Shown: piece after piece, positions 1 to 64,000 of the stretch | Layout of the letters: each line of letters opens with the position of its first letter | Position numbering within the stretch: the stretch's first letter is position 1 | Source: Chloroflexota bacterium | GTDB taxonomy: Bacteria; Chloroflexota; Limnocylindria; QHBO01 | DNA length: 64,000 nt | NCBI GenBank assembly: GCA_040902225.1 | Contig: JBBDXT010000004.1 | Span: 872,309-936,308 of the forward strand | Direction of reading: 5' to 3' | Program-made: the position numbers and the translations under genes | The notes under the pieces: model-generated | Told to the model about the DNA's origin: nothing | The model's input: only the letters and a program-made list of their open reading frames with translations | The model's database searches: none

Positions 1-229
1 CGCGCCAGAGGCACCTGTCAGGCCAGAGGCCCCGGAGGCACCGGTTAGACCGGACTCACCCGACGCACCAGACGCGCCAGAGGCACCTGTCAGGCCAGAG
101 GCCCCGGAGGCACCGGTTAGACCGGACGCGCCAGAGACACCCGAAGCACCGGAGGCACCTGTCAGGCCAGAGGCCCCGGAGGCACCGGTTAGACCGGACG
201 CGCCAGAGACACCCGAAGCACCGGAGGCG
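1..229 (-). repeat. 72-bp tandem coding repeat of the collagen-like gene
   Basis: Blocks recur at a 72-bp spacing: a GGCACCTGTCAGGCC block near 10, 82 and 154, and an ACCGGACGCGCCAGAG block near 121 and 193. One unit equals 24 codons or eight G-X-Y triplets, so gain or loss of a unit keeps the frame. Copies are nearly identical, which points to recent expansion or homogenisation. The array continues past the left edge. Confidence 0.85.
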
Positions 230-438
230 CCGGTCGCACCGGTAAGGCCCACATCATTCCACTGGAGGAAGTAGGAGCCGTTCGGGCACTGCGACGGGAA
301 GTTTCCGTCGATGATCTTGATCGTGCCGCTGCTGTTATTCACGCAGGCGTAAATCTGGCCAGCGCCGAATACGCCGGTGAAGGCGATGAGGCCGAGGACT
401 AATCCTGCGGTTGTACCGACGGCGAGCCTGATTCGCAT
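1..438 (-). CDS. Collagen-like repeat protein, N-terminal part (runs off the left edge)
   Basis: The frame is open from an ATG at 438 to the window edge (146 codons, no stop). A GGAAAGGAG ribosome site ends a few bases before the ATG. Residues ~4-33 form a hydrophobic signal or anchor segment. A short globular head follows with two cysteines (YACVNN and SQCPNG). From about residue 66 every third residue is glycine (G-L-T, G-A-S, G-V-S triplets), the pattern of a collagen triple helix. Proteins with this kind of head plus G-X-Y tail occur in high-GC bacteria and are presumed to be secreted or surface fibres. The C-terminus is outside the window, so length and anchoring are unknown. The G-X-S/T pattern is poor in proline, so helix stability would have to come from other contacts. 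Confidence 0.85.
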
Positions 439-1001
439 CCTTGCTCCTTTCCGGATCGAACTCCGATTCGATCGTTTCTGATGAAAGCCCCACTCCCCTG
501 GGAGACGGACTCTTGGTCACTCTGGTCGGGCCCTCGGGCTCAACCTAATGCGCCATCTCCCCAGCCTGGGTGGGCATCAAGAGCCGCTGGTAGGCGACGG
601 GTTCGGCCTGGTGCTTCCCCGCGCTCAGCCTTTTCGCCACCGCGGAGGACAGGCGGGCATGATCCCGGGTGTGGCTGGGCGCACAGGCAGTTAGACATCG
701 GGCCATTAGGCACATGGCGGAGCGTAAGGCGGGCCCTGCGCCTGAACATCAGGGGCTATACGGATCGAGGTACGGATATCCCGGTCAGTATCCCGAGAAG
801 CCCTACGGGATGATCGACTGCGGGGTGGGTGTTTGAGGGCGGTACGGACGGGTACGGATGAGACCAATCCGTAATCCGGTCGGTAGATCTGCGGAGGACG
901 CCGAAGGCTTCCGACCCTACAGTGACAGCAGCGTCAGGGCGGCATGAGCAGGAGTCCGAGCGCGCCTCTACCAGGCGGCCGTTGCTCTTGCCGACGCCGC
1001 C
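439..1001. other. Intergenic region without a convincing gene
   Basis: About 560 bp between the collagen-like gene and the gene at 1017. Short open frames on both strands here have arginine- and proline-rich translations typical of chance frames in high-GC DNA, and none has a ribosome site. Apart from the inverted repeat at 454-473 nothing was recognised. Confidence 0.6.
454..473. promoter_or_regulatory. Inverted repeat just upstream of the collagen-like gene's ribosome site
   Basis: GATCGAA (454-460) and TTCGATC (467-473) form a perfect 7-bp inverted repeat with a 6-nt spacer, lying next to the ribosome site of the collagen-like gene. In RNA it could form a hairpin against the ribosome site; in DNA it could be an operator. 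The sequence alone does not decide, and no known riboswitch fold was recognised. Confidence 0.35.
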
Positions 1002-1016
1002 TTGACCGGAGGTGCA

Positions 1017-1649
1017 GTGGCGATTCCTGACGACCCAATGGCGCTTGAGCCGATCGACCGAGCGCCCGGCATTGCGGAAACCACGATCGCCACGTCGCAG
1101 GCGCATGGCACACTCCCGAATGTGTCAGCTGCCGACGCCATCGACCAAGAGCCGGCTGCGTCGGACCATGGGTTAGACGGCGGCTCGACAACTGCTGAGG
1201 GTCCAGCCGTGCGCGATGCCCAAAGCATCAGGGCCCGGATCGCTGCCGATGAGGCCGCCGCAGATGCGGCTCGCGACTTGTTCGCGGCCGATGGCCTAAC
1301 GGCCATCGAGCCCGTCGCGGGCTTCGCACCGGTGTCCACATCGGGCGAAGCGCTGCACGCCGTCCGCTATAGCGCGATCCTTGAGCGCGGCCCTGCAGAC
1401 GAGGGCGCCCCGGAGCTGCGCGGAGGCACCCTGTACCTGACATCGTGGCGCCTGCTGCACATCGGCGAGAGGACGACCGACGTGCCACTCGGCGAGATCG
1501 ATGAGATGGTGGTCGTCCTGGAACGCCTGGTGCTTATTCGCTTGCAGGACGGGTCGGACCTGGCCGTGGAGGTCGACCAGCCGCGTCTGCTGCGGGTCCA
1601 GATCGCCGCCGCCATCGCCGCCTCCCGTGGGAGCGCGGCATACTCCTAG
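1017..1649 (+). CDS. Protein with a C-terminal GRAM/PH-like domain
   Basis: A 210-residue product if it starts at the GTG at 1017, which has GGAGG just ahead (1008-1012); a TTG at 1002 is an alternative. The first ~115 residues are acidic, alanine-rich and probably disordered. The last ~75 residues have alternating short strands (GGTLYLTSWRLLHIG, then VPLGEIDEMVVV, then LVLIRLQDGSDLAVEV) and a final helix, the pattern of GRAM or PH-like domains. There is no signal peptide. Its stop overlaps the stop of the convergent response regulator by 4 nt. Function is unknown; a ligand- or membrane-binding role is only suggested by the fold. Confidence 0.6.
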   Translation: MAIPDDPMALEPIDRAPGIAETTIATSQAHGTLPNVSAADAIDQEPAASDHGLDGGSTTAEGPAVRDAQSIRARIAADEAAADAARDLFAADGLTAIEPVAGFAPVSTSGEALHAVRYSAILERGPADEGAPELRGGTLYLTSWRLLHIGERTTDVPLGEIDEMVVVLERLVLIRLQDGSDLAVEVDQPRLLRVQIAAAIAASRGSAAYS

Positions 1650-2320
1650 GAGCCTGGCTCCTGGTCGTTGGACTCGAGATACCGCCGTGCAGCCTGCGCG
1701 CGGTTGCGCACTCCGAGCTTGTGCAGAATGCTGCCGACGTGCGTCTCGACCGTCCGCGGAGAGATCCCCAGGTGCGTCCCTATCTCCCGGTCGGTCAGCC
1801 CATCAGCGAGTTGAATCAGCACCTGTTGCTCGCGATCGCTCAGCTCAGCGAGCGGGTCGTTCATCTCGGCCACGCCGGTCCGTCGCTGGCTGCCGGCCAA
1901 TGACCGCACGACCTCGCCGGCCCTCGCTCGTGACATGGGCAGATCGCCGGCCCGGATACCTCGCACGGCGCGCTGGAGCGCCTCAGGGCTGAGGTCCTTG
2001 GTGAGGTAGCCGGCAGCGCCGCTCCGCATCGCCTCAAGCAGGTCGCGGCGACCTCCTGAGACGGTGAGCATCACGATGCGCGTGTCCGGCAGTCGCGGAC
2101 CGAGCTCGCGGAGGATGCGGAGACCATCGGTCCCGGGCAGGTTAATGTCGAGCAGAATCAGCTCCGGGCGCAGTTCGGGAGCCAGCAGGAGGGCCTCCTC
2201 AGCGGTGGCCGCCTCACCGACCACCTCGATGTCTGGCGCGGTGATGGCCTGGCGCACTGCCGAGCGGACAAGGGCATGGTCGTCGACCAACATGACCCGC
2301 ATCGGCCCAGGGCCGCTCAT
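1646..2320 (-). CDS. NarL/FixJ-family response regulator
   Basis: A complete 224-residue regulator. The receiver domain has the acidic pair D13-D14, the phosphorylation site D58 in LLDINLPG, T86 and K108. The C-terminal LuxR-type helix-turn-helix (about 155-220) contains LSDREQQVLIQLADGLTDRE and a recognition segment ending in VETHV. It is expected to be phosphorylated by a HisKA_3 kinase and bind DNA as a dimer. The gene start overlaps the stop of the upstream kinase gene (ATGA), the usual operon layout, but that kinase is a remnant (2317-2730). The nearest intact kinase of the same family is at 8420-9937, so cross-talk in trans is plausible. Confidence 0.9.
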   Translation of the reverse strand: MSGPGPMRVMLVDDHALVRSAVRQAITAPDIEVVGEAATAEEALLLAPELRPELILLDINLPGTDGLRILRELGPRLPDTRIVMLTVSGGRRDLLEAMRSGAAGYLTKDLSPEALQRAVRGIRAGDLPMSRARAGEVVRSLAGSQRRTGVAEMNDPLAELSDREQQVLIQLADGLTDREIGTHLGISPRTVETHVGSILHKLGVRNRAQAARRYLESNDQEPGS

Positions 2321-2730
2321 CCGGTCGCCTCGAGGAAAGGCACCTCGACCACCACTCGGGTCCCATCTCGGGGTTGGGACTCGATGGTCAATGAGGCTCC
2401 GATCAAGACCGCTCGTTCGCGCATGCTGCGCAGACCATACCCGCTCGTCCGTTTCGGGTCTGGGACGAAGCCCCGGTCGTTGTCACCGATCGTCAGGCGC
2501 ACACCGGAGGGAATCGGCTCAGCGTCGACCCGCCCGCGGGTGGCATCGGCGGGCTTGCGCGAGTTCGCCAGCGCCTCTTGCACGATCCGGAGCAGCTCGG
2601 CCTGGGCACACGGGAGTCGCTCGCTGACGATCGCCGGCGCGACCTGTGGGCTCACGAGGAGCAGGACCGTCAGGGCAGTGAGTCCCAGCGGGACCAGGGC
2701 GACCGCCCACTCGATGCGACGCGCGCTCAT
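2317..2730 (-). pseudogene. Sensor histidine kinase remnant with a large in-frame internal deletion
   Basis: A 137-codon frame that aligns with both ends of the intact kinase at 8420-9937 and lacks its middle. Residues 1-35 match the first membrane segment (WAVALVPLGLTAL against GIAMVPVLLAL), and residues ~36-137 match the ATPase domain from ERL..AQAELLRI onward. About 365 codons are absent, including the other membrane helices and the HisKA_3 helix with the phospho-accepting histidine. The ATPase core is also eroded: N-box RKHAD reads RKPAD, and DNGRGF reads DNDRGF. It cannot work as a kinase. It might still be translated ahead of the regulator, but this is most simply a decaying gene. Confidence 0.85.
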
Positions 2731-2855
2731 CGCTCCAGGAGCAGAACGAGCGACATGATCAGGCGCCGGGTGATCGGATCTGCCTCGGCCACCGAATAAG
2801 CATAAAGCCCATCGTATTTGTCGTCCGCGGAATGCGCCCCGCGCGGCGACCTCGC

Positions 2856-3458
2856 CTAGGACGGGCTCGGTTCCACCGGCGTTGACCCCGCCGTCGTTTC
2901 GGGCTGGAACGTTGGAATGCTGACGTTTGGGTCGAGCGCCTTGGCCTTGGCAAGCTCCAGCGCACCCTCCTCGACCTGCCCATTCGCTCGCAGGAGCAGG
3001 CCGAGGTTCAGATGCCCGCTGGCGTCGTCAGGGCGGACATCGATATACCGCCGGTAGATGTCCATGGCCTCGGAGATGGACCCGGCGTCGGTCCGCACGA
3101 TCGCCAGATTGAAGAGCGCCGACGGAAACTCTGGATCAATCAGCAGGGCCAGTCGGTAATCGTTTTCCGCTTCGAAGGCTCGGCCGGCGTTCTGAGCAAT
3201 GACCCCAAGGTTGTAGATGCAGAACTGGTTGAGTGGTTCGTGCTTGAGACACGCCTTGTAATGCGCAACCGCCTCATCCGTCTTGCCCTGACTTGAGGAG
3301 GCCAGACCGGCGTTCAGCTCGTCGAGCGCCTTCTGGCCTTCGCTCCCACCGCCACAGCCCGTCATGAGAACGACCAGGGCGACCAAGGCCAAAATCCCTC
3401 CTAGGCGTGGGCTGACCGGCCCTCTCTGCCGTGGGCGATCTAGCGTGGCCGGAATCAT
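2856..3458 (-). CDS. TPR-repeat lipoprotein
   Basis: A 200-residue protein from the ATG at 3458, chosen because GGAGG lies six bases ahead; an upstream ATG at 3485 lacks this. The N-terminus has a basic stretch, a hydrophobic helix and the lipobox LMTGC, so it is predicted to be lipid-anchored outside the membrane. Residues ~45-175 hold about four tetratricopeptide repeats (for example CIYNLGVIAQNAGRAFEAEN and LFNLAIVRTDAGSISEAMD). The tail is rich in P, S and T. Such proteins act as binding scaffolds; the partner is unknown. It diverges from the giant glycosyltransferase across 236 bp, so a link to cell-surface glycosylation is possible but unproven. Confidence 0.8.
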   Translation of the reverse strand: MIPATLDRPRQRGPVSPRLGGILALVALVVLMTGCGGGSEGQKALDELNAGLASSSQGKTDEAVAHYKACLKHEPLNQFCIYNLGVIAQNAGRAFEAENDYRLALLIDPEFPSALFNLAIVRTDAGSISEAMDIYRRYIDVRPDDASGHLNLGLLLRANGQVEEGALELAKAKALDPNVSIPTFQPETTAGSTPVEPSPS

Positions 3459-3694
3459 GCAGGCCCTCCGAGATTCGGTTGGCATTCGGCGTTCCGCCCC
3501 ATCCTACGTGACCTTGATCGAATTGCGGTGGTGTATGGGCGTGCCATCTGGGAAGTTTCGCGGTGGCGCATTGGGAGGTCGATGGCTCCCCGGTACGGGG
3601 GCACGAGAGGGACTTCCGTCGCCTCCGGGGACCGTGAGAATCAACTGCTATACTCCCGCCGCGCGATTCAGTTTCGCACCGGAGTGGTCCCATC

Positions 3695-6600
3695 TTGACG
3701 TTGTCCAACGGTGGGAACGAAGCACCTCCTCCGCCCTCGGAGGATCGACCGGCCGGGCTCGCCAAGCTGCTTCAGGCAATTGCCCCTATCCTCCTCGCAG
3801 GCCTGCTGCTCCGCGTGGTTATCGCGTATGTGATCGCGCCCGGCCAGGGGTTGCAGGCGGATCTCGACTATTTCAAGAACGCGGCCCTCACGCTGGCCGA
3901 TTACGGGCCAGGCGGTTTCGTCGCACATAACGGCTTCTACCAGCCGTCACCGGTCGGCTACCTGTACTTCCTGTGGCCCCTGGGCCTCGCCGGCCGGTTC
4001 CTCGGCGGACTGCTTGGACAACCGGCCGATGGCATCACACTCGCGCTCCTCAAGGTGCCCGCCATCCTTGCGGACCTGGGCATCGCCATCCTGCTGTACC
4101 GAGCTGGTCGGCGCTGGTTCGGCAGCCGGGCGGGTCTTGTGGCTGCGGCCCTCTACCTGTTCGTCCCGATAACCTGGTACGAGTCTGCGGTTTTCGGGCA
4201 GGTTGATTCGGTCGGCCTCTTCTTTGTCGTTGCCGCCCTCCTACTTCTATTGGGGGGCTGGAGTGAACCCGCTGTGGCGATGGCCGTCCTCGCAGCGGTC
4301 ATCAAGCCTCAGAATGCAATCTGCCTGGTGGTGATCGGGCCCATACTGCTGCGTCGTCACCTCTTCGTTGTGGGCTCAGGACCGATACCCGGGAGTAGGA
4401 GTCGCAACGCGGTCCTGGATCGCATCCTGGTGGGCTGGTTTTCCAAGCGCCAGGGATTCGAGCGGCTCGTATCGAGCGCAATCGTGGCGGTCGCTGTCTT
4501 CGTGATTGCCATCCTGCCATTCGATCTGCAGTTGCTGGCACCCCCGGAGCTGGTGAGTATCCCGGTGATCGGCCAGGTATCGGGCTTCGTGAGCCTGATC
4601 GGCTCGTTGGCGGACTACTACCACGTCCTCACGGCGAACGCCTTCAATGCATGGGCCCTGGTCGGTCCCATCCCGCTCTACAGCGAGCTGAGTCGCACCT
4701 TCATCTGGACCTTCGACTCGCTACAGGTCATCGGCCCGATCCAGGCGGTGACCATCGGCGCGACATCATTCGCGCTGGTTACGGCCGGTGTGGCAATCGT
4801 GCTTCTGCTGAGGGATGACCGAGGGGCAATCCTCGGTAGCTTGACCGTGCTCGCCCTGGCCTTCTTCGCGTTACCGACCCGGGCGCACGAACGGTACCTC
4901 TTCCCCGTCTTCGTGACCTTCGCCCTGCTGGTGGCTGGCACCACACTCTCGGAACGCCGCTGGCGATGGTGGTACATCGCCCTGGGAGTGCTGGCGGCCG
5001 TGAACCTGCATGCAGTGGTAACGCTGTCCCAGCCAGGATTTGCGTCCCCGGGTCTGATCGGCGCTCCCCTCGGGGATCTATTTCGCAGCGACGCCGTGGT
5101 GATCGCGGTCTCGCTGGCCAATACGGCTCTGTTTGGCGCGCTCCTGGTTGCTTGGGCGCGCGGGATCGCGTTGCCCGCCCTAGCATCGGTCTTACTCCGC
5201 TCGGCGGGGCGCAGGCCGCCGAGCGCGATGCCTCAGCCGTCGGCCGCGCCGACCAGCTCAGCAGCAGCTCGCGTCGACGCGCCGGAACGACTGGTTGAAG
5301 AGAGGGCTCAACGGAGCAGAACATCCTCACCTGGCGCCCTCGATGCCGCCATGCAGTGGATGTCAGGCTTGGCCGATAACCTGTCGAAACCTTTTCGACG
5401 TCGCCTCGATGCAGGGTCGCCGCCCGCAGACAACAGTGGCGCTCTGTCCACCGAGGAGGCTGGCCGCCTTGATCGACGGGATATTTGGGTCCTGATCGCG
5501 ATCCTGGTCGTGACCTTCGCGGTCCGAACGTATCGCATCGATACCCCGCGCGGAGTCTATTTCGACGAACTGTACTACCCGGCGACGGGCACCGAGTTTC
5601 TCCAGGACTGGCGGTATGGCATCCACACCGAGATCTTCGAGTGGACCCATCCGCACATCTCGAAGTACGTTCAGGCGCTGAGCATCGCTGCGTTTGGGAA
5701 CGACCGGGCCACCACCGCCGCAAGCGTCGGAACGCCGGTGCGGGCGGTCGCATTCGACCCGGCATTCTTCGCCCCCGAGACCGCCACCCGATACGGAGGC
5801 GACCTGATCGCGATCGCGACCGGATCGGAGCTCCGCATCGCTCCCCGCGGGTTGTTTGCCAGAGCGGTCGTTGCGGCCCTCCCGGGTGCGCAGCTGGTGG
5901 CTTTCGATCGAGCCACGCATCGCCTGTACGCGGCGGATGATGATGGCGGCGTTTGGGCAATCGATGGCTCGGCCATCGACGCGGCCCTGAATGGCGGTGG
6001 CGCGCCTGACCCGGTCCCAATTGCTGACCTCCAGGGCCAGATCACTACCCTCCGCGTCGTCGTTCGCGACCGCGTCCTCGCCGTTACCGACGGCCATCGG
6101 CTCACCCTGCTCACCGGGGCAGGTGCGCCGCTTGCAACCGCGAGCCTGACCGGACTGAGCGGCATCACGACGATGCCGGTGGGCGAACAGACGCAACTCG
6201 TTGCCGCCGTCCCGGGAGGTCTGAAGGGGCTCGATGCGAATAGCCTGCAGGAATTCTCCAGCATCGGATTGCCAGCTCGTCCACTTGGGATCGAGTTCGT
6301 TGACGGCAGTGACTTCGGATGGCGCAACCAGGCGACCCTGCCCACTCCCACGATTTACGCCACCCTCGACTCCAGCCAGATGGCGGCCGTGCAGGTCGGA
6401 GGAGATGGCGGCATGACCCTATTCGATCTTTTTGGGATGCCCGGCCCGGTGGTCGAGGCGCATTGGAATCGGCCTTCAAACATGGTCCACGTGCTCGGTC
6501 AGACCTCAACCGGCGACCCAACCATCTATGTCGTCGAACCTCACACCAATTCTGTCTTCGCCGACGCGCGCCTTCCGTTCGACCCCGTCGCCTGGATGCT

Positions 6601-8335
6601 CGATGTCCAGCCCGACACGCCGTCACTCGATCGCCAGCAGGCGCTTACCTTTTCGGCCTCCGGGACGGTGGTGTACGTCGATGCTGGGAGCCATGCCTCG
6701 GCATGGAGGCTGCCTGGCGTCGTCGCTGGGACGCTGACCGCCGCGCTCATGTACCTCCTTGCCCGCATGCTCTTCCGGCGCCGGGTAGTCGCCGTCTTGC
6801 TGGCCGTGGTGATGGCCCTTGACGGCCTGCTCTTCATCCAGGGCCGCATTGCGATGAATGACTCATTGCTTGGCTTCTTCATCGTCGCTGCATTCGCGCT
6901 ATTGCTGGCCCTGATGCAGGCCAGGCCCCGAGGGCCCGGCCGATGGCTGTTGCCGGTTTTCGGGTTACCGGTGGTCGGCCTCCTGCTCGGCCTTGCACTG
7001 GGCACCAAGTGGGTCGGGGTGTATGCCATCGGTGGCGCTGTCCTGATGGTGCTGGCGCGGACCCAGGCCGGCAGATGGTTGGCGTTGGCCGGGATGGTGC
7101 TCCTGACCGCCGTATTCGGATTCCAGGCCTTGGCGAGCCAGCCGCCGAACGTGACGTTCGTGCTTTTGATGCTCGGCTTGACAGTGCTCATGGGGGTGGT
7201 GGTCGTGCGGCCGCTCGACCCCTCCCGCGGGAGCAACTCAGCGAGTATTCCAGGCTGGGTGAATCCGCGTGTTCGCTTCGGCATCCCGTTTGCGTTCGCC
7301 CTGGCATGCCTCTTGATCATGCCGCTCGTCGTGTACGTAGTCAGCTACATACCGTGGACCTTGTCGGCGACCGGTGATCCGCAGCTATTCCCAGGCTGGC
7401 CGCCAGGTCATACCGGCCAGACATTCCTGGACCTGCAATCGCAGATGTACCACTACCACAACGACCTTCGGACTCCACACGCCGCATCGTCGCCATGGTG
7501 GGCGTGGCCGCTCGGGCTGAAGCCGGTCTGGGGTCACCTCAACACGTACAGCGACGGCTCGCAGGTGATCATGCTGCTGACCGGAAACCCCGTGCTGCTG
7601 TGGCTGGGGATCCCGGCATCTGTGTTCGGGGCGTGGCAGGCGTGGCGTCGCCGCAGCACCGCCTTGGCGTTCGTCGTGATCGCGATGTGCTCGCTCTGGC
7701 TGCCATGGGCGCGTATCGACCGCGTGGCGTACAACTACCACTGGTACACGATTCTGCCGTTCTACTACCTGCTCCTTGCCTATTTCCTGGCCGAGGTGTG
7801 GAACGGCCCATCGGGCCGTACCTGGTCGCTTGCGCGGGTGGCCGTTGCGGCCGTTCTTATCCTCCCGGCACTGATGTGGATCTTCAAGGACGGCCTGTGC
7901 GCCGTCGCCGGGGTCGCCGAGATCAATCCGACCTCGTTCGAGTGCAATCGGCCACTCCTGGACGTCGCGCTGCCGTTAGGCCTCTGGTTGATCGGCTCCG
8001 TCGTCGCCGCCTGGTTCATTCTCGGCATGCAGAAACCGCGACGCTTGGTCGCTGTGGTGGTCGGTGCGGCCGCGATAGGCTTTGCGGTCCTCTATCCGGC
8101 GCTATCCGCGTTGCCGCTACCCAACGGCTGGCCGTTCATCTATCAAGGGCTGCTGCCGACCTGGGATATCTCCTTCCAGTTCAACTCCAACACAATTGCA
8201 GTCTCCGACGTCCCGCTGCTTGGATTCGGGGCCGGCGCAGTTGGAGTTGCTGCTGCCGCCTTGACATGGATCGTGATGCGGCGGATGCCACTGAGAATGG
8301 GATGGCGCACCGGGTCCAGAAGCAACGTGGATTGA
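3695..8335 (+). CDS. Giant fused membrane glycosyltransferase (GT-C mannosyltransferase plus PMT-like half)
   Basis: A 1546-residue polytopic protein from a TTG at 3695, with GGAG at 3681-3684 and a -10-like TATACT at 3649-3654. Residues 1 to ~500 form a multi-helix GT-C enzyme with a loop acidic motif (ADLDYF) and RAHERYLFP near the end, typical of polyprenol-phosphate-sugar-dependent mannosyltransferases. A Ser/Pro/Ala-rich linker (~505-590) follows. The second half resembles protein O-mannosyltransferase: a first helix (~597-615), the catalytic-type FDELYYP (~621) and many helices from ~1005 to 1530. Between ~670 and 1000 an external loop carries a ~330-residue beta-rich insert. It likely transfers lipid-linked sugars to proteins or surface glycans on the outer face. 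Acceptor and sugar are not determinable here. Confidence 0.8.
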   Translation: MTLSNGGNEAPPPPSEDRPAGLAKLLQAIAPILLAGLLLRVVIAYVIAPGQGLQADLDYFKNAALTLADYGPGGFVAHNGFYQPSPVGYLYFLWPLGLAGRFLGGLLGQPADGITLALLKVPAILADLGIAILLYRAGRRWFGSRAGLVAAALYLFVPITWYESAVFGQVDSVGLFFVVAALLLLLGGWSEPAVAMAVLAAVIKPQNAICLVVIGPILLRRHLFVVGSGPIPGSRSRNAVLDRILVGWFSKRQGFERLVSSAIVAVAVFVIAILPFDLQLLAPPELVSIPVIGQVSGFVSLIGSLADYYHVLTANAFNAWALVGPIPLYSELSRTFIWTFDSLQVIGPIQAVTIGATSFALVTAGVAIVLLLRDDRGAILGSLTVLALAFFALPTRAHERYLFPVFVTFALLVAGTTLSERRWRWWYIALGVLAAVNLHAVVTLSQPGFASPGLIGAPLGDLFRSDAVVIAVSLANTALFGALLVAWARGIALPALASVLLRSAGRRPPSAMPQPSAAPTSSAAARVDAPERLVEERAQRSRTSSPGALDAAMQWMSGLADNLSKPFRRRLDAGSPPADNSGALSTEEAGRLDRRDIWVLIAILVVTFAVRTYRIDTPRGVYFDELYYPATGTEFLQDWRYGIHTEIFEWTHPHISKYVQALSIAAFGNDRATTAASVGTPVRAVAFDPAFFAPETATRYGGDLIAIATGSELRIAPRGLFARAVVAALPGAQLVAFDRATHRLYAADDDGGVWAIDGSAIDAALNGGGAPDPVPIADLQGQITTLRVVVRDRVLAVTDGHRLTLLTGAGAPLATASLTGLSGITTMPVGEQTQLVAAVPGGLKGLDANSLQEFSSIGLPARPLGIEFVDGSDFGWRNQATLPTPTIYATLDSSQMAAVQVGGDGGMTLFDLFGMPGPVVEAHWNRPSNMVHVLGQTSTGDPTIYVVEPHTNSVFADARLPFDPVAWMLDVQPDTPSLDRQQALTFSASGTVVYVDAGSHASAWRLPGVVAGTLTAALMYLLARMLFRRRVVAVLLAVVMALDGLLFIQGRIAMNDSLLGFFIVAAFALLLALMQARPRGPGRWLLPVFGLPVVGLLLGLALGTKWVGVYAIGGAVLMVLARTQAGRWLALAGMVLLTAVFGFQALASQPPNVTFVLLMLGLTVLMGVVVVRPLDPSRGSNSASIPGWVNPRVRFGIPFAFALACLLIMPLVVYVVSYIPWTLSATGDPQLFPGWPPGHTGQTFLDLQSQMYHYHNDLRTPHAASSPWWAWPLGLKPVWGHLNTYSDGSQVIMLLTGNPVLLWLGIPASVFGAWQAWRRRSTALAFVVIAMCSLWLPWARIDRVAYNYHWYTILPFYYLLLAYFLAEVWNGPSGRTWSLARVAVAAVLILPALMWIFKDGLCAVAGVAEINPTSFECNRPLLDVALPLGLWLIGSVVAAWFILGMQKPRRLVAVVVGAAAIGFAVLYPALSALPLPNGWPFIYQGLLPTWDISFQFNSNTIAVSDVPLLGFGAGAVGVAAAALTWIVMRRMPLRMGWRTGSRSNVD

Positions 8336-8357
8336 GGATGCGCTCGCCGGCCGGTCC

Positions 8358-8423
8358 CTAGCCAGCTCGAATGAGGGCATGATCGTCGACCAGCGTGACG
8401 CGCATCGGAGGCGATGAGCTCAT
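8358..8423 (-). pseudogene. Truncated stump of a response regulator gene
   Basis: The ATG at 8421-8423 overlaps the TGA of the kinase (ATGA), exactly as at 2317-2320. The frame encodes MSSSPPMRVTLVDDHALIRA plus one glycine and then stops at 8358. It matches the N-terminus of the regulator at 1646-2320, including its acidic pair. All the rest of the receiver and DNA-binding domain is missing. The break lies 22 bp from the stop codon of the giant glycosyltransferase, so the regulator was removed or replaced at that junction. Confidence 0.8.
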
Positions 8424-9937
8424 TGGGCTGCCGGTGCCAGCGGCACGTCGACGATCACCCGCGTGCCGTCCATCGGCCGCGACTCGACAGCCAGCGAGGC
8501 CCCGATCAGTTCCGCGCGCTCGCGCATGCTTCGCAGACCATAGCCCTTCACGCCGCCGACGCCGAGGTCGAAGCCGCGCCCGTTGTCGGCCACCGTCAGC
8601 CGCAGCCCGTCAGGGGTGGACTCGATGTTGACCAGGATGCGGCTGGGATCCGCGTGCTTGCGGGCGTTGGCCAGGGCCTCCTGCGCGATGCGCAGCAGCT
8701 CGGCTTGGGCGCGTGGCTCAAGGCGTTCGACGATGGGGTCGATGCGGCGTTCGGCGGGAATCCCGAAGCGATCGCTGAACTCGTCGACGTAGCTCGCCAT
8801 GACCTCGACGAACGTGCTCCCTTCGGCCGGCCGCAGAGCCAGGATCGCCTGGCGGGCCTCGTCCATGGCCGAGTCGATCGAGCTCGAAACATCGGCTGCT
8901 AGCGCCAACGCCTCATCCGAGAGGACGCCCTCCGTCAGCAGGCGACCTTGCTTGAGCCTGGCCAGCCACAGCTGTTGCGCCATCCCGTCATGGATCTCGC
9001 GCGCCAGGCGGGCGCGCTCCTCGGCGGTGGCCTGCGTCGCCGCGATGTCGCGCAGGCGGGCCAGCTCCACGTTGGCCGCGTGGAGGTCGCGCACATCCTG
9101 CCGCGTCTCAACCGCCACGGCGACCAGCAGGATCCCGTAGAAGGCGACGCGCAGCAGGTCGCCGGTGGTCACCAGTGACGCATATGACCCGGGGTGAATC
9201 GCCGCGTGCACCTGGCTGAAGGCGGCCACGATGAAGCCGACCGCCAGGTAGGCATCCACCCTGCGACGGTCGCGCCGGTAGACCCGGTAGCTGAACGCCG
9301 CGGCCGCCAGCATGGCCAGCCCGATGAGCGCCTGCAGCGCGATGAGGCCGTTGCTGCTGGCTTCCACCAGCGGCGACGTCGGATCGCTTCGCAGCTGCGC
9401 CAGGGCGGTGTCATCGAGCAGCGGCGGCAACGATGGCTGGATCGCGGCCGCCGCCACGATCACCGCTGTCACGAGGAGCGCCGGCAGCGCCAGCACCAGG
9501 GCAGCTGGCCACCCGTCGGAGGACCAGCGTCGCAAGGCGGCCACGCCGGCGACGCCCAGCAGGCCCGCGGCCACGCCACGAGTCAGGATGACGGTCCACA
9601 GCGGCAGCTGACCGGGTGCCTCCAGCGAGAGTCCAAAGGCGGCGTCGATGCCCAGAACACCGACCAGGATGAGCAGGGCGTTCTGGGCGGCCAGCACCAG
9701 GAACGCGCTGGCGCGGATGAGGGCGGAGGGGTCGTTCCCCTCCTGGAAATGGACCCAGCCCAGGATCGCGACGGCGACAGCGACCAGCAGGCCGAGGGCA
9801 CTGGTCACGAGATCGAGCGGCTGGTTGACGGTGGCGGGCGCGAGTCGCGGGTCGAAGATGATGACGATGGTCATCAAGGCCAGCAGCACCGGCACCATCG
9901 CGATGCCGAGCTCCAGGCGCCGTTCGTCTCGCGTCAC
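8420..9937 (-). CDS. Membrane sensor histidine kinase (HisKA_3 / NarX-like)
   Basis: A 505-residue kinase from the GTG at 9937, five bases after the stop of the upstream phosphatase; an ATG at 9982 would overlap that gene by 41 nt. Residues ~10-290 carry about seven or eight hydrophobic helices with no recognisable ligand domain. A linker helix leads to the HisKA_3 motif REIHDGMAQQ with phospho-acceptor H316. The ATPase domain shows N-box QEALANARKHAD, DNGRGF and GYGLRSMRERA. It should autophosphorylate and pass phosphate to a NarL-type regulator. Its own regulator gene is reduced to a stump, so the intact regulator at 1646-2320 is the best candidate partner. The signal sensed is unknown. Confidence 0.88.
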   Translation of the reverse strand: MTRDERRLELGIAMVPVLLALMTIVIIFDPRLAPATVNQPLDLVTSALGLLVAVAVAILGWVHFQEGNDPSALIRASAFLVLAAQNALLILVGVLGIDAAFGLSLEAPGQLPLWTVILTRGVAAGLLGVAGVAALRRWSSDGWPAALVLALPALLVTAVIVAAAAIQPSLPPLLDDTALAQLRSDPTSPLVEASSNGLIALQALIGLAMLAAAAFSYRVYRRDRRRVDAYLAVGFIVAAFSQVHAAIHPGSYASLVTTGDLLRVAFYGILLVAVAVETRQDVRDLHAANVELARLRDIAATQATAEERARLAREIHDGMAQQLWLARLKQGRLLTEGVLSDEALALAADVSSSIDSAMDEARQAILALRPAEGSTFVEVMASYVDEFSDRFGIPAERRIDPIVERLEPRAQAELLRIAQEALANARKHADPSRILVNIESTPDGLRLTVADNGRGFDLGVGGVKGYGLRSMRERAELIGASLAVESRPMDGTRVIVDVPLAPAAQ

Positions 9938-9941
9938 AGGC

Positions 9942-10739
9942 TCAGGCCAGGTGCTCGACGATGGCGGCGTGCAGGCGGCCATTGGTGGCCAGCGCCTGGG
10001 GGCCGGCGTAGGAGTCGCGACCGGCGAAATCGGTCAGCCGGCCGCCCGCCTCACGGACGATCAGCGCCGGGGCGGCCAGGTCCCAGAGCGTCGGACCGAT
10101 CTCGAGCATCGCATCGGCCGCTCCTTCGGCCACCAGCATGTAGCCCCAGAAGTCGCCGAAGCCGCGGTCACGCCACGCGCGGCGTCCGAGCGACGCGATC
10201 GCAGGCCCGTAGCCCGCCGCCTCCAGGGGTCGGAGGCCGGACCACACCACCTGGGCGTCTGCCAGCTTCTCGACGGCGCTGACGCTGATGGCGCGTTCAC
10301 CCCGCAGGTCGCGAACCGATGATCCCTCCCCCTTCGATGCGTGCCAGCGCCGCTGCAGCGCGGGCGCCGACACCGCCGCGGCCAGCAGCTCACCAGCGCG
10401 CTCGACGGCGACCAGGGTGGCGAAGACGGGGATGCCGCGGACCAGGTTGTGGGTGCCATCGATCGGGTCGATGATCCAGCGCGTCTCGCCGTCCCCCGCC
10501 TCATCGGCGAACTCCTCGCCGACCAGGCCGTGGTGCGGGAAGGCAGCCGTGATCCGCTCGCGGAGGAGCGTCTCGACCTCGGTATCTGCCTGGGTGACGA
10601 GCGTGTCATCCGGCTTGGAGGAGACCCGCAGTCCGGTCTCCACGTGGCGCATGACGAGGGGATCGGTCTCGTCCAGCAGCTCGACCGCGAAACGGCGCAG
10701 GGCGGCGGGATCGCGGTCGTCCGTGTGCTGGGCAGACAC
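9942..10739 (-). CDS. Inositol monophosphatase-family phosphatase (possibly histidinol-phosphatase, HisN type)
   Basis: A 265-residue protein with the metal-binding signatures of the family: GEEF at 74-77, DPIDGTHNLV at 91-100 and a C-terminal WDLAAPALIVREAGG near 213. These residues bind magnesium and hydrolyse a phosphate monoester. Family members act on inositol-1-phosphate, histidinol phosphate or 3'-phosphoadenosine phosphate. The sequence is close in style to HisN-type histidinol-phosphatases, but no histidine genes lie nearby, so the substrate is left open. It starts with GTG and is transcribed with the downstream kinase. It diverges from a transporter across 17 bp. Confidence 0.82.
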   Translation of the reverse strand: MSAQHTDDRDPAALRRFAVELLDETDPLVMRHVETGLRVSSKPDDTLVTQADTEVETLLRERITAAFPHHGLVGEEFADEAGDGETRWIIDPIDGTHNLVRGIPVFATLVAVERAGELLAAAVSAPALQRRWHASKGEGSSVRDLRGERAISVSAVEKLADAQVVWSGLRPLEAAGYGPAIASLGRRAWRDRGFGDFWGYMLVAEGAADAMLEIGPTLWDLAAPALIVREAGGRLTDFAGRDSYAGPQALATNGRLHAAIVEHLA

Positions 10740-10756
10740 CCGGCTAGCATAGCCCG

Positions 10757-11683
10757 ATGCGCTCGCCCTTCACCCGCACCGCCCTCTCGGGGGAGGTCCT
10801 GATGGTGCTGGTGGCGATCCTGTGGGGCAGCGCCTTTCCCGTGACGAGGTTGCTGCTGGAGGAGATGCCTCCCCTGGGTGCCGCCGCATGGCGAACGCTG
10901 CTGGCGGCTCTTGGTGTGGCGGTGTTCGCCGCGTTGCGCGGCGAGTTTGGATGGCTACGGCCCGCGCCCGAAGACCGCGGGCGGCTGGCCGTGCTGGCCG
11001 TGTTGGGCGGTGCGCTCTTTCTGATCTGCATGAACGTGGCGATCTTCCTGACCGGTGCCTCCATTACCTCTTTTGTGGTCGGGACCTATCCACTCCTGGC
11101 GGTGGCAGTCGCCGCGTTCCTGCTCGGCGAGCCGCTCGGCCGGCGAGGGCTCGGGGCGCTGGCGGTGGCAGCGCTGGGGCTTGTCCTGCTGGCCCGCCCG
11201 GGCGGCGCGCATGTCGAGGTCCTTGGCGTCCTTATCGCCTTAGGCGCCGCGCTTTCGTTCGCGGTCTACCTGGGACTCGCGCGCCTCTGGGCCGACCCCG
11301 CTCGCCTGCCGACACTCACGGTGGCTTTCTGGCTGCTCGTCTCCAGCCTGCTGGTCTCTTCCTTGCTCCAGGTCGTCGTGGACGCGGGGGCGTTGCTGCC
11401 CAACCTGACTTTGGCTGGCTGGACCGCGCTGCTCTGGCTGGCGTTGCCGGCATCGGCTCTGCCGCACGTGCTGGTGATCGCGACACTGCGTCGCATGCCT
11501 GCGAGCCGGGCGGCACCATTCCTGCTCCTGATTCCGATCTCCGGCGCACTGCTCGCGGCCGCGCTGCTCGGGGAGCGCCTCGACCAGATCCAGCTGGCCG
11601 GCGCAGGGTTGATCCTCTTGGGCATTGCGGCGGCCACGCTCCGAGCGAGGGGCGAGGCCGTCGAGCCGGCCCTGGCCGACTGA
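10757..11683 (+). CDS. EamA-family (DMT) transporter
   Basis: A 308-residue integral membrane protein of about ten helices arranged as two EamA repeats. Repeat one begins at VLMVLVAILWGSAFPVTRLL and repeat two near LGVLIALGAALSFAVYLGLA. This length and layout are standard for drug/metabolite exporters such as amino-acid or purine effluxers. The substrate cannot be inferred. The start is an ATG at 10757, and the promoter must share the very short gap with the divergent phosphatase. Confidence 0.85.
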   Translation: MRSPFTRTALSGEVLMVLVAILWGSAFPVTRLLLEEMPPLGAAAWRTLLAALGVAVFAALRGEFGWLRPAPEDRGRLAVLAVLGGALFLICMNVAIFLTGASITSFVVGTYPLLAVAVAAFLLGEPLGRRGLGALAVAALGLVLLARPGGAHVEVLGVLIALGAALSFAVYLGLARLWADPARLPTLTVAFWLLVSSLLVSSLLQVVVDAGALLPNLTLAGWTALLWLALPASALPHVLVIATLRRMPASRAAPFLLLIPISGALLAAALLGERLDQIQLAGAGLILLGIAAATLRARGEAVEPALAD

Positions 11684-11857
11684 CGGACTGGCCGTACCCT
11701 GCGCGGATCACCCCGTTGTCAGACCTGACTGCTAAGTGGTCTGGATACCCGCTGAACGAGCCAGGCGCGCGACTCAGCCGCCTTATTGACCACCAGGCGC
11801 GTCAATTGGGTGCTTGGTTGGTCGTACTGACAATCGGCTGGTCAGCCCGGGCCTGGG

Positions 11858-11941
11858 TCAGCTCTCGAGGCGACGGCCTAGCTCCTCGTTGACAAGGCGC
11901 GCGTCTGCGCGGCCGGCGGTGCGCTTCATGACCTGGCCGAC
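11858..11941 (-). pseudogene. Detached copy of the gatB 3' end
   Basis: Reading the minus strand, this segment encodes [20 protein letters not shown] followed by LGRRLES and a stop, matching the last ~27 codons of intact gatB at 12777-14300. No gatB sequence precedes it: the match ends abruptly at 11941 and the hydrolase gene starts to its right. Most base differences from intact gatB are silent (CTC/CTT, AAA/AAG, GTG/GTC), so both copies were under protein-level selection before the tail was cut off. The 174 bp to its left (11684-11857) shows no recognisable gene. Confidence 0.8.
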
Positions 11942-11974
11942 TGACGGCGCGCTTTGACACGTCCCCGTTTCCGG

Positions 11975-12775
11975 CTAGCGGGCGTTGGCGGAGGCGAGGA
12001 ACGGGAGCACCGCCGCTGCGAGAATCTCAGGTGCCTCGGCATAGGCGGTATGGCCCTGCCCTGGCAACATCTCAATTCGGGCGTCAGCCAGGCTGCCGGC
12101 AAGCTGCACCGCCCCCAGACCGAATGCCGGATTCTGCTCGCCGTAAAGCAGGAGGATCGGGATCCGAAGGTCGCGCCACCGTCCGTCGCCGATCGGGTGC
12201 TCGGTCCAGAACCGGTAATAGGCCCTCACCTCTCTGGGAAAGGTGGCCGTCGCGTCGACCCACGATGGCCACAGCGGGTCTGCATGCAGCCTCTCGATCG
12301 TTTCTGGCGTTTCGTCGTACTCCACGCTCTCTTCGTAGCGACCGGCTGCGATGAGCGCCTCCATCGGGAGCACAAAATCAGGTAGGACCGTGAGGTCCTC
12401 TTCGGGGCCTGGCCATCCCTCGTAGATGATCAGGCTGGAGATGGCGTCGGTGAGGAGGCCCGCCTCGAGCGCGATTGGTCCCCCAAACGAGTGACCGAGC
12501 ACGCACATCGGGCCGAAAGCATCCGCAACTGCCGCTACATCCTCGATCTCGCGCTCGATAGCGTATGGCTGGGCATCGCCGCTCGCTCCTCGGCCGCGTC
12601 GATCGATGGTCACCACGGTGCACTCCGGCGTGAGCAGGGGCAGCATGGGGTCCCAGCCGGCGTGGAAATTCCCACCGCCGTGGACGATTAGAAGCGTCGG
12701 CCCTTGCCCGGATTGCCAGTACGCGATGTTGGTTCCGTCGGCGGAGCGCACGAAGCCGTCCGGCGGTTGGGTCAC
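11975..12775 (-). CDS. Alpha/beta hydrolase
   Basis: A 266-residue single-domain hydrolase starting with GTG at 12775, one base after the gatB stop. It has the oxyanion HGGG at 32-35, the nucleophile elbow GHSFG with S96, a late acidic strand LLYGEQNP and the catalytic histidine in GQGHTAYAE near 247. It has no signal peptide, so it is cytoplasmic. It may be an esterase or related hydrolase; the substrate is unknown. The gene is bracketed by two copies of the gatB 3' end, so it probably arrived as an insertion downstream of gatB. Confidence 0.85.
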   Translation of the reverse strand: MTQPPDGFVRSADGTNIAYWQSGQGPTLLIVHGGGNFHAGWDPMLPLLTPECTVVTIDRRGRGASGDAQPYAIEREIEDVAAVADAFGPMCVLGHSFGGPIALEAGLLTDAISSLIIYEGWPGPEEDLTVLPDFVLPMEALIAAGRYEESVEYDETPETIERLHADPLWPSWVDATATFPREVRAYYRFWTEHPIGDGRWRDLRIPILLLYGEQNPAFGLGAVQLAGSLADARIEMLPGQGHTAYAEAPEILAAAVLPFLASANAR

Positions 12776-12776
12776 G

Positions 12777-14300
12777 TCACCCCTCGAGTCGGTGCCGGAG
12801 CTCCTCGTTGACGAGGCGTGCGTCGGCGCGTCCGGCGGTCCGTTTCATGACCTGGCCCACCAGGAATCCGAACAGGGCGGCCTTGCCGTCGCGGTACTCC
12901 GCGACCTGTGCCGGAAACTCGGCCAAGACCGCCTCGATCTCGGCACCGATGCTCTCCGCGTCCCCCACCTGCTGCAGCCCCAACCGATCGACGGCCGCCT
13001 TGGGCGACTCGCCGCTCAGGAAGACCTCGGCCAGCACCGTCTTGGCGTTCGCGGCCGACACCGTTTCGTCCTCGACCCCGCTGATCAGCTCGGCCAGACC
13101 CTCCGGCCGCAGCGCGACGGCCGAGGCGCGGAGACCGGATGCGGCGTGCTGGTTGAGGAGACGGCTGAACTCCCCGGTCACCCAGTTGGCTGCCGTCTTG
13201 GGGGCAATTCCAGCCGCAACGACCGCGTCGAAATAGTCCGCCAAGTCAACGTCCGAAGTCAGCACGCCTGCGTCGTATTCGGAGAGGCCCATGCCCTTGA
13301 CCTCTCCCGTCGCGCTCCACGTCGCTGGGACCTGGGTAAACGTGGCCGACGCCACGTACCGGGCGCGGCGGGCGGCCGGCAGTTCGGGCATCGAGGCGCG
13401 GAACTGGGCCACCCACTCCTCGGAGGGTCGCAGCGGGGGCAGATCGGGCTCGGGGAAGTAGCGGTAGTCGTTCGCCTCTTCCTTGGAGCGCTGAGTCATG
13501 GTCCGACCCTCGGTCTCGTGCCAGCCGCGCGTCTCCTGCACCAGCCGCTCGCCGCTCTCCAGGGCATCGGCCTGTCGGTTGACCTCGAACTCCATGGCAC
13601 GCTCGAGCGAGCGGAACGAGTTCAGGTTCTTGACCTCGACCTTGGTGCCGAAGGCATCGGTCCCCATCGGTCTCAGGCTGACATTGCCTTCAATCCGCAT
13701 CGAGCCGGTCTCCATGTCGCCATCCGAGGCGCCGATGTAGCGGAGGATGTCGCGCAGCGTCTCGCCGTAGGCTCTCGCCTGGGCGGGGCTGCGGACGTCG
13801 GGCTCGGTGACGATCTCCATCAGGGGCACGCCGGCCCGATTGAAGTCAAGCAGTGAGTAGCCGCGGCCGCCATGCTGCAAGCGGGCGGTGTCCTCCTCGA
13901 GGTGTGCCCGGGTGATGCCGATGCTGACGCTCGTCTCCTCGGCGGGGACGGGCACCTCAAGCCGCCCATGTGCGCACAGCGGCAGGGCGTACTGGCTGAT
14001 CTGGTAGCCCTTGGGCAGGTCCGGATAGAAGTAGTTCTTGCGCTCGAAGCGGACCGCGGTGGTCTGTATCTCGCAATCGAGGGCAAGCCCGGTCAGCATC
14101 ACCAGCTCTACGGCTTTCCGGTTGATGACGGGCAGCGTGCCGGGCAGGGCCATGCAGACCGGGCAGGTGCGGGTGTTCGGCTCGTCCTTCGCGCCGGGGG
14201 GCGGCGCGGTTGGGCAGGAGCAGAACATCTTGGATTCGGTGCGCAGCTGGGCATGCACCTCGATGCCGATGATCGTCTCGTACTTGGTCGCAACCGCCAT
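12777..14300 (-). CDS. gatB: Asp/Glu-tRNA amidotransferase subunit B
   Basis: A 507-residue GatB from the ATG at 14300 ([19 protein letters not shown]); an upstream extension is not supported. The cradle domain shows the zinc-type cysteines (CSCP..., TCPVC), the [15 protein letters not shown] kinase-like motif and [12 protein letters not shown]. The C-terminal part has the helical and YqeY-like tail ending in [14 protein letters not shown]. With GatA and GatC it converts mischarged Glu-tRNA(Gln) or Asp-tRNA(Asn) using glutamine. Unusually it is 5 kb from gatC-gatA. Its 3' end exists in a second copy at 11858-11941. Confidence 0.95.
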
Positions 14301-14356
14301 GCGCCGATTGTAGGGCGCGGTCTGAGGACGGCGGCAGCCCGCCCGCGGTCTCGTCC

Positions 14357-14417
14357 GCGTCAGCGTTGATCGTGCATTCGTGCAGCACGACTGCACGAGC
14401 GGGTCTGACAGTGACGC
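14357..14417 (+). repeat. Palindromic intergenic element, copy 1
   Basis: A 61-bp element between divergent gatB and the gene at 14462. It begins GCGTCA and ends TGACGC, with TCGTGCATTCGTGCAGCACGA in the centre region followed by TGCACGA. Related copies lie at 18539, 21653 and 26699. It is rich in CGTGCA/TGCACG half-sites and can fold into an imperfect hairpin. Confidence 0.7.
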
Positions 14418-14461
14418 AGACACGCGACCGCCGTCGACACCCAGCGGCTATCCTCAGCGGC

Positions 14462-14887
14462 ATGAAGATCGGGGAGTGGGACTCGCTGGGGCGGTCGCGC
14501 GCCATCCTGCAGCACCAGCTGGGCGAGCTGGGTGCCACCGAGATCGCGGCGCACGTGACCCTCAACCCGGATAACGGCCGGCTTCGGATCCTGGTCGCGA
14601 CCGACATCGGCCTCCTCGAGTACTACTACCAGCCCACCGGCGCCGACCCGGAGGGACCCTGGTCGCTCCGCGGCGAGCTGCACCGCTGGGCCAGCGTGAA
14701 GGGCCTGCGCCTGCAGACCGATGCCCAGGTCGAGGAGCAGAACGACAGCGTCGAGGCGCGCTGGATCTGGCGGCTCATCGCCGAGGATCCCAGGATCGAC
14801 CTCACCGCCGAATCGAACGCAACCGGCGAGCACTCGCCATGGGCGCTCATGCCGCTGGCGAGGGCCTGCATGGCGAACGCCCGCTGA
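14462..14887 (+). CDS. Conserved-looking hypothetical protein
   Basis: A 141-residue protein from the ATG at 14462 (MKIGEWDSLGRSRAILQHQL); upstream extension would run through the repeat element. It has no signal peptide or membrane helix. The middle contains alternating strands (GRLRILVATDIGLLEYYYQP and LRGELHRWASVKGLRL) suggesting a small beta-rich fold, perhaps PH-like. The end is WIWRLIAEDPRIDL plus an Ala/Met-rich helix. I do not recognise the family. It is flanked by the divergent gatB and a convergent methyltransferase. Confidence 0.65.
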   Translation: MKIGEWDSLGRSRAILQHQLGELGATEIAAHVTLNPDNGRLRILVATDIGLLEYYYQPTGADPEGPWSLRGELHRWASVKGLRLQTDAQVEEQNDSVEARWIWRLIAEDPRIDLTAESNATGEHSPWALMPLARACMANAR

Positions 14888-14909
14888 CGTCGCCCCCCGA
14901 CGAACGCCG

Positions 14910-15680
14910 CTACTGGTTGCGGGCGGTCAGGTAGAGCGTCCCGAACGGGATGTGGAGCAGGCCATCGGGGCCGACCGGCGTGGCAGCCAGCAGGTCGGCG
15001 GAGAGGGCCTCGAATCGTTCGTCGCTGAGGGCACGACTGGCAATCGAGCGCGAGCCGGTGCGCATCCAGCGCTCGAAGGAATCGGGGCCGGCCAGGCGAA
15101 TGGTGGTGGCCGGATCGGCCTCGACCGTGACATGCCGCCAGCCGGCGGCGCGCGCCCAGGCCAGGAGCTTGCCGCGGGTTGGCACTTCGACGCGACGGTG
15201 CAGCCCATGGCGCCGGTAGATCGGGTCATACAGGCGGTAGTGGAGCGCCGAGTGGGGGCCGGGCACGGAGAGCGAGAGGCGCCCGCCGCCGGTCGTGACG
15301 CGCCGCCACTCCCGCAGAGCCGCGACGGGGTCCGCCGCAAAGTGCAGCGCGTGGACCGAGATAACGACGTGGAACGAGCCGGCGGGGAAGGGCAGCTCCG
15401 CGAAATCGGCCTCGACGAATCGCGCGCCTGGAACCTCGCGTCGCGCAATGGCCAGCATCCCGGGGGCGGCGTCCACGCCGACGACCTGGCGCCCCGATGT
15501 CAGCGCCGCCGAAGCGCCCACCCCCGTGCCGGTGCCGGCATCCAGGATCCGGTCCCCGTCGCGCAGCCGCGCGCGCTGCACGACCGAGACGGCCATGGTG
15601 CGCAGGGACGGAGCCATGCTGTGGGCGTAGTTCTCGGCGGTCTCCGAGAATCCCTCGACCACCCGCCGCCACGCGGTCAC
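14910..15680 (-). CDS. Class I SAM-dependent methyltransferase
   Basis: A 256-residue enzyme with the Rossmann SAM-binding motif ILDAGTGTGVGASAAL (~45-60), the acidic VVGVDAAPGML and the later FHVVISVHALHF. This is the layout of Methyltransf_11 or ubiquinone/menaquinone-type methyltransferases. The acceptor is unknown. It starts with GTG, overlapping the stop of the upstream aminotransferase (GTGA), so the two are translationally coupled and may act in one pathway. Confidence 0.82.
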   Translation of the reverse strand: MTAWRRVVEGFSETAENYAHSMAPSLRTMAVSVVQRARLRDGDRILDAGTGTGVGASAALTSGRQVVGVDAAPGMLAIARREVPGARFVEADFAELPFPAGSFHVVISVHALHFAADPVAALREWRRVTTGGGRLSLSVPGPHSALHYRLYDPIYRRHGLHRRVEVPTRGKLLAWARAAGWRHVTVEADPATTIRLAGPDSFERWMRTGSRSIASRALSDERFEALSADLLAATPVGPDGLLHIPFGTLYLTARNQ

Positions 15681-16879
15681 GGGTGGCGCTTGACGAACCG
15701 CTCGATCCGGTCGAGCGCCTCGACCAGCTCCTCGTAGGCGGTGGCGTAGCAGACTCGGACGTGATCGGCACCGGATGGGCCAAAGGCGGTGCCGGGCACG
15801 ACCGCCACGCGCTCCTCGCGCAGCAGCTCCTGGGCGAACGTCTCGTCGTCCATCCCGGTGCGCGCGATGTTCGGGAAGCAGTAGAAGGCGCCACGCGGCT
15901 CGAAGCAGAGCAGCCCCATCTGGTTCAGCCGGCGGGTCATCAGCTGCCGGCGTCGGTCGTATTCGGCCTGCATCTCGAGCACGAATGGCTCACCGATGCG
16001 GAGCGCTTCCAGGGCCGCGAACTGGGCGACGGTGGGTGCGCACATGATCCCGTACTGGTGGACCTTGGCGATCCCGACCATCAGGTCCGCGGGTGCAGCC
16101 ACCCAGCCGATGCGCCAGCCGGTCATGGCATAGCTCTTGCTGAAGCCACCGATGAGCACGGTGCGCTCCCGCATGCCGGGGAGCGCCGAGAACGGCACGT
16201 GCTCGTGGCCGCCGTACACCAGCCGCTCGTAGATCTCGTCGCTGATCACCAGCAGGTCGTGCCGCTCGACCACGGCCGCGATCTTCTCCAGCTCGGCGCG
16301 GTCGAGGACCGCCCCGGTCGGGTTGTTGGGGTAGCCCAGGAAGAGCGCCTTGGTGCGAGGCGTGATGGCCGCCTCCAGCTGCGCGGCGGTGATCTGGAAA
16401 TCGGTCTCGTCGCCGGTGGCGATGGCGACCGGGATGCCGCCGGCGAGCGTGATGCACGGCGCGTAGGCCACGAACGACGGCTCGTGATAGATCACCTCGT
16501 CGCCGGGGTCGCAGACGGCGCGCAGCGCGGCGTCGACCGCCTCGGATGCGCCGACCGTGATGATCAGCTCGGTACGAGGCTCGTACTGGATCGCGTAGCG
16601 CGCCTCCAGGTCCGCCACGATCGCCTCGCGCAGCTCGATCATCCCGCCGTTGGCGGTGTAGTGGGTCTCGCCCGCCTCGAGGCTGGCGATGGCGGCCCGC
16701 GTGATCGGCTCAGGCGTGACGAAGTCGGGCTCGCCGATGGTCAGGCTGATCACGTCCTTCATCTCGGCCAGCATGTCGAAGAAGCGGCGGATCCCCGAGG
16801 GTTGGAGGGAGCGGACCTTGTCCGACAGGAAGTCGGACGTCGGGCGTGCGACGCGTGGCGCGGCGGGTTCGGTGGTCAT
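15677..16879 (-). CDS. Class I/II pyridoxal-phosphate aminotransferase
   Basis: A 400-residue fold-type I enzyme. It shows the substrate loop YTANGGMIELREAI, the ring-stacking region GASEAVDAAL, the NPTGAVLD motif, the SDEIYERLVYGG aspartate motif and the PLP lysine in FSKSYAMTGWRIGW. The C-terminal arginine lies in a DHVRVCYATAYEEL context. It probably transfers amino groups between an amino acid (aspartate, alanine or aromatic) and 2-oxoglutarate. Substrate preference cannot be assigned. It is the first gene of an operon with the methyltransferase. Confidence 0.88.
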   Translation of the reverse strand: MTTEPAAPRVARPTSDFLSDKVRSLQPSGIRRFFDMLAEMKDVISLTIGEPDFVTPEPITRAAIASLEAGETHYTANGGMIELREAIVADLEARYAIQYEPRTELIITVGASEAVDAALRAVCDPGDEVIYHEPSFVAYAPCITLAGGIPVAIATGDETDFQITAAQLEAAITPRTKALFLGYPNNPTGAVLDRAELEKIAAVVERHDLLVISDEIYERLVYGGHEHVPFSALPGMRERTVLIGGFSKSYAMTGWRIGWVAAPADLMVGIAKVHQYGIMCAPTVAQFAALEALRIGEPFVLEMQAEYDRRRQLMTRRLNQMGLLCFEPRGAFYCFPNIARTGMDDETFAQELLREERVAVVPGTAFGPSGADHVRVCYATAYEELVEALDRIERFVKRHP

Positions 16880-16916
16880 CGCGTCCGGAGTGTAATCCTC
16901 GCGCTAGGCTTGCGAC

Positions 16917-18497
16917 GTGCAACCGGTCGAGCAGGTCCTGGCGCTTCTGCTGGCGGTCGCGCTGCTCACCGTTGCCGCGCGGCGCATCGGTATCCCCTAT
17001 CCGATCCTGATGACCCTCGGTGGGCTGGCACTGGGCCTGGTGCCGGGGCTGCCGCACGTCGAGCTGGCGCCCGAGCTCGTCTTCCTGCTCTTCCTGCCGC
17101 CGCTCCTGTTCTCCGCGGCCTTCTTCACTTCGCCGCGCGAGCTGGCCGAACACGCGCGGCCGATCGGGCTCCTTGCGGTTGGGCTCGTGCTGGCCACGAC
17201 CGGGATCGTCGCCGTGATCGTGCACACCCTGGCGCCGGGAATCCCGTGGGCGGTCGCCTTCCTGCTCGGCGCCGTCGTCTCCCCGCCCGATGCGGTCGCC
17301 GCCACGTCGATCGCGCAGCGCCTGGGGCTGCCACGTCGCGTGGTGATCATCCTGGAGGGCGAGTCGCTCGTGAACGACGCCACCGCCCTGGTCGCCTACC
17401 GGCTCGCGCTGGCGGCGGCGGTGAGTGGCACCTTCTCGCTCGGGGATGCGGCGGTCTCCTTCGTGATGGTGAGCGTCGGGGGCGTGGTCATCGGCCTGCT
17501 CGCAGGATGGGCGATCACCTATGTGCTGGGGCTCTTCGAGGATCCGCCGGTGGAGGTCCTGCTCTCGCTGCTCGCGCCGTTCGGAGCGTGGCTGGCGGCG
17601 GAGGCGCTGGGGGTATCAGGCGTGCTCTCGGTCGTGACCGCCGGCCTCGTGGTCGGCCGGAAGGTGCCGCGCATCAGCAGCTCGGACACCCGCGTCCTTG
17701 GCTCCGGCGTGTGGCAGATGGTGGTCTTCACGCTCACCGGCCTGGTCTTCATCCTGATCGGTCTCCAGCTGCCGACCATCCTCGACACCCTTTCCGCCTC
17801 GCGCTCGTTTGGCGAGCTCGCGTTGTTGGCGGTGGCGGTCAGCGTGACCGTCATCCTGGTGCGGCTGGCGTGGGTCTTCCCCGGCACGTACCTGCCGCGT
17901 TGGCTGTCGTCGAAGATGCGCAAGCGAGAGCTACCGCCGGCGCCGCGCAACGTCCTGGTCGTGGGCTGGGCCGGCATGCGCGGCGTGGTATCGCTGGCGG
18001 CCGCCCTCGCCTTGCCACTCACCGTGGAGGGGGGCGCTCCCTTCCCGGAGCGCGATCTCGTCATCTTCCTGACCTTCTCCGTCATCCTGGCCACGCTCGT
18101 CGGCCAGGGGCTCACGCTGCCGTTGCTGATCCGATGGCTCGGCGTGGGCGACGACGGCTCAGCCGCGCACGAGGAGCTGCACGCGCGCGAGGCGGCGGTG
18201 CAGGCCGCGTTATCGCGCCTCGACGAGCTGGCCGCGGAGTGGCCGGGCCACCTCGAGCTGATCGAGCACCTGCGCGAACGCCACGAGCACGCCACCGAGC
18301 ACCTCGATCACGACCATGAGTCCGGCGAGGTACCGCAGGACCAGGAGGCAGTCGAGCACGCCATCATCCAGCGCGCGGTGATCGATGCCCAGCGCCTGGC
18401 GGTGATCGACCTGCGCGACCGCGGCGTCATCAGCGACGAGGCACTGCGCCGGGTGGAGCGCGGCCTGGACCTCGAGGAGCTCCGAGCAGAGGGGTAG
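16917..18497 (+). CDS. Na+/H+ antiporter, CPA1 (NhaP-like) family
   Basis: A 526-residue protein starting with GTG. Residues 1-410 hold about 12 membrane helices with the ion-binding motif VVSPPDAVAATSIAQ and the later LEGESLVNDATALVAYR; the paired N-D/S-D residues are typical of CPA1 exchangers. The last ~110 residues are a charged helical cytoplasmic tail. It should exchange protons for sodium or potassium at the membrane for pH and salt balance. It is divergent from the aminotransferase across 37 bp. Confidence 0.9.
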   Translation: MQPVEQVLALLLAVALLTVAARRIGIPYPILMTLGGLALGLVPGLPHVELAPELVFLLFLPPLLFSAAFFTSPRELAEHARPIGLLAVGLVLATTGIVAVIVHTLAPGIPWAVAFLLGAVVSPPDAVAATSIAQRLGLPRRVVIILEGESLVNDATALVAYRLALAAAVSGTFSLGDAAVSFVMVSVGGVVIGLLAGWAITYVLGLFEDPPVEVLLSLLAPFGAWLAAEALGVSGVLSVVTAGLVVGRKVPRISSSDTRVLGSGVWQMVVFTLTGLVFILIGLQLPTILDTLSASRSFGELALLAVAVSVTVILVRLAWVFPGTYLPRWLSSKMRKRELPPAPRNVLVVGWAGMRGVVSLAAALALPLTVEGGAPFPERDLVIFLTFSVILATLVGQGLTLPLLIRWLGVGDDGSAAHEELHAREAAVQAALSRLDELAAEWPGHLELIEHLRERHEHATEHLDHDHESGEVPQDQEAVEHAIIQRAVIDAQRLAVIDLRDRGVISDEALRRVERGLDLEELRAEG

Positions 18498-18538
18498 TGG
18501 GGGCGCGGTGCACACGGTCCCCGGGCGGGCTGGCGTCG

Positions 18539-18609
18539 GCGTCAAGCTCGGTCGTGCAGCCGTGCAGCCGTGCGGTCGTGCTGCACGACCGCACGAACGA
18601 CCCTGACAG
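18539..18609 (+). repeat. Palindromic intergenic element, copy 2
   Basis: A 71-bp element in the convergent gap between the antiporter and the DUF1684 gene. It opens with GCGTCAAGCTCG, has three CGTGCA/CGTGCG steps, a central GTCGTGCTGCACGAC palindrome (6-bp arms) and ends CCCTGACAG. It could serve as a hairpin between convergent genes, but the same element occurs in other contexts. Confidence 0.7.
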
Positions 18610-18632
18610 CGGCGGCGCGGGCGAGAACCCCC

Positions 18633-19451
18633 TCATTCAGCGGCGTGCCACGCCTTCTCCCCCGCCCCGATGCGCAGCGCGAGCTTGTTCTGCGGCGGCG
18701 GGAGCGGACAGGTGGCATACGGCGAGAAGACGCAGGGCGGGTTGTAGGCCAGGTTGAAGTCGACCACCACCGTGCCATCCTCGCCAACCGGCTCGGTGGA
18801 GAGGAAGCGGCCACCGCCGTAAGTATCGGTCCCGTTGGTCGCGTCGCCGAAGATCAGCCACAGGCAGCCGTCGCTATCGTCGCCCGGCAGGGCTGCAATG
18901 CGCCACATAGCCCCTTCACGTTCGAAGGCGACTGATCCGGGCGTCGCTTCCAGGCTGTGCGCACCGGTGATGTCCACGATCTCGAGCATCGCGTCCGGTG
19001 GCGCGGCCTCCAGCCGACCGGTGACGCGCCAGCTGGGATCAACCGCGAAGTGCGGCATGCCGGCGAATGTCGCCAGCGCCGGAGCCATCTCGTCACGCAC
19101 CCGAACGCCGAATCGGTCGCCGCGCCTGATCACGTGGAAGCGCAGGGATCCGAGCTCCAGCACCGTCGGGTCCCCCACCTGGTCGTCCAGCATCATCGTC
19201 TCGGGCAGAGATACCCCCTCGTGCGGCACGAAACGCACTCGGCCGTCCTCCAGCCACAGCGACCCGACCCGCGGAGGAATCTCGTGCCCGTGCAGGATCA
19301 CATCGTTGGACGGGTGCGCCCCGGCGTGGTTCTCCCCCGGCGTCAGCCAGGACAGCCCGACCAGCGCCAGCCAACCATCGGGGCTGCGCAGCCGTTCGTC
19401 GCGTCTCGCGCGCCACGATTCCACCTGGGCAAGATGCTCCTCCGGGGTCAC
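18633..19451 (-). CDS. DUF1684 family protein
   Basis: A 272-residue protein from the GTG at 19451, five bases beyond the gatA stop; longer frames would overlap gatA. It matches the DUF1684 pattern: DGWLALVGLSWLTPGEN near the start, AMWRIAALPG, LWLIFGDATNGTDTYGGGRF and the closing DFNLAYNPPCVFSPYATCPL with PPPQNKL. DUF1684 proteins are small beta-rich cytoplasmic proteins without a proven biochemical role. Here the gene is the third member of the gatC-gatA transcription unit and ends next to repeat element copy 2. Confidence 0.85.
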   Translation of the reverse strand: MTPEEHLAQVESWRARRDERLRSPDGWLALVGLSWLTPGENHAGAHPSNDVILHGHEIPPRVGSLWLEDGRVRFVPHEGVSLPETMMLDDQVGDPTVLELGSLRFHVIRRGDRFGVRVRDEMAPALATFAGMPHFAVDPSWRVTGRLEAAPPDAMLEIVDITGAHSLEATPGSVAFEREGAMWRIAALPGDDSDGCLWLIFGDATNGTDTYGGGRFLSTEPVGEDGTVVVDFNLAYNPPCVFSPYATCPLPPPQNKLALRIGAGEKAWHAAE

Positions 19452-19456
19452 GGGGG

Positions 19457-20965
19457 TCAGTCGTGAGCAGTTGGAGGTCGGAGGTCGGCGAAGCCGGCGG
19501 CGCGCTGGTAGGCATCGGCCACGCGCAGCACCGTCGACTCGTCGAAGGCCCGCCCGATCACCTGAAACCCCACCGGCAGCCCATCTGACAGCCCGCATGG
19601 GACCGATATCCCCGGCAGCCCGGCGATGTTGACCGGCAGCGTGCACGCGTCGTTGAGGTACATCAGCAACGGGTCATCGGTCTTGGCGCCGATCTTGAAC
19701 GCGACCGACGGCGAGGTCGGCGCCAGCAGCGCGTCGACTTTGGAGAGGACGCTGTCGAACTCGGCCTTGATCAGGGTGCGCACCTGCTGGGCCTTGACGT
19801 AGTAGGCGTCGTAGTAGCCGGCCGAAAGCGCGTAGGTGCCCAGGATGATCCGGCGCTTGACCTCCGGACCGAAGCCGGAGCCGCGCGTGCGCAGGTAGTT
19901 CTCGAGCAGATCGTCCTCGCCGGCGGAGAGGCCGTAGCGGATGCCGTCGTATCGGGCCAGGTTCGCGCTCGCCTCGGCCGGGGTGATGATGTAGTAGGTG
20001 GCCAGGCCGTGGTCGGTGGAGGGCAGCGAGACCTCGACGATCTCGGCGCCTAGCCCTTCAAGGACGCCGATGGCGGAGCGCACCGCCGCCTCGACCCCCG
20101 GCTCCATCCCCGCCACGAAGTACTCGCGCGGGACGCCCAGCCGCAGCCCGCGCACCTCGCCGGTCAGCGCCGAGGCATAGTCGGGCACCGGGATGTCGAC
20201 GCTGGTCGAGTCGCGTGGATCGTGCCCCGCCAGCGCCTGGAGGACCGCGGCCGCGTCTGCGACGGAGCGCACCAGCGGGCCGCACTGGTCGAGCGACGAG
20301 GCGAAGGCGACCATCCCATATCGGCTCACCAGCCCGTAGGTCGGCTTGAATCCCACGATCCCCGAGAGCGAGGCTGGCTGCCGGATGCTGCCGCCGGTAT
20401 CGGTCCCGGTTGCGAAGAAGGCCTGCCCCGATGCCACCGCCGCGGCCGACCCACCGCTGCTGCCGCCCGGCACCGTGCTGTCGTCCCACGGGTTGTGGAC
20501 CGGGCCGTAGGCGCTGTTTTCGTTGGACGAGCCCATCGCGAACTCGTCGAGGTTGGTCTTGCCGAGCAGGACGGCACCCGCGTTGCTCAGCCGCTCCTCC
20601 GCGTCCGAGGCATAGGCGCAGCGATAGCCCTTCAGGATGCGCGAGCCGGCCGTGGTCGGCAGGCCGCCGTTCGGCTGCCCGTCGTCGTCCAGGGCGCGAG
20701 TGACGAAGATGTCCTTGAGCGCGTACGGGATGCCGAGGAGGGGCCTGTCCGCTCCCTCGCCGGCCTTGAATGTGGCGTCCGCATCGTCCGCCGTGGCCAG
20801 CGCGCGCTCCTCGCCAACGGCCAGGAAGGTGTTGAGCCGCTCACCGTCGCGGGCGATGCGTCCCAGGCAGGCCTCCGTCAGGTCGCGGGAGCTGACCTCG
20901 CGTCGGCGAAGCAGCTCTCCGACCTCGGCGATGGTGCGGTCGGCGAGCGGGAGCGTGCCTGGCAT
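19457..20965 (-). CDS. gatA: Asp/Glu-tRNA amidotransferase subunit A
   Basis: A 502-residue amidase-signature enzyme. The catalytic triad is visible: K84 in GIPYALKD, cis-serine around S169 in PGGSSGGSAAAVA and nucleophile S193 in TDTGGSIRQPA. It hydrolyses glutamine and channels ammonia to GatB. It starts at an ATG at 20965 directly after gatC (4-bp gap) and is followed by the DUF1684 gene. Length is normal for GatA (~490). gatB is separate at 12777-14300. Confidence 0.95.
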   Translation of the reverse strand: MPGTLPLADRTIAEVGELLRRREVSSRDLTEACLGRIARDGERLNTFLAVGEERALATADDADATFKAGEGADRPLLGIPYALKDIFVTRALDDDGQPNGGLPTTAGSRILKGYRCAYASDAEERLSNAGAVLLGKTNLDEFAMGSSNENSAYGPVHNPWDDSTVPGGSSGGSAAAVASGQAFFATGTDTGGSIRQPASLSGIVGFKPTYGLVSRYGMVAFASSLDQCGPLVRSVADAAAVLQALAGHDPRDSTSVDIPVPDYASALTGEVRGLRLGVPREYFVAGMEPGVEAAVRSAIGVLEGLGAEIVEVSLPSTDHGLATYYIITPAEASANLARYDGIRYGLSAGEDDLLENYLRTRGSGFGPEVKRRIILGTYALSAGYYDAYYVKAQQVRTLIKAEFDSVLSKVDALLAPTSPSVAFKIGAKTDDPLLMYLNDACTLPVNIAGLPGISVPCGLSDGLPVGFQVIGRAFDESTVLRVADAYQRAAGFADLRPPTAHD

Positions 20966-20969
20966 CGCG

Positions 20970-21263
20970 CTAGCGCCCCTCCTCGAGCACGACCGGGACG
21001 CGCAGCAGGCCGCCCTCGCGGATCGGGGCCTCGGCCAGCGCCACCTCGCGGCTCATGCCCGGCCGGGCAACGTCGTCGCGCATCACGTTCTCGAGCGCGA
21101 TCACCTGCGCGGTTGGTCCCACCGAGCTCGTGTCGACGGCCGACAGCGTGCCCACCGCCTCCAGGATCCGGCTCAACTGTGGCACGAGCCGCTCGATCTC
21201 TTCATCGGTCAGGCCCAGCCGCGCGAGGCTGGCGACATGCTCGACATCGGATCGGCTGATCAT
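20970..21263 (-). CDS. gatC: Asp/Glu-tRNA amidotransferase subunit C
   Basis: A 97-residue GatC from the ATG at 21263. The sequence has the family pattern: VEHVASLARLGLTDEEIERL, then LSRILEAVGTLSAVD, the middle LENVMRDDVARPGMSREVAL and a final EGGLLRVPVVLE. GatC wraps around GatA and stabilises the GatA-GatB contact. It is first in the gatC-gatA-DUF1684 operon and divergent from the small gene at 21312, with a 48-bp shared upstream region. Confidence 0.92.
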   Translation of the reverse strand: MISRSDVEHVASLARLGLTDEEIERLVPQLSRILEAVGTLSAVDTSSVGPTAQVIALENVMRDDVARPGMSREVALAEAPIREGGLLRVPVVLEEGR

Positions 21264-21311
21264 GGTTCGATCATAAGCCGCTGATAAGCACCCGGTGCCC
21301 ATCCTGCCGCT

Positions 21312-21665
21312 GTGCCTGAGCCGACTCCCCGCGTTCCGCGTGATACCAGCGTCACATTCCGCGTTGACAACGATGTCCTCACCTGGGCACGCGCCCGGGC
21401 GTACTTCGGCGGTTCCAGTCTCAATGCCGTGATCCGAAGGTTCCTCGAGGAGTACGCCGCTGTCCCTCCCCGTTGGATGGCACGACTCCCGCCGCCATGG
21501 ACTCCCGAGAATCGGATCCGACCGGTGATGGACCCGATCGGAGCGGGCCATGGTGCGGCAGGGCGCACGGAGTCGCGGGCACCGAGCGACGTGGTCGACT
21601 CTGCGATCGCCGAGGTGCTGTGGGTTGAGGCTGATCGCGAGGCGATCCTCCGGCGTCAAGGTTGA
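21312..21665 (+). CDS. Small protein with a ribbon-helix-helix-like N-terminus
   Basis: A 117-residue product starting with GTG. Residues ~12-48 (DTSVTFRVDNDVLTWARARA, then FGGSSLNAVIRRFLEEYA) have the strand-helix-helix pattern of ribbon-helix-helix DNA-binding domains found in antitoxins. The remaining ~65 residues are Pro-rich and then helical, without a recognised motif. No toxin gene is adjacent. The last codons and stop lie inside repeat element copy 3. It may regulate itself or the divergent gatC; that is speculative. Confidence 0.6.
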   Translation: MPEPTPRVPRDTSVTFRVDNDVLTWARARAYFGGSSLNAVIRRFLEEYAAVPPRWMARLPPPWTPENRIRPVMDPIGAGHGAAGRTESRAPSDVVDSAIAEVLWVEADREAILRRQG

Positions 21666-21715
21666 TCATGCACTCGTGCAATCGTGCTGCACGAATGCAC
21701 GCGCGACCATGACAC
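21653..21715 (+). repeat. Palindromic intergenic element, copy 3
   Basis: A 63-bp element starting GCGTCAAGGTTGATCATGCA, with a central ATCGTGCTGCACGAAT palindrome and ending CCATGACAC. Left and right arms are imperfect inverted repeats. It overlaps the last four codons of the ribbon-helix-helix gene and supplies its TGA stop, so the insertion probably reset the C-terminus of that gene. Confidence 0.7.
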
Positions 21716-21753
21716 CGCGACGACACGCCGCTGCGCGGCCTTCAGCCGCCACA

Positions 21754-22632
21754 ATGACACGCATGTCTGACGACCCGCGTGCCATCGCCATCCCGATACC
21801 CGGCGGGCGGATCGAGGCGCTGCTTCTGCCCGGCGGCCCCGGCGTGCCGCTGCTGGTACTCGGCGGGGTTGAGATCGGGCTGCGGCCCTTAACGGGATCC
21901 GAGAACGCCCACGTACGGCGGTGGGAGCGTCGAACGGCTCGCCGACCGGTGGTGGTCATGGGGCGCCCGCTGCCGGACGACCCGGCCGATGCCGCCCGAA
22001 TGCTGCACCCACGGGCAGCGGCTGAGGCGGTTGCGCGCGGGCTGGAGGCGCTGCGCGACGTGGTGCCGCCGGTGGCGGTGGAGGCCGAATCAGGCGGGGG
22101 GCGCATCTCCCTGTGGCTGACGGTGGAGCATCCGGAGCTGGTGGCGCGCCTGGTCCTCTCCTCGGTTGCGTCGGAGACTCCTCCCGATTCGCCGATGACC
22201 GTGCGCATGGCCCAGTGGCTGGACCTCGCCGAGCGCGGGCAATGGGCCGATTTCTTCGCCCGGCTGGCCCGCCAGCTCAAGCCGGCAGGGAGCGTGCCCG
22301 CGGATGCTCCCGCGGGTGTCCCTGCGGTGAGCGGGGCGTTCCAGCCACACCCCTCCACCCCGGAGCGATTCATCGGGGAGCTGCGCGCCACACTCGACCC
22401 GAGCTCCTTCGTCACGGATCGGCTCAACGAGATCAGGGTCCCGACGCTGGTGCTGGCAGGCGGCAAGGACCAGGTGGTGCCATTGGCCTCGACGCAGCTG
22501 GTGGCCGAGACTATCCCCGGCGCGCGCCTCGAGGTCGATCCGGAGTGTGGGCACACCGTCCGCAGCTCATTCCGCGGCTACGACCAGCTGGTTGAGGCGT
22601 TCCTCGCTGAGGGCGACCGACCGCCGACCTAG
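21754..22632 (+). CDS. Alpha/beta hydrolase
   Basis: A 292-residue protein from the ATG at 21754; an ATG at 21763 is equally possible. The nucleophile elbow AESGG places S113 at the end of a strand (PPVAVEAESGGGRISLWLTV). Late motifs are LVLAGGKDQVVPLA with the acid and ECGHTVRSS with the catalytic histidine. There is no signal peptide. It is likely a cytoplasmic esterase or lyase-like hydrolase of unknown substrate. It follows repeat element copy 3 and overlaps the stop of the convergent MFS gene by 4 nt. Confidence 0.8.
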   Translation: MTRMSDDPRAIAIPIPGGRIEALLLPGGPGVPLLVLGGVEIGLRPLTGSENAHVRRWERRTARRPVVVMGRPLPDDPADAARMLHPRAAAEAVARGLEALRDVVPPVAVEAESGGGRISLWLTVEHPELVARLVLSSVASETPPDSPMTVRMAQWLDLAERGQWADFFARLARQLKPAGSVPADAPAGVPAVSGAFQPHPSTPERFIGELRATLDPSSFVTDRLNEIRVPTLVLAGGKDQVVPLASTQLVAETIPGARLEVDPECGHTVRSSFRGYDQLVEAFLAEGDRPPT

Positions 22633-23779
22633 GCGGGCGCCGCGTCCCGCAGCCACCGCCACAGGATGGCGGCCCCGATCAGCGCAACGCCGGCCGCGCT
22701 GAGGAAGGCGATCGGGGTCGTGCTCGCGGCCGCCACCGCGCCCATCGTGATCGGCCCCAGGCCAAACGCCAGGTCGATGAAGGCGCTGAACGTGCCCAGC
22801 GCGGCGCCGCGCTCATTGGCGGGCGCACGGGTCACCGTCAGCGAGGCGAGCGCCGGCGTCGTGAACGCCACTCCCAGGCCCAGCAGGAAGGTGCCGGCCA
22901 GCAGGCCGGACATCGTCGGCATGAGCCCCATCAGGCCAAGTCCGGCTGCGGTGATGAGGAGCGCCGTTCCGGACAGCCTGCGCGCGCCGATCCGGTCCGG
23001 CAGCCGGACCCCGATCAGCCGAGCCAGGATCACCGTGCCCCCAAAGGTGAACAGAAACAGCCTGGCTCCGTCCAGGCCCAGCGGGCCGACCACGTACGGC
23101 GGCATCAGGGTGAAATAGCCGCCCATACCCCACACGCCGGTCATCAGGATCAGGCCGGGCAGGATGCCTGCGGGGTGCAACGGGCGTCCCGGGGCAGTCG
23201 GCCCGGGCTCCTCCACTGGACGCGTTTCAGGCACGGCCAACGCAACGAGCGCGGCGATCGCCGCCAGGATGGCAGAGGCGATCCAGACCGCCGAGAAGCC
23301 CCCGGCCCCGAACGCGGCCTCCCCGATCAGCGGCCCCACCGCAATCCCGACATACAGCGACAGCGAGAAGAGAGTCAGCGCCTCGCCCCGACGCTCGGGC
23401 GGAGCCAGGTCAGCCTCGGCCGCGAAGGCCGCCACGAAGACCATCGCCTCGGCCACCCCGAGCAGGAGCCGCAGGGCTACCAGGATCGCCAGCGAATCGG
23501 CCAGCAGGTGCGCGAGCATGACGGCGCCGAACAGCAGCGAGCCACCGACCATCAGCGGCCGACGTCCGCGCCGATCCGCCAGGCTCCCGGCCAGGGGCCT
23601 CAGCACCAATGCGGACAGGCTGAACGCGCCGAAGGTCAGGCCTGCACCGAAGGCGTCAGAACCGAGCGGTCCGGTGGCGAAGCGCGCAACCAGGGCGAGC
23701 GAAGTGCCATCGGCAACGAAGTACGCAAGCGACGCGAGGCTGACCAGCAGGAATGGGCGGGTCAGGATGGGGGGCTTCG

Positions 23780-23783
<4 letters not shown>
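22629..23783 (-). CDS. Major facilitator superfamily transporter
   Basis: A 384-residue membrane protein with about 12 helices. The loop after helix 2 carries the MFS signature GSLADRRGRRPLMV, and a weaker repeat GVRLPDRIGARRL lies at mid-protein. The short loops resemble drug or sugar efflux members. The substrate is unknown. It starts with GTG overlapping the stop of the NIPSNAP-like gene (GTGA), making it the last gene of the dinB-like/ligA/NIPSNAP/MFS chain. Confidence 0.87.
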
Positions 23784-26659
<2,876 letters not shown>

Positions 26660-26698
26660 GCGGCGGATTCTAGTGGTCGGTGTGAGGGGGCGCCGCCT

Positions 26699-26759
26699 GT
26701 GTCGAGCCTGTTCGTGCTGCACGAACGCACAGCTGCACGGTTGCACGAGCAGCCGACGC
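26699..26759 (-). repeat. Palindromic intergenic element, copy 4 (inverted orientation)
   Basis: Read on the minus strand the element starts GCGTCGGCTGCTCGTGCA, continues with CCGTGCAGCTGTGCG and the central TTCGTGCAGCACGAA palindrome (7-bp arms, one central base) and ends TCGACAC. It lies between uvrD/pcrA and the DinB-like gene, which run in the same direction. It is the only copy inverted relative to the other three. Confidence 0.68.
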
Positions 26760-26785
26760 GAGGAGAGCTGCTTCCGGCCCGGCCC

Positions 26786-29257
26786 CTACGTTCGCTCCAG
26801 CCCGGCGTAGGCGGCGATCAGCTCCTTGACTCCCTGCCCCACGAAGGCGACGGTCACCCACTCATCTCCCTTCTCGAGCCGGCTCGAGACGACGATCCCC
26901 TCCCCAAACCGGCGGTGCCGCACCTTGTCGCCTGCCCGCCACTCCACGGTCGTGGCATCGGCGGTCGCCACCGCGTCAGGATGCTGGGCAGCGAAGGCGC
27001 CACTGCCCAGGTCAAGCTCCTCACCCTTCTCGTACTGTGACTGCGAGACGCGCTCGCGGGCGGCGTCCAGCTCCTTCCCGATCGGCACCGGGGCAGACAG
27101 GTCGGGCAGATTCACCGGCCGCAGGTTCTCGCGAACCCGATGCCCCGGCGAGCGATAGCCGCCCGGCAACCATTCGTCGTCATCGGTGCCGCGTCGCTGC
27201 CAGCCACCTTGAGCACCCCAGGCGCGGCGATATGGCGTTGCCGCCTCGCGGTCGGCCTCCAGCAGCTCCTCCGGCAGCTCGGCGAGGAAGCGCGACGGCT
27301 CGCTGGCGGCGCCCACCCCCCAGGTGGAGCGATGGTTGGCATGCACCAGGTAGAGCCGATCCTTGGCGCGGGTCATCCCCACGTAGGCGAGGCGCCGCTC
27401 CTCCTCCAGCTCGCGGTCATCCTCGAGGGCGCGACGGTGGGGCAGCAGCCCCTCCTCCAGCCCCACGATGAACACGATCGGGAACTCCAGTCCCTTGGCG
27501 GCATGCAGGGTGATGAGCGTCACCCGGTCGGGCCGATCCTCCAGCTCGTCCTGGTCGCTCACCAGCGCGACCTCCTCCAGGAAGCGCTCCAGTCCCTCCG
27601 GGATGGCCAGCTCGTTGAACTCGGCGGCGTGGTTGCGCAGCTCGAGCAGGTTCGTCCAGCGCTCCTCGCCGTCATCGGTCCCGTCCTGGAGCTGCTCGCG
27701 AAGACCGGTGCGCTCGTACACCGCGTCGAAGAGGGCCGAGGGCGGCTCCTTGGCGGCAATCGCCGCGAAGCCGCGCACCAGCTCGGCGAAGCCGGACAGG
27801 GCGGTGCGGGCGCGAGGCGACAGGTTCGGGTTCTCACCGGCACGCTCGATCGCGTCCCACAGCGTCCCGCCGCGAGCCTCGGCGGAGGCACGCAGCTCCC
27901 CCATCGTCTTGTCGCCGATTCCGCGCGCCGGTACGTTGATGACCCGCTCCAGCGCCACGCGGTCCGAGGTGTTGCGCGACAGGCGCACGTAGCCGAGCGC
28001 GTCTTTCACCTCGCGCCGCTCGTAGAACCGCGTACCGCCGACCAGCTGGTACGGGATCCCGAAGCGGACGAACGCCTCCTCCAGCACGCGGCTCTGGGCA
28101 TTGATCCGATACGTGATGGCGATCTCGCCGTAGCGCAGGGAGCCGGCCTCGTCATCGGCCCGGGCGGTGAGCATGGCGTTCAGCCCGCTGCGTCCGGAGC
28201 CCGTCAGGCGCTCGATCTGGCGGGCGACGAACTCAGCCTCCTCGTACTCGTTGTACGCGTCGAAGAGGGTGATCGCGGTGCCTGCCCCGCGGTCGGTCCA
28301 CAACTTCTTCTCCTTGCGGCCCTCGTTGCGCGACACCACCGCATGGGCGGCGTCGAGGATCGTCTGGGTGGAGCGGTAGTTCTGCTCCAGCTTCACAACC
28401 TTGGTGGTGGGGTGGTCGCGCTCGAAGTCCAGGATGTTGCGCAGATCCGCGCCACGCCAGGAGTAGATGCTCTGGTCGTCGTCGCCCACCACCGCCAGGT
28501 TGCCGTGCTTCGCCGCCAGCAGGCTGCAGAGCAGGTACTGGGCGCGGTTGGTGTCCTGGTACTCGTCGACCAGGATCTGCTGCCAGCGGCCCTGGTAGCG
28601 GGCCAGGACCTCGGGATGCTGCTCGAACAGGAAGACGGCGCGCATCAGCAGGTCGTCGAAGTCGACCGCGTCGTCCTCGTGGAGCTGCTCCTGGTAGGCG
28701 GCATAGACGCGGGCGGCCGTCTCGTCGTAGTAGTTCCCCGCCTGCCGGCTGGCCGTGACGGGGTCCGCCAGCTCGTCCTTGCGCTGGCCGATCCAGGCGA
28801 GCATTCCCGCGGGCGCAAATCGCTTCTCGTCGAGGTCCAGCCGACGCAGGATCCCCTTGACCATCGCCACCTGGTCGGCCCGGTCGTAGATGGTGAACGA
28901 CCTGGTGAGGCCGATGGCGTTGCCGTCGCGGCGCAGGATGCGCGCGCAGATGGCATGGAAGGTGCCGATCGTGGCCTCGCGTGCCGCCTCCTCCCCGATC
29001 AGCCCCGCGATCCGCTCCCGCATCTCGTTGGCCGCCTTGTTGGTGAAGGTCACTGCCACGATCTGCCACGGCCTGGTGCCGGTGGCGACCAGATAGGCGA
29101 CCCGGTGCGCCAGCACCCGTGTCTTGCCGGATCCGGCGCCGGCCAGGATCAGGAGCGGGCCGCCGGTATGCGAGACCGCCTCTACCTGGGGCGGATTCAG
29201 GCGCGCGAGGATCTCCTCCGGGCTGAGGATTGGAACAGCTTTGGGTTGAGGAGACAT
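26786..29257 (-). CDS. pcrA: UvrD/PcrA-type ATP-dependent DNA helicase
   Basis: An 823-residue superfamily 1 helicase from the ATG at 29257 (MSPQPKAVPILSPEEILARL). Motifs are complete: Walker A AGAGSGKTR, motif II LVDEYQDTN, motif III VGDDDQSIYSWRGAD, motif V TLHAAKGLEF and motif VI RRLAYVGMTRAKDRLYL. The C-terminus carries a Tudor-like segment (WRAGDKVRHRRFGEGIVV) that in PcrA contacts RNA polymerase. It unwinds DNA 3'-5' in nucleotide excision repair and in clearing transcription conflicts. UvrD and PcrA cannot be separated by sequence alone. A possible promoter lies at 29277-29305. Confidence 0.93.
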   Translation of the reverse strand: MSPQPKAVPILSPEEILARLNPPQVEAVSHTGGPLLILAGAGSGKTRVLAHRVAYLVATGTRPWQIVAVTFTNKAANEMRERIAGLIGEEAAREATIGTFHAICARILRRDGNAIGLTRSFTIYDRADQVAMVKGILRRLDLDEKRFAPAGMLAWIGQRKDELADPVTASRQAGNYYDETAARVYAAYQEQLHEDDAVDFDDLLMRAVFLFEQHPEVLARYQGRWQQILVDEYQDTNRAQYLLCSLLAAKHGNLAVVGDDDQSIYSWRGADLRNILDFERDHPTTKVVKLEQNYRSTQTILDAAHAVVSRNEGRKEKKLWTDRGAGTAITLFDAYNEYEEAEFVARQIERLTGSGRSGLNAMLTARADDEAGSLRYGEIAITYRINAQSRVLEEAFVRFGIPYQLVGGTRFYERREVKDALGYVRLSRNTSDRVALERVINVPARGIGDKTMGELRASAEARGGTLWDAIERAGENPNLSPRARTALSGFAELVRGFAAIAAKEPPSALFDAVYERTGLREQLQDGTDDGEERWTNLLELRNHAAEFNELAIPEGLERFLEEVALVSDQDELEDRPDRVTLITLHAAKGLEFPIVFIVGLEEGLLPHRRALEDDRELEEERRLAYVGMTRAKDRLYLVHANHRSTWGVGAASEPSRFLAELPEELLEADREAATPYRRAWGAQGGWQRRGTDDDEWLPGGYRSPGHRVRENLRPVNLPDLSAPVPIGKELDAARERVSQSQYEKGEELDLGSGAFAAQHPDAVATADATTVEWRAGDKVRHRRFGEGIVVSSRLEKGDEWVTVAFVGQGVKELIAAYAGLERT

Positions 29258-29276
29258 CGGTCCCTTGATTCTAGGG

Positions 29277-29305
29277 TCGGTAGCCTGTGACCGCCTTGTT
29301 GTCAA
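29277..29305 (-). promoter_or_regulatory. Possible sigma-70-type promoter of pcrA
   Basis: On the minus strand a perfect -35 box TTGACA (29300-29305) is followed after 17 bp by TACCGA (29277-29282), a weak -10. It lies about 20 bp ahead of the helicase ATG. The -35 is convincing; the -10 match is poor. Confidence 0.35.
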
Positions 29306-29402
29306 TCGAGACAGCCGAGTAGCCGATTTGATGCGTCGGATGGTCAGCTGGAGCCCTGGGTTGCCCCGGTGATACGCCGAAAGGTCATCGGTACCGCCTC
29401 GC

Positions 29403-29437
29403 TGGTCATAGTGACCACCGATCGGCCATCGGCCGAT
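29403..29437. promoter_or_regulatory. Two adjacent palindromes upstream of the XRE-type regulator
   Basis: TGGTCA-TAG-TGACCA (29403-29417) and ATCGGCC-ATC-GGCCGAT (29421-29437) are perfect palindromes with 3-nt centres, spaced 19 bp centre to centre, so on nearly the same face of the helix. They sit 38-72 bp ahead of a helix-turn-helix gene. The setting fits an autoregulatory operator region; binding is not shown. Confidence 0.45.
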
Positions 29438-29474
29438 AAGTCCGCCGTAACGTCGCGCGTCGGATCATCGGGTC

Positions 29475-30155
29475 ATGGGCAGTCGCGACGATCGACGCAC
29501 GGTGGGCCGGCTCAAGGGCGAGCGCCTGGCCGGCGAACTGACGACGGAGTGGCGCGAACTGCGCCTTGGGGCCGGCCTGTCGCAGTCGGCCGTCTCTCAC
29601 ACCGTCGGAATCTCGCGTTCCGCATACGCGCGCATCGAACGCGGCGAGTCGCATGAGATCGGAATGGTGCGAGCGGCGGTCATCACCGCCGCGCTCGGGG
29701 GGAACCTGTCAGTGAAGGTCTATCCAGCCGGACGGCCGATCCGCGATGCGGCTCACGTCGGTCTGCTGGCGACTCTCGAGGCGCGGGTAGGCGGTCGCTG
29801 GCGTGTCGTGCACGAGGCGCCCGTCGGGCAGGCAGGTGATCTGCGGGCTTGGGATCGGCGCCTGGACGGACCGGTTTCCATCGGCGTGGAGGCGGAGGTG
29901 GCACTCCGTGACCTCCAGGCGCTGGAGCGCAGGATGCAGCGCAAGAAGCAGGACAGCGGCGTGGAACGCATGATCCTCGTCGTGCGAGGCACGCGTCGCA
30001 ACCGCGAAGTGCTGCGCGAGGTGCTCCCCTCCCTGCGTGGGACCTTCCCCCTAGGTTCGCGTGAGCTGCTTCATGCGCTGGCCGTTGGCCGAGACCCAGG
30101 AGCCGATGGGTTGCTCGTGCTTGACGGACGATCCGCCTTTCGCGCTGACAGCTGA
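29475..30155 (+). CDS. XRE-family helix-turn-helix protein with a C-terminal domain of unknown function
   Basis: A 226-residue protein. Residues ~20-75 are a Cro/CI-type helix-turn-helix (WRELRLGAGLSQSAVSHTVG then SRSAYARIERGESHEIGM). The remaining ~150 residues form a second domain (GRWRVVHEAPVG, a later IGVEAEVALRDLQALERRM and a strand MILVVRGTRRNREVL). The order of D, E-x-E and a basic helix is reminiscent of restriction-endonuclease-like folds, but a complete catalytic motif is not certain. The two palindromes upstream suggest self-regulation. No partner gene is adjacent; the gaps on both sides are ~200 bp without recognised genes. Confidence 0.72.
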   Translation: MGSRDDRRTVGRLKGERLAGELTTEWRELRLGAGLSQSAVSHTVGISRSAYARIERGESHEIGMVRAAVITAALGGNLSVKVYPAGRPIRDAAHVGLLATLEARVGGRWRVVHEAPVGQAGDLRAWDRRLDGPVSIGVEAEVALRDLQALERRMQRKKQDSGVERMILVVRGTRRNREVLREVLPSLRGTFPLGSRELLHALAVGRDPGADGLLVLDGRSAFRADS

Positions 30156-30355
30156 GCTGTGACTGGCATACGTCCAGCATCCTGCGTGACCACTCGGTTG
30201 CCACAACAGCTCGTCGGTTGCCGCCAGGGCTCAACGGGTGATCAGCCACGCCACTGCCCCGTCGGAATGGACCATCTGCTGAGCGGCCCCGGGACGGTTG
30301 AGCCTGATTCTAGGGGCTGGCCGCGCGGCCCTTATCTGGCTACAGTGGCCGGACC

Positions 30356-31330
30356 GTGTCCGAAATGCGGCCTTCGTCCGATCGCCCAAGCGAAGCGACG
30401 CTCCTGGCCTTCGGGGCCGTCGTTCTGCTCGGCGGGGCCAACGCCATCGCGGTCAAATTGACCGTCGCCGAGCTCGCGCCCTTCTGGGGAGCCGCCCTCC
30501 GCTTCGTCGCCGCCGGCGCCCTGATGCTGCTCGTCGTCGCCGCTACCCGAAGGCGGCTGCCGCGCGGTCGAAGCCTGTCAGGCGCTGCCCTCTACGGAGT
30601 GGTCGGGTTTTCGGCCAGCTACGGCCTGGCCTACACGGGTCTGCGTGACGTCCCGGCCGGCACCGCCATGGTCCTCATCGCGCTCACCCCGCTCTTCACC
30701 TTTGGCCTGGCCATCGCGCATCGCCAGGAGAGCTTCCACGTCCAGGGCCTGCTCGGCGCGCTGATCGCCGTCGTGGGTGTCGGTCTCGTGTTCGTCGACC
30801 AGCTGAGCGCGGACGTGCCGCTCGTCTCCTTGCTGCTCATCCTGGTGGCGGCCGTAGCCATTGCCGAGTCGTCCGTGATCGTCAAGGCGATTCCACGCAG
30901 CGACCCGTTCGCGACCAACGCGGTGGCCATGCTGACCGGCGGCGGGCTGCTGCTCGCGCTGTCGTTGGTGTTGGCCGAGCCGTTGGCCCTGCCGCAGCAG
31001 ACGGAGACCTGGGCCGCCATCGGCTACCTGGTCGTCTTTGGCTCGGTGGTCATGTTCGCGCTGTTCGTCTTCACCCTCCAGCGCTGGACCGCCTCGGCAG
31101 TCTCGTACGTGACGCTGTTGATGCCACTGGTCACCGTGGCATTGGCGGCCGTGCTCACCGACGAGCGGATCACGCCTTCGTTCGTGCTGGGCGGTGCCGT
31201 GATCCTGGGTGGGGTGTACGTGGGCGCCTTCATGAAGGGCCTGCCGGCTCGCTCTTCAGCGTCCAGCCTGCCCGAGTGCCTGCCGATCGACGCCTGCGCC
31301 GAGGCTGAAGCGGAGCCGGCCGGCGCGTAG
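30356..31330 (+). CDS. EamA-family (DMT) transporter
   Basis: A 324-residue membrane protein starting with GTG. It has about ten helices in two EamA repeats: the first starts LLAFGAVVLLGGANAIAVKL and the second LLLILVAAVAIAESSVIVKA. The final ~30 residues are a hydrophilic cytoplasmic tail with two cysteines. It is distinct from the paralogue at 10757, with low similarity. A small-metabolite exporter is likely; the substrate is unknown. The 200 bp upstream (30156-30355) shows no recognised feature. Confidence 0.85.
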   Translation: MSEMRPSSDRPSEATLLAFGAVVLLGGANAIAVKLTVAELAPFWGAALRFVAAGALMLLVVAATRRRLPRGRSLSGAALYGVVGFSASYGLAYTGLRDVPAGTAMVLIALTPLFTFGLAIAHRQESFHVQGLLGALIAVVGVGLVFVDQLSADVPLVSLLLILVAAVAIAESSVIVKAIPRSDPFATNAVAMLTGGGLLLALSLVLAEPLALPQQTETWAAIGYLVVFGSVVMFALFVFTLQRWTASAVSYVTLLMPLVTVALAAVLTDERITPSFVLGGAVILGGVYVGAFMKGLPARSSASSLPECLPIDACAEAEAEPAGA

Positions 31331-31357
31331 CCGCGGTCCGCGCAGGGCGGTCAGCCC

Positions 31358-31774
31358 TCAGCTCAGGTCGACGCAGGCCGCGTACGTGCCCATGTCTTCG
31401 CCCGAGACGTGCAGGTTGAGCGCCAGATCCCCGGCCAGCAGCTCCGCCAGCGAGGCTTGCACCACCGTCTGCGACGCGCCATCGATCACGTTCGCAAGTG
31501 GGTACAGGGGCTGCGGCACGAGGTCGACGCAGGTGCCGGGGTGAATGTGGGCCGGCATGTTCGGATGGCCCGCCGGATCCACGTCGACGACCACAAGGGT
31601 CGAACTGTCGCCGCTTTCGGTGAGGACCGCCGTGCCGGTCACGCCTGACGCATTGAGTGTCTCGAGCTGGAAGGTGCGTGCCTCCTGGGAGCCGCAGGCT
31701 GCCAGCGCGATCGCGGCGAGCAGGGTCGCGGCGAGTGAAACGGAGATGCGCGCCGGCCGCGTTCTGCATGTCAC
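31358..31774 (-). CDS. Putative lipoprotein, CHRD-like
   Basis: A 138-residue protein with a signal peptide and the lipobox LAAC near residue 26, so it should be anchored outside the membrane. The mature part is beta-rich: FQLETLNASGVTGTAVLTES, a middle MPAHIHPGTC and LALNLHVSGEDMGTYAACVD. The H-I-H plus two cysteines and the strand layout resemble CHRD or copper/zinc-superoxide-dismutase-like folds, without full metal-site evidence. It is convergent with the EamA gene. Function is unknown. Confidence 0.65.
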   Translation of the reverse strand: MTCRTRPARISVSLAATLLAAIALAACGSQEARTFQLETLNASGVTGTAVLTESGDSSTLVVVDVDPAGHPNMPAHIHPGTCVDLVPQPLYPLANVIDGASQTVVQASLAELLAGDLALNLHVSGEDMGTYAACVDLS

Positions 31775-31827
31775 CCACGGAGCGTACCCGATTCGATCTC
31801 CCGGCGCGCCACCGTGGGGAGGTGCGG

Positions 31828-33741
31828 CTAGTCGGCGGGAGCCCCGCGACGCCCACGGGCACGCGGCCGCGCCTTCGCCGGTGCGCCACCGGCGGCGGAT
31901 TGGCGTGACACCGCCTCGCGCGCCTCGCGCACTGCCTGGGCGCGCATGGCCTTGACGAAGATCATGGCCGGAACCGGGTCGAGCTGGCTCCCGGCAGCTT
32001 GAGCGATGCGCGCGAGCGCAACTTCGGAGGTCAATGCCTTGCGGTAGGGACGCGTCGTGGTCATGGCGCTGTACGCGTCGGCGACCGCCAGAACGCGGGC
32101 GAGCGGCGGGATCTGTTCGCCGGCCAGGCCATCGAGATACCCGTCGCCGTCCCAGCGCTCATGGTGATGGCGGACGCTGGATCGAACCTCGGCGAGCTGC
32201 GGAACGGCACCCACGATCGCATCACCCAGGGCCACGTGCTGCTTGACGATCTCGAACTCTTCGTCCGTCAGCGGCCCCGGCTTGCGGAGGATCCCGTCGG
32301 GCACCCCCACCTTGCCGATGTCGTGGAGCAGGCCCGCCAGCCGCAGGAGGCGGTGCTCCTCCTCTCCCAGGCGCATTGCGTGTGCCAGGAAGAGTGCATG
32401 CGCGGTGACATCCTCGGAATGCGAGCGGGTGTAGTGATCCTTGGCATCCACGGTGGCCACCAGTCCCTCGAAGACGCCGAAGATCGTGTTCTGCGCCGCC
32501 AGTGAGCCAATGGTCGACAGGTTGGCGACCTTTGTCACCGCGCCACCGCCGGTCTTCGCCTCGCGCAGGGCAGCCTCGGCGACGCTGATCAGCTCGAGCG
32601 GCCGGGAGCCGTCGACGGGTGCCCGCGCCACTCCGATCGAGACGCTGACGGGGAGCGCCTCGGTGCCGGCGAAGCGCAGCTCAACGTCGAGGAGCGCCGC
32701 GCGCAACTCGTCGAGGGTGGGCAGCAGCCGGTCGCCGCCGTCGGCGAAGTCCGCCACCAGGAACTCGTCGGGGCCGAATCGCCCGAACAGCTGATTCGGC
32801 CGCACCACCGCGGCCAGCGTGTCCGCCACGAGGTGCAGCGCCTCGTCGCCGGCTCGATGACCATGGCCGGCGTTCAGCAGGCGGAATGCATCAATGTCGA
32901 TGATCGCGATGGCGCCCGCCGCGTTGCGCCGAGAGAGCTGATGGGTGAGCTGCTCCAGGACGAAGCCATGGTTGGCCTGACCGGTGAGCGGGTCGCGCAT
33001 GGCGCGTTCGCGCAACAGCCGATTCTGACGGTCGACCAGCCGGCTCGTGCCCGCGAAGGCCAGCCAAAGGACGGCAAACAGCGCCGCGGCCGCCGCGAGG
33101 GCCGCGAGCCGAACCCCGTCGCGGGCCTCCGATACGGCCAGCTCGATCGGGCGAGCATCCTGGTACACCTCGTACACGCCGACTGGATTGCCGTCGGTCA
33201 TCCCCCGGATCGGGACGTAGAGCTCCAGGAAGGGGGCCGGCAGCGGAACCGTCTCTAGCGCCAGCGCCTCGTCCTCGGCCGCCTCCCCGAACTCCCACCG
33301 CGGCTCGCCGCCCAATGCGGCGCGCAGGTCGGCGGCGACCTCGAACATTCGTCCGCGCAGCCCCGGGTCGGAGCTGTACACCGCCCGTCCATTCGGCGAC
33401 CAGATGACGACCCGGCTCATCTCGCCACCCTGCACCATCAGCTCCAGCTGCGCGTCGATGGCGGGGTCGCGTGCTGCACCGGGCTGAAGAGCATCGGTCG
33501 CCAGCGCGGGGTCGAGGTTGGCGCGGACAACGGATTCGGCGTGCTCCAACGCCGCATCGACGGCGAGCTGTCGAAGCTGGTCGGCCACCAGGTTGGCTAC
33601 GACGGCCGACAGGGCGACGACGATCGCGAGGGCGGCCCCGGCCACCGCGATGCGCACGCTCGGCCGCCACGCCATGAGGGTCGCCAGGCGGCGGCCGGCG
33701 CGGGGCAGGGCGACAGGCTCGGTCCGCGTGCTCGTTGCCAT
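31828..33741 (-). CDS. GGDEF plus HD-GYP cyclic-di-GMP signalling protein
   Basis: A 637-residue protein from the ATG at 33741. An N-terminal membrane helix, a ~150-residue external sensor region and a second helix precede the GGDEF domain, whose active-site loop reads GPDEF. A C-terminal HD-GYP domain follows with HDIGK, HHERWDGDGY and ADAYSAMTTTRPYR. GGDEF domains make cyclic di-GMP and HD-GYP domains cleave it. The loop change (GG to GP) and GYL in place of GYP leave the balance of the two activities uncertain. It is downstream of groEL but separated from it by a strong terminator. Confidence 0.88.
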   Translation of the reverse strand: MATSTRTEPVALPRAGRRLATLMAWRPSVRIAVAGAALAIVVALSAVVANLVADQLRQLAVDAALEHAESVVRANLDPALATDALQPGAARDPAIDAQLELMVQGGEMSRVVIWSPNGRAVYSSDPGLRGRMFEVAADLRAALGGEPRWEFGEAAEDEALALETVPLPAPFLELYVPIRGMTDGNPVGVYEVYQDARPIELAVSEARDGVRLAALAAAAALFAVLWLAFAGTSRLVDRQNRLLRERAMRDPLTGQANHGFVLEQLTHQLSRRNAAGAIAIIDIDAFRLLNAGHGHRAGDEALHLVADTLAAVVRPNQLFGRFGPDEFLVADFADGGDRLLPTLDELRAALLDVELRFAGTEALPVSVSIGVARAPVDGSRPLELISVAEAALREAKTGGGAVTKVANLSTIGSLAAQNTIFGVFEGLVATVDAKDHYTRSHSEDVTAHALFLAHAMRLGEEEHRLLRLAGLLHDIGKVGVPDGILRKPGPLTDEEFEIVKQHVALGDAIVGAVPQLAEVRSSVRHHHERWDGDGYLDGLAGEQIPPLARVLAVADAYSAMTTTRPYRKALTSEVALARIAQAAGSQLDPVPAMIFVKAMRAQAVREAREAVSRQSAAGGAPAKARPRARGRRGAPAD

Positions 33742-33816
33742 GTCGAGCAACGGTATTGGGCACCCGCCGAAGGCGATATAGACCGATCGGGTAGCCCGCA
33801 GGTACTCCAAGCACGA

Positions 33817-33846
33817 CGAAGGCCCCGGCGCAAGCCGGGGCCTTCG
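33817..33846 (-). terminator. Rho-independent-type terminator hairpin after groEL
   Basis: A perfect 13-bp stem, CGAAGGCCCCGGC (33817-33829) with GCCGGGGCCTTCG (33834-33846), closes a GCAA tetraloop about 20 bp after the groEL stop. There is no long T tract, as is common in high-GC genomes. It separates groESL from the GGDEF/HD-GYP gene. Confidence 0.8.
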
Positions 33847-33865
33847 AATCGGTTGGGAGGTTGGA

Positions 33866-35494
33866 CTAGTAGTCGCCCATCCCGCCGCCGCCCATGCCGG
33901 GCATCGGCGCCTTCTCCTTCTCGGGCAGGTCGGTCACGACCGTCTCGGTGGTGAGCATCAGGGCTGCCACCGATGCGGCGTTCTCGAGTGCCGAGCGGGT
34001 GACCTTGGCCGGGTCGATGATGCCGGCCACGAACATGTCGGTGTACTCGGCCTTCTGGGCATCCCAGCCATTGCCGGGCTTCAACTTGCGGACGGCCTCC
34101 ACGACGACCGATCCCTCCATGCCGCCGTTAGCGGCGATCTGGCGGAGCGGCTCCTCGAGCGCGCGGCGCAGGATGTTGACACCGGTCGCCTCGTCACCGA
34201 GCGCCTCGACCTTGTCCAGCGCGGGGATCGCGTGGAGCAGGACCGAGCCGCCACCGGCGACCATCCCCTCCTCGACCCCGGCACGGGCGGCGGAGAGCGC
34301 GTCCTCGATGCGGTGCTTCTTCTCCTTCAGCTCGACCTCGGTGGCCGCGCCGACCTTGAGGATCGCCACCCCGCCGGAGAGCTTGGCCAGGCGCTCCTGG
34401 AGCTTCTCGCGGTCGAAGTCGCTGGTGGTGTCGTCGATCTGGAGCTTGATCTGGGACTTGCGGGCCTCGATCGCGTTCGAATCGCCCTTCCCCTCGACGA
34501 TGGTTGTGTTGTCCTTGGTGGCGGTCACGCGACGCGCCTGGCCGAGGTCCTCGAGCTGCACGCTGTCGAGCTTGCGGCCGACCTCCTCGGAGATGACCCG
34601 CGCACCGGTCAGGGTGGCGATGTCCTCGAGCATGGCCTTGCGGCGATCCCCGAAGCCCGGAGCCTTGATGGCCAGCACGTTGATGGTGCCGCGCAGCTTG
34701 TTGACGACCAGGGTGGCGAGCGCCTCCCCGTCCACGTCCTCGGCCACGATCAGGAGCGGCTTGCCAGCACCGACGACCTTCTCCAGGGTCGGCAGGATGT
34801 CGGCCACGGCGCTGATCTTCTTGTCGGTGACCAGGATGAAGGGCGCCTCGAGGGTGGCCTCCATGCGCCCTCCGTCGTTCGAGGTGACCATGTAGGCACT
34901 GACGTAGCCCCGATCGAGCTGCATCCCCTCGACGTACTCCTTGTCGAGCTTGAGCCCCTGGCTCTCCTCGACCGTGACCACGCCGTCCTTGCCGACCTTC
35001 TCCATGACCTCGGCGATGATCTCGCCGATCTCGGTGTCGCGGGCGCTGATGGCGGCGATGTGGGCGATGTCGTCCTTGGTGAGGACCGGCTTGGAGAGCC
35101 GCTTGATCTCGTCCACGACGGCGGACACGCCACGCTCGATGCCGCGCTTGAGCGCCATCGGGTTGGCACCGGCCGTCACGTTGCGCAGGCCCTCGCTGAT
35201 GATTGCCTGGGCCAGCACGATGCTGGTGGTGGTGCCGTCACCGGCAATGTCGTTGGTCTTGGCGGCGACCTCCTCGAGCAGCTGGGCCCCCATGTTCTCG
35301 TATGGGTCCTCCAGCTCGATGTCGCGCGCGATGGTGACGCCGTCGTTGGTGATCGTCGGCGATCCGTACTTCTTGTCCAGGAGCGCGTACCGGCCACGCG
35401 GGCCCAGGGTGACCTTGACGGCGTCGGCCATCTTGTCGACCCCGCGCTTCAGCGCGCGTCGTGCCTCTTCGTCGAACAGGAGCTGCTTTGCCAC
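33866..35494 (-). CDS. groL: Chaperonin GroEL (60 kDa)
   Basis: A 542-residue Hsp60 of normal length. It shows [15 protein letters not shown], the ATP site [16 protein letters not shown], the helical [18 protein letters not shown] of the apical domain and a C-terminal glycine/methionine-rich tail. Fourteen copies form the folding chamber capped by GroES. It follows groES by 21 bp in one operon under the CIRCE element at 35920-35946 and is closed by a 13-bp terminator stem. Confidence 0.97.
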
Positions 35495-35515
35495 GATGTT
35501 GTTCGTCCTCCGAAA

Positions 35516-35827
35516 CTACTTGATGACTGCCAGGACGTCCTTCTGGGAGAGGATCAGCAGATCCTCGTCATCCAGCTTGAACTCGGTCCCGGCGTACTTC
35601 TGGAACAGGATCTTCTCCCCGACCGCGACCTCGATCGGCTCACGGCTGCCGTCGTCCAGGGTGCGCCCCGGTCCGACCGCCAGGATCGTCCCTTCCTGGG
35701 GGCGCTCCTTGACCGTATCGGGCAGGACGATGCCGCTCTTGGTCATCTCCTCCCGGGCGCTGGGCCTGACGACCAGGCGGTCGCCCAGGGGCTTGAGCTT
35801 GGTCTCCGATGCGACCTTGGTGGCCAT
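35516..35827 (-). CDS. groES: Co-chaperonin GroES
   Basis: A 103-residue GroES from the ATG at 35827 (MATKVASETKLKPLGDRLVV); a longer start is less likely. The mobile loop region (EEMTKSGIVLPDTVKERPQE) that binds GroEL and the KILFQKYAGTEFKLDDEDLL barrel end are present. It is first in the groES-groEL operon. Promoter boxes and a CIRCE site lie ~95-150 bp upstream, so HrcA control in heat shock is expected. Confidence 0.96.
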   Translation of the reverse strand: MATKVASETKLKPLGDRLVVRPSAREEMTKSGIVLPDTVKERPQEGTILAVGPGRTLDDGSREPIEVAVGEKILFQKYAGTEFKLDDEDLLILSQKDVLAVIK

Positions 35828-35919
35828 GTGTGCGTGATGCCTCCTCAACCGATGATTCGCGGGCGCTGCCTTGGTTCATCTCAGCGGGAGAAGCCGGCAG
35901 GGCCGATGCGACCGGGGTG

Positions 35920-35946
35920 CTGGCACTCAACCGCTGAGAGTGCTAA
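35920..35946 (-). promoter_or_regulatory. CIRCE operator (HrcA binding site) of groESL
   Basis: On the minus strand TTAGCACTC (35946-35938), a 9-bp spacer and GAGTGCCAG form the CIRCE inverted repeat; the consensus second arm is GAGTGCTAA, so two bases differ. It sits just after the promoter at 35950-35979. HrcA, not encoded in this window, would repress here and release on heat shock. Confidence 0.92.
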
Positions 35947-35949
35947 CGG

Positions 35950-35979
35950 ATCGTAGCCCGCTGGCAGGTCGCGTGTCAA
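35950..35979 (-). promoter_or_regulatory. Sigma-70-type promoter of groESL
   Basis: Minus-strand TTGACA (35974-35979), 18-bp spacer, then TACGAT (35950-35955). The CIRCE site starts 3 bp further on, the classical arrangement that lets HrcA block transcription start. Confidence 0.75.
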
Positions 35980-35982
35980 GAC

Positions 35983-36165
35983 GCTGACAGCCTGCTCCTG
36001 CAGGCCGCCATCGCCGGCGGCATCAGCGCGCCCTGGATGCTGCGCTCCAAGCTCCTGGCGCTGGTCAGCCGGCTCCGCGGCCGCCCAACGGCGACCGCTC
36101 CCGATGACGCCGCCTGCCCGCTCCCCTACCCAGGGGCTGACGAGCCGCCGACCAGCGAGCGGTAG
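35983..36165 (+). pseudogene. Possible 3' remnant of a plus-strand membrane-protein gene
   Basis: An open frame without a start reads ADSLLLQAAIAGGISAPWML, then RSKLLALVSRLRGRP and a Pro/Asp-rich tail to a TAG at 36163. A hydrophobic helix followed by a basic stretch is how many membrane proteins end. It lies in the short gap between the groESL promoter and tatD and overlaps the tatD 3' end. It could be a chance frame in high-GC DNA; I rate it weak. Confidence 0.25.
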
Positions 36166-36947
36166 GCCGCCGCCACCTCCGAGGCGATGGCCTCCGGTGA
36201 CGTCCCGCGAAGCCGCGCCAGCTCAGCTGTCACCCGCAACGCCGTGGTCGGCTCGTTCCGCTGTTCGCCGCCTCCCGGCGCCAGCCAGGGCGAATCGGTC
36301 TCGACCAGATAGGTTCCTTCGGGAAGCGCCGCAGCCGCGGCTCGCGGACCTCGGGCCGACGCGAAGCTGACCGGTAGCGCGAAGCTGATGAGGTAGCCGC
36401 CCGCGGCCAGGTCCCGCGCCAGGATCGCGTCGCCCGAGAAGCAGTGCAGCACTCCGCGCAGGGTGCCCGCTCCGAGACCCTGCCACGCCAGGAGGGCGGT
36501 CCGTACCTCGTCGTGTGCCTCGCGGTCGTGGACCAGCACCGGCTTTCCGACCGCCGCCGCCATCGCCAGCTGACGCTCGAGCGCCGCACGCTGGGCCTCC
36601 CGCGGCGACAGGTCCCGATGGAAGTCGAGGCCGATCTCCCCCACCGCCACGACCCGCGGTTCGGCGGCAAGGGCGGCCAGCTCGTCCCAGTCGGCAGGCG
36701 TGGGAACGGCCGAGAAGTGCGGATGCACGCCCACCGCCGCGTCGATCAGCCCCGGATGCGCCGCGGCCAATGCGACCGCCGCCCGCGACGAGGCAAGGTC
36801 GTAGCCCGGGACCAGGATGCGGGCGATCCCCGCCTCGACGGCCCGCCCGATGACCGCCTCGCGATCGGCGTCGAAGGCGGCGTCCTGAAGGTGACAATGC
36901 GAGTCGATCAGCCCGGGCAGGTGGGCCGGCGTGCGGTGGCGACTCAG
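36126..36947 (-). CDS. tatD: TatD-family metal-dependent deoxyribonuclease
   Basis: A complete TatD sequence is readable: metal motif DSHCHLQD at the start, GVHPH, VGEIGLDFHRD, VLVHDREAHDEV, GVLHCFSG and VETDSPWLAP. However no ATG, GTG or TTG precedes the essential first motif in this frame. The first standard codon, a TTG at 36770, would delete the H-x-H metal site. The best start is a CTG at 36945-36947 that overlaps the metG stop as CTGA, giving 273 residues against a family norm of ~260. Translation coupled to metG is therefore likely. A sequencing indel is the alternative. Confidence 0.82.
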   Translation of the reverse strand: MSRHRTPAHLPGLIDSHCHLQDAAFDADREAVIGRAVEAGIARILVPGYDLASSRAAVALAAAHPGLIDAAVGVHPHFSAVPTPADWDELAALAAEPRVVAVGEIGLDFHRDLSPREAQRAALERQLAMAAAVGKPVLVHDREAHDEVRTALLAWQGLGAGTLRGVLHCFSGDAILARDLAAGGYLISFALPVSFASARGPRAAAAALPEGTYLVETDSPWLAPGGGEQRNEPTTALRVTAELARLRGTSPEAIASEVAAAYRSLVGGSSAPG

Positions 36948-38530
36948 GGAGGGTCTCCGGCCTGCGCCTCGTCGCCCTCAGATAGCTCGACGCGCGGGAA
37001 GAGCGGCTGCGCGTCACCCGTCTCCCAGCCGACGGGTACCGAGCCCCATGTCAGAAGCCGATCCAGACCCGGGCCGCCAGCGCCACGATCGTCGTACGGG
37101 ACGGACACGCCCAGCTGGGCGTGCAGCTCCGCGGCGGCAGCCGGGGTGAAGGGCGCCATCAGGTGCCCCAGGATGCGGCACGTCTCCGCCATGGCGGCCA
37201 GGATCGCCCCCACCCGCGCCTGGTCCCCCTCCTTGTTGCGTGCCCAGGGCGCCTGCGACTCGGCGTAGCCGTTGGCGGCGGAAGTCAGGTCCATGATCGC
37301 CCCGAGGGCCTCGTCGAGGTGGAGGCGCCCCATGGCGCCGTGATAGGACTCCACCGCGGCGGCGGCGGCGGCCCGCAGCTCCTGGTCCGCTGCAGCGTCA
37401 GCGCTGGCAACCGGCGGCAAGGCCCGATCCAGGTAGCGGGCGCTCATGCTGACCGTCCGGTTGACGAGGTTGCCCAGGTCGTTGGCGAGCTCGGCGTTGT
37501 AGCGCCGCATCAGGCTCTCGGCGGTCACGTCGCCGTCGCGATCAAAGGGAATCTCGCGCAGGACGACGTAGCGCACGCCGTCGACCCCGAACAGCGCCGC
37601 CGCCACCTCCGGATCGAGGATGTTGCCGCGTGACTTCGACATCCGCTCGCCGCGCATCAGCATGAAGCCGTGTGCGAAGACGCTCTCGGGCAGTGGCAGC
37701 CCCGCGCTCATCAGCATCGCCGGCCAGTACAGGCAATGGAAGCGCGTGATGTTCTTGCCGATGACGTGGAGGTCCGCCGGCCACCAGCGCTCAAACGAGC
37801 CCAGGTCGTCGGGGAAGCCGGCGCCGGTCAGGTAGTTGGTGAGCGCGTCGAACCAGACGTAGATGCGGTGCGACGGGTCGTCGGGGAAGGGGATCCCCCA
37901 TGTCCCGCCGGCGCGACTGATCGAGAAGTCGGTAACCCCGTCGTTGAGCCAGCCGAGCACCTCGTTGCGGAAGTGCTCCGGTTCGCAGAAGGACGGGTGC
38001 TCGAGATACAGCTGTTCGAGCGCGCCCTGGTAGCGCGACAGGCGGAAGAAGTAGTTCTCCTCCTCCAGCCACTGCAGCGCCAGGGTGGGATGGTCCGGGC
38101 AATGCCCGTCGACGATCTGGCTGTCGGTCTTGAACTCGTTGTCGCCGGGGCAGAACCAGCCGGCGTAGGTGCCCTTGTAGATGTCGCCGGTCGCCAGCGC
38201 GCGGCGCACCATCTCGGTCGAAGCGGCGGCGTGGTCGGGGTCGGTGGTGCGGATGAAGCGGTCGTAGCTGATCTCGAACCGATCGAACCCGGCCCGCCAG
38301 CTGGCAGCCCATTCGTCGACCAGGGCGCGTGGCTCGACCCCGCGCTCACGTGCCTGGCGCTCGAGGTTGGCGGAATGCTCGTCCATGCCGGTCAGGAAGC
38401 GGACGTCCTTGCCCAGCAGCCGCTGGTAGCGGGCAATGGCATCCGCCCCGATTGCCTCGAACAGCGAGTGCAGCGCCGGTCCGGCGCTCGGGTAGAAGAT
38501 GGCCGTGGTCAGGTAGAAGCGATCAGCCAC
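36944..38530 (-). CDS. metG: Methionyl-tRNA synthetase
   Basis: A 528-residue enzyme from the GTG at 38530. It has the Rossmann start FYLTTAIFYP, GADAIARYQRLLG, VRFLTGMDEHS, the WFCPGDNEF knuckle region, EEENYFFRLSRYQ, VWFDALTNYLTGAGFP, the KMSKS equivalent ERMSKSRGN and the anticodon-binding helical domain. It charges methionine to tRNA(Met). The first class I signature is abnormal: where P-HIGH is expected the sequence reads PALHSLFE. There is no C-terminal tRNA-binding extension. It lies between the ferredoxin reductase gene (5-bp gap) and tatD (overlap). Confidence 0.93.
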   Translation of the reverse strand: MADRFYLTTAIFYPSAGPALHSLFEAIGADAIARYQRLLGKDVRFLTGMDEHSANLERQARERGVEPRALVDEWAASWRAGFDRFEISYDRFIRTTDPDHAAASTEMVRRALATGDIYKGTYAGWFCPGDNEFKTDSQIVDGHCPDHPTLALQWLEEENYFFRLSRYQGALEQLYLEHPSFCEPEHFRNEVLGWLNDGVTDFSISRAGGTWGIPFPDDPSHRIYVWFDALTNYLTGAGFPDDLGSFERWWPADLHVIGKNITRFHCLYWPAMLMSAGLPLPESVFAHGFMLMRGERMSKSRGNILDPEVAAALFGVDGVRYVVLREIPFDRDGDVTAESLMRRYNAELANDLGNLVNRTVSMSARYLDRALPPVASADAAADQELRAAAAAAVESYHGAMGRLHLDEALGAIMDLTSAANGYAESQAPWARNKEGDQARVGAILAAMAETCRILGHLMAPFTPAAAAELHAQLGVSVPYDDRGAGGPGLDRLLTWGSVPVGWETGDAQPLFPRVELSEGDEAQAGDPP

Positions 38531-38535
38531 CGCGC

Positions 38536-39282
38536 TCAGTCCTCCCTTCCCTTGGGCCAGTACAGCTCCTTGCGGACCTGCTCCGGCGGGAAGCCACGCG
38601 CCGATGCCATCGCCTCGACCGCCTCGATCATGTCGGGGTTGCCGCACAGGTAGATGGTGGTGTTCTCCGGCGTGAGCCGATGCTTGTCGAGCTGACCCTC
38701 GACGATCGCCTCGACCCGGCCGGTGAGCCCGGTCCAGTCCGGGCAGTTCTGCGGCCGGGATACCGTCCCGGCGTACCTGAGCGGGAAGCTCCCCGAGGCG
38801 ACGAGCTCCTCCAGCTGGCCGCGCCAGGCCAGGTCGAAGTCGTGGCTCGCGCCATGCAGCAGGACCAGGTCGCGCGTCTGACCGCGGGCGCGCAGCGTCT
38901 CGATCATGCTCATGAACGGCGCCAGGCCGGTGCCGCTCGCCACCAGCAGCCCGGTTCGCCCATCGTCCTGGAGGACGAAGCGGCCCTTGGCGCCCTTGAT
39001 GTTGATCGGGTCGCCCACCCGCCGCTCCCAGAGGAGCGGCGTGAACTCGCCACCCTCCACCAGGCGGATGAAGAACTCGTACTCGTCCAATCGGTCGGCG
39101 GAGGAGGAGATTGACATCGGGCGCTGCACCAGCTTCTCGGGACCCATGAGGCCCAGGGTGGCGTACTGGCCCGGATTGAAGGGGAACGGGTTCTCGAGCG
39201 CCTGCACGCCGACGATCGCCAGGCCCTCGGCGATCTCCTCCCAGCGGCTCAGCCGCCCGGTGTACGGGTAGTCGGTGCTCAT
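38536..39282 (-). CDS. Ferredoxin--NADP(+) reductase-type flavoprotein
   Basis: A 248-residue protein from the ATG at 39282. The FAD domain contains PFNPGQYATLGL and the flavin motif RPMSISSS; the pyridine-nucleotide domain contains LLVASGTGLAPFMSMI and TIYLCGNPDMIEAVE. This is the single-chain FNR layout, passing electrons between NAD(P)H and ferredoxin or flavodoxin. Its partner ferredoxin is not in the window. It is the first gene of an apparent fpr-metG-tatD unit. Confidence 0.88.
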   Translation of the reverse strand: MSTDYPYTGRLSRWEEIAEGLAIVGVQALENPFPFNPGQYATLGLMGPEKLVQRPMSISSSADRLDEYEFFIRLVEGGEFTPLLWERRVGDPINIKGAKGRFVLQDDGRTGLLVASGTGLAPFMSMIETLRARGQTRDLVLLHGASHDFDLAWRGQLEELVASGSFPLRYAGTVSRPQNCPDWTGLTGRVEAIVEGQLDKHRLTPENTTIYLCGNPDMIEAVEAMASARGFPPEQVRKELYWPKGRED

Positions 39283-39428
39283 GCGCGCGGCGTCCTCGAC
39301 TCGCCGGCCGCGCGGAGCGGCCGATTTCGTGCTCGAAAGGGGCCAAGTATACCGATGGCCACGGCTTGCCAGCCGCCGCCGCATGGGTGAGAGTTGCCCG
39401 CGTGCCACCGCCCAACGCCCCCCGAAGC

Positions 39429-40049
39429 ATGAATGTCGCCGGCCTGCGCCTGCCAGTGCGCGAGACGATCGTCGTGCTGGTCACGACCTTCGTGCTCGTG
39501 ATCGACTGGTACCACCCGCTCCTGGTGGGGATCGGTCCGGAGCTGAGCCAGGGACTGGCGCGAGTGGCGCTCTACCTGGTCGTGCCGATGCTGACCCTCC
39601 TCCTCCTCGGAGAGCGCCTGCGGGACTACGGCCTGCGCATCGGGGAATGGCGGATCGGGCTGCCGGTCATCGTCGGCCTGGCCGCACTGGCGACGCCGAT
39701 CGTCCTGATCGTTTCCGGGCTGCCCGACTTCGACCTCTACTACAGCCAGGTGCCCGCCTCGCTGCCCGGCGCCCTGGTCGGCAACGCGCTGGACGTTGGT
39801 GCGGCCGAGTTCCTGTTTCGTGGCTTCCTGATGTGGGCCCTGATCGGCCTTGCCGGACCGATGGGCGTCGTCCTGGCGACGTTCCCCTTCGTCTTCAGCC
39901 ACCTCGGCAAACCGGAGCTCGAGACCCTCTCGACCTTCTTCGGTGGGCTGACATTCGGATGGATCGCGTGGCGAACTCGATCGATCCTGTACGGCGCCCT
40001 CCTGCACGCCTACCTGATCAGCCTGATCGTGGTGGTCGCCTCGGCCTAG
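39429..40049 (+). CDS. CPBP-family intramembrane protease-like protein
   Basis: A 206-residue protein from the ATG at 39429 (a GTG at 39402 is possible) with about six helices. The family motifs are recognisable: AAEFLFRG in place of EExxxR, FVFSH for FxxxH, and LHAYLIS near the end. The first glutamate of the EE pair is alanine, but the second glutamate and the arginine remain. CPBP proteins are membrane glutamic proteases or scaffold proteins, some linked to bacteriocin immunity. It is convergent with and overlaps the next gene by 4 nt. Confidence 0.82.
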   Translation: MNVAGLRLPVRETIVVLVTTFVLVIDWYHPLLVGIGPELSQGLARVALYLVVPMLTLLLLGERLRDYGLRIGEWRIGLPVIVGLAALATPIVLIVSGLPDFDLYYSQVPASLPGALVGNALDVGAAEFLFRGFLMWALIGLAGPMGVVLATFPFVFSHLGKPELETLSTFFGGLTFGWIAWRTRSILYGALLHAYLISLIVVVASA

Positions 40050-40492
40050 CTGCGCTTTCCGCGCAGGGAGGTGAGCGCCTTGGCGATGTTGCGATCACGC
40101 GTCTCGGCCGTCTTCGCGTTCGCCACCGGGTCCACCAGCGTTCGCTGCCTGCTGTAGGAGAGCGCCTCGAAGGCCTGGTGAGCTGCCGGGTCGCCGGCCA
40201 GTTCCTTGGCCAGTTCGGGCGGGACGGCAACCTCCCGCGGCGCCGTATCGAGCTCCAGCTCGACGTCGACCTCATCCCCCGCCGCAACGCCAGCGCTGGC
40301 TCGTACCTCGTTGCTGACGCCCACCATGAAGCGGCCCCCGACGGTCGCAACCGTGCTTCGGTAGGTGTAGCCGTTGATCGTGACCCGCACCGGGGGCCGC
40401 TTGGTCTGCCCGAGGGCTGTGACAACCTCCGGGGGAACCTCGATACCCGCCGCCGTCTTGCCGGCGCCCTCGATCAGGGCGTGGAATTTCAT
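40046..40492 (-). CDS. DUF1905 plus YdeI-type (OmdA) domain protein
   Basis: A 148-residue cytoplasmic protein. Residues 1-85 match the DUF1905 beta-barrel (GIEVPPEVVTALG, YRSTVATVGGRFMVGVS, AGDEVDVELELD). Residues ~90-148 are the helical YdeI/OmpD-associated segment (VPPELAKELAGDPAAHQAFE then LSYSRQRTLVDPVANAKT). Such proteins are common in soil bacteria, and one branch is named for bacteriocin protection; the activity is unknown. It is followed upstream on the same strand by the DUF4242 gene, an 11-bp gap away. Confidence 0.85.
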   Translation of the reverse strand: MKFHALIEGAGKTAAGIEVPPEVVTALGQTKRPPVRVTINGYTYRSTVATVGGRFMVGVSNEVRASAGVAAGDEVDVELELDTAPREVAVPPELAKELAGDPAAHQAFEALSYSRQRTLVDPVANAKTAETRDRNIAKALTSLRGKRS

Positions 40493-40503
40493 GTTGCGCC
40501 GGC

Positions 40504-40752
40504 CTACTCGCCGGGCTTCACCTCGTAGAGGGTGTGCGCCTCGAGACCGTGCGCCTCACGGTGCGTGCGGGCGGCGCTCTCCTTGTCGGGCGCATCGACG
40601 AGGCAGAAGACCTTGCCATCGGCCTCGTCAACCCAGTACTGCTTGTAGTTGACGCCGTACTTGTCCTGGACCTTCAGATCGGCCTCGTGGGCTCCGGCGA
40701 CATCCTCGGCCTTCACGCCCGGAATGTCGTGCATGTTCATGTAGGTTGGCAT
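40504..40752 (-). CDS. DUF4242 (nickel-binding-like) small protein
   Basis: An 82-residue protein matching the DUF4242/SCO4226 type: DIPGVKAEDVAGAHEADLKV, then YGVNYKQYWVDEADGKVFCL, VDAPDKESAARTHREAHG and a C-terminal strand. It is a small ferredoxin-like fold; a family member in Streptomyces binds nickel. The physiological role is unknown. It is probably co-transcribed with the DUF1905 gene and is divergent from an MFS gene across 101 bp. Confidence 0.85.
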   Translation of the reverse strand: MPTYMNMHDIPGVKAEDVAGAHEADLKVQDKYGVNYKQYWVDEADGKVFCLVDAPDKESAARTHREAHGLEAHTLYEVKPGE

Positions 40753-40853
40753 GACGTTTGTGCTCCCTGACTACTGTCTGCCACGGCGGGTGTTGGTCCG
40801 CGAGCGGTGGCGGCACACGGCACCACGAAAGTCTAGCCATCTAGACTCGGATC

Positions 40854-42098
40854 GTGCGACTCCCAGTGTCTCTCGACGTGCTGAAGGAGCGGAGCTTTGC
40901 CCGCTACCTGGCGGCCGTCGCGGTCGACCACCTCGGCTCGGGCATGGCAATGGTGGCACTCGCCTTCGCGGTGCTCGAGTTCGGCGGCGCCACGGACCTG
41001 GGGATCGTGCTGCTGGCCCGCGAGGTTCCGCTCATCGTCCTCCTGCTCCTCGGCGGCGTCTTCGCCGACCGCGTGCCGCGTCGGACGATCCTCGTCGTCA
41101 GCGACCTCGTGAAGGGCTCGGCGCAGGTCGGCACGGCGACCCTCCTCTTCACCGGCACCGCCGACGTCTGGAATGTCGCCTTCCTGCAGGCGATATTCGG
41201 CATGGCGGGCGCCTTTTCCCGGCCCGCCACGACCGGGATGGTTCGAGAGGCGGTCAGTGATGCGCGGCTCCAGGAAGCCAACGCGCTCCTTGGGCTCTCG
41301 AGCAGCATCTTCTTCATCGCGGGGCCAGCCATCGGGGCCATCATCGTCGCCGCTGGCAGCCCGGCCTGGGCAATTGCGGTCGACTCGGTCACGTTCTTCG
41401 TATCGGCGGCGCTGATCGCATCGATGCACCTGACCGCAACGGTTCGGATCGCCTCGGCCTCGATCCTCGGAGACCTTCGCGACGGCTGGCGGGAGTTCGT
41501 CGAGCGCACGTGGGCGGTGGCCATGGTCGTCTCCTTCGGCCTGTTCCAGCTCACGTACTTCCCTGCCCTGCTCGTGCTCGGCCCGCTCATGGCCAAGGAG
41601 CAACTGGGTGGCGCCGGAGCGTGGGGCACGATCCTGGCCGTCGAATCGCTCGGCGCCGTCGTCGGCGGCATGTTCGCACTGCGGCTCAGGTTCCAGCGGC
41701 CGCTCGTCGCCTCACAGCTGATGGTCCTGCCTGCGGGGCTGATGCTGGCCTCCCTCGCCGTCCCGCTCCCATTGATCGGGCTCGCCGTGGTCAGCTTCGC
41801 CAACGGAGTCGGCTTTGCCGTCGGCAGCACGCTCTGGATGACGGCGCTCCAACGGAACGTGCCCGAGCACGTGCTGTCAAGGATCAGCTCCTTCGACTGG
41901 CTTGGCTCCGTGGCGCTCAACCCGATCGGCTACGCGCTGATCGGGCCCATCGCCATGGCCATTGGGACCGCCGAGACACTGGTCGTCGCCGCAATCCTCA
42001 ATGTCGCTGTATGCGTCGGCGTGGTCCTGGTTCCGTCCGTGCGCCGCATCGGAATGCACGCGCGTTCTCCGATCGCGGCGCCGGAATCGGGCGGGTAG
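40854..42098 (+). CDS. Major facilitator superfamily exporter (MFS_3/enterobactin-exporter type)
   Basis: A 414-residue protein with 12 predicted helices, starting with GTG. It contains GGVFADRVPRRTILVVSDL after helix 2 and LQEANALLGLSSSIFFIAGP in helix 5, typical of the MFS_3 group that includes enterobactin and macrolide exporters. It is a paralogue of the MFS gene at 61181 (shared FADR-PRR and QEANA/QANA motifs). The substrate is unknown. Confidence 0.87.
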   Translation: MRLPVSLDVLKERSFARYLAAVAVDHLGSGMAMVALAFAVLEFGGATDLGIVLLAREVPLIVLLLLGGVFADRVPRRTILVVSDLVKGSAQVGTATLLFTGTADVWNVAFLQAIFGMAGAFSRPATTGMVREAVSDARLQEANALLGLSSSIFFIAGPAIGAIIVAAGSPAWAIAVDSVTFFVSAALIASMHLTATVRIASASILGDLRDGWREFVERTWAVAMVVSFGLFQLTYFPALLVLGPLMAKEQLGGAGAWGTILAVESLGAVVGGMFALRLRFQRPLVASQLMVLPAGLMLASLAVPLPLIGLAVVSFANGVGFAVGSTLWMTALQRNVPEHVLSRISSFDWLGSVALNPIGYALIGPIAMAIGTAETLVVAAILNVAVCVGVVLVPSVRRIGMHARSPIAAPESGG

Positions 42099-42107
42099 GA
42101 TGACGCC

Positions 42108-42278
42108 ATGCCTGAGCCACGTTCAAAGACGGCACGGCCGCCCTCGCCACGACCACCTTCAACCGTTCGCCCGCAACCTGACAGGCCGACCCCGACCAAG
42201 CCGGAGATGAGCCCGACGGACGAACGACCGATTCCGCCACGTGCACGCCGACCAGGCGGAGGGTCGTCGCCCAAATAA
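42108..42278 (+). CDS. Small Pro/Arg-rich open reading frame
   Basis: Ten bases after the MFS stop an ATG opens a 56-codon frame ending in TAA at 42278. GGGTAGGATG just ahead could serve as a weak ribosome site. The product would be basic and proline-rich (PRPPSTVRPQPDRPTP) with no domain. The position directly behind an MFS gene makes it a candidate small protein, but low-complexity frames of this kind also arise by chance in high-GC DNA. Confidence 0.3.
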   Translation: MPEPRSKTARPPSPRPPSTVRPQPDRPTPTKPEMSPTDERPIPPRARRPGGGSSPK

Positions 42279-42429
42279 GCAGGTGAGTTGCCGAGGCGGG
42301 CTCTTGGCACGTCGATGCAATGACGAGGCCGGTCCCTGCGGCACGTGTGCTTCCGGCGGCACGACAGGCTGCGTCTGATCCGACGCAGCGGGCGCTGTCA
42401 CGCATGCGAGGAGTTGTGAGGAACGAGCG

Positions 42430-42927
42430 ATGTCGCGCTTTGAAGAATCGATCGAGGTGGGCGTCCCCATCCGGGTGGCGTATGACCAGTGGACGCAGTT
42501 CGAAGACTTTCCGAAGTTCATGGAGGGCGTCGAGCGCGTGGACCAGCTGGACGACAAGCACCTGCGCTGGACCGCATCCATCGCGGGTCAGCGGAAAGAG
42601 TGGAAGGCGGAGATCGTCGACCAGACGCCAGACACGCGCATTGCCTGGAAGAGCATCGAGGGTGCTGAAAACGCCGGCGCCGTCCTGTTTCGGGCGCTCG
42701 ATGAGCATCGGACATTGGTGACACTCCGCATCGATGCCGACCCTGAGGGGCCGGTCGAGGCCGTCGGGGATGCGTTGGGCTTCCTCCAGCGGCAGGTTCG
42801 TGGCGACCTCGAGCGGTTCAAGGAGCATATGGAGCGCCGCGCGCGCGAGAGCGACGGCTGGCGAGGCGAAATTCACGGAGACGAAGTGCGTCCGGATCCG
42901 GCCTCCACATCCGGAGCGCCGAAGTAG
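42430..42927 (+). CDS. SRPBCC/START-fold protein (polyketide cyclase-like)
   Basis: A 165-residue protein with the helix-grip fold pattern: ESIEVGVPIRVAYDQWTQFE, FPKFMEGVERVDQL, the strand WKAEIVDQTPDTRIAWKS and a long C-terminal helix LQRQVRGDLERFKEHME. This subgroup is common in actinobacteria and Chloroflexota and is annotated as cyclase/dehydrase or coenzyme-Q-binding. It probably binds a hydrophobic ligand in the cytoplasm. The 150 bp upstream contains no recognised signal. Confidence 0.85.
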   Translation: MSRFEESIEVGVPIRVAYDQWTQFEDFPKFMEGVERVDQLDDKHLRWTASIAGQRKEWKAEIVDQTPDTRIAWKSIEGAENAGAVLFRALDEHRTLVTLRIDADPEGPVEAVGDALGFLQRQVRGDLERFKEHMERRARESDGWRGEIHGDEVRPDPASTSGAPK

Positions 42928-43031
42928 CGGCCGAATGTGCCGTCCTTGGGCAGGTAGGCCGAGGGAGCCTACGGGTTGGCCCCGCCTAAGATTGAACCGA
43001 TGGGCCCCGCCTGGACGCCATAGGGAATGTG

Positions 43032-43880
43032 ATGAAGCAGCCAAAGGCTCGCCTCGTGATGGTCGCTGCGGTTCTTCTCGCTGCCTGCACGGGAGCGCCG
43101 GCAGGGAGCGGCACTGAGAGCCCGTCGCTGGGTTCGCTCGAAGCATCGGCGACTCCCGATCAGTCAGACCAGTCGGCGAGCCCACCGCCATCCTCGACGC
43201 CCAGGAGCGAGCCGACGGAGATCGATGGCAATCTCGTGCTCCGGGTCGATAGCATCAACCCGGAGACGGGGCCGACCTACGCGATCCCGCTCCTCTCGGT
43301 GTACGAGGACGGCAGCGTCATCCAAGTTGTTGACGACCCCGACACCAGCTACGACCGCGCTCGGTACGCGCGCCTGACTGCGGCCGGGCTGGAGAGGGTG
43401 CTGGCCGAGGCCGGTGGCACGACGATTCTCAGGACAGGCGACCCCGCCGGCGACCGCCTGGCGAGCCTGGACACGTGGCTGACCGCGAGCGCGTGGGACC
43501 TCCCACCGGACGACGAGATCACGTGGATTCCCGCTCGCTACATGCTCGCGCTTCGGGTCTACGAGGAGCCGCGTTCGTGGCCAATCGACATCGACGACGT
43601 CTGGCCGCTCTCGGAGGCCATCGCGACGTTCGGCGAGCCGGTGGCCGGCGACCAGCCCGCCCCCGGGGATAGCCAAGCTCGGTGCGGCGTGGTGACCCTC
43701 GACGAGTGGCTCGCGCTGCAGTCCGGGATCAGCGAGATCCGTTCGATCGGGATTCCCCGAGAAATCACGACGTGGGTGGAGCTGGGCTGGCAGCGGGAGG
43801 CCGCCTGGGTCGCGCTGGTCTTGGAGCCGCTGCTCCCGGACGAGCCTGTTTCCTGCGAGATGCTCAACTTTTACCCGTAG
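43032..43880 (+). CDS. Putative lipoprotein of unknown function
   Basis: A 282-residue protein from the ATG at 43032. A basic start, a hydrophobic helix and the lipobox LLAAC (cysteine near residue 19) predict lipid anchoring. A Ser/Pro/Thr-rich spacer follows. The mature domain begins LVLRVDSINPETGP and has a strand VYEDGSVIQVVDD, RYARLTAAGLERVLAEAGGT and a late cysteine pair (ARCGVVTL, VSCEML). The pattern of a short input strand followed by a helix ending LERVLAEA recalls secreted proteins of uncertain role. It converges with ssb at a hairpin terminator. Confidence 0.7.
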   Translation: MKQPKARLVMVAAVLLAACTGAPAGSGTESPSLGSLEASATPDQSDQSASPPPSSTPRSEPTEIDGNLVLRVDSINPETGPTYAIPLLSVYEDGSVIQVVDDPDTSYDRARYARLTAAGLERVLAEAGGTTILRTGDPAGDRLASLDTWLTASAWDLPPDDEITWIPARYMLALRVYEEPRSWPIDIDDVWPLSEAIATFGEPVAGDQPAPGDSQARCGVVTLDEWLALQSGISEIRSIGIPREITTWVELGWQREAAWVALVLEPLLPDEPVSCEMLNFYP

Positions 43881-43889
43881 CCGGTGGAA

Positions 43890-43913
43890 TGCGGCGGGCG
43901 TCTGCCCGCCGCA
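43890..43913. terminator. Bidirectional terminator hairpin between the lipoprotein gene and ssb
   Basis: TGCGGCGGGC (43890-43899), loop GTCT, GCCCGCCGCA (43904-43913): a perfect 10-bp GC-rich stem placed between two convergent stop codons ~10 bp from each. There is no long T tract. Confidence 0.75.
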
Positions 43914-43920
43914 CCTGGGT

Positions 43921-44349
43921 TCACATCGCGACGAGCGCTTCCTCGGCGCCGTTGGTCTCGCTGGCGATCGCCGACGGGAGGCCATCCTCGCCGGTTGCGG
44001 CGACGGTCTGCGCCTCCTTGGCGTACTCCTTCTTGCCGCGTCCGGAGAGCATCTCGAGCTGGTTGATGACGATCTCAGTTTTCCAGTGCCGGACGCCACC
44101 GTCATCGTCCCACTGGCGAGTCTGGAGACGCCCTTCGACGTCGACCAGCTGTCCCTTCGAGAGGAACTGCCCGCAGATCTCCGCCAGCCGGTCCCACGCC
44201 ACGAGGTTGTGGTACTCGGTCCGCTCCGGCGCTCCACTGCCACGGAACTCGTTGGTGGCAATCACGAAATTCGCCACCGGCTTGCCCGACGGCAGCGTTC
44301 GCAGCTCAGGGTCACGGGTGAGCCGCCCGACCAGAAATACCTTGTTCAT
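43921..44349 (-). CDS. ssb: Single-stranded DNA-binding protein
   Basis: A 142-residue SSB from the ATG at 44349 (MNKVFLVGRLTRDPELRTLP). The OB fold shows VANFVIATNEFRG, YHNLVAWDRLAEICGQFLSK, GQLVDVEGRLQTRQWDDDGG and a closing strand. It coats single-stranded DNA in replication or repair. The usual acidic tip (DDDIPF type) is absent; the end reads EEALVAM. No rpsF/rpsR genes flank it, so it may be a secondary SSB. Its start region is followed upstream by rsmI with a ~96-bp gap. Confidence 0.92.
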   Translation of the reverse strand: MNKVFLVGRLTRDPELRTLPSGKPVANFVIATNEFRGSGAPERTEYHNLVAWDRLAEICGQFLSKGQLVDVEGRLQTRQWDDDGGVRHWKTEIVINQLEMLSGRGKKEYAKEAQTVAATGEDGLPSAIASETNGAEEALVAM

Positions 44350-44445
44350 ACTGACCAATCCTCCTGCCCGATCTCGGGCTCGCGGCGCACCGGGCGAGGC
44401 GGCCACCGGATGAAGGGAGGCTAGGGCGGCGCCCTTATCGGAGGA

Positions 44446-45291
44446 TTAGTCCGCGCTTATCGCTGACGCTGACTGCACTGCCCGGTACGCCTCGCGACGT
44501 GGGACTCCGGCTGCGCGCAGCAGCTCGACGCTGGTGCGCGGCGACAGACCGGCACGGACCGCGGCATCGACAAGCGCGCTCACGGCCACGGCTGCCGCCG
44601 GCTCCGGCCTCGGGACGCGGCTGATGACCAGGGTCAGCTCGCCCCGCGGCTCGCGCAAGAGCCTCCGCACTTCCTCGGGGGTCCCGATCAGGACCTCCTC
44701 GTGCAGCTTGGTCAGCTCGCGGCAGACGGCAACCCGCGCCGCTGGGACCAGTTCATCGAGCGCGCCCAACAGTGACGCGATGCGGTGTGGCGCCTCGAAG
44801 AGCACCAGCGGCAACCCGGCAGACCCGGTTGCGTCGAGCAGACGGTGCAGCGCGGCCAGCCGCGCAGTGGCGGGACGCGGGGGCAGGAAGCCACCGAACA
44901 GGAAGCCGAGCGACTCGACCCCGGCCGCCGCCATCGCCGCCGTCACCGCCGACGGCCCGGGCACCACTTCGATCACGGCCCCGGCCGTTCTGGCGGCCTC
45001 GACGAGGCGCGCGCCGGGATCTGAGACGGCGGGCATGCCAGCATCGGTCGTGAAGGCGAGCGTGGCTCCCGTGGCGAGGCGATCCAGGAGCTCGCCCATT
45101 CGGGTATCGGGCGAATGGTCGTTGTAGCTGACGGTCGGCCGCTTCGCCCCGAGGTGCGCGAGGAGGCGACGGGCCATCCGGGTGTCCTCGGCGACAACCA
45201 GGTCAGCGGAGCGCAGCGCGTCGGCCGCGCGCGGAGTGAGGTCCCCGAGGTTGCCGATCGGTGTTCCCACCACCAGGAGGCGGCCCGCCAC
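44446..45291 (-). CDS. rsmI: 16S rRNA (cytidine-1402-2'-O)-methyltransferase
   Basis: A 281-residue tetrapyrrole-methylase-fold enzyme from the GTG at 45291. It has LLVVGTPIGNLGDLTPRA, VAEDTRMARRLLAHLG, SYNDHSP, TDAGMPAVSDPGARLV, VVPGPSAVTAAMAAAG and FLPPRP, all RsmI hallmarks. It methylates the ribose of C1402 in 16S rRNA using SAM. It lies seven bases after nadE and ends the nitrilase-nadE-rsmI unit. Confidence 0.93.
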   Translation of the reverse strand: MAGRLLVVGTPIGNLGDLTPRAADALRSADLVVAEDTRMARRLLAHLGAKRPTVSYNDHSPDTRMGELLDRLATGATLAFTTDAGMPAVSDPGARLVEAARTAGAVIEVVPGPSAVTAAMAAAGVESLGFLFGGFLPPRPATARLAALHRLLDATGSAGLPLVLFEAPHRIASLLGALDELVPAARVAVCRELTKLHEEVLIGTPEEVRRLLREPRGELTLVISRVPRPEPAAAVAVSALVDAAVRAGLSPRTSVELLRAAGVPRREAYRAVQSASAISAD

Positions 45292-45298
45292 GCTCGCT

Positions 45299-46153
45299 TC
45301 AGCTCCGGCGCCGCGAGCCGGGCCGCCGGCGCGGGTAGAGGTGGTCGACGCCGGGCGTGCGCAGGCTGACCTTGGCGACCGGCGGGGTCTGGCGCTTGAA
45401 CTCGTTGCGGGCCACGCGCTGCACGACCCATGCCACGAGCTCGGCATCGAGGCCGGCCGCGACGCAGCGCTCCACGCTCCACCGCCGGTCGACGAGCGCA
45501 TAGAGAAGCCGGTCCAGGTCGTCATAGCTGGCTCCGAGCTCGGCCTCGTCGGTCTGGTCCGGCCACAGGTCGGCCGATGGCGGCTTGGCGAGAATCTCCT
45601 CGGGCACGCCAAGGGCATCCGCCACCGCGCGCAGCTGGCTCTTGTACAGGTCGCCGATCGGCGCCAGGGCGCTGGCCATGTCGCCGTAGAGCGTGCCGTA
45701 GCCGAGCAGCGCCTCTGTCTTGTTGCTCGTCCCCACCACCAGGGCGTCGAACGCGGCTGATCGGTCGTACAGCACGATCATGCGCTGGCGGGCCATCACG
45801 TTGCCGCGCCGCACCCGGAGCGCTGCCTCGTCATCGCCGCTGATCAGGGCGAGCATCGGGTCGACCATCGGGGTGATGTCGACCCGCTCGGTCCGGCAGC
45901 CCAGGGCGTTCACCACGCGCATGGCATCGGCCTCCGAGTTCGGCGACGAGCTGCGATAGGGCATGCGGACCGCCAGCACGTTGTCCGCGCCGATCGCGCG
46001 CGCCGCCAGGAAGGCGACGGTCGCTGAATCGACGCCGCCGGAGAGGCCCACCACCAGCCGTTGGAAGCCGGTCTGCTCGGCCTGCGAGCGGATGAAGGCG
46101 GTGATGACCTCGAGCGCGGAGGGCGCGTCGATCTCCGGGAGCGGCGCGCTCAC
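45299..46153 (-). CDS. nadE: NAD(+) synthetase, ammonia-ligase part
   Basis: A 284-residue enzyme with the ATP-pyrophosphatase P-loop SGGVDS at 38-43, MPYRSSSPNSEADA, GTSNKTEALLGYGTLYGD and KPPSADLWPDQTDEAELG. It amidates deamido-NAD to NAD. It carries no glutaminase domain. The preceding gene, overlapping by 4 nt (GTGA), encodes a nitrilase-type amidase that in other bacteria is fused to NadE, so the two probably form a glutamine-dependent synthetase. Confidence 0.94.
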   Translation of the reverse strand: MSAPLPEIDAPSALEVITAFIRSQAEQTGFQRLVVGLSGGVDSATVAFLAARAIGADNVLAVRMPYRSSSPNSEADAMRVVNALGCRTERVDITPMVDPMLALISGDDEAALRVRRGNVMARQRMIVLYDRSAAFDALVVGTSNKTEALLGYGTLYGDMASALAPIGDLYKSQLRAVADALGVPEEILAKPPSADLWPDQTDEAELGASYDDLDRLLYALVDRRWSVERCVAAGLDAELVAWVVQRVARNEFKRQTPPVAKVSLRTPGVDHLYPRRRPGSRRRS

Positions 46154-47037
46154 GCCTCGCCCTCGCCGGGTGGCGACGGCAGGCCAGCGCGCTCCGCGAT
46201 GATGCGGTCCAGCTCGCGACGGACGAGCTCGACGCGCTCATCGGAGAGGAGCGGAAGGCCATAGCGCTGCATGCGCAGATCGTCGGTGTCGATCGAGCCG
46301 ACCACCAGTGCCTCCTCGTACAGGGGGCCCTCGGCAATGGTCGATCCATCGGCTCCGAGCAGGCGCGAGCCACCCCAGAAGGTGAGCCCCTCCTCGTTGC
46401 CGACCCGGTTGCAGAACGCGACCGCCACCGTGCCGAGCAGCGCGTAGGTGTCCTGCATCTTGTGCCAGCCGGCGATTGCCGCCAGCCCGGCCGAGCTGCC
46501 GGGGGCGCGGGCCGGACCCGCCGCCAGGTTGACGAGCAGGCTGGCACCGTCGAGCGCCTGGAGCATCGGCAGGCTGGCATGCCAGAAGTCCTCGCAGATG
46601 CTGACCCCGATGCTGCCCAGCGGCTCCCCCACCGCATGGGTCCGGATCCGATCACCCGCCCGGGTGAATCGCCCCTCGTCGAACATGCCGTAGGTCGGCA
46701 GGTAGACCTTGCGGTGCAGGCCGATCAGCTCGCCATCGCGGAGCAGCGCGGCGCTGTTGCAGAAGCGGTGCGCATTGGTCTCCTCGACGAAGCCGATGGC
46801 CAGCACGACGCCTGGCGCATCGCGGCTGAGGGCCGCCAGGCGTGGGTCGTCCGCCCGCATGGCGACCTCGGGCACCAGGTCGGAGAGGAGGTAGCCGCTC
46901 AGCGCCAGCTCGGGGAAGGCGACGAGCTGTGCCCCCTCGCCGGTGGCACGACGCATCCAGCCGCGAGCGAGCTCAAGGTTGCCGTCGACCTCGCCGAGGC
47001 GGGGGGCATATTGCGCCAGCCCGATCCGGTATTCCAC
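46150..47037 (-). CDS. Nitrilase-superfamily amidase, probable glutaminase partner of NadE
   Basis: A 295-residue carbon-nitrogen hydrolase with the catalytic triad E43 (FPELALSGY), K110 (LHRKVYLPT) and C148 (VSICEDFWH). This matches the glutaminase domain of glutamine-dependent NAD synthetases, which delivers ammonia to the ligase. Its stop overlaps the nadE start by 4 nt. As a stand-alone protein it would have to pair with NadE to channel ammonia; the alternative is an unrelated amidase that is only co-transcribed. Confidence 0.87.
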   Translation of the reverse strand: MEYRIGLAQYAPRLGEVDGNLELARGWMRRATGEGAQLVAFPELALSGYLLSDLVPEVAMRADDPRLAALSRDAPGVVLAIGFVEETNAHRFCNSAALLRDGELIGLHRKVYLPTYGMFDEGRFTRAGDRIRTHAVGEPLGSIGVSICEDFWHASLPMLQALDGASLLVNLAAGPARAPGSSAGLAAIAGWHKMQDTYALLGTVAVAFCNRVGNEEGLTFWGGSRLLGADGSTIAEGPLYEEALVVGSIDTDDLRMQRYGLPLLSDERVELVRRELDRIIAERAGLPSPPGEGEA

Positions 47038-47089
47038 GCTGGAAGCCTAACGCGACGGCCGCCCTGTGTTGCGCGTGGCGCGCCAGGAC

Positions 47090-48226
47090 TCAGGCGCGGG
47101 GCTCGTTCAGGCTGACGCCCTCTGCCGCTTCCTTGGCCGCCTCTTCCTGGGAGACCACCTCGACATCGGGCGTCGCCTCCTGCGGGGCGTCGGCAGCGAC
47201 CGCCTGGACTTCGACCCTGGCCGGCAGCTCTTCGACCGAGATCGGGAAGTGGCAGGCAACGTGGTGGCCCGGTGCCAGCTCGACGAGCGGCGGCACTTCG
47301 ACCGCACAGCGCTCCTGCGCCTGGAAGCAGCGAGTTCGGAAGACGCAGCCACTCGGCGGATCGATCGGACTCGGCAGGTCGCCGTGCAGCACGATCCGGG
47401 ACTTGCGGTGCGCCTGGCGCTTCGGGTCGGGGATCGGCACGGCCGAGAGCAGGGAGTGCGTGTACGGGTGAAGCGGCCTCGAGTAGATCAGCTCTCGCGG
47501 CGCGGTCTCCATGATCTTGCCGAGGTACATCACGGCGACTCGGTGCGAGATCTGCCGCACAACCGCGAGGTCGTGGGCGACGAACAGGTACGCGATCCCG
47601 AACTCTCGCTGGAGGTCCCGCAGGAGGTTGAGGATCTGGGCCTGGATCGAGACATCGAGCGCCGAGACCGGCTCGTCGCAGACGATCAGCTTCGGCTGCA
47701 GCGCAATCGCCCTCGCAATCCCGATCCGCTGGCGTTGCCCACCGGAGAACTCGTTCGGGTAGCGGTTGTAGTGCTCCGGATTCAGGCCGACCCGCTCCAT
47801 CAGCTCGAGGACTGCCTGCTTGATCCCGCCCGGAGGCGTCACCTTCTGGACCCGGAAAGGGGCGCTGATGATCGCGCCGACGGTGTGGCGCGGGTTCAGG
47901 GCGTTGTACGGGTCCTGGAAGATCATCTGCGCCTTGCGCCGGATCGGCATGAGCTTGCCCGAGGAGAGATTCGTGATCTCCTGGCCCTCGATCTTGACGC
48001 TGCCACCCGTCGGGCGGACCAGCATCAGGATCGACCTGGCCGCGGTCGTCTTCCCCGAGCCGCTCTCGCCGACGAGCCCGAGGGTCTCGCCCGAGTCGAG
48101 GCTCAGGCTCACGCCGTCGACGGCCTTCACCGCACCGATGGTGCGCGAGATGAGACCACGTGACTTGACCGGGAAGTAGGTCCGGAGATCGGTGACATCC
48201 AGGACATCGTTGCCTGGGGTCGTCAC
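47090..48226 (-). CDS. oppF: Oligopeptide ABC transporter ATP-binding protein (OppF type)
   Basis: A 378-residue ATPase: Walker A GESGSGKTT, Q-loop region MIFQDPYNALNPRHTVG, signature FSGGQRQRIGIARAIAL, Walker B KLIVCDEPVSALD and the peptide-transporter C-terminal extension with cysteines (CVFRTRC..., ERCAVE). An ~80-residue tail rich in E and A follows, longer than usual. With OppD it powers peptide import. It is the last gene of the opp operon, overlapping oppD by 4 nt. Confidence 0.9.
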   Translation of the reverse strand: MTTPGNDVLDVTDLRTYFPVKSRGLISRTIGAVKAVDGVSLSLDSGETLGLVGESGSGKTTAARSILMLVRPTGGSVKIEGQEITNLSSGKLMPIRRKAQMIFQDPYNALNPRHTVGAIISAPFRVQKVTPPGGIKQAVLELMERVGLNPEHYNRYPNEFSGGQRQRIGIARAIALQPKLIVCDEPVSALDVSIQAQILNLLRDLQREFGIAYLFVAHDLAVVRQISHRVAVMYLGKIMETAPRELIYSRPLHPYTHSLLSAVPIPDPKRQAHRKSRIVLHGDLPSPIDPPSGCVFRTRCFQAQERCAVEVPPLVELAPGHHVACHFPISVEELPARVEVQAVAADAPQEATPDVEVVSQEEAAKEAAEGVSLNEPRA

Positions 48227-49311
48227 TGGGGGCCTCCAGCCAGGATCTGCTTCACGTCCCGCGCGATCTGCTTGCGCTCTTCGACCTTCAGGTGACAGCG
48301 GACCCAGTGATCAGGGTCAGACTCCAGGAGCTCGGGCCGAACGGTGAGACAGGCCTCGCCGGGGACACGCTGCCAGTAGTCACAGCGTGGCTGGAAGACG
48401 CAGCCTTTCGGGAGCCTGATGGGCGATGGCGGGTTGCCGCGAATCGGGTCGAGCCGCTCCGGCAGCTTCTGATCCATGCGGGGAACAGAGGAGAGGAGCC
48501 CCAGCGTGTAGGGCATCTCCGGCAGATCGTAGAGCGTGGCGGTCGAGGCCAGCTCGACGATCCGGCCGCCGTACATCACCGCCACGTCGTCGGCAACGTC
48601 GGCCACGATCCCGAGGTCATGGGTGATCAGGATGACGGTCGTCCCGAATTCGCTCTGCAGGCGCGCGATCAGCTCGAGGATCTGCGCCTGGACGGTGACG
48701 TCAAGTGCCGTGGTCGGCTCGTCGGCGATCAAGAGCTGCGGAGAGTTGATCAGTGCCATGGCGATCATGACGCGCTGACGCATCCCGCCCGAGAGCTGGT
48801 GCGGATACGCGTCGATGCGCCGCTCGGCCGCCGGGATCCCCACGTGCTGCAGCATCTCCAGCACCTCGCGACGGGCCGCCGCCTTTCCCATCGACCGGTG
48901 GGCACGGATCGCCTCGACGATCTGGTCACCGATTCGATAGAAGGGATGGAGGCTCGACATCGGATCCTGGAAGATCATGGCCATCTCGGAGCCCATCAGC
49001 TCCTGGACCTCGCCCTGCGGCAGGTGGAGGAGCTCCTGTCCGTCGAGCCAGATCTCGCCGGTGACCTTTGCGGACTTCCGGTTGACGAGGCCCATGACCG
49101 CCTGGGCGGTGACGCTCTTTCCTGAGCCTGACTCGCCCACGATGGCGAGCGTCTTGCCGCGCTCCACGGAGAGCGAGACGCCGTCGACGGCCTGGACCAG
49201 GCCGTCCTCGGTGGGGAAGGCAACGTGCAGGTCGTTCACGGAGAGGAACGGCCGGTCGAGGGAGGGGGCTGTCGGCATGCCGCCGACCGGGATTTCGCTG
49301 GTCGCCGTCAT
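48223..49311 (-). CDS. oppD: Oligopeptide ABC transporter ATP-binding protein (OppD type)
   Basis: A 362-residue ATPase: Walker [28 protein letters not shown], signature [16 protein letters not shown], Walker [13 protein letters not shown] and the C-terminal oligopeptide/dipeptide extension with cysteines ([16 protein letters not shown]). It pairs with OppF on the cytoplasmic side of the OppB/OppC channel. Both junctions are 4-nt overlaps, so oppB-oppD-oppF are translated as a coupled set. Confidence 0.92.
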
Positions 49312-50300
49312 GTGACCCGCACCCGCGGGTCGACCACGGCGTAGAGCAGATCGACGACCAGGTTCGCGAAGATGATGATCGAAGCCGTCAGGATCGTGAT
49401 CCCGGTGATCAGTGGCAGGTCTGAATCGATGATCGAATTGACCGCGAGCGCGCCGAGCCCGGGGAGGCTGAAGATGTTCTCCGAGATGATGGCGCCACCC
49501 AGCAGACCGGCGAGGTCAAGCCCGGCCGCCGTGACGATTGGCGTTAACCCCGCTCGCAGGGCGTGCTTGACCACGACCACGCGCTCTGGCAGGCCCTTGG
49601 CGCGGGCGGTCCTGACGTAGTCGTCACTGAGGACCTCGAGCACCTGGTTGCGGGTGAGACGGATGTAGAACGCTGCGTACAGGGTCGCCAGGAGGATCCA
49701 GGGCAGGATCATCGTCTGGAAGAACTGGAACGGGTTCTCCCACGGCGGTACGTACGAGGGGAATGGCAGGAACTGCCATTTGATGATGACGAAGAAGACC
49801 AGGAGGAGCCCGAGGAAGAACGACGGCATGGAGTAGCCGATCAGCGAGATCCCCATGATCAGCCGGTCGCCCAACCGTCCGCGATTGAGGGCCGCAAAGA
49901 TGCCCAGCGTCAGTCCGACGAAGATCCAGATGACGAACGCCCCGATCGCGAGGAAGAAGGTGACTGGCGCCGAGCGCGCGATCAGCGACATGACCTGCTC
50001 CTGCCGGTTGAACGAGTAGCCGAGACAGGGGGCGTCGCATTTGATCGGCTCGGGCGAGTCGGCGGAGAAGGTGCGGCCGACGAAGATCCCCGACACGAAC
50101 TTGACGTACTGGGTCAGGGGCGGCTCGTCGAGCCCGAGGCGATGTCGGTTGGCCTCAATGATGGCCGGGGTGCAGGCCTTCCCGCATGTGAGCCGAGCCG
50201 GGTCGCCCGGCAGGATGCTGAAGAGCAGGAAGACGCTGACGCTGAGGAGGAAGAGGAGCATGAGCATCAAGAGGACGCGGCGAACCAAGTATGCGAACAC
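49308..50300 (-). CDS. oppB: Oligopeptide ABC transporter permease (OppB type)
   Basis: A 330-residue permease with six helices. The first helix is MLMLLFLLSVSVFLLFSILP, followed by the large external loop typical of OppB (PARLTCGKACTPAIIEANRH). The inner coupling loop is RTARAKGLPERVVVVKHALR. The loop carries three cysteines (two in TCGKAC and one in CDAPC), which is unusual. It begins 102 bp after oppA and overlaps oppD. Confidence 0.92.
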   Translation of the reverse strand: MFAYLVRRVLLMLMLLFLLSVSVFLLFSILPGDPARLTCGKACTPAIIEANRHRLGLDEPPLTQYVKFVSGIFVGRTFSADSPEPIKCDAPCLGYSFNRQEQVMSLIARSAPVTFFLAIGAFVIWIFVGLTLGIFAALNRGRLGDRLIMGISLIGYSMPSFFLGLLLVFFVIIKWQFLPFPSYVPPWENPFQFFQTMILPWILLATLYAAFYIRLTRNQVLEVLSDDYVRTARAKGLPERVVVVKHALRAGLTPIVTAAGLDLAGLLGGAIISENIFSLPGLGALAVNSIIDSDLPLITGITILTASIIIFANLVVDLLYAVVDPRVRVT

Positions 50301-50402
50301 CCTGCATGCCCTCCGTCACCGAAAGGTTGCGTCCCCGGGGGAGCGGCATCGCCACTCCCCCGGGGACCTGAACGCTAGTTCCTAACTGACGCTACGTCCG
50401 AC

Positions 50403-52208
50403 CTACTGGGTGACTGACATGTCACCGTACGGCCAGGAGCCGTATGGACCCCAGAGGTAGACCCCGTCGGAATTGATGCTCGTTCCGGCGAGACGCTGGG
50501 TCAACTCGAAGAAGGTGGGGATCACGTAGACGTTCTCCATGGCCTTCTTGTTGAGCGCCTGCCAGAGCGCGCTCTGCGCCGTGCGATCGGTCTCGGCGAT
50601 GGCCACATCAACCTCCGCGTTGAAGGCTGCGTCGTCCACCTGGGAGAGGTCCCAGCCACCCTTCTGGGTGAAGAGCGGTGGGATGACGGTCGAGGCGTTC
50701 GGCCAGTCAGCTCCCCAGCCACCGGTTCCGAAGTCGCCGGCCTTCAAGGGGTCGAAGACGATGCTGTAGTACTTGCCGCGCTCGAGCGGGGCAGGCGTCA
50801 CGGTGAAGCCAGCCAGCCCCAGCGAGGAGATGACGATTGCAGCGTTCTTCTGACCTGTCGGGGTATCGGCGAAGTTGAAGGTAAGCGCCGGGGCCGCCTC
50901 GCCAGATTCGGCGATCAACGACTTCGCCAGCTCCGGGTCACCGTTATCCGGGACGGCTGCCCCGAACATGTCGGTCCACATCCCGCTCTCTGCGTAGTCA
51001 GGACCGATGTTCGGCTTGATCACGCCGTCGGCAAAGTCGCCGAGGAAGTCGCCACCGGAGTTCTTCCGGATGGCATCTCGGTCAAGGGCGACGGCCATGG
51101 CCTGGCGGTGCTTGACGTTCGGGATCTTCTGGACGTTGACCCAGTAGTACAGGGCGTAGATGTCGTAGCCGCTGACCGCGCGGCCCTCGAACTGAGCCTG
51201 CGGAGTCTGCGGGTCCGTGAACACGACGGCGAGGTTCTCAGGCTGGATGCCTTCGCGCTCGATCGCGGTCACGTCATTGCCCGCACTCGTGATGAGCCGC
51301 TGGTCGATGACCTTCGGGTCAAGACCGAAGTGGACCTCCCAAGAGTCGGGATACGGGGTGCGGTACTCATCGCTCTCCTGGCTCCAGTTCTCGTTCCGGG
51401 AGAGGATCATCTTGCCACCGTTGCCGGTGGTGTAGCTGTCGATCTTGTAGGGACCCGAGGAGACAGGAGGCTTGGCGATGCCATAGGTCTCGCCCGTGTC
51501 GGCGGCCTCGGGGACTGGAGCGAACCCGAGCGTGGTCGTGTAGTTGAAGTCTGGATGCGGCCCGCTCAGGTTGAACGTGATCGTGGCTCCGTCACAGACG
51601 ACGGCCGCATCGAACAGTTCCTGGCCGGTGCCGTCATACGGACCGTAGTACGCCGACAGGAACACCGACTTTGGATCGGCCTCGTCGGTGATCGGGTTGG
51701 CGGGAACGTCGAGGTACTGGATCGCGTAGGTCGGACCCTCACTGATGATGTCGTTCGCGAACGTCCGCGAGACGCCGTACTTGACGTCCTCGCAGGTGAT
51801 CGGCGAGCCATCCTCCCAGGTGATCCCATCACGGAGGGTGAACGACCAGGACGTGGCGTCCGCATTTGGCGTGCCAGTGTCGGTCGCCAGGTCAGGGACG
51901 AGTTCCGCGGCTACTACGTCGTCCGGGTCAACCTTGTATGCCACCAGCGCCCGCAGCCACGTCGCTCCGAAGAACGCGAGGTCCTCGCCGGTATAGGCGC
52001 GCTGCGGATCGACGCGGTTGAACTCAGCTGATGCACTGAGCATGTAGATCGTGCCGCCGTCCTTGTCGGCCGCTGCCGAGCCGGTTGGCGCGCCACTTTC
52101 CGCGCCGGACTCTCCGGGGCTCGTGCCCGGTCCGCAGGCCGCCAGCGTAATTACCGCTGCCAGACTGAGGGCCATGGTACGGAGCACCCGTACGTTTAAT
52201 CTGACCAA
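50403..52208 (-). CDS. oppA: Peptide ABC transporter substrate-binding lipoprotein (OppA type)
   Basis: A 601-residue SBP_bac_5 family protein. The start chosen is the TTG at 52208 because GGAGG lies eight bases ahead. The signal peptide ends in the lipobox LAAC, followed by a Gly/Ser/Ala linker. The body has FTLRDGITWEDGSPITCEDV, the lobe-2 region NVKHRQAMAVALDRDAIRKN and GGWGADWPNASTV. It captures peptides outside the membrane for OppB/OppC. It is unusually placed between oppC and oppB. Confidence 0.93.
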   Translation of the reverse strand: MVRLNVRVLRTMALSLAAVITLAACGPGTSPGESGAESGAPTGSAAADKDGGTIYMLSASAEFNRVDPQRAYTGEDLAFFGATWLRALVAYKVDPDDVVAAELVPDLATDTGTPNADATSWSFTLRDGITWEDGSPITCEDVKYGVSRTFANDIISEGPTYAIQYLDVPANPITDEADPKSVFLSAYYGPYDGTGQELFDAAVVCDGATITFNLSGPHPDFNYTTTLGFAPVPEAADTGETYGIAKPPVSSGPYKIDSYTTGNGGKMILSRNENWSQESDEYRTPYPDSWEVHFGLDPKVIDQRLITSAGNDVTAIEREGIQPENLAVVFTDPQTPQAQFEGRAVSGYDIYALYYWVNVQKIPNVKHRQAMAVALDRDAIRKNSGGDFLGDFADGVIKPNIGPDYAESGMWTDMFGAAVPDNGDPELAKSLIAESGEAAPALTFNFADTPTGQKNAAIVISSLGLAGFTVTPAPLERGKYYSIVFDPLKAGDFGTGGWGADWPNASTVIPPLFTQKGGWDLSQVDDAAFNAEVDVAIAETDRTAQSALWQALNKKAMENVYVIPTFFELTQRLAGTSINSDGVYLWGPYGSWPYGDMSVTQ

Positions 52209-52338
52209 TGTTTCATCCTCCAACGAGTTGGGCCCGGGGAGGTCCCGGCGCAAGTTGATGCGTGATCATACACGCTGACGCGCTGCGACTGCGAAATCGC
52301 CGGCGGCTCCTACCTCGCCGGCAGCTGGCATCGCGAAC

Positions 52339-53316
52339 TCAGTGAATAGCCTTTGGATCGAGTGCGTCCCGGAGCGAGTCGCCCAAAAGGTTGAACGAGA
52401 CGACCAGGATGACGAGTGCTGTGCCCGGGATGAACAGATACGTCGGGACGACGTTGAAGTAGCTCACCGAGTTGGCCAGCATCGCGCCGAACGTGGTCTC
52501 GGGCGGGAGCACGCCAACGCCCAGGAAGGAGAGGGCGGCCTCGGTGCCGATGTACGCCGGCAGCGTGAGGGTCGCATACACCAGGATCGGCGCCCACAGG
52601 TTCGGGAGGATCTCGGTGAACAGGATTCTGCGCTTGCTCGACCCCATCGCGACTGCCGATTCCACGAACTCGCGCTCGCGCAGGCTGAGCACCTGCCCGC
52701 GCACGATCCGGGCGAGGTACGGCCAGCCGAACACGCTCAGCACGAGGATGAGGTAGAGGATCCGCGATGGGTTGCCTTCGGGGACTCCCAGTTCGGTGAG
52801 CCGCTGGGTGAGGACTCCTGAGAGCGCCAGGACGATCAGCAGGAACGGAAAGGCGAGGACGAGGTCCATAAAACGCCCGATGATGGTGTCGGTCCAGCCA
52901 CCGGTGTAGCCGGCGACGATGCCGACGGTGGTCCCGATCGCGACCGTCATCAACGTGGCGCTGGTCGCGATCACAAGCGAGATCCGAAGTCCGAACAGAA
53001 GCTGGGCCATGATGTCTCGCCCAGTCCCCCACTCGACCCCGAGGGGGTGCGCGGCACTGATGCCGCCCCAGTCCAGGACGGGCTTACCACCGGAGTCGCT
53101 GATCGCAGCGCCGTCGAATTTGTACGGGTCGATGCCCACGAAGCCGCTGACGACCGGACCGAAGATCCCTATCAGATAGAACACAATCAGGACGATCAGG
53201 CAGATCATCGCAATACGGTCGCGACGGAGACGCGCCCAGATGATCTGGCGCAGGCTTCGGCCGCCCGTGAGGGCCGCGCTCTGGAAGCCGGCAGCCGTGT
53301 CCTGAACCGCGGTCAT
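52339..53316 (-). CDS. oppC: Oligopeptide ABC transporter permease (OppC type)
   Basis: A 325-residue permease. The N-terminal OppC_N segment (IIWARLRRDRIAMICLIVLI) leads to the loop with HPLGVEWGTGRDIMAQLLFG, the family hallmark, and to five more helices. The coupling loop is ESAVAMGSSKRRILFTEILP. It forms the heterodimeric channel with OppB. It is the first gene of the opp operon, 130 bp ahead of oppA. An imperfect hairpin at 53353-53401 separates it from the sigma/anti-sigma genes. Confidence 0.92.
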   Translation of the reverse strand: MTAVQDTAAGFQSAALTGGRSLRQIIWARLRRDRIAMICLIVLIVFYLIGIFGPVVSGFVGIDPYKFDGAAISDSGGKPVLDWGGISAAHPLGVEWGTGRDIMAQLLFGLRISLVIATSATLMTVAIGTTVGIVAGYTGGWTDTIIGRFMDLVLAFPFLLIVLALSGVLTQRLTELGVPEGNPSRILYLILVLSVFGWPYLARIVRGQVLSLREREFVESAVAMGSSKRRILFTEILPNLWAPILVYATLTLPAYIGTEAALSFLGVGVLPPETTFGAMLANSVSYFNVVPTYLFIPGTALVILVVSFNLLGDSLRDALDPKAIH

Positions 53317-53352
53317 GCGGGGAGAGTATCCCTCCTGTGACGGCTATCGAGA

Positions 53353-53401
53353 CGAATCCGTTGGTGGCTCGCGCGCATCTTCGTGCGCACGCCACGATTC
53401 G
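53353..53401 (-). terminator. Imperfect hairpin between the anti-sigma gene and oppC
   Basis: GAATC...GTGGC (from 53354) pairs with GCCAC-GATTC (to 53400), with an inner GCGCA/TGCGC stem and a bulge. It lies ~90 bp after the anti-sigma stop and ~40 bp before oppC, so it may end the sigma-operon transcript. There is no T tract; the assignment is tentative. Confidence 0.35.
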
Positions 53402-53487
53402 GTCAAGTGGGTCCTTGATCGCGCCCACTACGCCTCATATGTATTACTCCCCTGCAGCCGGCGAGGTTCACTTCTCGAGTCCCACGG

Positions 53488-54048
53488 TCACCGCATCCCT
53501 GCGGGGATCGGCAGCTCGCCATTGAGCAGTGCAGCCTCATCCGCCTTATGCGTCTGCATGGGCCAGCCCGGCAGCGGGGGGTACGTCTGGGGCGCCACGT
53601 ACGTGCTCGAGTGCGCCGGCGTCCAGGCTCTGGCTTCCTCGGCGGGCGGGACAACCCGCCTGGCGGCAGAGGCGACGAGAGGTGACTGGGTAACGGGGAG
53701 GAGCGTGGTCTGCGGAGTGGTGGCAACCGCGAACATCATGATGCCGGCGGCAGCGGCGGCGGACACCATGCCTCTCCAGTGCGCTACGCGGACCGTCCAG
53801 GGCGGCACCGGGCGGTCAACGGTCCGACTGCGCACCAGCCCCCAACTGGCTGCAGACTGAGCGCCGCCCACCACCCGCTCTCGCAACGCACGACGCAGGT
53901 TCTCGACCAACTCGCGGTCGATGCCCAACTCCCGGCGACAGTCCGCGCAGGATTCCAGGTGGGCCAGATGCGGCCCAGAGCGAGACCCGAGCTCTTCGCC
54001 GAGGGCGAAGTACTCCAGCAGCTCGCTTCGTGCCCGGCTACAGCTCAC
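53488..54048 (-). CDS. Zinc-finger anti-sigma factor (membrane-anchored)
   Basis: A 186-residue protein from the GTG at 54048, overlapping the sigma gene's end; a GTG at 54066 is an alternative. Near residue 30 the anti-sigma zinc motif H-x3-C-x2-C appears as HLESCADC. A single membrane helix (GMVSAAAAAGIMMFAVATTP) lies at ~93-112, followed by a Pro-rich external domain. The cytoplasmic part should hold the ECF sigma factor inactive until a signal acts on the outer part. Confidence 0.82.
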   Translation of the reverse strand: MSCSRARSELLEYFALGEELGSRSGPHLAHLESCADCRRELGIDRELVENLRRALRERVVGGAQSAASWGLVRSRTVDRPVPPWTVRVAHWRGMVSAAAAAGIMMFAVATTPQTTLLPVTQSPLVASAARRVVPPAEEARAWTPAHSSTYVAPQTYPPLPGWPMQTHKADEAALLNGELPIPAGMR

Positions 54049-54625
54049 TGACCGACACCTGTGCACCGGCTGGCGCGCGCCGCTCCTCCGGGAGCCGCGA
54101 CCGCAGGGCCTTGAGCGCGTAATGCACGCGCGACTTCATGGTGCCCACGTTGCAGCCCGCTATCTCGGCCGATTCGGCGAGCGAGTACCCATGCAGGTAG
54201 TAGAGGATGACGGCGGTCTGCTGCTTGGGGGGCAGCGCGTCGATGGCGCGCTGGAGCACCTCGATGATCTCACGCGACTCGACCACCTGGTCCGGTCGCG
54301 AGGTCAGGTCGGCCACCAGGTTGCTGATGAGCGCGGTGATCGGCTCCATGATCAGCCTGCGGCGGGCGATACGTGTGTAGCACAGGTTGGTGGCGACGCG
54401 ATGGAGCCACGGCAGCGGAGAACGATCGGTTCGCAGCCGATGCCTGGCGCGGTAGGCCTTGACGAAGCAGTCCTGCAGGATCTCCTCGGCCAGGAAGGGG
54501 TCGCGGGTGATCGCCAGCGCGGTGATGTAGACCGGCCGCTGATAGGTTGTGAAGAACTCTTGGAACGCGTCGGGATCCCCCGACCTCATGCGCGCGACAA
54601 GTCCGTCCGGCTGCTCCGTGACCAC
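54038..54625 (-). CDS. ECF-family RNA polymerase sigma factor
   Basis: A 195-residue sigma factor starting with GTG. Region 2 contains DPDAFQEFFTTYQRPVYITA, DPFLAEEILQDCFVKAYRAR and WLHRVATNLCYTRIARRR; region 4 contains IDALPPKQQTAVILYYLHGY, SLAESAEIAGCNVGTMKSRV and HYALKALRSRL. It directs RNA polymerase to a small regulon and is controlled by the co-encoded zinc anti-sigma factor. Target promoters are not identified in the window. Confidence 0.92.
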   Translation of the reverse strand: MVTEQPDGLVARMRSGDPDAFQEFFTTYQRPVYITALAITRDPFLAEEILQDCFVKAYRARHRLRTDRSPLPWLHRVATNLCYTRIARRRLIMEPITALISNLVADLTSRPDQVVESREIIEVLQRAIDALPPKQQTAVILYYLHGYSLAESAEIAGCNVGTMKSRVHYALKALRSRLPEERRAPAGAQVSVSEL

Positions 54626-54661
54626 GTCTACCCCGTTTCGATGCGCCGCTGGTGCGGAATC

Positions 54662-56287
54662 CTACCCCTTTCCCGTGGCGAAGTCGTGCCGCAGATCGGG
54701 GCGGCGCGCCGCGGCAGCCTCGTCGAGGCGACCGACCGGCGTGGTCCGTGGCGCCTGCTTGAGCTCGTCCGGCGCTGTCTCGGCCAATGCGGCGATGCCG
54801 TGCATGATCTCGACGAATTCGTCGAGCGTCTCGAGCGACTCGGTCTCGGTCGGCTCGATCATGAGCGCCTCCTCCACGATCAACGGGAAGTAGATCGTTG
54901 GCGGGTGAATGCGGTGATCGAGGATGGCCTTGGCGATGTCCAGCGTGCTGATCCCGTGCTGCCGCTTCTGCCGTCGCCCGGAGAAGACCACCTCGTGCTT
55001 GCAGATGCGGTCGTAGGGCAGGTCGAAGGCATCGGCCAGTCGAACGCGCAGGTAGTTGGCGGCGAGGACCGCGTCGTTGCTCACCTCGCGCAGGCCGTCA
55101 CCGCCGTTGCTGCGGATATAGGTGTAGGCGCGCACGAACATGCCGAAGTTGCCGGTGAAGGCGCGCACCTTGCCGATGCTCGTCGGCCTCTCCGCAGCCT
55201 CCTCCAGGGCGAAGCGTGCCCCGGGTGTCGGACGGCCCGACCAGGCATTGCGACGAACCTGCTCGGCGTCGCCTGCGACCAGCAGCGGCAGCGGCGTCGG
55301 CAGGAACGGTGCCAGCCGCTCGCTGACGCCGACCGGTCCCGCCCCCGGGCCGCCTCCGCCGTGCGGCGTCGAGAAGGTCTTGTGCAGGTTGAAGTGCATC
55401 ACGTCGAAGCCCGCCTCGCCGGGGCGGAAGCGGCCGAGGATGGCGTTCAGGTTGGCCCCGTCCATGTAGGCGATGGCGCCGGCCTGCTGGACCGCCGCCA
55501 CAACCTGGTCGATCTGGTCCTCGAAGATGCCAAGGGTGGAGGGGTTGGTGATCATCAGCGCCGCGGTGTCCGGGCCGAGCGCCGCGCGAAGCGCTTCGAG
55601 GTCGATCCCGCCGCGCGGGTTGGACGGGATCGTGACGGCCGTGTAGCCGACCATCGTGGCGGTCGCCGGATTCGTCCCATGCGAGCTGTCGGGAACGAGC
55701 ACCTTGGTGCGCTGCTCGCCCTCCCCATTCGACCGATGGTAGGCGCGCGCCATCAGTAGCCCGGTCAGCTCGCCGTGAGCGCCGGCCGCGGGCTGCAGGC
55801 TGATGGCCGCGAACCCGCTGATCTCCTTCAGCAGCTCGGCCAGCAGCCACTCCAGCTCGAGGCTGCCCTGGGCCAGCGCATCGGGATCCAGCGGATGCGA
55901 ATCCGCCAGACCCGGAAGGTGGGCCGCCCATTCGTTGACCTTGGGGTTGTACTTCATCGTGCACGAGCCGAGCGGATAGAAGCCCAGCTCGATGGCGTGG
56001 TTCAGGTGGCTGAGCCGATTGAAATGGCGCAGCAGGTCGAGCTCGGCAACCTCCGGCAGGCGGGGTGCCGTCAGGCGCGCCGCTGCCTCCGGGATCGCTG
56101 GCTGCCCACTGGCGGCGGCCCGCGCCGTGTTCGACGGGGACGGGTAGCGGACTGCACGGCGGCCGGGTTGCGAGGCGTGAAAGATGAGCGGCTCGATGAC
56201 GGTCAGCTCGTCCCCGGCCTCGGGCGAGGTGAAGGCCGCGCCGCGACCCGAGGCGTCGCCGGTTGCCGGTCGCTCGAGCACGCTCAC
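54662..56287 (-). CDS. gcvPB: Glycine dehydrogenase (decarboxylating) subunit 2
   Basis: A 541-residue P-protein C-terminal subunit. The PLP lysine lies in HFNLHKTFSTPHGGGGPG. Also present are GSCTMKYNPKVNEWAAHLPG, AGAHGELTGLLMARAYH, VLVPDSSHGTNPATATMVGY and the end motif EPTETESLETLDEF. With GcvPA it decarboxylates glycine and loads the aminomethyl group onto lipoyl-GcvH. It overlaps gcvPA by 4 nt and is the last gene of the operon. Confidence 0.95.
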   Translation of the reverse strand: MSVLERPATGDASGRGAAFTSPEAGDELTVIEPLIFHASQPGRRAVRYPSPSNTARAAASGQPAIPEAAARLTAPRLPEVAELDLLRHFNRLSHLNHAIELGFYPLGSCTMKYNPKVNEWAAHLPGLADSHPLDPDALAQGSLELEWLLAELLKEISGFAAISLQPAAGAHGELTGLLMARAYHRSNGEGEQRTKVLVPDSSHGTNPATATMVGYTAVTIPSNPRGGIDLEALRAALGPDTAALMITNPSTLGIFEDQIDQVVAAVQQAGAIAYMDGANLNAILGRFRPGEAGFDVMHFNLHKTFSTPHGGGGPGAGPVGVSERLAPFLPTPLPLLVAGDAEQVRRNAWSGRPTPGARFALEEAAERPTSIGKVRAFTGNFGMFVRAYTYIRSNGGDGLREVSNDAVLAANYLRVRLADAFDLPYDRICKHEVVFSGRRQKRQHGISTLDIAKAILDHRIHPPTIYFPLIVEEALMIEPTETESLETLDEFVEIMHGIAALAETAPDELKQAPRTTPVGRLDEAAAARRPDLRHDFATGKG

Positions 56288-57627
56288 CGGGTGGACCCCA
56301 GGCCCTCGACAAGTGCCTCGACATCGGCGTCGGTGGTGAGCTCGGTGGCGGCCAGCAGGAGCGTGTCCGCCAGCTCGGGGTAGTCGGACCCGAGGAGGTG
56401 GCCAGCGACGATCCCCTGCTCCGCCAGCGCCTCGTGCCGGCGGGCGGCGTCGGGAACGCGGATCGCCACTTCCGCGAAGTACGGGGCACTGAAGCGACGC
56501 TGGCCGAGGCCGGCCGACTCGATCGCTGCTGCGACATGGCGAGCCTGGGTCGCGGACATGTCGGCCACCTCGCGGAGCCCCTCCGGGCCCACTGCCGACA
56601 GGTATGTCGCGGCGGCGAGTGCGCAGAGCGCCTGGTTGGTGCAGATGTTGCTGGCCGCCTTCTCGCGGCGGATGTGCTGCTCGCGGGCCTGCAGGGTCAT
56701 TACGTAGCCCTTGCGTCCCTGCCCGTCGCGGGTTGCGCCGACCAGGCGGCCGGGCATCTGCCGTACCGACTTCATCCGCGCTGCCATGAGTCCGACGTAC
56801 GGTCCCCCGTACGAGGGCGGGATGCCCAGCGGCTGGCCCTCGGCGGCCACGATATCGGCCCCGTAGGATCCGGGAGCGGCGAGCAGCGCAAGCGAGGTCG
56901 GCTCCACCACCGCCACCATCAGCGCGCCGACCGCATGCGCCGCGTCGGCCAGCTCGGCCATCGGCTCGATCCCGCCGAACATGTTCGGCTGCTGGGCGAT
57001 CAGGCAGGCGCAGTCGTCGGCCAGCGCGCCGGCGGCCGCGTCAAGGGCCGTCAGGCCGGTCCCGCCCTCCGATGTGTCGGCGGGAACCTCAACGATCTCG
57101 ATCCCCGGTCCGGCGCAGTAGGTGGCGAGCACGCGACGAACCTGCGGGTTCACGGCTGTCGAGACGGCGACCCGGTGGCGACCGGCCAGGCGGCAGGCCA
57201 TCAGCGCCGCCTCGGCCGTCGCAGTCGCCCCGTCATAGTGCGAGGCGGTCGCGACCTCCATTTCGGTCAGCTCGCAGATCAGCGACTGGAACTCATAGAT
57301 GCTCTGCAGGGTCCCCTGGCTGACCTCTGGCTGGTACGGCGTGTACGAAGTCGAGAACTCGGCGCGACCGATCACCTCGTTGACCACCGCGGGGATCAGG
57401 TGGCGGTAGACGCCGGCACCCAGGAAGCTGACGCGCGGTATCCGGTTCTGCCCGGCGAGGCGAGCAAGCTCGGCCCGGACCTCCTGCTCGGCGAGCGGTG
57501 CGGGCAGCTCGAAGCGGGTGGCGCGAACGCCCGCCGGGATGTCGGCGAAGAGGTCGTCGACAGACTCGACCCCGATCGCCGCGAGCATCCGGGCGCGGTC
57601 GGCGGCGGTGTGCGGGGAGTAGGACAT
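56284..57627 (-). CDS. gcvPA: Glycine dehydrogenase (decarboxylating) subunit 1
   Basis: A 447-residue P-protein N-terminal subunit: SYSPHTAADRARMLAAIGVE, FLGAGVYRHLIPAVVNEVI, FSTSYTPYQPEVSQGTLQSI and EMEVATASHYDGATATAEAA are family hallmarks. It forms a heterotetramer with GcvPB. Its ATG shares a base with the gcvH stop (TGATG). This split arrangement is typical of many non-proteobacterial lineages. Confidence 0.95.
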   Translation of the reverse strand: MSYSPHTAADRARMLAAIGVESVDDLFADIPAGVRATRFELPAPLAEQEVRAELARLAGQNRIPRVSFLGAGVYRHLIPAVVNEVIGRAEFSTSYTPYQPEVSQGTLQSIYEFQSLICELTEMEVATASHYDGATATAEAALMACRLAGRHRVAVSTAVNPQVRRVLATYCAGPGIEIVEVPADTSEGGTGLTALDAAAGALADDCACLIAQQPNMFGGIEPMAELADAAHAVGALMVAVVEPTSLALLAAPGSYGADIVAAEGQPLGIPPSYGGPYVGLMAARMKSVRQMPGRLVGATRDGQGRKGYVMTLQAREQHIRREKAASNICTNQALCALAAATYLSAVGPEGLREVADMSATQARHVAAAIESAGLGQRRFSAPYFAEVAIRVPDAARRHEALAEQGIVAGHLLGSDYPELADTLLLAATELTTDADVEALVEGLGSTR

Positions 57628-58013
57628 CAGCCGGCGGTGAGCTCCGCATAGCCGGCCGCATCCAGGAGCTTGTCCATCTCGGCGGGGTCGGCCAGCGTGA
57701 CCTTCGCGATCCAGCCGGTCCCGAACGGATCAGTGTTGAGCAGCTCGGGGCTGGTGCGCAGGTCACCGTTGACCTCGGCCACGTCGCCCGAGACGGGGGC
57801 GAACAGGTCGCTCACCGCCTTGACGCTCTCGACCACGCCGAAACTGGCGAACTGGGCGAGGCGTGCCCCGATCTCCGGCAGCTCGATGTAGACGATGTCC
57901 CCCAGCTCGTCGGTGGCGAAGCTGGTGATGCCGATGACGGCGACGGAACCATCGACTTGCACCCATTCGTGCTCACGGGAGTAGCGCCGGTCGTCTGGGG
58001 GAGTCGTGGACAT
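57627..58013 (-). CDS. gcvH: Glycine cleavage system H protein
   Basis: A 128-residue lipoyl carrier. The lipoylation lysine is K65 in GVVESVKAVSDLFAPVSG. The start YSREHEWVQVDGSVAVIGIT and the region GDIVYIELPEIG are typical. It shuttles the aminomethyl group from GcvP to GcvT and is then reoxidised by a lipoamide dehydrogenase not present here. It sits between gcvT (31-bp gap) and gcvPA. Confidence 0.95.
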   Translation of the reverse strand: MSTTPPDDRRYSREHEWVQVDGSVAVIGITSFATDELGDIVYIELPEIGARLAQFASFGVVESVKAVSDLFAPVSGDVAEVNGDLRTSPELLNTDPFGTGWIAKVTLADPAEMDKLLDAAGYAELTAG

Positions 58014-58044
58014 CGGGCTCCTTCGGGGGATGCGGCGCTCGCGC

Positions 58045-59169
58045 TCAGGCGGGATCCGGCTTTGGGCGGCGGTAGAACGGCAACTTTACCTGCTCGGCGG
58101 GGTGCGGGCGATCGCGGACGACCACCTCGACCTCGGCGCCCACCGCCGCGTCGGCGGCGGGGAGGTAGGCCATGGCGATCCTCTCGCCGAGCGTCGGCGA
58201 GAGCGTCCCGCTCGTCACCACCCCGGACTCCGCCCCATCGACCAGGACCGGATACCCATGGCGGGCGATCGCCTCGTCACGCATCATCAGTCCGACCAAC
58301 CTGCGCCGCGGTCCGGTCTGCTGTACCGCCGCCAGGGCTGCGCGCCCCACGAACTCGCCCTTCTCCAGCTTGACGACGCGGCCCAGGTTTGCCTCATACG
58401 GGTTCACCGATCGGTCGAGCTCGTTTCCGTACAACGGCATCCCGGCCTCGAGTCGAAGCGTATCGCGGCTGCCGAGGCCGCAGGGCCGCAGCCCAAGGTC
58501 CGCGCCGGTCGAGATCAACGCGTCCCACAGGCGCTGTGCGCGGCGCGCGGCGCAGAAGAGCTCGAAGCCGTCCTCCCCGGTGTAGCCGGTGCGGGCGACC
58601 AGGCACTCGGTGCCGGCGACTCTGCCCGGGACCGAGCGATAGTTGCCCAGCTCCGAGAGATCGAGGTCGGTCAGCCGGCCGAGCAACTCCGCGGCCCGCG
58701 GGCCCTGCGGCGCGATCAGGGCGGTCTCGTCCGAGCGGTCGGCCAGGTGCACGTCGAAGTCGCCGTGGGCGCTGAGAGACTCGAGCTGCGCCAGCACGGC
58801 GTCGTGGTTCGCGGCGTTGCACACCATCAGGTAGCCGTCGTCGACGCGGTACACGATCACGTCGTCGATGATCCCGCCGTCGGGGGCGCACAGCATCGAG
58901 TACTGGGCCTGTCCGGGCTCCAGCAGGCCGGGGTCGCTGACGACGGCGTACCGAGCAAAGGCGAGGGCCTCCGGTCCCGACAGATGGAGCTCGCCCATGT
59001 GCGAGAGATCGAAGACGCCGACCGCGCCGCGCACGGTACGGTGCTCGTCGAGAATCGAGGTGTACTGCACCGGCATCTCGTATCCGGCGTAGGGAACCAT
59101 TCGGGCGGAGAGCGCCAGGTGGCTGGCATGCAGCGGCGTATGGCGCAGGGTCGCGGGCGCCTCGGTCAC
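58045..59169 (-). CDS. gcvT: Glycine cleavage system T protein (aminomethyltransferase)
   Basis: A 374-residue enzyme from the GTG at 59169, which overlaps the Nudix stop (GTGA); longer frames would extend into the Nudix gene. Hallmarks: [58 protein letters not shown] and [18 protein letters not shown]. It transfers the one-carbon unit to tetrahydrofolate and frees ammonia. It is the first gcv gene of the operon. Confidence 0.95.
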
Positions 59170-59636
59170 GACGGCGCCCTGCCGACGGACAGCTCCGCCA
59201 CTCCAGGACGCGCGGCCAGCAGCTCGGCGGCGCACTGCACGACGGCACGCTCGGTGGCGTGGGTCATCAGCTGCAGCGCCTCGTCGATTTGGAACCAGCC
59301 GACCTCGTCGAACTCGTGGTCATGATCCTCGAGGCTGCCGCCGATCGGATGCATCAGGAAGAAGTGGACGGTCTTGTGGAAGCGCGTCCGCCCATGAACG
59401 AAGAAGTAGGTGATCGCGCTGATCGGGTCCTCGATCTCGACCAGCAGGCCGGTCTCCTCGCTCGTCTCGCGGATGGCGGTCTCCGCCAGCGTCTCGCCCG
59501 CGTCGGGGGTTCCCTTGGGAAGCGCCCACAACGGTGGCTGGCGACGGCGAACGAGAACGATCTCGAGCCGACCGCCCTCGGTGCGGTGGACGACCCCGCC
59601 GGCCGACGTGGCTCGAGCGGAACGCAGCGCGGACAC
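59166..59636 (-). CDS. Nudix hydrolase
   Basis: A 156-residue protein starting with GTG. The complete Nudix box G42-x5-E48-x7-R56-E57-x2-E60-E61-x-G63 is present ([20 protein letters not shown]). Strand [18 protein letters not shown] precedes it and the C-terminal half contains [20 protein letters not shown]. It hydrolyses a nucleoside diphosphate linked to another group; the substrate (diadenosine polyphosphate, mutagenic nucleotide or other) is unknown. It is coupled to gcvT by a GTGA overlap, an unusual leader for a glycine cleavage operon. Confidence 0.88.
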
Positions 59637-59644
59637 CCGCGCCG

Positions 59645-59914
59645 CTACGCGCGACGGGCGCGCGGTAGCCCGAGCGACAGGAGGGCGCGACGCGGGCTGG
59701 CGCGGCCGACGCTGCCCACCGACGGAAACCGGAAGCGGCTCGTCGGTGAACGCAGGGCGGCAATCGTCGGGGCGCGCTGATGCGCGGGCGAGGAGGCGTG
59801 GTAGATCAGCGACGGGCTCTGCAGGCCGAGGTTCCGCTTGCGACCGGCGGCGCGGCGCGCTCCGAAGTCGATCGCGGGATGGGAGACGAACCGGGCCGTC
59901 AGACTCGCGCGCAT
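59645..59914 (-). CDS. Small basic open reading frame of uncertain reality
   Basis: An 89-codon frame from an ATG at 59914 encodes a very basic, Ser/Arg-rich product ([20 protein letters not shown], later [17 protein letters not shown]) without a domain. It lies in the 330-bp gap between the glycosyltransferase and the Nudix gene, on the same strand, with only 8 bp to the Nudix start. No ribosome site is obvious. It may be a chance frame; otherwise this gap shows no recognised feature and no glycine riboswitch. Confidence 0.3.
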
Positions 59915-59966
59915 GGCTGGCATTGTACGCGGCGCGGCAGCCGGTGCAAGCAATCGGAGACGTACG

Positions 59967-61184
59967 TCAGCCCGGTTCGGCGAGAAGCTCCCGGTAGAGC
60001 GAGACCATGCTGTCAATGCGAGTCGCCACGTCGAAGCGATCGGCTCCGGCCACCGCCGCGTGCGCCAGCATCGAGCGGCGCGCGGGGTCGCGAACCAGAC
60101 CGCGCAGGGCGGCCGCCAGACGGGTTCGTCGCTCCGCCGCCGGATCGACCGGGACGACCAGCCCGTCGACACCGTCACGCACCGAATCGGTGACCCCGGG
60201 GCCGGCGAGGGCAACCACAGGCAGCCCGAGAGCCAGCGCCTCGGACAACACCAGCCCCTGTGTCTCGGTGCGCGATGCCGCCAGAAGAAGGTCCGCGCCC
60301 TTGGCCAGCGAGAGCGCCTCGCGCCGCGGCAGCTCACCGGTCAGGTGCACCCGGCCGGCCAGGTCCGACTTCGCGGCTCGCCGGCGGAGCGACGGCTCGG
60401 AGGGCCCGCCACCGATCATGAGCAGGCGGATCGCGGGCTCATCGGCGGCGACCTCAGCGAAGGCATCGACGACGAGGTCCACGCTCTTCTCCGGTGCCAG
60501 CCGGCCGAGGGACGCCACGACGATCGCGTCAGCTGGCCAACCGGCCGTCGGTCGAGGGTCGACGGTAGGCAGCGCCGCCAGCGCGGCCACCTCCAGGCCG
60601 GTCGGGATCGTGCGTACCAGCGGTCGGGACCGCCGGCCGAGGCGATCCGCGATCTCCCCCGCCAGCTCGTTCCCCGGAGCCACGATCGCCGCGCAGCTGC
60701 GCCAGTAGCGGCGCAGGTAGGCGTCCATCAGCACGGAGCCGGGCAGGGCCAGCGGGCCAAGGTAATGACGGTAGTCGCCGAAACGGGTGTGATGGGTGAA
60801 TACGAGCGGCGCGCCGCGCCGGCGGGCCAGCCGTCGTGCCATCAGCCCCGAGGTGAACGGCGACTGGGCATGGACGATCTGCGGCGCGAAGGCCGAGGCG
60901 GCCGCGAGTGCCTCGGATGGGACTGGCGTTGGCACCCGGTAGCCGGCCGGTGCCGGACCCGGGACCTGGAACGACGGGAGCCAGGCCACGCGGGGGTCGG
61001 GCCCCGAGGCGCCGGCGGTCCCCGGCTCGACGCCCTGGGCAGGCCGTGGCACCACCAGCAGCACCTCGTGCCCCGCGGCGCCCAGCCCCCGGGCGAGTGC
61101 CTCGGTCGAGACGGTCACCCCGGAGAGATAGGGCAGGTACGACTCGCCGAAGATCGCGATGCGCAGCGACTGATCGCCGGTCAT
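59967..61184 (-). CDS. GT4-family glycosyltransferase (GT-B fold)
   Basis: A 405-residue enzyme. The N-terminal domain starts LRIAIFGESYLPYLSGVTVS with the glycine-rich acceptor loop, and the mid region has VFTHHTRFGDYRHYLG. The C-terminal domain has IVVASLGRLAPEKSVDLVVD, the donor-binding KGADLLLAASRTETQGLVLS with the E-x7-E pattern, and a closing helix. It is similar to mannosyl- or glucosyltransferases acting on lipids (PimB- or MgtA-like); acceptor unknown. It overlaps the upstream MFS gene by 4 nt. Confidence 0.88.
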   Translation of the reverse strand: MTGDQSLRIAIFGESYLPYLSGVTVSTEALARGLGAAGHEVLLVVPRPAQGVEPGTAGASGPDPRVAWLPSFQVPGPAPAGYRVPTPVPSEALAAASAFAPQIVHAQSPFTSGLMARRLARRRGAPLVFTHHTRFGDYRHYLGPLALPGSVLMDAYLRRYWRSCAAIVAPGNELAGEIADRLGRRSRPLVRTIPTGLEVAALAALPTVDPRPTAGWPADAIVVASLGRLAPEKSVDLVVDAFAEVAADEPAIRLLMIGGGPSEPSLRRRAAKSDLAGRVHLTGELPRREALSLAKGADLLLAASRTETQGLVLSEALALGLPVVALAGPGVTDSVRDGVDGLVVPVDPAAERRTRLAAALRGLVRDPARRSMLAHAAVAGADRFDVATRIDSMVSLYRELLAEPG

Positions 61185-62479
61185 GGCACCTTCCCGGCCA
61201 GCTCCGCGAGCGGGATCTGGCCCCGCTCCGGATCCCGAACGCCCGGAACGAAGAGGAGGACCCCCATCAGCAACGAACCGATCAGCCCGGCCGCGATCAT
61301 GGTTGGCCCCGGGCCGAGCAGCGCCGCCACCGGGCCGGTCAGCGCGAATGAGACCGGCACGAGGCCGATGGAGACGAGCCAGTCCAGGCTCGACACACGG
61401 CCGAGCATCTCACGCGGTACGAGCGTCTGGAGCAACGTGATCCAGATAATCTGACCCACCTCGAAGAGCGCCGCTGTTGCGAAGCCGATGACGAAGGCCT
61501 GCCACAGGGAGTTCATGACGCCGTATCCGGCGAAGAGCGCCACGCCACCCGCCCAGACGGCGTACATGACCGTGATGCGTCGCCGGGGGAGGCCCAGCTG
61601 CCCGACCGCGAGGGCCGCGGCGATCGAGCCGACGCCGCCGACCGCGAAGATCGCGCCGAGCGCGTCCGGCCCCAGGCCGAGCTCATTCTTCACCAGGAAC
61701 GGGAGCAGCACCTGGACCGGCCCGGCGAAGACCAGCAGGCTGAACATCGCCGACAGGAGGGTGGCCCAGCACCATGGGTTGCGCCGCACGAAGGCGAGGC
61801 CATCCCCCACCTCCGCGATCGTCTGGCGCGGCCCGTGCGCGACGACCTGGCGGGTGGGACGAGTGGTGATGAAGGCGATTGCGGTCGCGGACACCACGAA
61901 GCTGGACCCGTCCACCAGGAACGCAATTCCCGGTCCAACACCGGCGATGACGAATCCGCCGATGGCCGGCCCGGCCAGCCGGAACATGAGCGGGCGCACC
62001 AGCGCCTGAAAAGCATTGGCCTGCGGCAGCTGCTCCTCGCGGAGGAGGTCAGGGACGATCGCAGTGGAAGCCGGGTTGAAGAAGGCGTCTCCGAGGCCGA
62101 CGAAGGAAATCAACGCGACCACGTGCCAGATCTCGATCAGGCCCGAGATGGACAGAACACCCAGCATGCCAATCGCCGCGGCCCGCACGCAATCGGCGCC
62201 GATCATCATCCAGCGGCGGTCGTATCGGTCCGAGAAGACGCCGCCGAGCAGGACGAAGAGGATCAGCGGCAGCGTCCACGCGACGCCGACGAGCGAGAGC
62301 GCGGTCGGCACGTTGCTGATCTCGTACACCTGCCAGGCCAGGGCCACGACGAAGAATCCGTCCCCCAGGAGGGACACGAGCGATCCGGCGGTGAGGAGCG
62401 CGAAGTCACGCTCCTGCAGCGGCTCGAGGAGCCGGGTGCGCAGGATTCGGGCGCGCAGAAAGCGAGGGATCAGCGGCAT
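61181..62479 (-). CDS. Major facilitator superfamily exporter (MFS_3 type)
   Basis: A 432-residue protein with 12 predicted helices. It shows ERDFALLTAGSLVSLLGDGF at the start, GGVFSDRYDRRWMMIGADC after helix 2 and LREEQLPQANAFQALVRPLM in the helix 5 region. It belongs to the same group as the protein at 40854. It may export the product of the overlapping glycosyltransferase gene, but there is no direct evidence. Its start is 23 bp from the tRNA-Val 3' end. Confidence 0.87.
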   Translation of the reverse strand: MPLIPRFLRARILRTRLLEPLQERDFALLTAGSLVSLLGDGFFVVALAWQVYEISNVPTALSLVGVAWTLPLILFVLLGGVFSDRYDRRWMMIGADCVRAAAIGMLGVLSISGLIEIWHVVALISFVGLGDAFFNPASTAIVPDLLREEQLPQANAFQALVRPLMFRLAGPAIGGFVIAGVGPGIAFLVDGSSFVVSATAIAFITTRPTRQVVAHGPRQTIAEVGDGLAFVRRNPWCWATLLSAMFSLLVFAGPVQVLLPFLVKNELGLGPDALGAIFAVGGVGSIAAALAVGQLGLPRRRITVMYAVWAGGVALFAGYGVMNSLWQAFVIGFATAALFEVGQIIWITLLQTLVPREMLGRVSSLDWLVSIGLVPVSFALTGPVAALLGPGPTMIAAGLIGSLLMGVLLFVPGVRDPERGQIPLAELAGKVP

Positions 62480-62502
62480 GGATCAGCCCAGGCGGGGAGC
62501 AA

Positions 62503-62580
<78 letters not shown>

Positions 62581-62619
62581 ACGCGGGGTTCGCCAGTATA
62601 CCGATGGGCTCCCGAGCCC

Positions 62620-62877
62620 TCAATCGGCGAGCCGAATGACCAGGCGGAGCAGCAGCCCCAGCACGAGCATCGCGATCAGCGGTGCCCAGTCGAGCCCGCC
62701 GCTGGGCGGCACCACCCGTCGAATCGGGGCCAGGATCGGCTCGGTCGCCTGGTAGATGAAGGCGACCAGCCCGCCGCCACCACTCGGGGCGAGCCAGCTG
62801 ACCACGACCCGGGCGATCACCAGCAGCATCAGGACGCTGATGAGGAGCTCAAAGAAGTTGAGGATAACGAGCGGCAT
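62620..62877 (-). CDS. YggT-family membrane protein
   Basis: An 85-residue protein with two membrane helices (LNFFELLISVLMLLVIARVV and WAPLIAMLVLGLLLRLVI) around the conserved middle QATEPILAPIRRVVPPSGGL. YggT/Ycf19 proteins are found at the end of division clusters and help organise membranes or osmotic shock responses. The gene follows yggS and ftsZ here, the expected order; sepF, often between them, is absent. Confidence 0.93.
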   Translation of the reverse strand: MPLVILNFFELLISVLMLLVIARVVVSWLAPSGGGGLVAFIYQATEPILAPIRRVVPPSGGLDWAPLIAMLVLGLLLRLVIRLAD

Positions 62878-62904
62878 CTCGACTTCGAGGATAGCAGTGC
62901 GCGT

Positions 62905-63639
62905 TCAGGTGAGCCGGGGCCCAAAGATCGCCGTGCCGATCCGGACGAGGGTCGCTCCCTCGGCCACCGCCGCATCAGCGTCCGCGGTCATCCCCATCGA
63001 CAGCTCGGGGAGGGGGTGGCCGGCCAGCTGCTGCAGCTCGTCGCGCAGTCGTCGCAGCGTGGCGAAGACGCGCCGCGACTCCTCGGGCGGGACGCCGGCC
63101 GGCCCGATCGTCATCAACCCCGCCAACCTGACCGCGGTGAGATGGCCGATCGCGGCCGACAGCGCGCCCGGTCGCCGCACCGCCTCGTCGAACCAATCCA
63201 GCGCGAAGCCAGCCTTGCTCGTCTCCCCTGTCACGTTGACCTGAAGGAAGGCCATCGGGGCACGAGACTCCTCCGCGGCGATGCGGTCGAGGCGACCCAG
63301 CAGGTCAAGCGAATCGACCGAGTGGATGGCGGCGAATGCGCGCACCGCCGGCCGAGCCTTGTTGCCCTGAAGGCGGCCGACGAGGTGCCACTCGGCGTCG
63401 GGCGCCGCCGCCAGCTTGGGGATCGCCTCCTGGACCCGGTTCTCACCGAAGCGACTCAGTCCCGCGGCGGTCGCTTCGCGAATGACACCGATCGCGAATC
63501 CCTTCGTGACCGCCACCACCCGAACCGCGTCCGAGTCCCGCCCTGCCGCATCGGCCGCGGCGCGCAGTCGTGCGAGCAGCGCCTCGTGGCGGGAGCGGAT
63601 CAGCTCGACGCTGAGCGCCGGCTCGTCGATCGGCAGCAT
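62905..63639 (-). CDS. YggS-family pyridoxal-phosphate homeostasis protein
   Basis: A 244-residue TIM-barrel protein starting at the ATG near 63639 (MLPIDEPALSVELIRSRHEA). The PLP lysine is in VRVVAVTKGF. Other family motifs are LSRFGENRVQEA, WHLVGRLQGNKAR, FAAIHSVDSL, LQVNVTGETSKAGF, RLAGLMTIGP and ELSMGMTADADAAV with the late GATLVRIGTAIFG. It carries PLP and tunes its supply without known catalysis. It sits after ftsZ, from which it is separated by a strong hairpin. Confidence 0.93.
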   Translation of the reverse strand: MLPIDEPALSVELIRSRHEALLARLRAAADAAGRDSDAVRVVAVTKGFAIGVIREATAAGLSRFGENRVQEAIPKLAAAPDAEWHLVGRLQGNKARPAVRAFAAIHSVDSLDLLGRLDRIAAEESRAPMAFLQVNVTGETSKAGFALDWFDEAVRRPGALSAAIGHLTAVRLAGLMTIGPAGVPPEESRRVFATLRRLRDELQQLAGHPLPELSMGMTADADAAVAEGATLVRIGTAIFGPRLT

Positions 63640-63666
63640 CGCGAACGGGTGTCGGGGGGATGCGAA

Positions 63667-63690
63667 CGCCCCGGCCGCTCGGCCGGGGCG
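63667..63690 (-). terminator. Terminator-like hairpin after ftsZ
   Basis: CGCCCCGGCC (63667-63676), loop GCTC, GGCCGGGGCG (63681-63690): a perfect 10-bp stem about 20 bp past the ftsZ stop and ~30 bp before yggS. It may end or attenuate the ftsZ transcript. There is no T tract. Confidence 0.7.
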
Positions 63691-63708
63691 CATCGGTCCA
63701 TGGGAGCG

Positions 63709-64000
63709 CTATTCGCTCTTGCGGCGCAGGAAAGAGGGGATGTCCAAATCGGTCTCGCCGTAGGTGGGGCGATCGAGCCCGCTCCCACGCACCGGGATCG
63801 GCTGCCGCTCGCTGGTGCGCGCGGTCGTCTCGGCTGGCCTCTCGCTGGCGGCGAAGGGCGATGCCTGGGGCATCTGGTCCTCAAGTGCCTGGCGCTCGGC
63901 GCGGTCGCGCTCGATCTCGGCCAGGATCTCGCGGCTCCGATCGTCGAGCGATGCCTCGATCCCAGTGGCGACCTCGCTCGCGGCAGTCACGGCCCGGCTC
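63709..64000 (-). CDS. ftsZ: Cell division protein FtsZ, C-terminal end (runs off the right edge)
   Basis: The frame is open from the window edge to a TAA-type stop at 63709, giving ~96 C-terminal residues. The last residues, TDLDIPSFLRRKSE, are the conserved FtsZ tail peptide that binds SepF, FtsA or other membrane tethers. A charged, probably disordered linker (SLDDRSREILAEIERDRAER then Pro/Ser/Thr-rich) precedes it. The GTPase domain lies outside the window. Following yggS and yggT support the assignment. Confidence 0.8.
   Translation of the reverse strand, partial: SRAVTAASEVATGIEASLDDRSREILAEIERDRAERQALEDQMPQASPFAASERPAETTARTSERQPIPVRGSGLDRPTYGETDLDIPSFLRRKSE

Follow-up and report, generated by a model that had tools for sequence, protein, structure and literature searches.

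A conserved fusion of GT87-like and PMT-type (GT39) glycosyltransferases with a predicted beta-propeller insert in the class Limnocylindria

Does one long open reading frame of a Limnocylindria genome truly encode two membrane glycosyltransferases in a single chain, and what would be the role of the large domain inserted in one of them? The frame lies in a stretch of 64,000 nucleotides (the window), from a genome of 2.28 Mb in 7 contigs. The sequence-only reading of this locus had claimed one chain of 1546 residues, formed by two fused GT-C enzymes. Its coordinates proved exact and its frame intact (Table 1), and the fusion was borne out by profiles and predicted structures.

Table 1. Features of the fused gene and its divergent neighbour, in window coordinates
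Feature	Position	Strand	Basis or conservation
Divergent TPR lipoprotein gene	2856..3485	-	Homologue adjoins fusion in L041
Complete fused ORF	3695..8335	+	1546 aa; homologous fused frames across Limnocylindria
GT87-like GT-C half, residues ~18-505	3746..5209	+	PMT_2 Pfam match; sub-threshold GT87; hhalign
D56, first external loop of N-terminal half	3860..3862	+	Asp in 48/48 rows with N-terminal half
H-E-R-Y motif, residues 398-401 of N-terminal half	4886..4897	+	Invariant
Arg/Pro/Ser-rich polar linker, residues 506-585	5210..5449	+	Sequence; GC3 bias lost in residues 501-600
PMT half: TM1 and start of external loop 1, residues ~586-671	5450..5707	+	
D624-E625, PMT catalytic DE motif (MtPMT D74)	5564..5569	+	49/49 rows
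T-H-P-H-I-S-K, residues 651-657, HPP-K motif variant	5645..5665	+	H, P, K in 49/49 rows
Inserted seven-bladed beta-propeller (predicted), residues ~672-996	5708..6682	+	AlphaFold2; Foldseek
PMT half remainder: TM2 onwards with PMT_4TMC, residues ~997-1520	6683..8254	+	
D1056 (RIAMND), MtPMT D176 counterpart	6860..6862	+	49/49 rows
R1343-x-x-Y1346, MtPMT R441/Y444 counterpart	7721..7732	+	R 48/48, F/Y 48/48 ungapped rows

The ORF starts with TTG, with a GGAG a little upstream, and has no internal stops. The GC3 bias follows a single frame all along, except in the linker between the halves, which is presumably cytoplasmic. Two ATGs inside the ORF, at residues 553 and 556, have no evident ribosome-binding site. 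The sequences are MAG data, and five homologues (L069, L134, L144, L153 and L164) look split, probably through frameshifts, which would suit a mis-assembly or a read-through of two adjacent genes. Against this, the joint of the halves carries neither a stop nor an evident new ribosome-binding site, and the fused N-terminal halves form one clade. The fused frame and insert recur in dozens of independent genomes, and mis-assembly is therefore excluded, its remaining probability being negligible. The contigs that carry the fused frame and insert include three with lengths of 629 kb, 808 kb and 978 kb. Homologues showing the halves to be mis-assembled separate genes had been named as a possible refutation, but the halves are fused in homologues throughout the class. 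Long N-terminal extensions in three homologues (L047, L052 and L055) gave no Pfam match; we read them as open frames that run too far in DNA rich in GC.

The C-terminal half matched the Pfam families PMT (63 bits; cut-off 22.7) and PMT_4TMC (33 bits; cut-off 32.4). Its score against the NCBIfam PMT equivalog NF058602 was 28.8 bits, under the cut-off of 800, and by this model the half counts as divergent, related to its members but no equivalog of them. The residues D624, E625, H652, P653, K657, R1051, N1055 and D1056 are invariant across 49 aligned rows. The activity of MtPMT, the Mycobacterium tuberculosis enzyme, requires D74, D176, R441 and Y444 (PMC12331936); when residues were matched by motif and order, all four had counterparts, namely D624, D1056, R1343 and Y1346. 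The AlphaFold2 model of this half with its insert (47 sequences) reached a pLDDT of 88.4 and a pTM of 0.91, and its top PDB match was Pmt4 of C. thermophilum (9i5k, E 1.6e-9, TMt 0.57), with propellers next.

The C-terminal half resembles MtPMT (GT39) in its PMT and PMT_4TMC domains, DE motif, EL2 Asp, R-x2-Y/F motif and GT-C fold. However, enzymes of the MtPMT type stand alone and have only a short first loop, whereas here a predicted propeller of ~325 residues occupies this loop and a second GT-C enzyme is fused in front. The eukaryotic PMT1, PMT2 and PMT4 also combine a PMT core with an additional external beta domain, the MIR domain, but MIR folds as a beta-trefoil and lies in external loop 4, and the extra domain here is a predicted propeller in loop 1. 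GT39 PMTs as a kind are already known; in the literature searched, no published description of a propeller-bearing PMT or of a GT39-GT87 fusion was found.

The sequence-only reading had the insert as a propeller-like beta domain of residues 660-1005, within the PMT half's first outer loop. It indeed lies there, with D624-E625 and T651-H-P-H-I-S-K upstream and the WR of TM2 downstream, and the predicted strands, from about residue 672 to 996, keep close to that range. The DE-to-WR spacing is ~380 residues, against 44-73 in ordinary PMTs of Chloroflexota. Modelled alone (residues 656-1003, 55 sequences), the insert was predicted by AlphaFold2 to be a well-folded domain, with a mean pLDDT of 93.0, a pTM of 0.90 and 28 strands of at least 3 residues arranged as seven four-stranded blades. 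In the model of the complete PMT half, the propeller strands stand between the loop-1 helices and TM2. Foldseek searches of the PDB found the insert closest to seven-bladed G-beta/WD40 propellers (TM ~0.65-0.68). The suggested fold thus agrees with both the structure prediction and the fold search, and its assignment as a seven-bladed beta-propeller is well supported at the level of the model. The window insert matched no Pfam family, and that of the relative L094 gave only sub-threshold matches to PQQ_2 and YVTN. Outside the class, the top match of the insert profile was a YVTN-type secreted beta-propeller protein of Chloroflexota (385 aa, E 1.7e-17), a type that differs in having no attached glycosyltransferase.

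Frames with PMT and propeller but without the GT87-like half exist (1118-1254 aa). In the second copies of genus g13 (L058:4964-8686 and L252), a short membrane segment replaces the GT87-like half, and PMT and propeller are kept. The propeller was absent from every free GT87-like homologue found. Given these two patterns, the propeller belongs with the PMT half.

Conservation of the propeller is highest in blades 1-2, the last blade and the closing strands, the regions closest to where the domain joins the membrane portion, and lowest in the middle blades 3-6. The low conservation of blades 3-6 is compatible with variation among acceptors and also with relaxed constraint. Protein binding is a general role of propeller scaffolds, and the domain might be a structural or docking platform for a partner, such as a secretion or envelope protein or a third GT-C protein, rather than an acceptor-binding module. 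The G-beta type of its top structural matches and the conservation near the membrane would favour a platform; its location in the DE loop, the site at which known PMTs bring together donor and acceptor peptide (PMC12331936), argues against one, and we consider this explanation unlikely.

The N-terminal half matched Pfam PMT_2 with 27.3 bits (cut-off 26.1) and GT87 with 16.7 bits, under the cut-off of 25, which is exceeded by the relatives L140 (44.1), L143 (31.0) and L099 (25.5). Comparison of this half with a GT87 set by hhalign gave a probability of 96.2% and an E of 2.6e-9 over 66 columns, with the GQ and K motifs in register, and on these profiles it appears related to GT87. Its profile found no match among PDB sequences. 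The half was also considered as a copy of the PMT half and this was rejected, no such relation being recognisable (hhalign 2%).

Besides D56 and HERY, the invariant positions of this half include a GQ-x-D motif and a K-x-Q. In PimE, the Asp of the first loop (D58) acts as base, K195, Q163, Y92 and W319 are needed, and the leaving phosphate is held by K195 and H322 (PMC12041525). The correspondence with PimE follows order and spacing only; since D56 holds the place of D58 in the order of motifs (PMC12041525), it is presumed to be the catalytic Asp of the half. PimE and other GT87 polyprenyl-phosphomannose mannosyltransferases share with it the GT-C family by profile, the first-external-loop Asp and the GQ and K motifs. 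The differences are the weak sequence relation (66 aligned columns), the HERY motif and the fusion to a PMT.

A first search matched in 61/61 genomes, the window's own and 60 relatives. The insert profile matched in 167 of the 177 Limnocylindria genomes, and in 52 of the 53 with completeness of 90% or more and contamination of 5% or less. All five families, f1 to f5, keep the halves in one frame with the insert, whose size as measured in the alignment is 259-481 residues. In a phylum scan of 301 genomes, strong near-full-length insert matches were confined to Limnocylindria; other matches were weaker and partial, and most of their frames had the size usual for propeller proteins. The sampled classes of Chloroflexota other than Limnocylindria showed no full-length insert; their PMTs are free proteins (frames of about 510-755 residues) with a loop ~300 residues shorter. 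An alignment-based scan of named genomes found homologues, nearly all in Chloroflexi MAGs, including records of Candidatus Limnocylindrales and Candidatus Aquidulcis; the window protein as sole query had given no match. The absence outside Chloroflexota is a result of this named-genome scan. One contig titled Gammaproteobacteria (L150) carries the fused gene and is probably a mis-binned Chloroflexota contig. That the fusion is real and conserved across nearly every Limnocylindria genome is well supported.

In the tree of N-terminal halves, the fused copies (48/48) grouped in one clade (SH-aLRT 96), with free Chloroflexi homologues outside it and then two actinobacterial ones as outgroup. The PMT tree separated the fused PMT halves from ordinary PMTs once two rows mislabelled as canonical were set aside, L202, in fact the fused gene from G009, and L004, which is not a PMT. 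The clade and the consistent PMT tree fit a single origin of the fusion in Limnocylindria, placed at the base of the class or earlier. Seven free GT87-like Chloroflexi homologues (L119, L121, L123, L129, L133, L139 and L149) are 45-49% identical to the window N-terminal half, and several of them have glycine-rich tails.

The window copy and its closest relative, L041 (55% identical over residues 15-1530), represent an early-branching second copy, and a full-length match to this type was found in only 2 of the 177 genomes. Besides the window copy, its genome encodes a further fused protein (L007, 1568 aa) and an ordinary PMT of 533 aa without insert (G000:C5:5741-6889, L003). The frame of L041 (L041:2733-10559, G051:C7) spans 2608 residues and ends in a third GT-C-like domain, which elsewhere is an adjoining gene. 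Another long open frame (L262:1111-10113, G313:C67), of 3001 residues, has an extra hydrophobic GT-C-like stretch near its start, followed by the GT87-like half (688-1139), a long unlabelled stretch and the PMT with propeller (1968-2983).

The usual fused copy is often near a gene similar to GT2 polyprenyl-phosphate sugar synthases (25 loci) and a bifunctional-nuclease gene (25 loci). A third GT-C-like membrane protein is encoded next to the fusion in every f2 and f4 locus with sufficient flank, and in the majority of f3 loci; in f2 the two genes can overlap by 4 nt, for example in L087 and L084. None of the GT2, nuclease, f3-type or third GT-C neighbours is close to the window copy, which shares with L041 the divergent TPR lipoprotein gene. 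In the window, a frame of 137 residues at 2317-2730, adjacent to a response regulator, resembles the ATPase portion at the C-terminus of the histidine kinase encoded at 8420-9982, and has the look of a truncated copy of a kinase.

Against NCBIfam, the GT2 neighbour hit several models of lipid-phosphate sugar synthases, all of them under cut-off and none specific for mannose. As GT-C enzymes vary widely in donors and acceptors, and this neighbour is not sugar-specific by profile, the fused enzyme might transfer another sugar or act on a non-protein envelope polymer. All four essential MtPMT residues are kept and the top structural match of the entire PMT half is a PMT, which make this very improbable.

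In f3, the neighbours are often genes for inositol-1-phosphate synthase, CDP-alcohol phosphatidyltransferase, a lipid A-type acyltransferase, GT4 and a TMEM260-like protein. The first four of these suggest that the halves might serve separate pathways with a common donor, the PMT acting on proteins and the GT87-like half on a PIM-type glycolipid, and that the fusion only balances expression and location. The gene set resembles the actinobacterial pgsA-patA-pimA order. The main known acceptor of PimE is Ac1PIM4 (PMC12041525). From the adjoining PIM-like genes, the acceptor of the N-terminal half could be a glycolipid. Nevertheless, the window copy is outside such a neighbourhood, the PIM-like genes are on the strand opposite the fusion in f3 examples such as L054, and the f2 partner is instead the third GT-C gene with its 4-nt overlap in examples. 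We regard separate pathways as a doubtful explanation.

In actinobacteria, a polyprenyl-phosphate donor supplies the first mannose, which PMT attaches on the outer side of the membrane; PimE, a GT87 enzyme, or other members of GT87 then extend it from the one lipid donor (PMC12757957). Following this order, the fusion is read as an initiator and an elongator joined, that is, as a two-enzyme machine for protein O-mannosylation in which the propeller aids acceptor binding or selection and the halves couple start and extension; we judge its chances to be about even. The PMT half would transfer the first sugar, most likely mannose from a polyprenyl-phosphate donor, to Ser/Thr of a secreted protein at the outer membrane face; we infer the sugar, the linkage and the acceptor. 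The propeller, grown from the catalytic Asp-Glu loop, would stand over the PMT active site, and this position in the catalytic loop suggests that it may help to bind or select acceptor proteins. The GT87-like half would add a further sugar on the same membrane side from the same donor, or might alternatively also mannosylate a PIM-type glycolipid; PimE reportedly works on both kinds of acceptor. The fusion would keep start and extension of the glycan in fixed proximity, and such two-step coupling is plausible because PimE, a GT87 enzyme, has a known extending role. Against the joined initiator and elongator count the GT2 profile, which is not mannose-specific, the PMT score far under NF058602 and the window GT87 score under the Pfam cut-off.

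More tentatively, we propose as a possibility a class-defining processive O-mannosylation complex, in which the propeller-PMT would capture secreted proteins, the fused GT87-like elongase would take over the new O-mannose, with the third GT-C enzyme in some lineages, and one molecule would set both glycan length and acceptor choice.

Most work on protein O-mannosylation in bacteria concerns actinobacteria, in which separate enzymes start and extend the glycan and little is understood of how acceptors are chosen. A naturally occurring, conserved fusion of homologues of both steps, with a dedicated external domain on the catalytic loop, offers a ready system for the study of PMT acceptor choice and O-mannose chain extension. 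In addition, the fused gene is a candidate marker of the mostly uncultured class Limnocylindria.

Follow-up and report, generated by a model that had tools for sequence, protein, structure and literature searches.

A methionyl-tRNA synthetase with an exchanged class I signature motif, shared by nearly a whole class of Chloroflexota

Among class I aminoacyl-tRNA synthetases, the HIGH motif counts as a defining, near-invariant catalytic signature. In the 64,000-nucleotide stretch of Chloroflexota DNA analysed here (the window), a gene for methionyl-tRNA synthetase (MetRS) encodes P-ALHS where P-HIGH would be expected. This raises the question of whether the gene supplies the working MetRS of its genome and, if so, how such a signature might serve.

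The metG locus and its signature motifs

The features of the locus are as follows.

36126..36770, minus strand: TatD-like frame downstream of metG, named by reading its sequence
36944..38530, minus strand: metG (528 aa, GTG start), the sole methionyl-tRNA synthetase gene of the genome
37631..37645, minus strand: RMSKS, second class I signature, with R rather than K as first residue
38372..38383, minus strand: DEHS, conserved block past the motif
38465..38476, minus strand: ALHS replacing HIGH, positions 1 and 3 exchanged, codons GCG CTG CAC TCG
38536..39408, minus strand: FAD/NAD-binding oxidoreductase, mechanical ORF upstream of metG
38540..38545, minus strand: Shine-Dalgarno-like GGAGGA, 9 nt gap to the metG GTG, by direct reading

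The metG frame opens with GTG at 38530-38528 and its stop codon ends at 36944; the TGA of the oxidoreductase gene sits 5 bases ahead of this GTG. TatD is a usual neighbour of metG, and the true start of the TatD-like gene probably lies further upstream than 36770. An 846-aa mechanical ORF (36944-39484, minus strand) represents metG run together, in frame, with a different reading frame of the oxidoreductase gene, metG being only the portion from 38530 down.

The N-terminal text of the protein is FYLTTAIFYPSAG-P-ALHS-LFEAIGADAIARY, in which Pro is encoded at 38477-38479, P-ALHS spans 38465-38479 and the His at motif position 3 is residue 23 (His23). At the same site, classical MetRS carry P-H-[I/L]-G-[H/T/N] and other MetRS HxG[HTNFY]. 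When aligned with the best-matching PDB MetRS sequences, A-L-H-S falls on H-I-G-H without a gap, which bears out the earlier, sequence-only reading that P-ALHS stands in place of P-HIGH. The same reading had described MSKS as intact, and the KMSKS signature is indeed present as RMSKS, whereas the His1 and Gly3 of the HIGH signature are lacking. The DEH block reads DEHG in many other MetRS, but DEHS or DENS also occurs in canonical Chloroflexota MetRS. A PROSITE PS00178 expression failed on all 137 swapped MetRS, yet 46 of the 81 canonical N-termini failed it as well; it is thus too strict to provide a clean test of the signature.

The genome (2.28 Mb in 7 contigs, 99.37% complete) contains a single place above the metG cut-off. 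Weaker matches fell on LeuRS (HIGH), ValRS (HVGH), CysRS (HIGN), ArgRS (TVGN) and IleRS, as well as on a LysRS-like frame of class I (HVGS) and another CysRS-like one (HLGH); for IleRS the N-terminal domain was scanned, and the other names come from sequence reading. A second metG elsewhere in the genome, which had been suggested as one way out, was accordingly rejected, the weaker matches being other synthetase-like frames. Two of these matches deserve a separate description. The LysRS-like frame (L347, C5:23300-25300), named from its sequence, carries TVHVGS and KMSSS, class I lysyl-tRNA synthetase being uncommon in bacteria. The two CysRS-like frames (L344 and L345) carry HIGN with KMARS and HLGH with KMSKS, respectively, and one of the pair may encode a related ligase instead of a CysRS.

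The protein scored 439.9 against TIGR00398 (cut-off 336.35) and 323.9 bits against PF09334 (cut-off 20.1 bits), and 564.6 against the stricter NF008900, below its cut-off of 598. Comparison with a relative (G002, protein 91% identical) gave a dN/dS of 0.089 over 523 codons; the gene is under purifying selection. An AlphaFold2 model (pLDDT 91.9) had the MetRS structure 5k0s as its best solved match (Z 47.4, 491 residues aligned), and all 50 structural matches listed were MetRS, so that the predicted model has the MetRS fold. The window gene is classed as a MetRS on the strength of its whole-protein score, its fold and its single copy, with a signature that differs.

Distribution and history of the exchanged motif

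We searched 400 Chloroflexota genomes for the DNA pattern TTxIxY....P[GAP]xH, using the reversed pattern as a control. The pattern matched 51 of the 400 genomes and the control none. Matches were concentrated in one class (50/55 genomes), which we take to be Limnocylindria, the records themselves saying Chloroflexi or Chloroflexota; among the other 345 Chloroflexota there was one match, in genome G337. The five class genomes without a match all belong to family f2. In four of these (G022, G028, G036, G040) the MetRS is of another type, described below, and for the fifth (G030) no metG was found in a metG search of the class genomes.

That search gave a match in 159 of 177 class genomes, and in 52 of the 53 of good quality. 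Loci were read from 149 of the 159, the counts that follow thus omitting 10 unread and 18 matchless genomes. Nine of the 149 encoded the other MetRS type, one of these being truncated ahead of the motif, as were two further loci; this left 138 MetRS of the same type with a readable motif, of which 136 were swapped: GLHT (102), ALHS (12), GLHH (11), GVHT (5), PLHS (4), GLHY (1) and GLHF (1). The remaining two, from genomes G052 and G173, read HLGH. The other MetRS type, found in nine f2 genomes (L142-L149, L168), is of about 600 aa with the motif text GPRHLGHV, and looks like a gene replacement.

Outside the class, 73 of the 74 rows read were canonical and one was swapped (G337, ALHY); 20 of these 74 were chosen from a separate set of 80 loci, and genomes may repeat. 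The 80-locus set comprised 64 canonical and 16 swapped motifs, the latter all from Chloroflexota records (12 ALHS or PLHS, 4 GLHT), and within this set all loci from outside Chloroflexota were canonical. Four other Chloroflexota genomes encode two different MetRS genes each, i.e., G359 (L265/L295), G237 (L262/L306), G332 (L300/L307) and G314 (L299/L298), with canonical motifs throughout. Given that the same swapped pattern recurs in 136 class genomes while the reversed control gave no match, neither chance nor assembly error accounts for it. The window gene is neither a lone oddity nor a dead gene. In the portions of the open-licence PubMed Central literature consulted, we found no report of a MetRS with the swapped motif.

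Altogether, 223 rows were read, of which 218 had a readable motif (five did not) and were counted. Positions 1 and 3 were His and Gly in 81 of these, and Gly, Ala or Pro and His in 137; neither possible intermediate, Gly/Gly (GxG) or His/His (HxH), occurred among the 218. The two positions are thus exchanged as a pair. The swapped consensus is [G/A/P]-[L/V]-H-[T/S/H/Y/F], with His at position 3 in 137/137. Position 4 is Ser or Thr in 123 of the 137 and His in 11, so the motif often contains a single His. As codons such as CAC CTG GGT and GGG CTT CAT show, the two states lie at least four base substitutions apart.

When the motif columns were left out of the trees, three changes were needed for the exchange (5-95% bootstrap range 3-3), and a topology holding the 37 swapped class rows of the tree together without the two HLGH rows was rejected (AU p 4.11e-69). 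As the HLGH pair is nested inside the swapped class, the state probably reverted there. With the root placed among canonical relatives, the history most likely comprised two gains, the first by the ancestor of the class and the other by G337, and a single reversion (G052/G173); local recombination could also produce an apparent reversion. The sequence-only reading had proposed asking whether MetRS of the ALHS form make up a clade; the swapped enzymes are nearly class-wide, with the HLGH pair nested among them and G337 outside the class. We found no compensating residue; of the columns on whose consensus all swapped groups agree, those of the motif are the only ones to separate swapped from canonical enzymes fully. 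As the G052 and G173 MetRS share the other residues typical of the class, no permissive residue can be named.

A proposed role for the third histidine

A precedent exists in IleRS2, in which the first and third signature residues are exchanged to give G/AXHH (Brkic et al., 2023; PMC10485003). Crystal structures of engineered IleRS2 exchange mutants place the Nε2 of the third His where the Nε2 of the canonical first His lies. The exchange is reported there to affect the activity of IleRS2 only mildly and to abolish that of IleRS1, so that the swap is not tolerated everywhere. It is further reported to shift the mupirocin Ki of IleRS2 by hundreds of fold, strongly increasing resistance, to have been gained more than once with a natural reversion, and to be exclusive to IleRS2 (PMC10485003).

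We are highly confident that the window gene encodes the working, and only, MetRS of its genome, with the class I signature in an exchanged form in which the third His replaces the first. H-x-G-[H/T..] would have become [G/A/P]-[L/V]-H-[T/S/H..], the imidazole that stabilizes the ATP transition state would come from motif residue 3 rather than residue 1, and the small residue at position 1 would make room for it, as in IleRS2. By analogy, His23 likely takes the place of the first His, and the enzyme is presumably active. That a neighbouring His takes over, as the sequence-only reading had proposed, thus appears to be the best interpretation, given the His in all 137 swapped enzymes and the IleRS2 structures. 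Against it count the loss of IleRS1 activity on the same exchange, the Ser or Thr at position 4 of most swapped MetRS, where exchanged IleRS2 retain His, and the failure to find a compensating residue.

Other explanations are less compatible with the data. It is exceedingly improbable that the window gene is a non-catalytic paralogue, with a canonical MetRS elsewhere doing the work. In several class I enzymes, activation slows roughly a thousandfold once the first His is mutated (PMC10485003), but the gene is the single MetRS of a nearly complete genome (99.37%) and is under purifying selection. Good-quality class genomes almost always have a metG match (52/53), and across the class 136 of the 138 readable MetRS of this type are swapped. 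An artefact of assembly or alignment, or a shifted register with HIGH elsewhere, has a probability close to nil: the class genomes are mostly fragmented assemblies and the named records are MAGs, but many assemblies agree and the alignment is gap-free. Helix 1 starts at motif position 2 in the models of both the window ALHS enzyme and the HLGH enzyme L084, so the models point to no register shift. A His-Gly-His placed elsewhere, one of the observations that the earlier reading had named as able to overturn it, is contradicted by the gap-free alignment and the common start of helix 1. It is also unlikely that the third His is purely structural, with another residue making the transition-state contact and ATP bound differently. 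In its favour, position 4 is often not His; on the other hand, position 3 is invariably His, no intermediate was seen, and many swapped enzymes have Tyr or Asn in place of the His in the nearby DEH block.

A further proposal concerns the origin of the swap and not the mechanism of the enzyme, namely that selection favoured the swap as a barrier to some natural inhibitor acting at the adenylate site of MetRS, by analogy with the mupirocin hyper-resistance of IleRS2. The effect of the same exchange on the mupirocin Ki of IleRS2 (PMC10485003) speaks for it, as does the IleRS of the class, which was swapped in 30 of 30 cases read (G/A-x-H-H/S). Against it, swapped IleRS is equally common beside canonical MetRS, being present in 19 of the 20 genomes for which a canonical MetRS had been read (the exception, G227, has HIGH), and the two are not linked. 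We know of no natural MetRS inhibitor of a mupirocin-like kind. Resistance to an adenylate-site inhibitor is therefore a possible but rather doubtful origin, and it is no less likely that the crossing took place without inhibitor selection, on a scaffold that tolerated it.

The 20 comparison genomes derive from 24 loci; G048 gave no readable motif, the MetRS of G054 is swapped, and G343 and G495, with swapped IleRS, were left out because their MetRS motif was unread. The IleRS counts come from a protein search, in which G337 gave no IleRS match; a narrower DNA pattern matched 2/177 genomes (one apparently by chance) and a text pattern 1/30. Given that the IleRS swap is as common with canonical MetRS, there is no sign of joint selection, and the idea that the two swaps were co-selected was dropped. 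The IleRS of the window's own genome (L343 / L349, C4:781860-782489) reads GVHH, the exchanged signature of mupirocin-hyper-resistant IleRS2.

Relation to known synthetases

There seems to be a second working form of the HIGH motif. The swap, previously reported for IleRS2, occurs here in the MetRS of nearly a whole class. That it is almost fixed in the one MetRS of a class points to an alternative of sufficient generality to arise in another enzyme, with no known drug as the driver. More broadly, we give about even chances to the idea that class I enzymes can work with either of two interchangeable signature forms, HxG or GxH, between which intermediates do not persist; lineages would cross in more than one enzyme, the MetRS of one class having crossed and one sub-lineage having come back. 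If this is true, the MetRS of the class should resist adenylate-site inhibitors that depend on the Gly, as exchanged IleRS2 resists mupirocin. Natural sister enzymes that share a scaffold, one with GLHH and the other with HLGH, would allow the interdependence of the two catalytic positions to be measured directly. Motif-based annotation would label the swapped MetRS defective.

The closest canonical relatives are the HLGF/HLGH MetRS of related Chloroflexota (f17; G052 = L084), which share the class-typical residues and differ from the window MetRS in having the canonical motif order. With classical bacterial MetRS (TIGR00398, PF09334; structures from Brucella, Mycobacterium and Aquifex) the window enzyme shares the MSKS block, the anticodon-binding domain and the fold, at 41-44% identity in structural alignments, but its first signature is without His1 and Gly3. 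Like the G/AXHH IleRS2 (PMC10485003), the swapped MetRS have Gly or Ala at position 1, a hydrophobic residue at position 2 and His at position 3; the window MetRS itself has Ala at position 1 and His at position 3, with Ser instead of His at position 4. It is not an IleRS, as its MetRS scores and fold indicate, and the IleRS of the genome is a separate gene. Unlike the exchanged IleRS2, in which the fourth His is kept, the swapped MetRS mostly have Thr or Ser at position 4, may also have Pro at position 1, and carry the swap near-fixed across one class, with no known link to an inhibitor.
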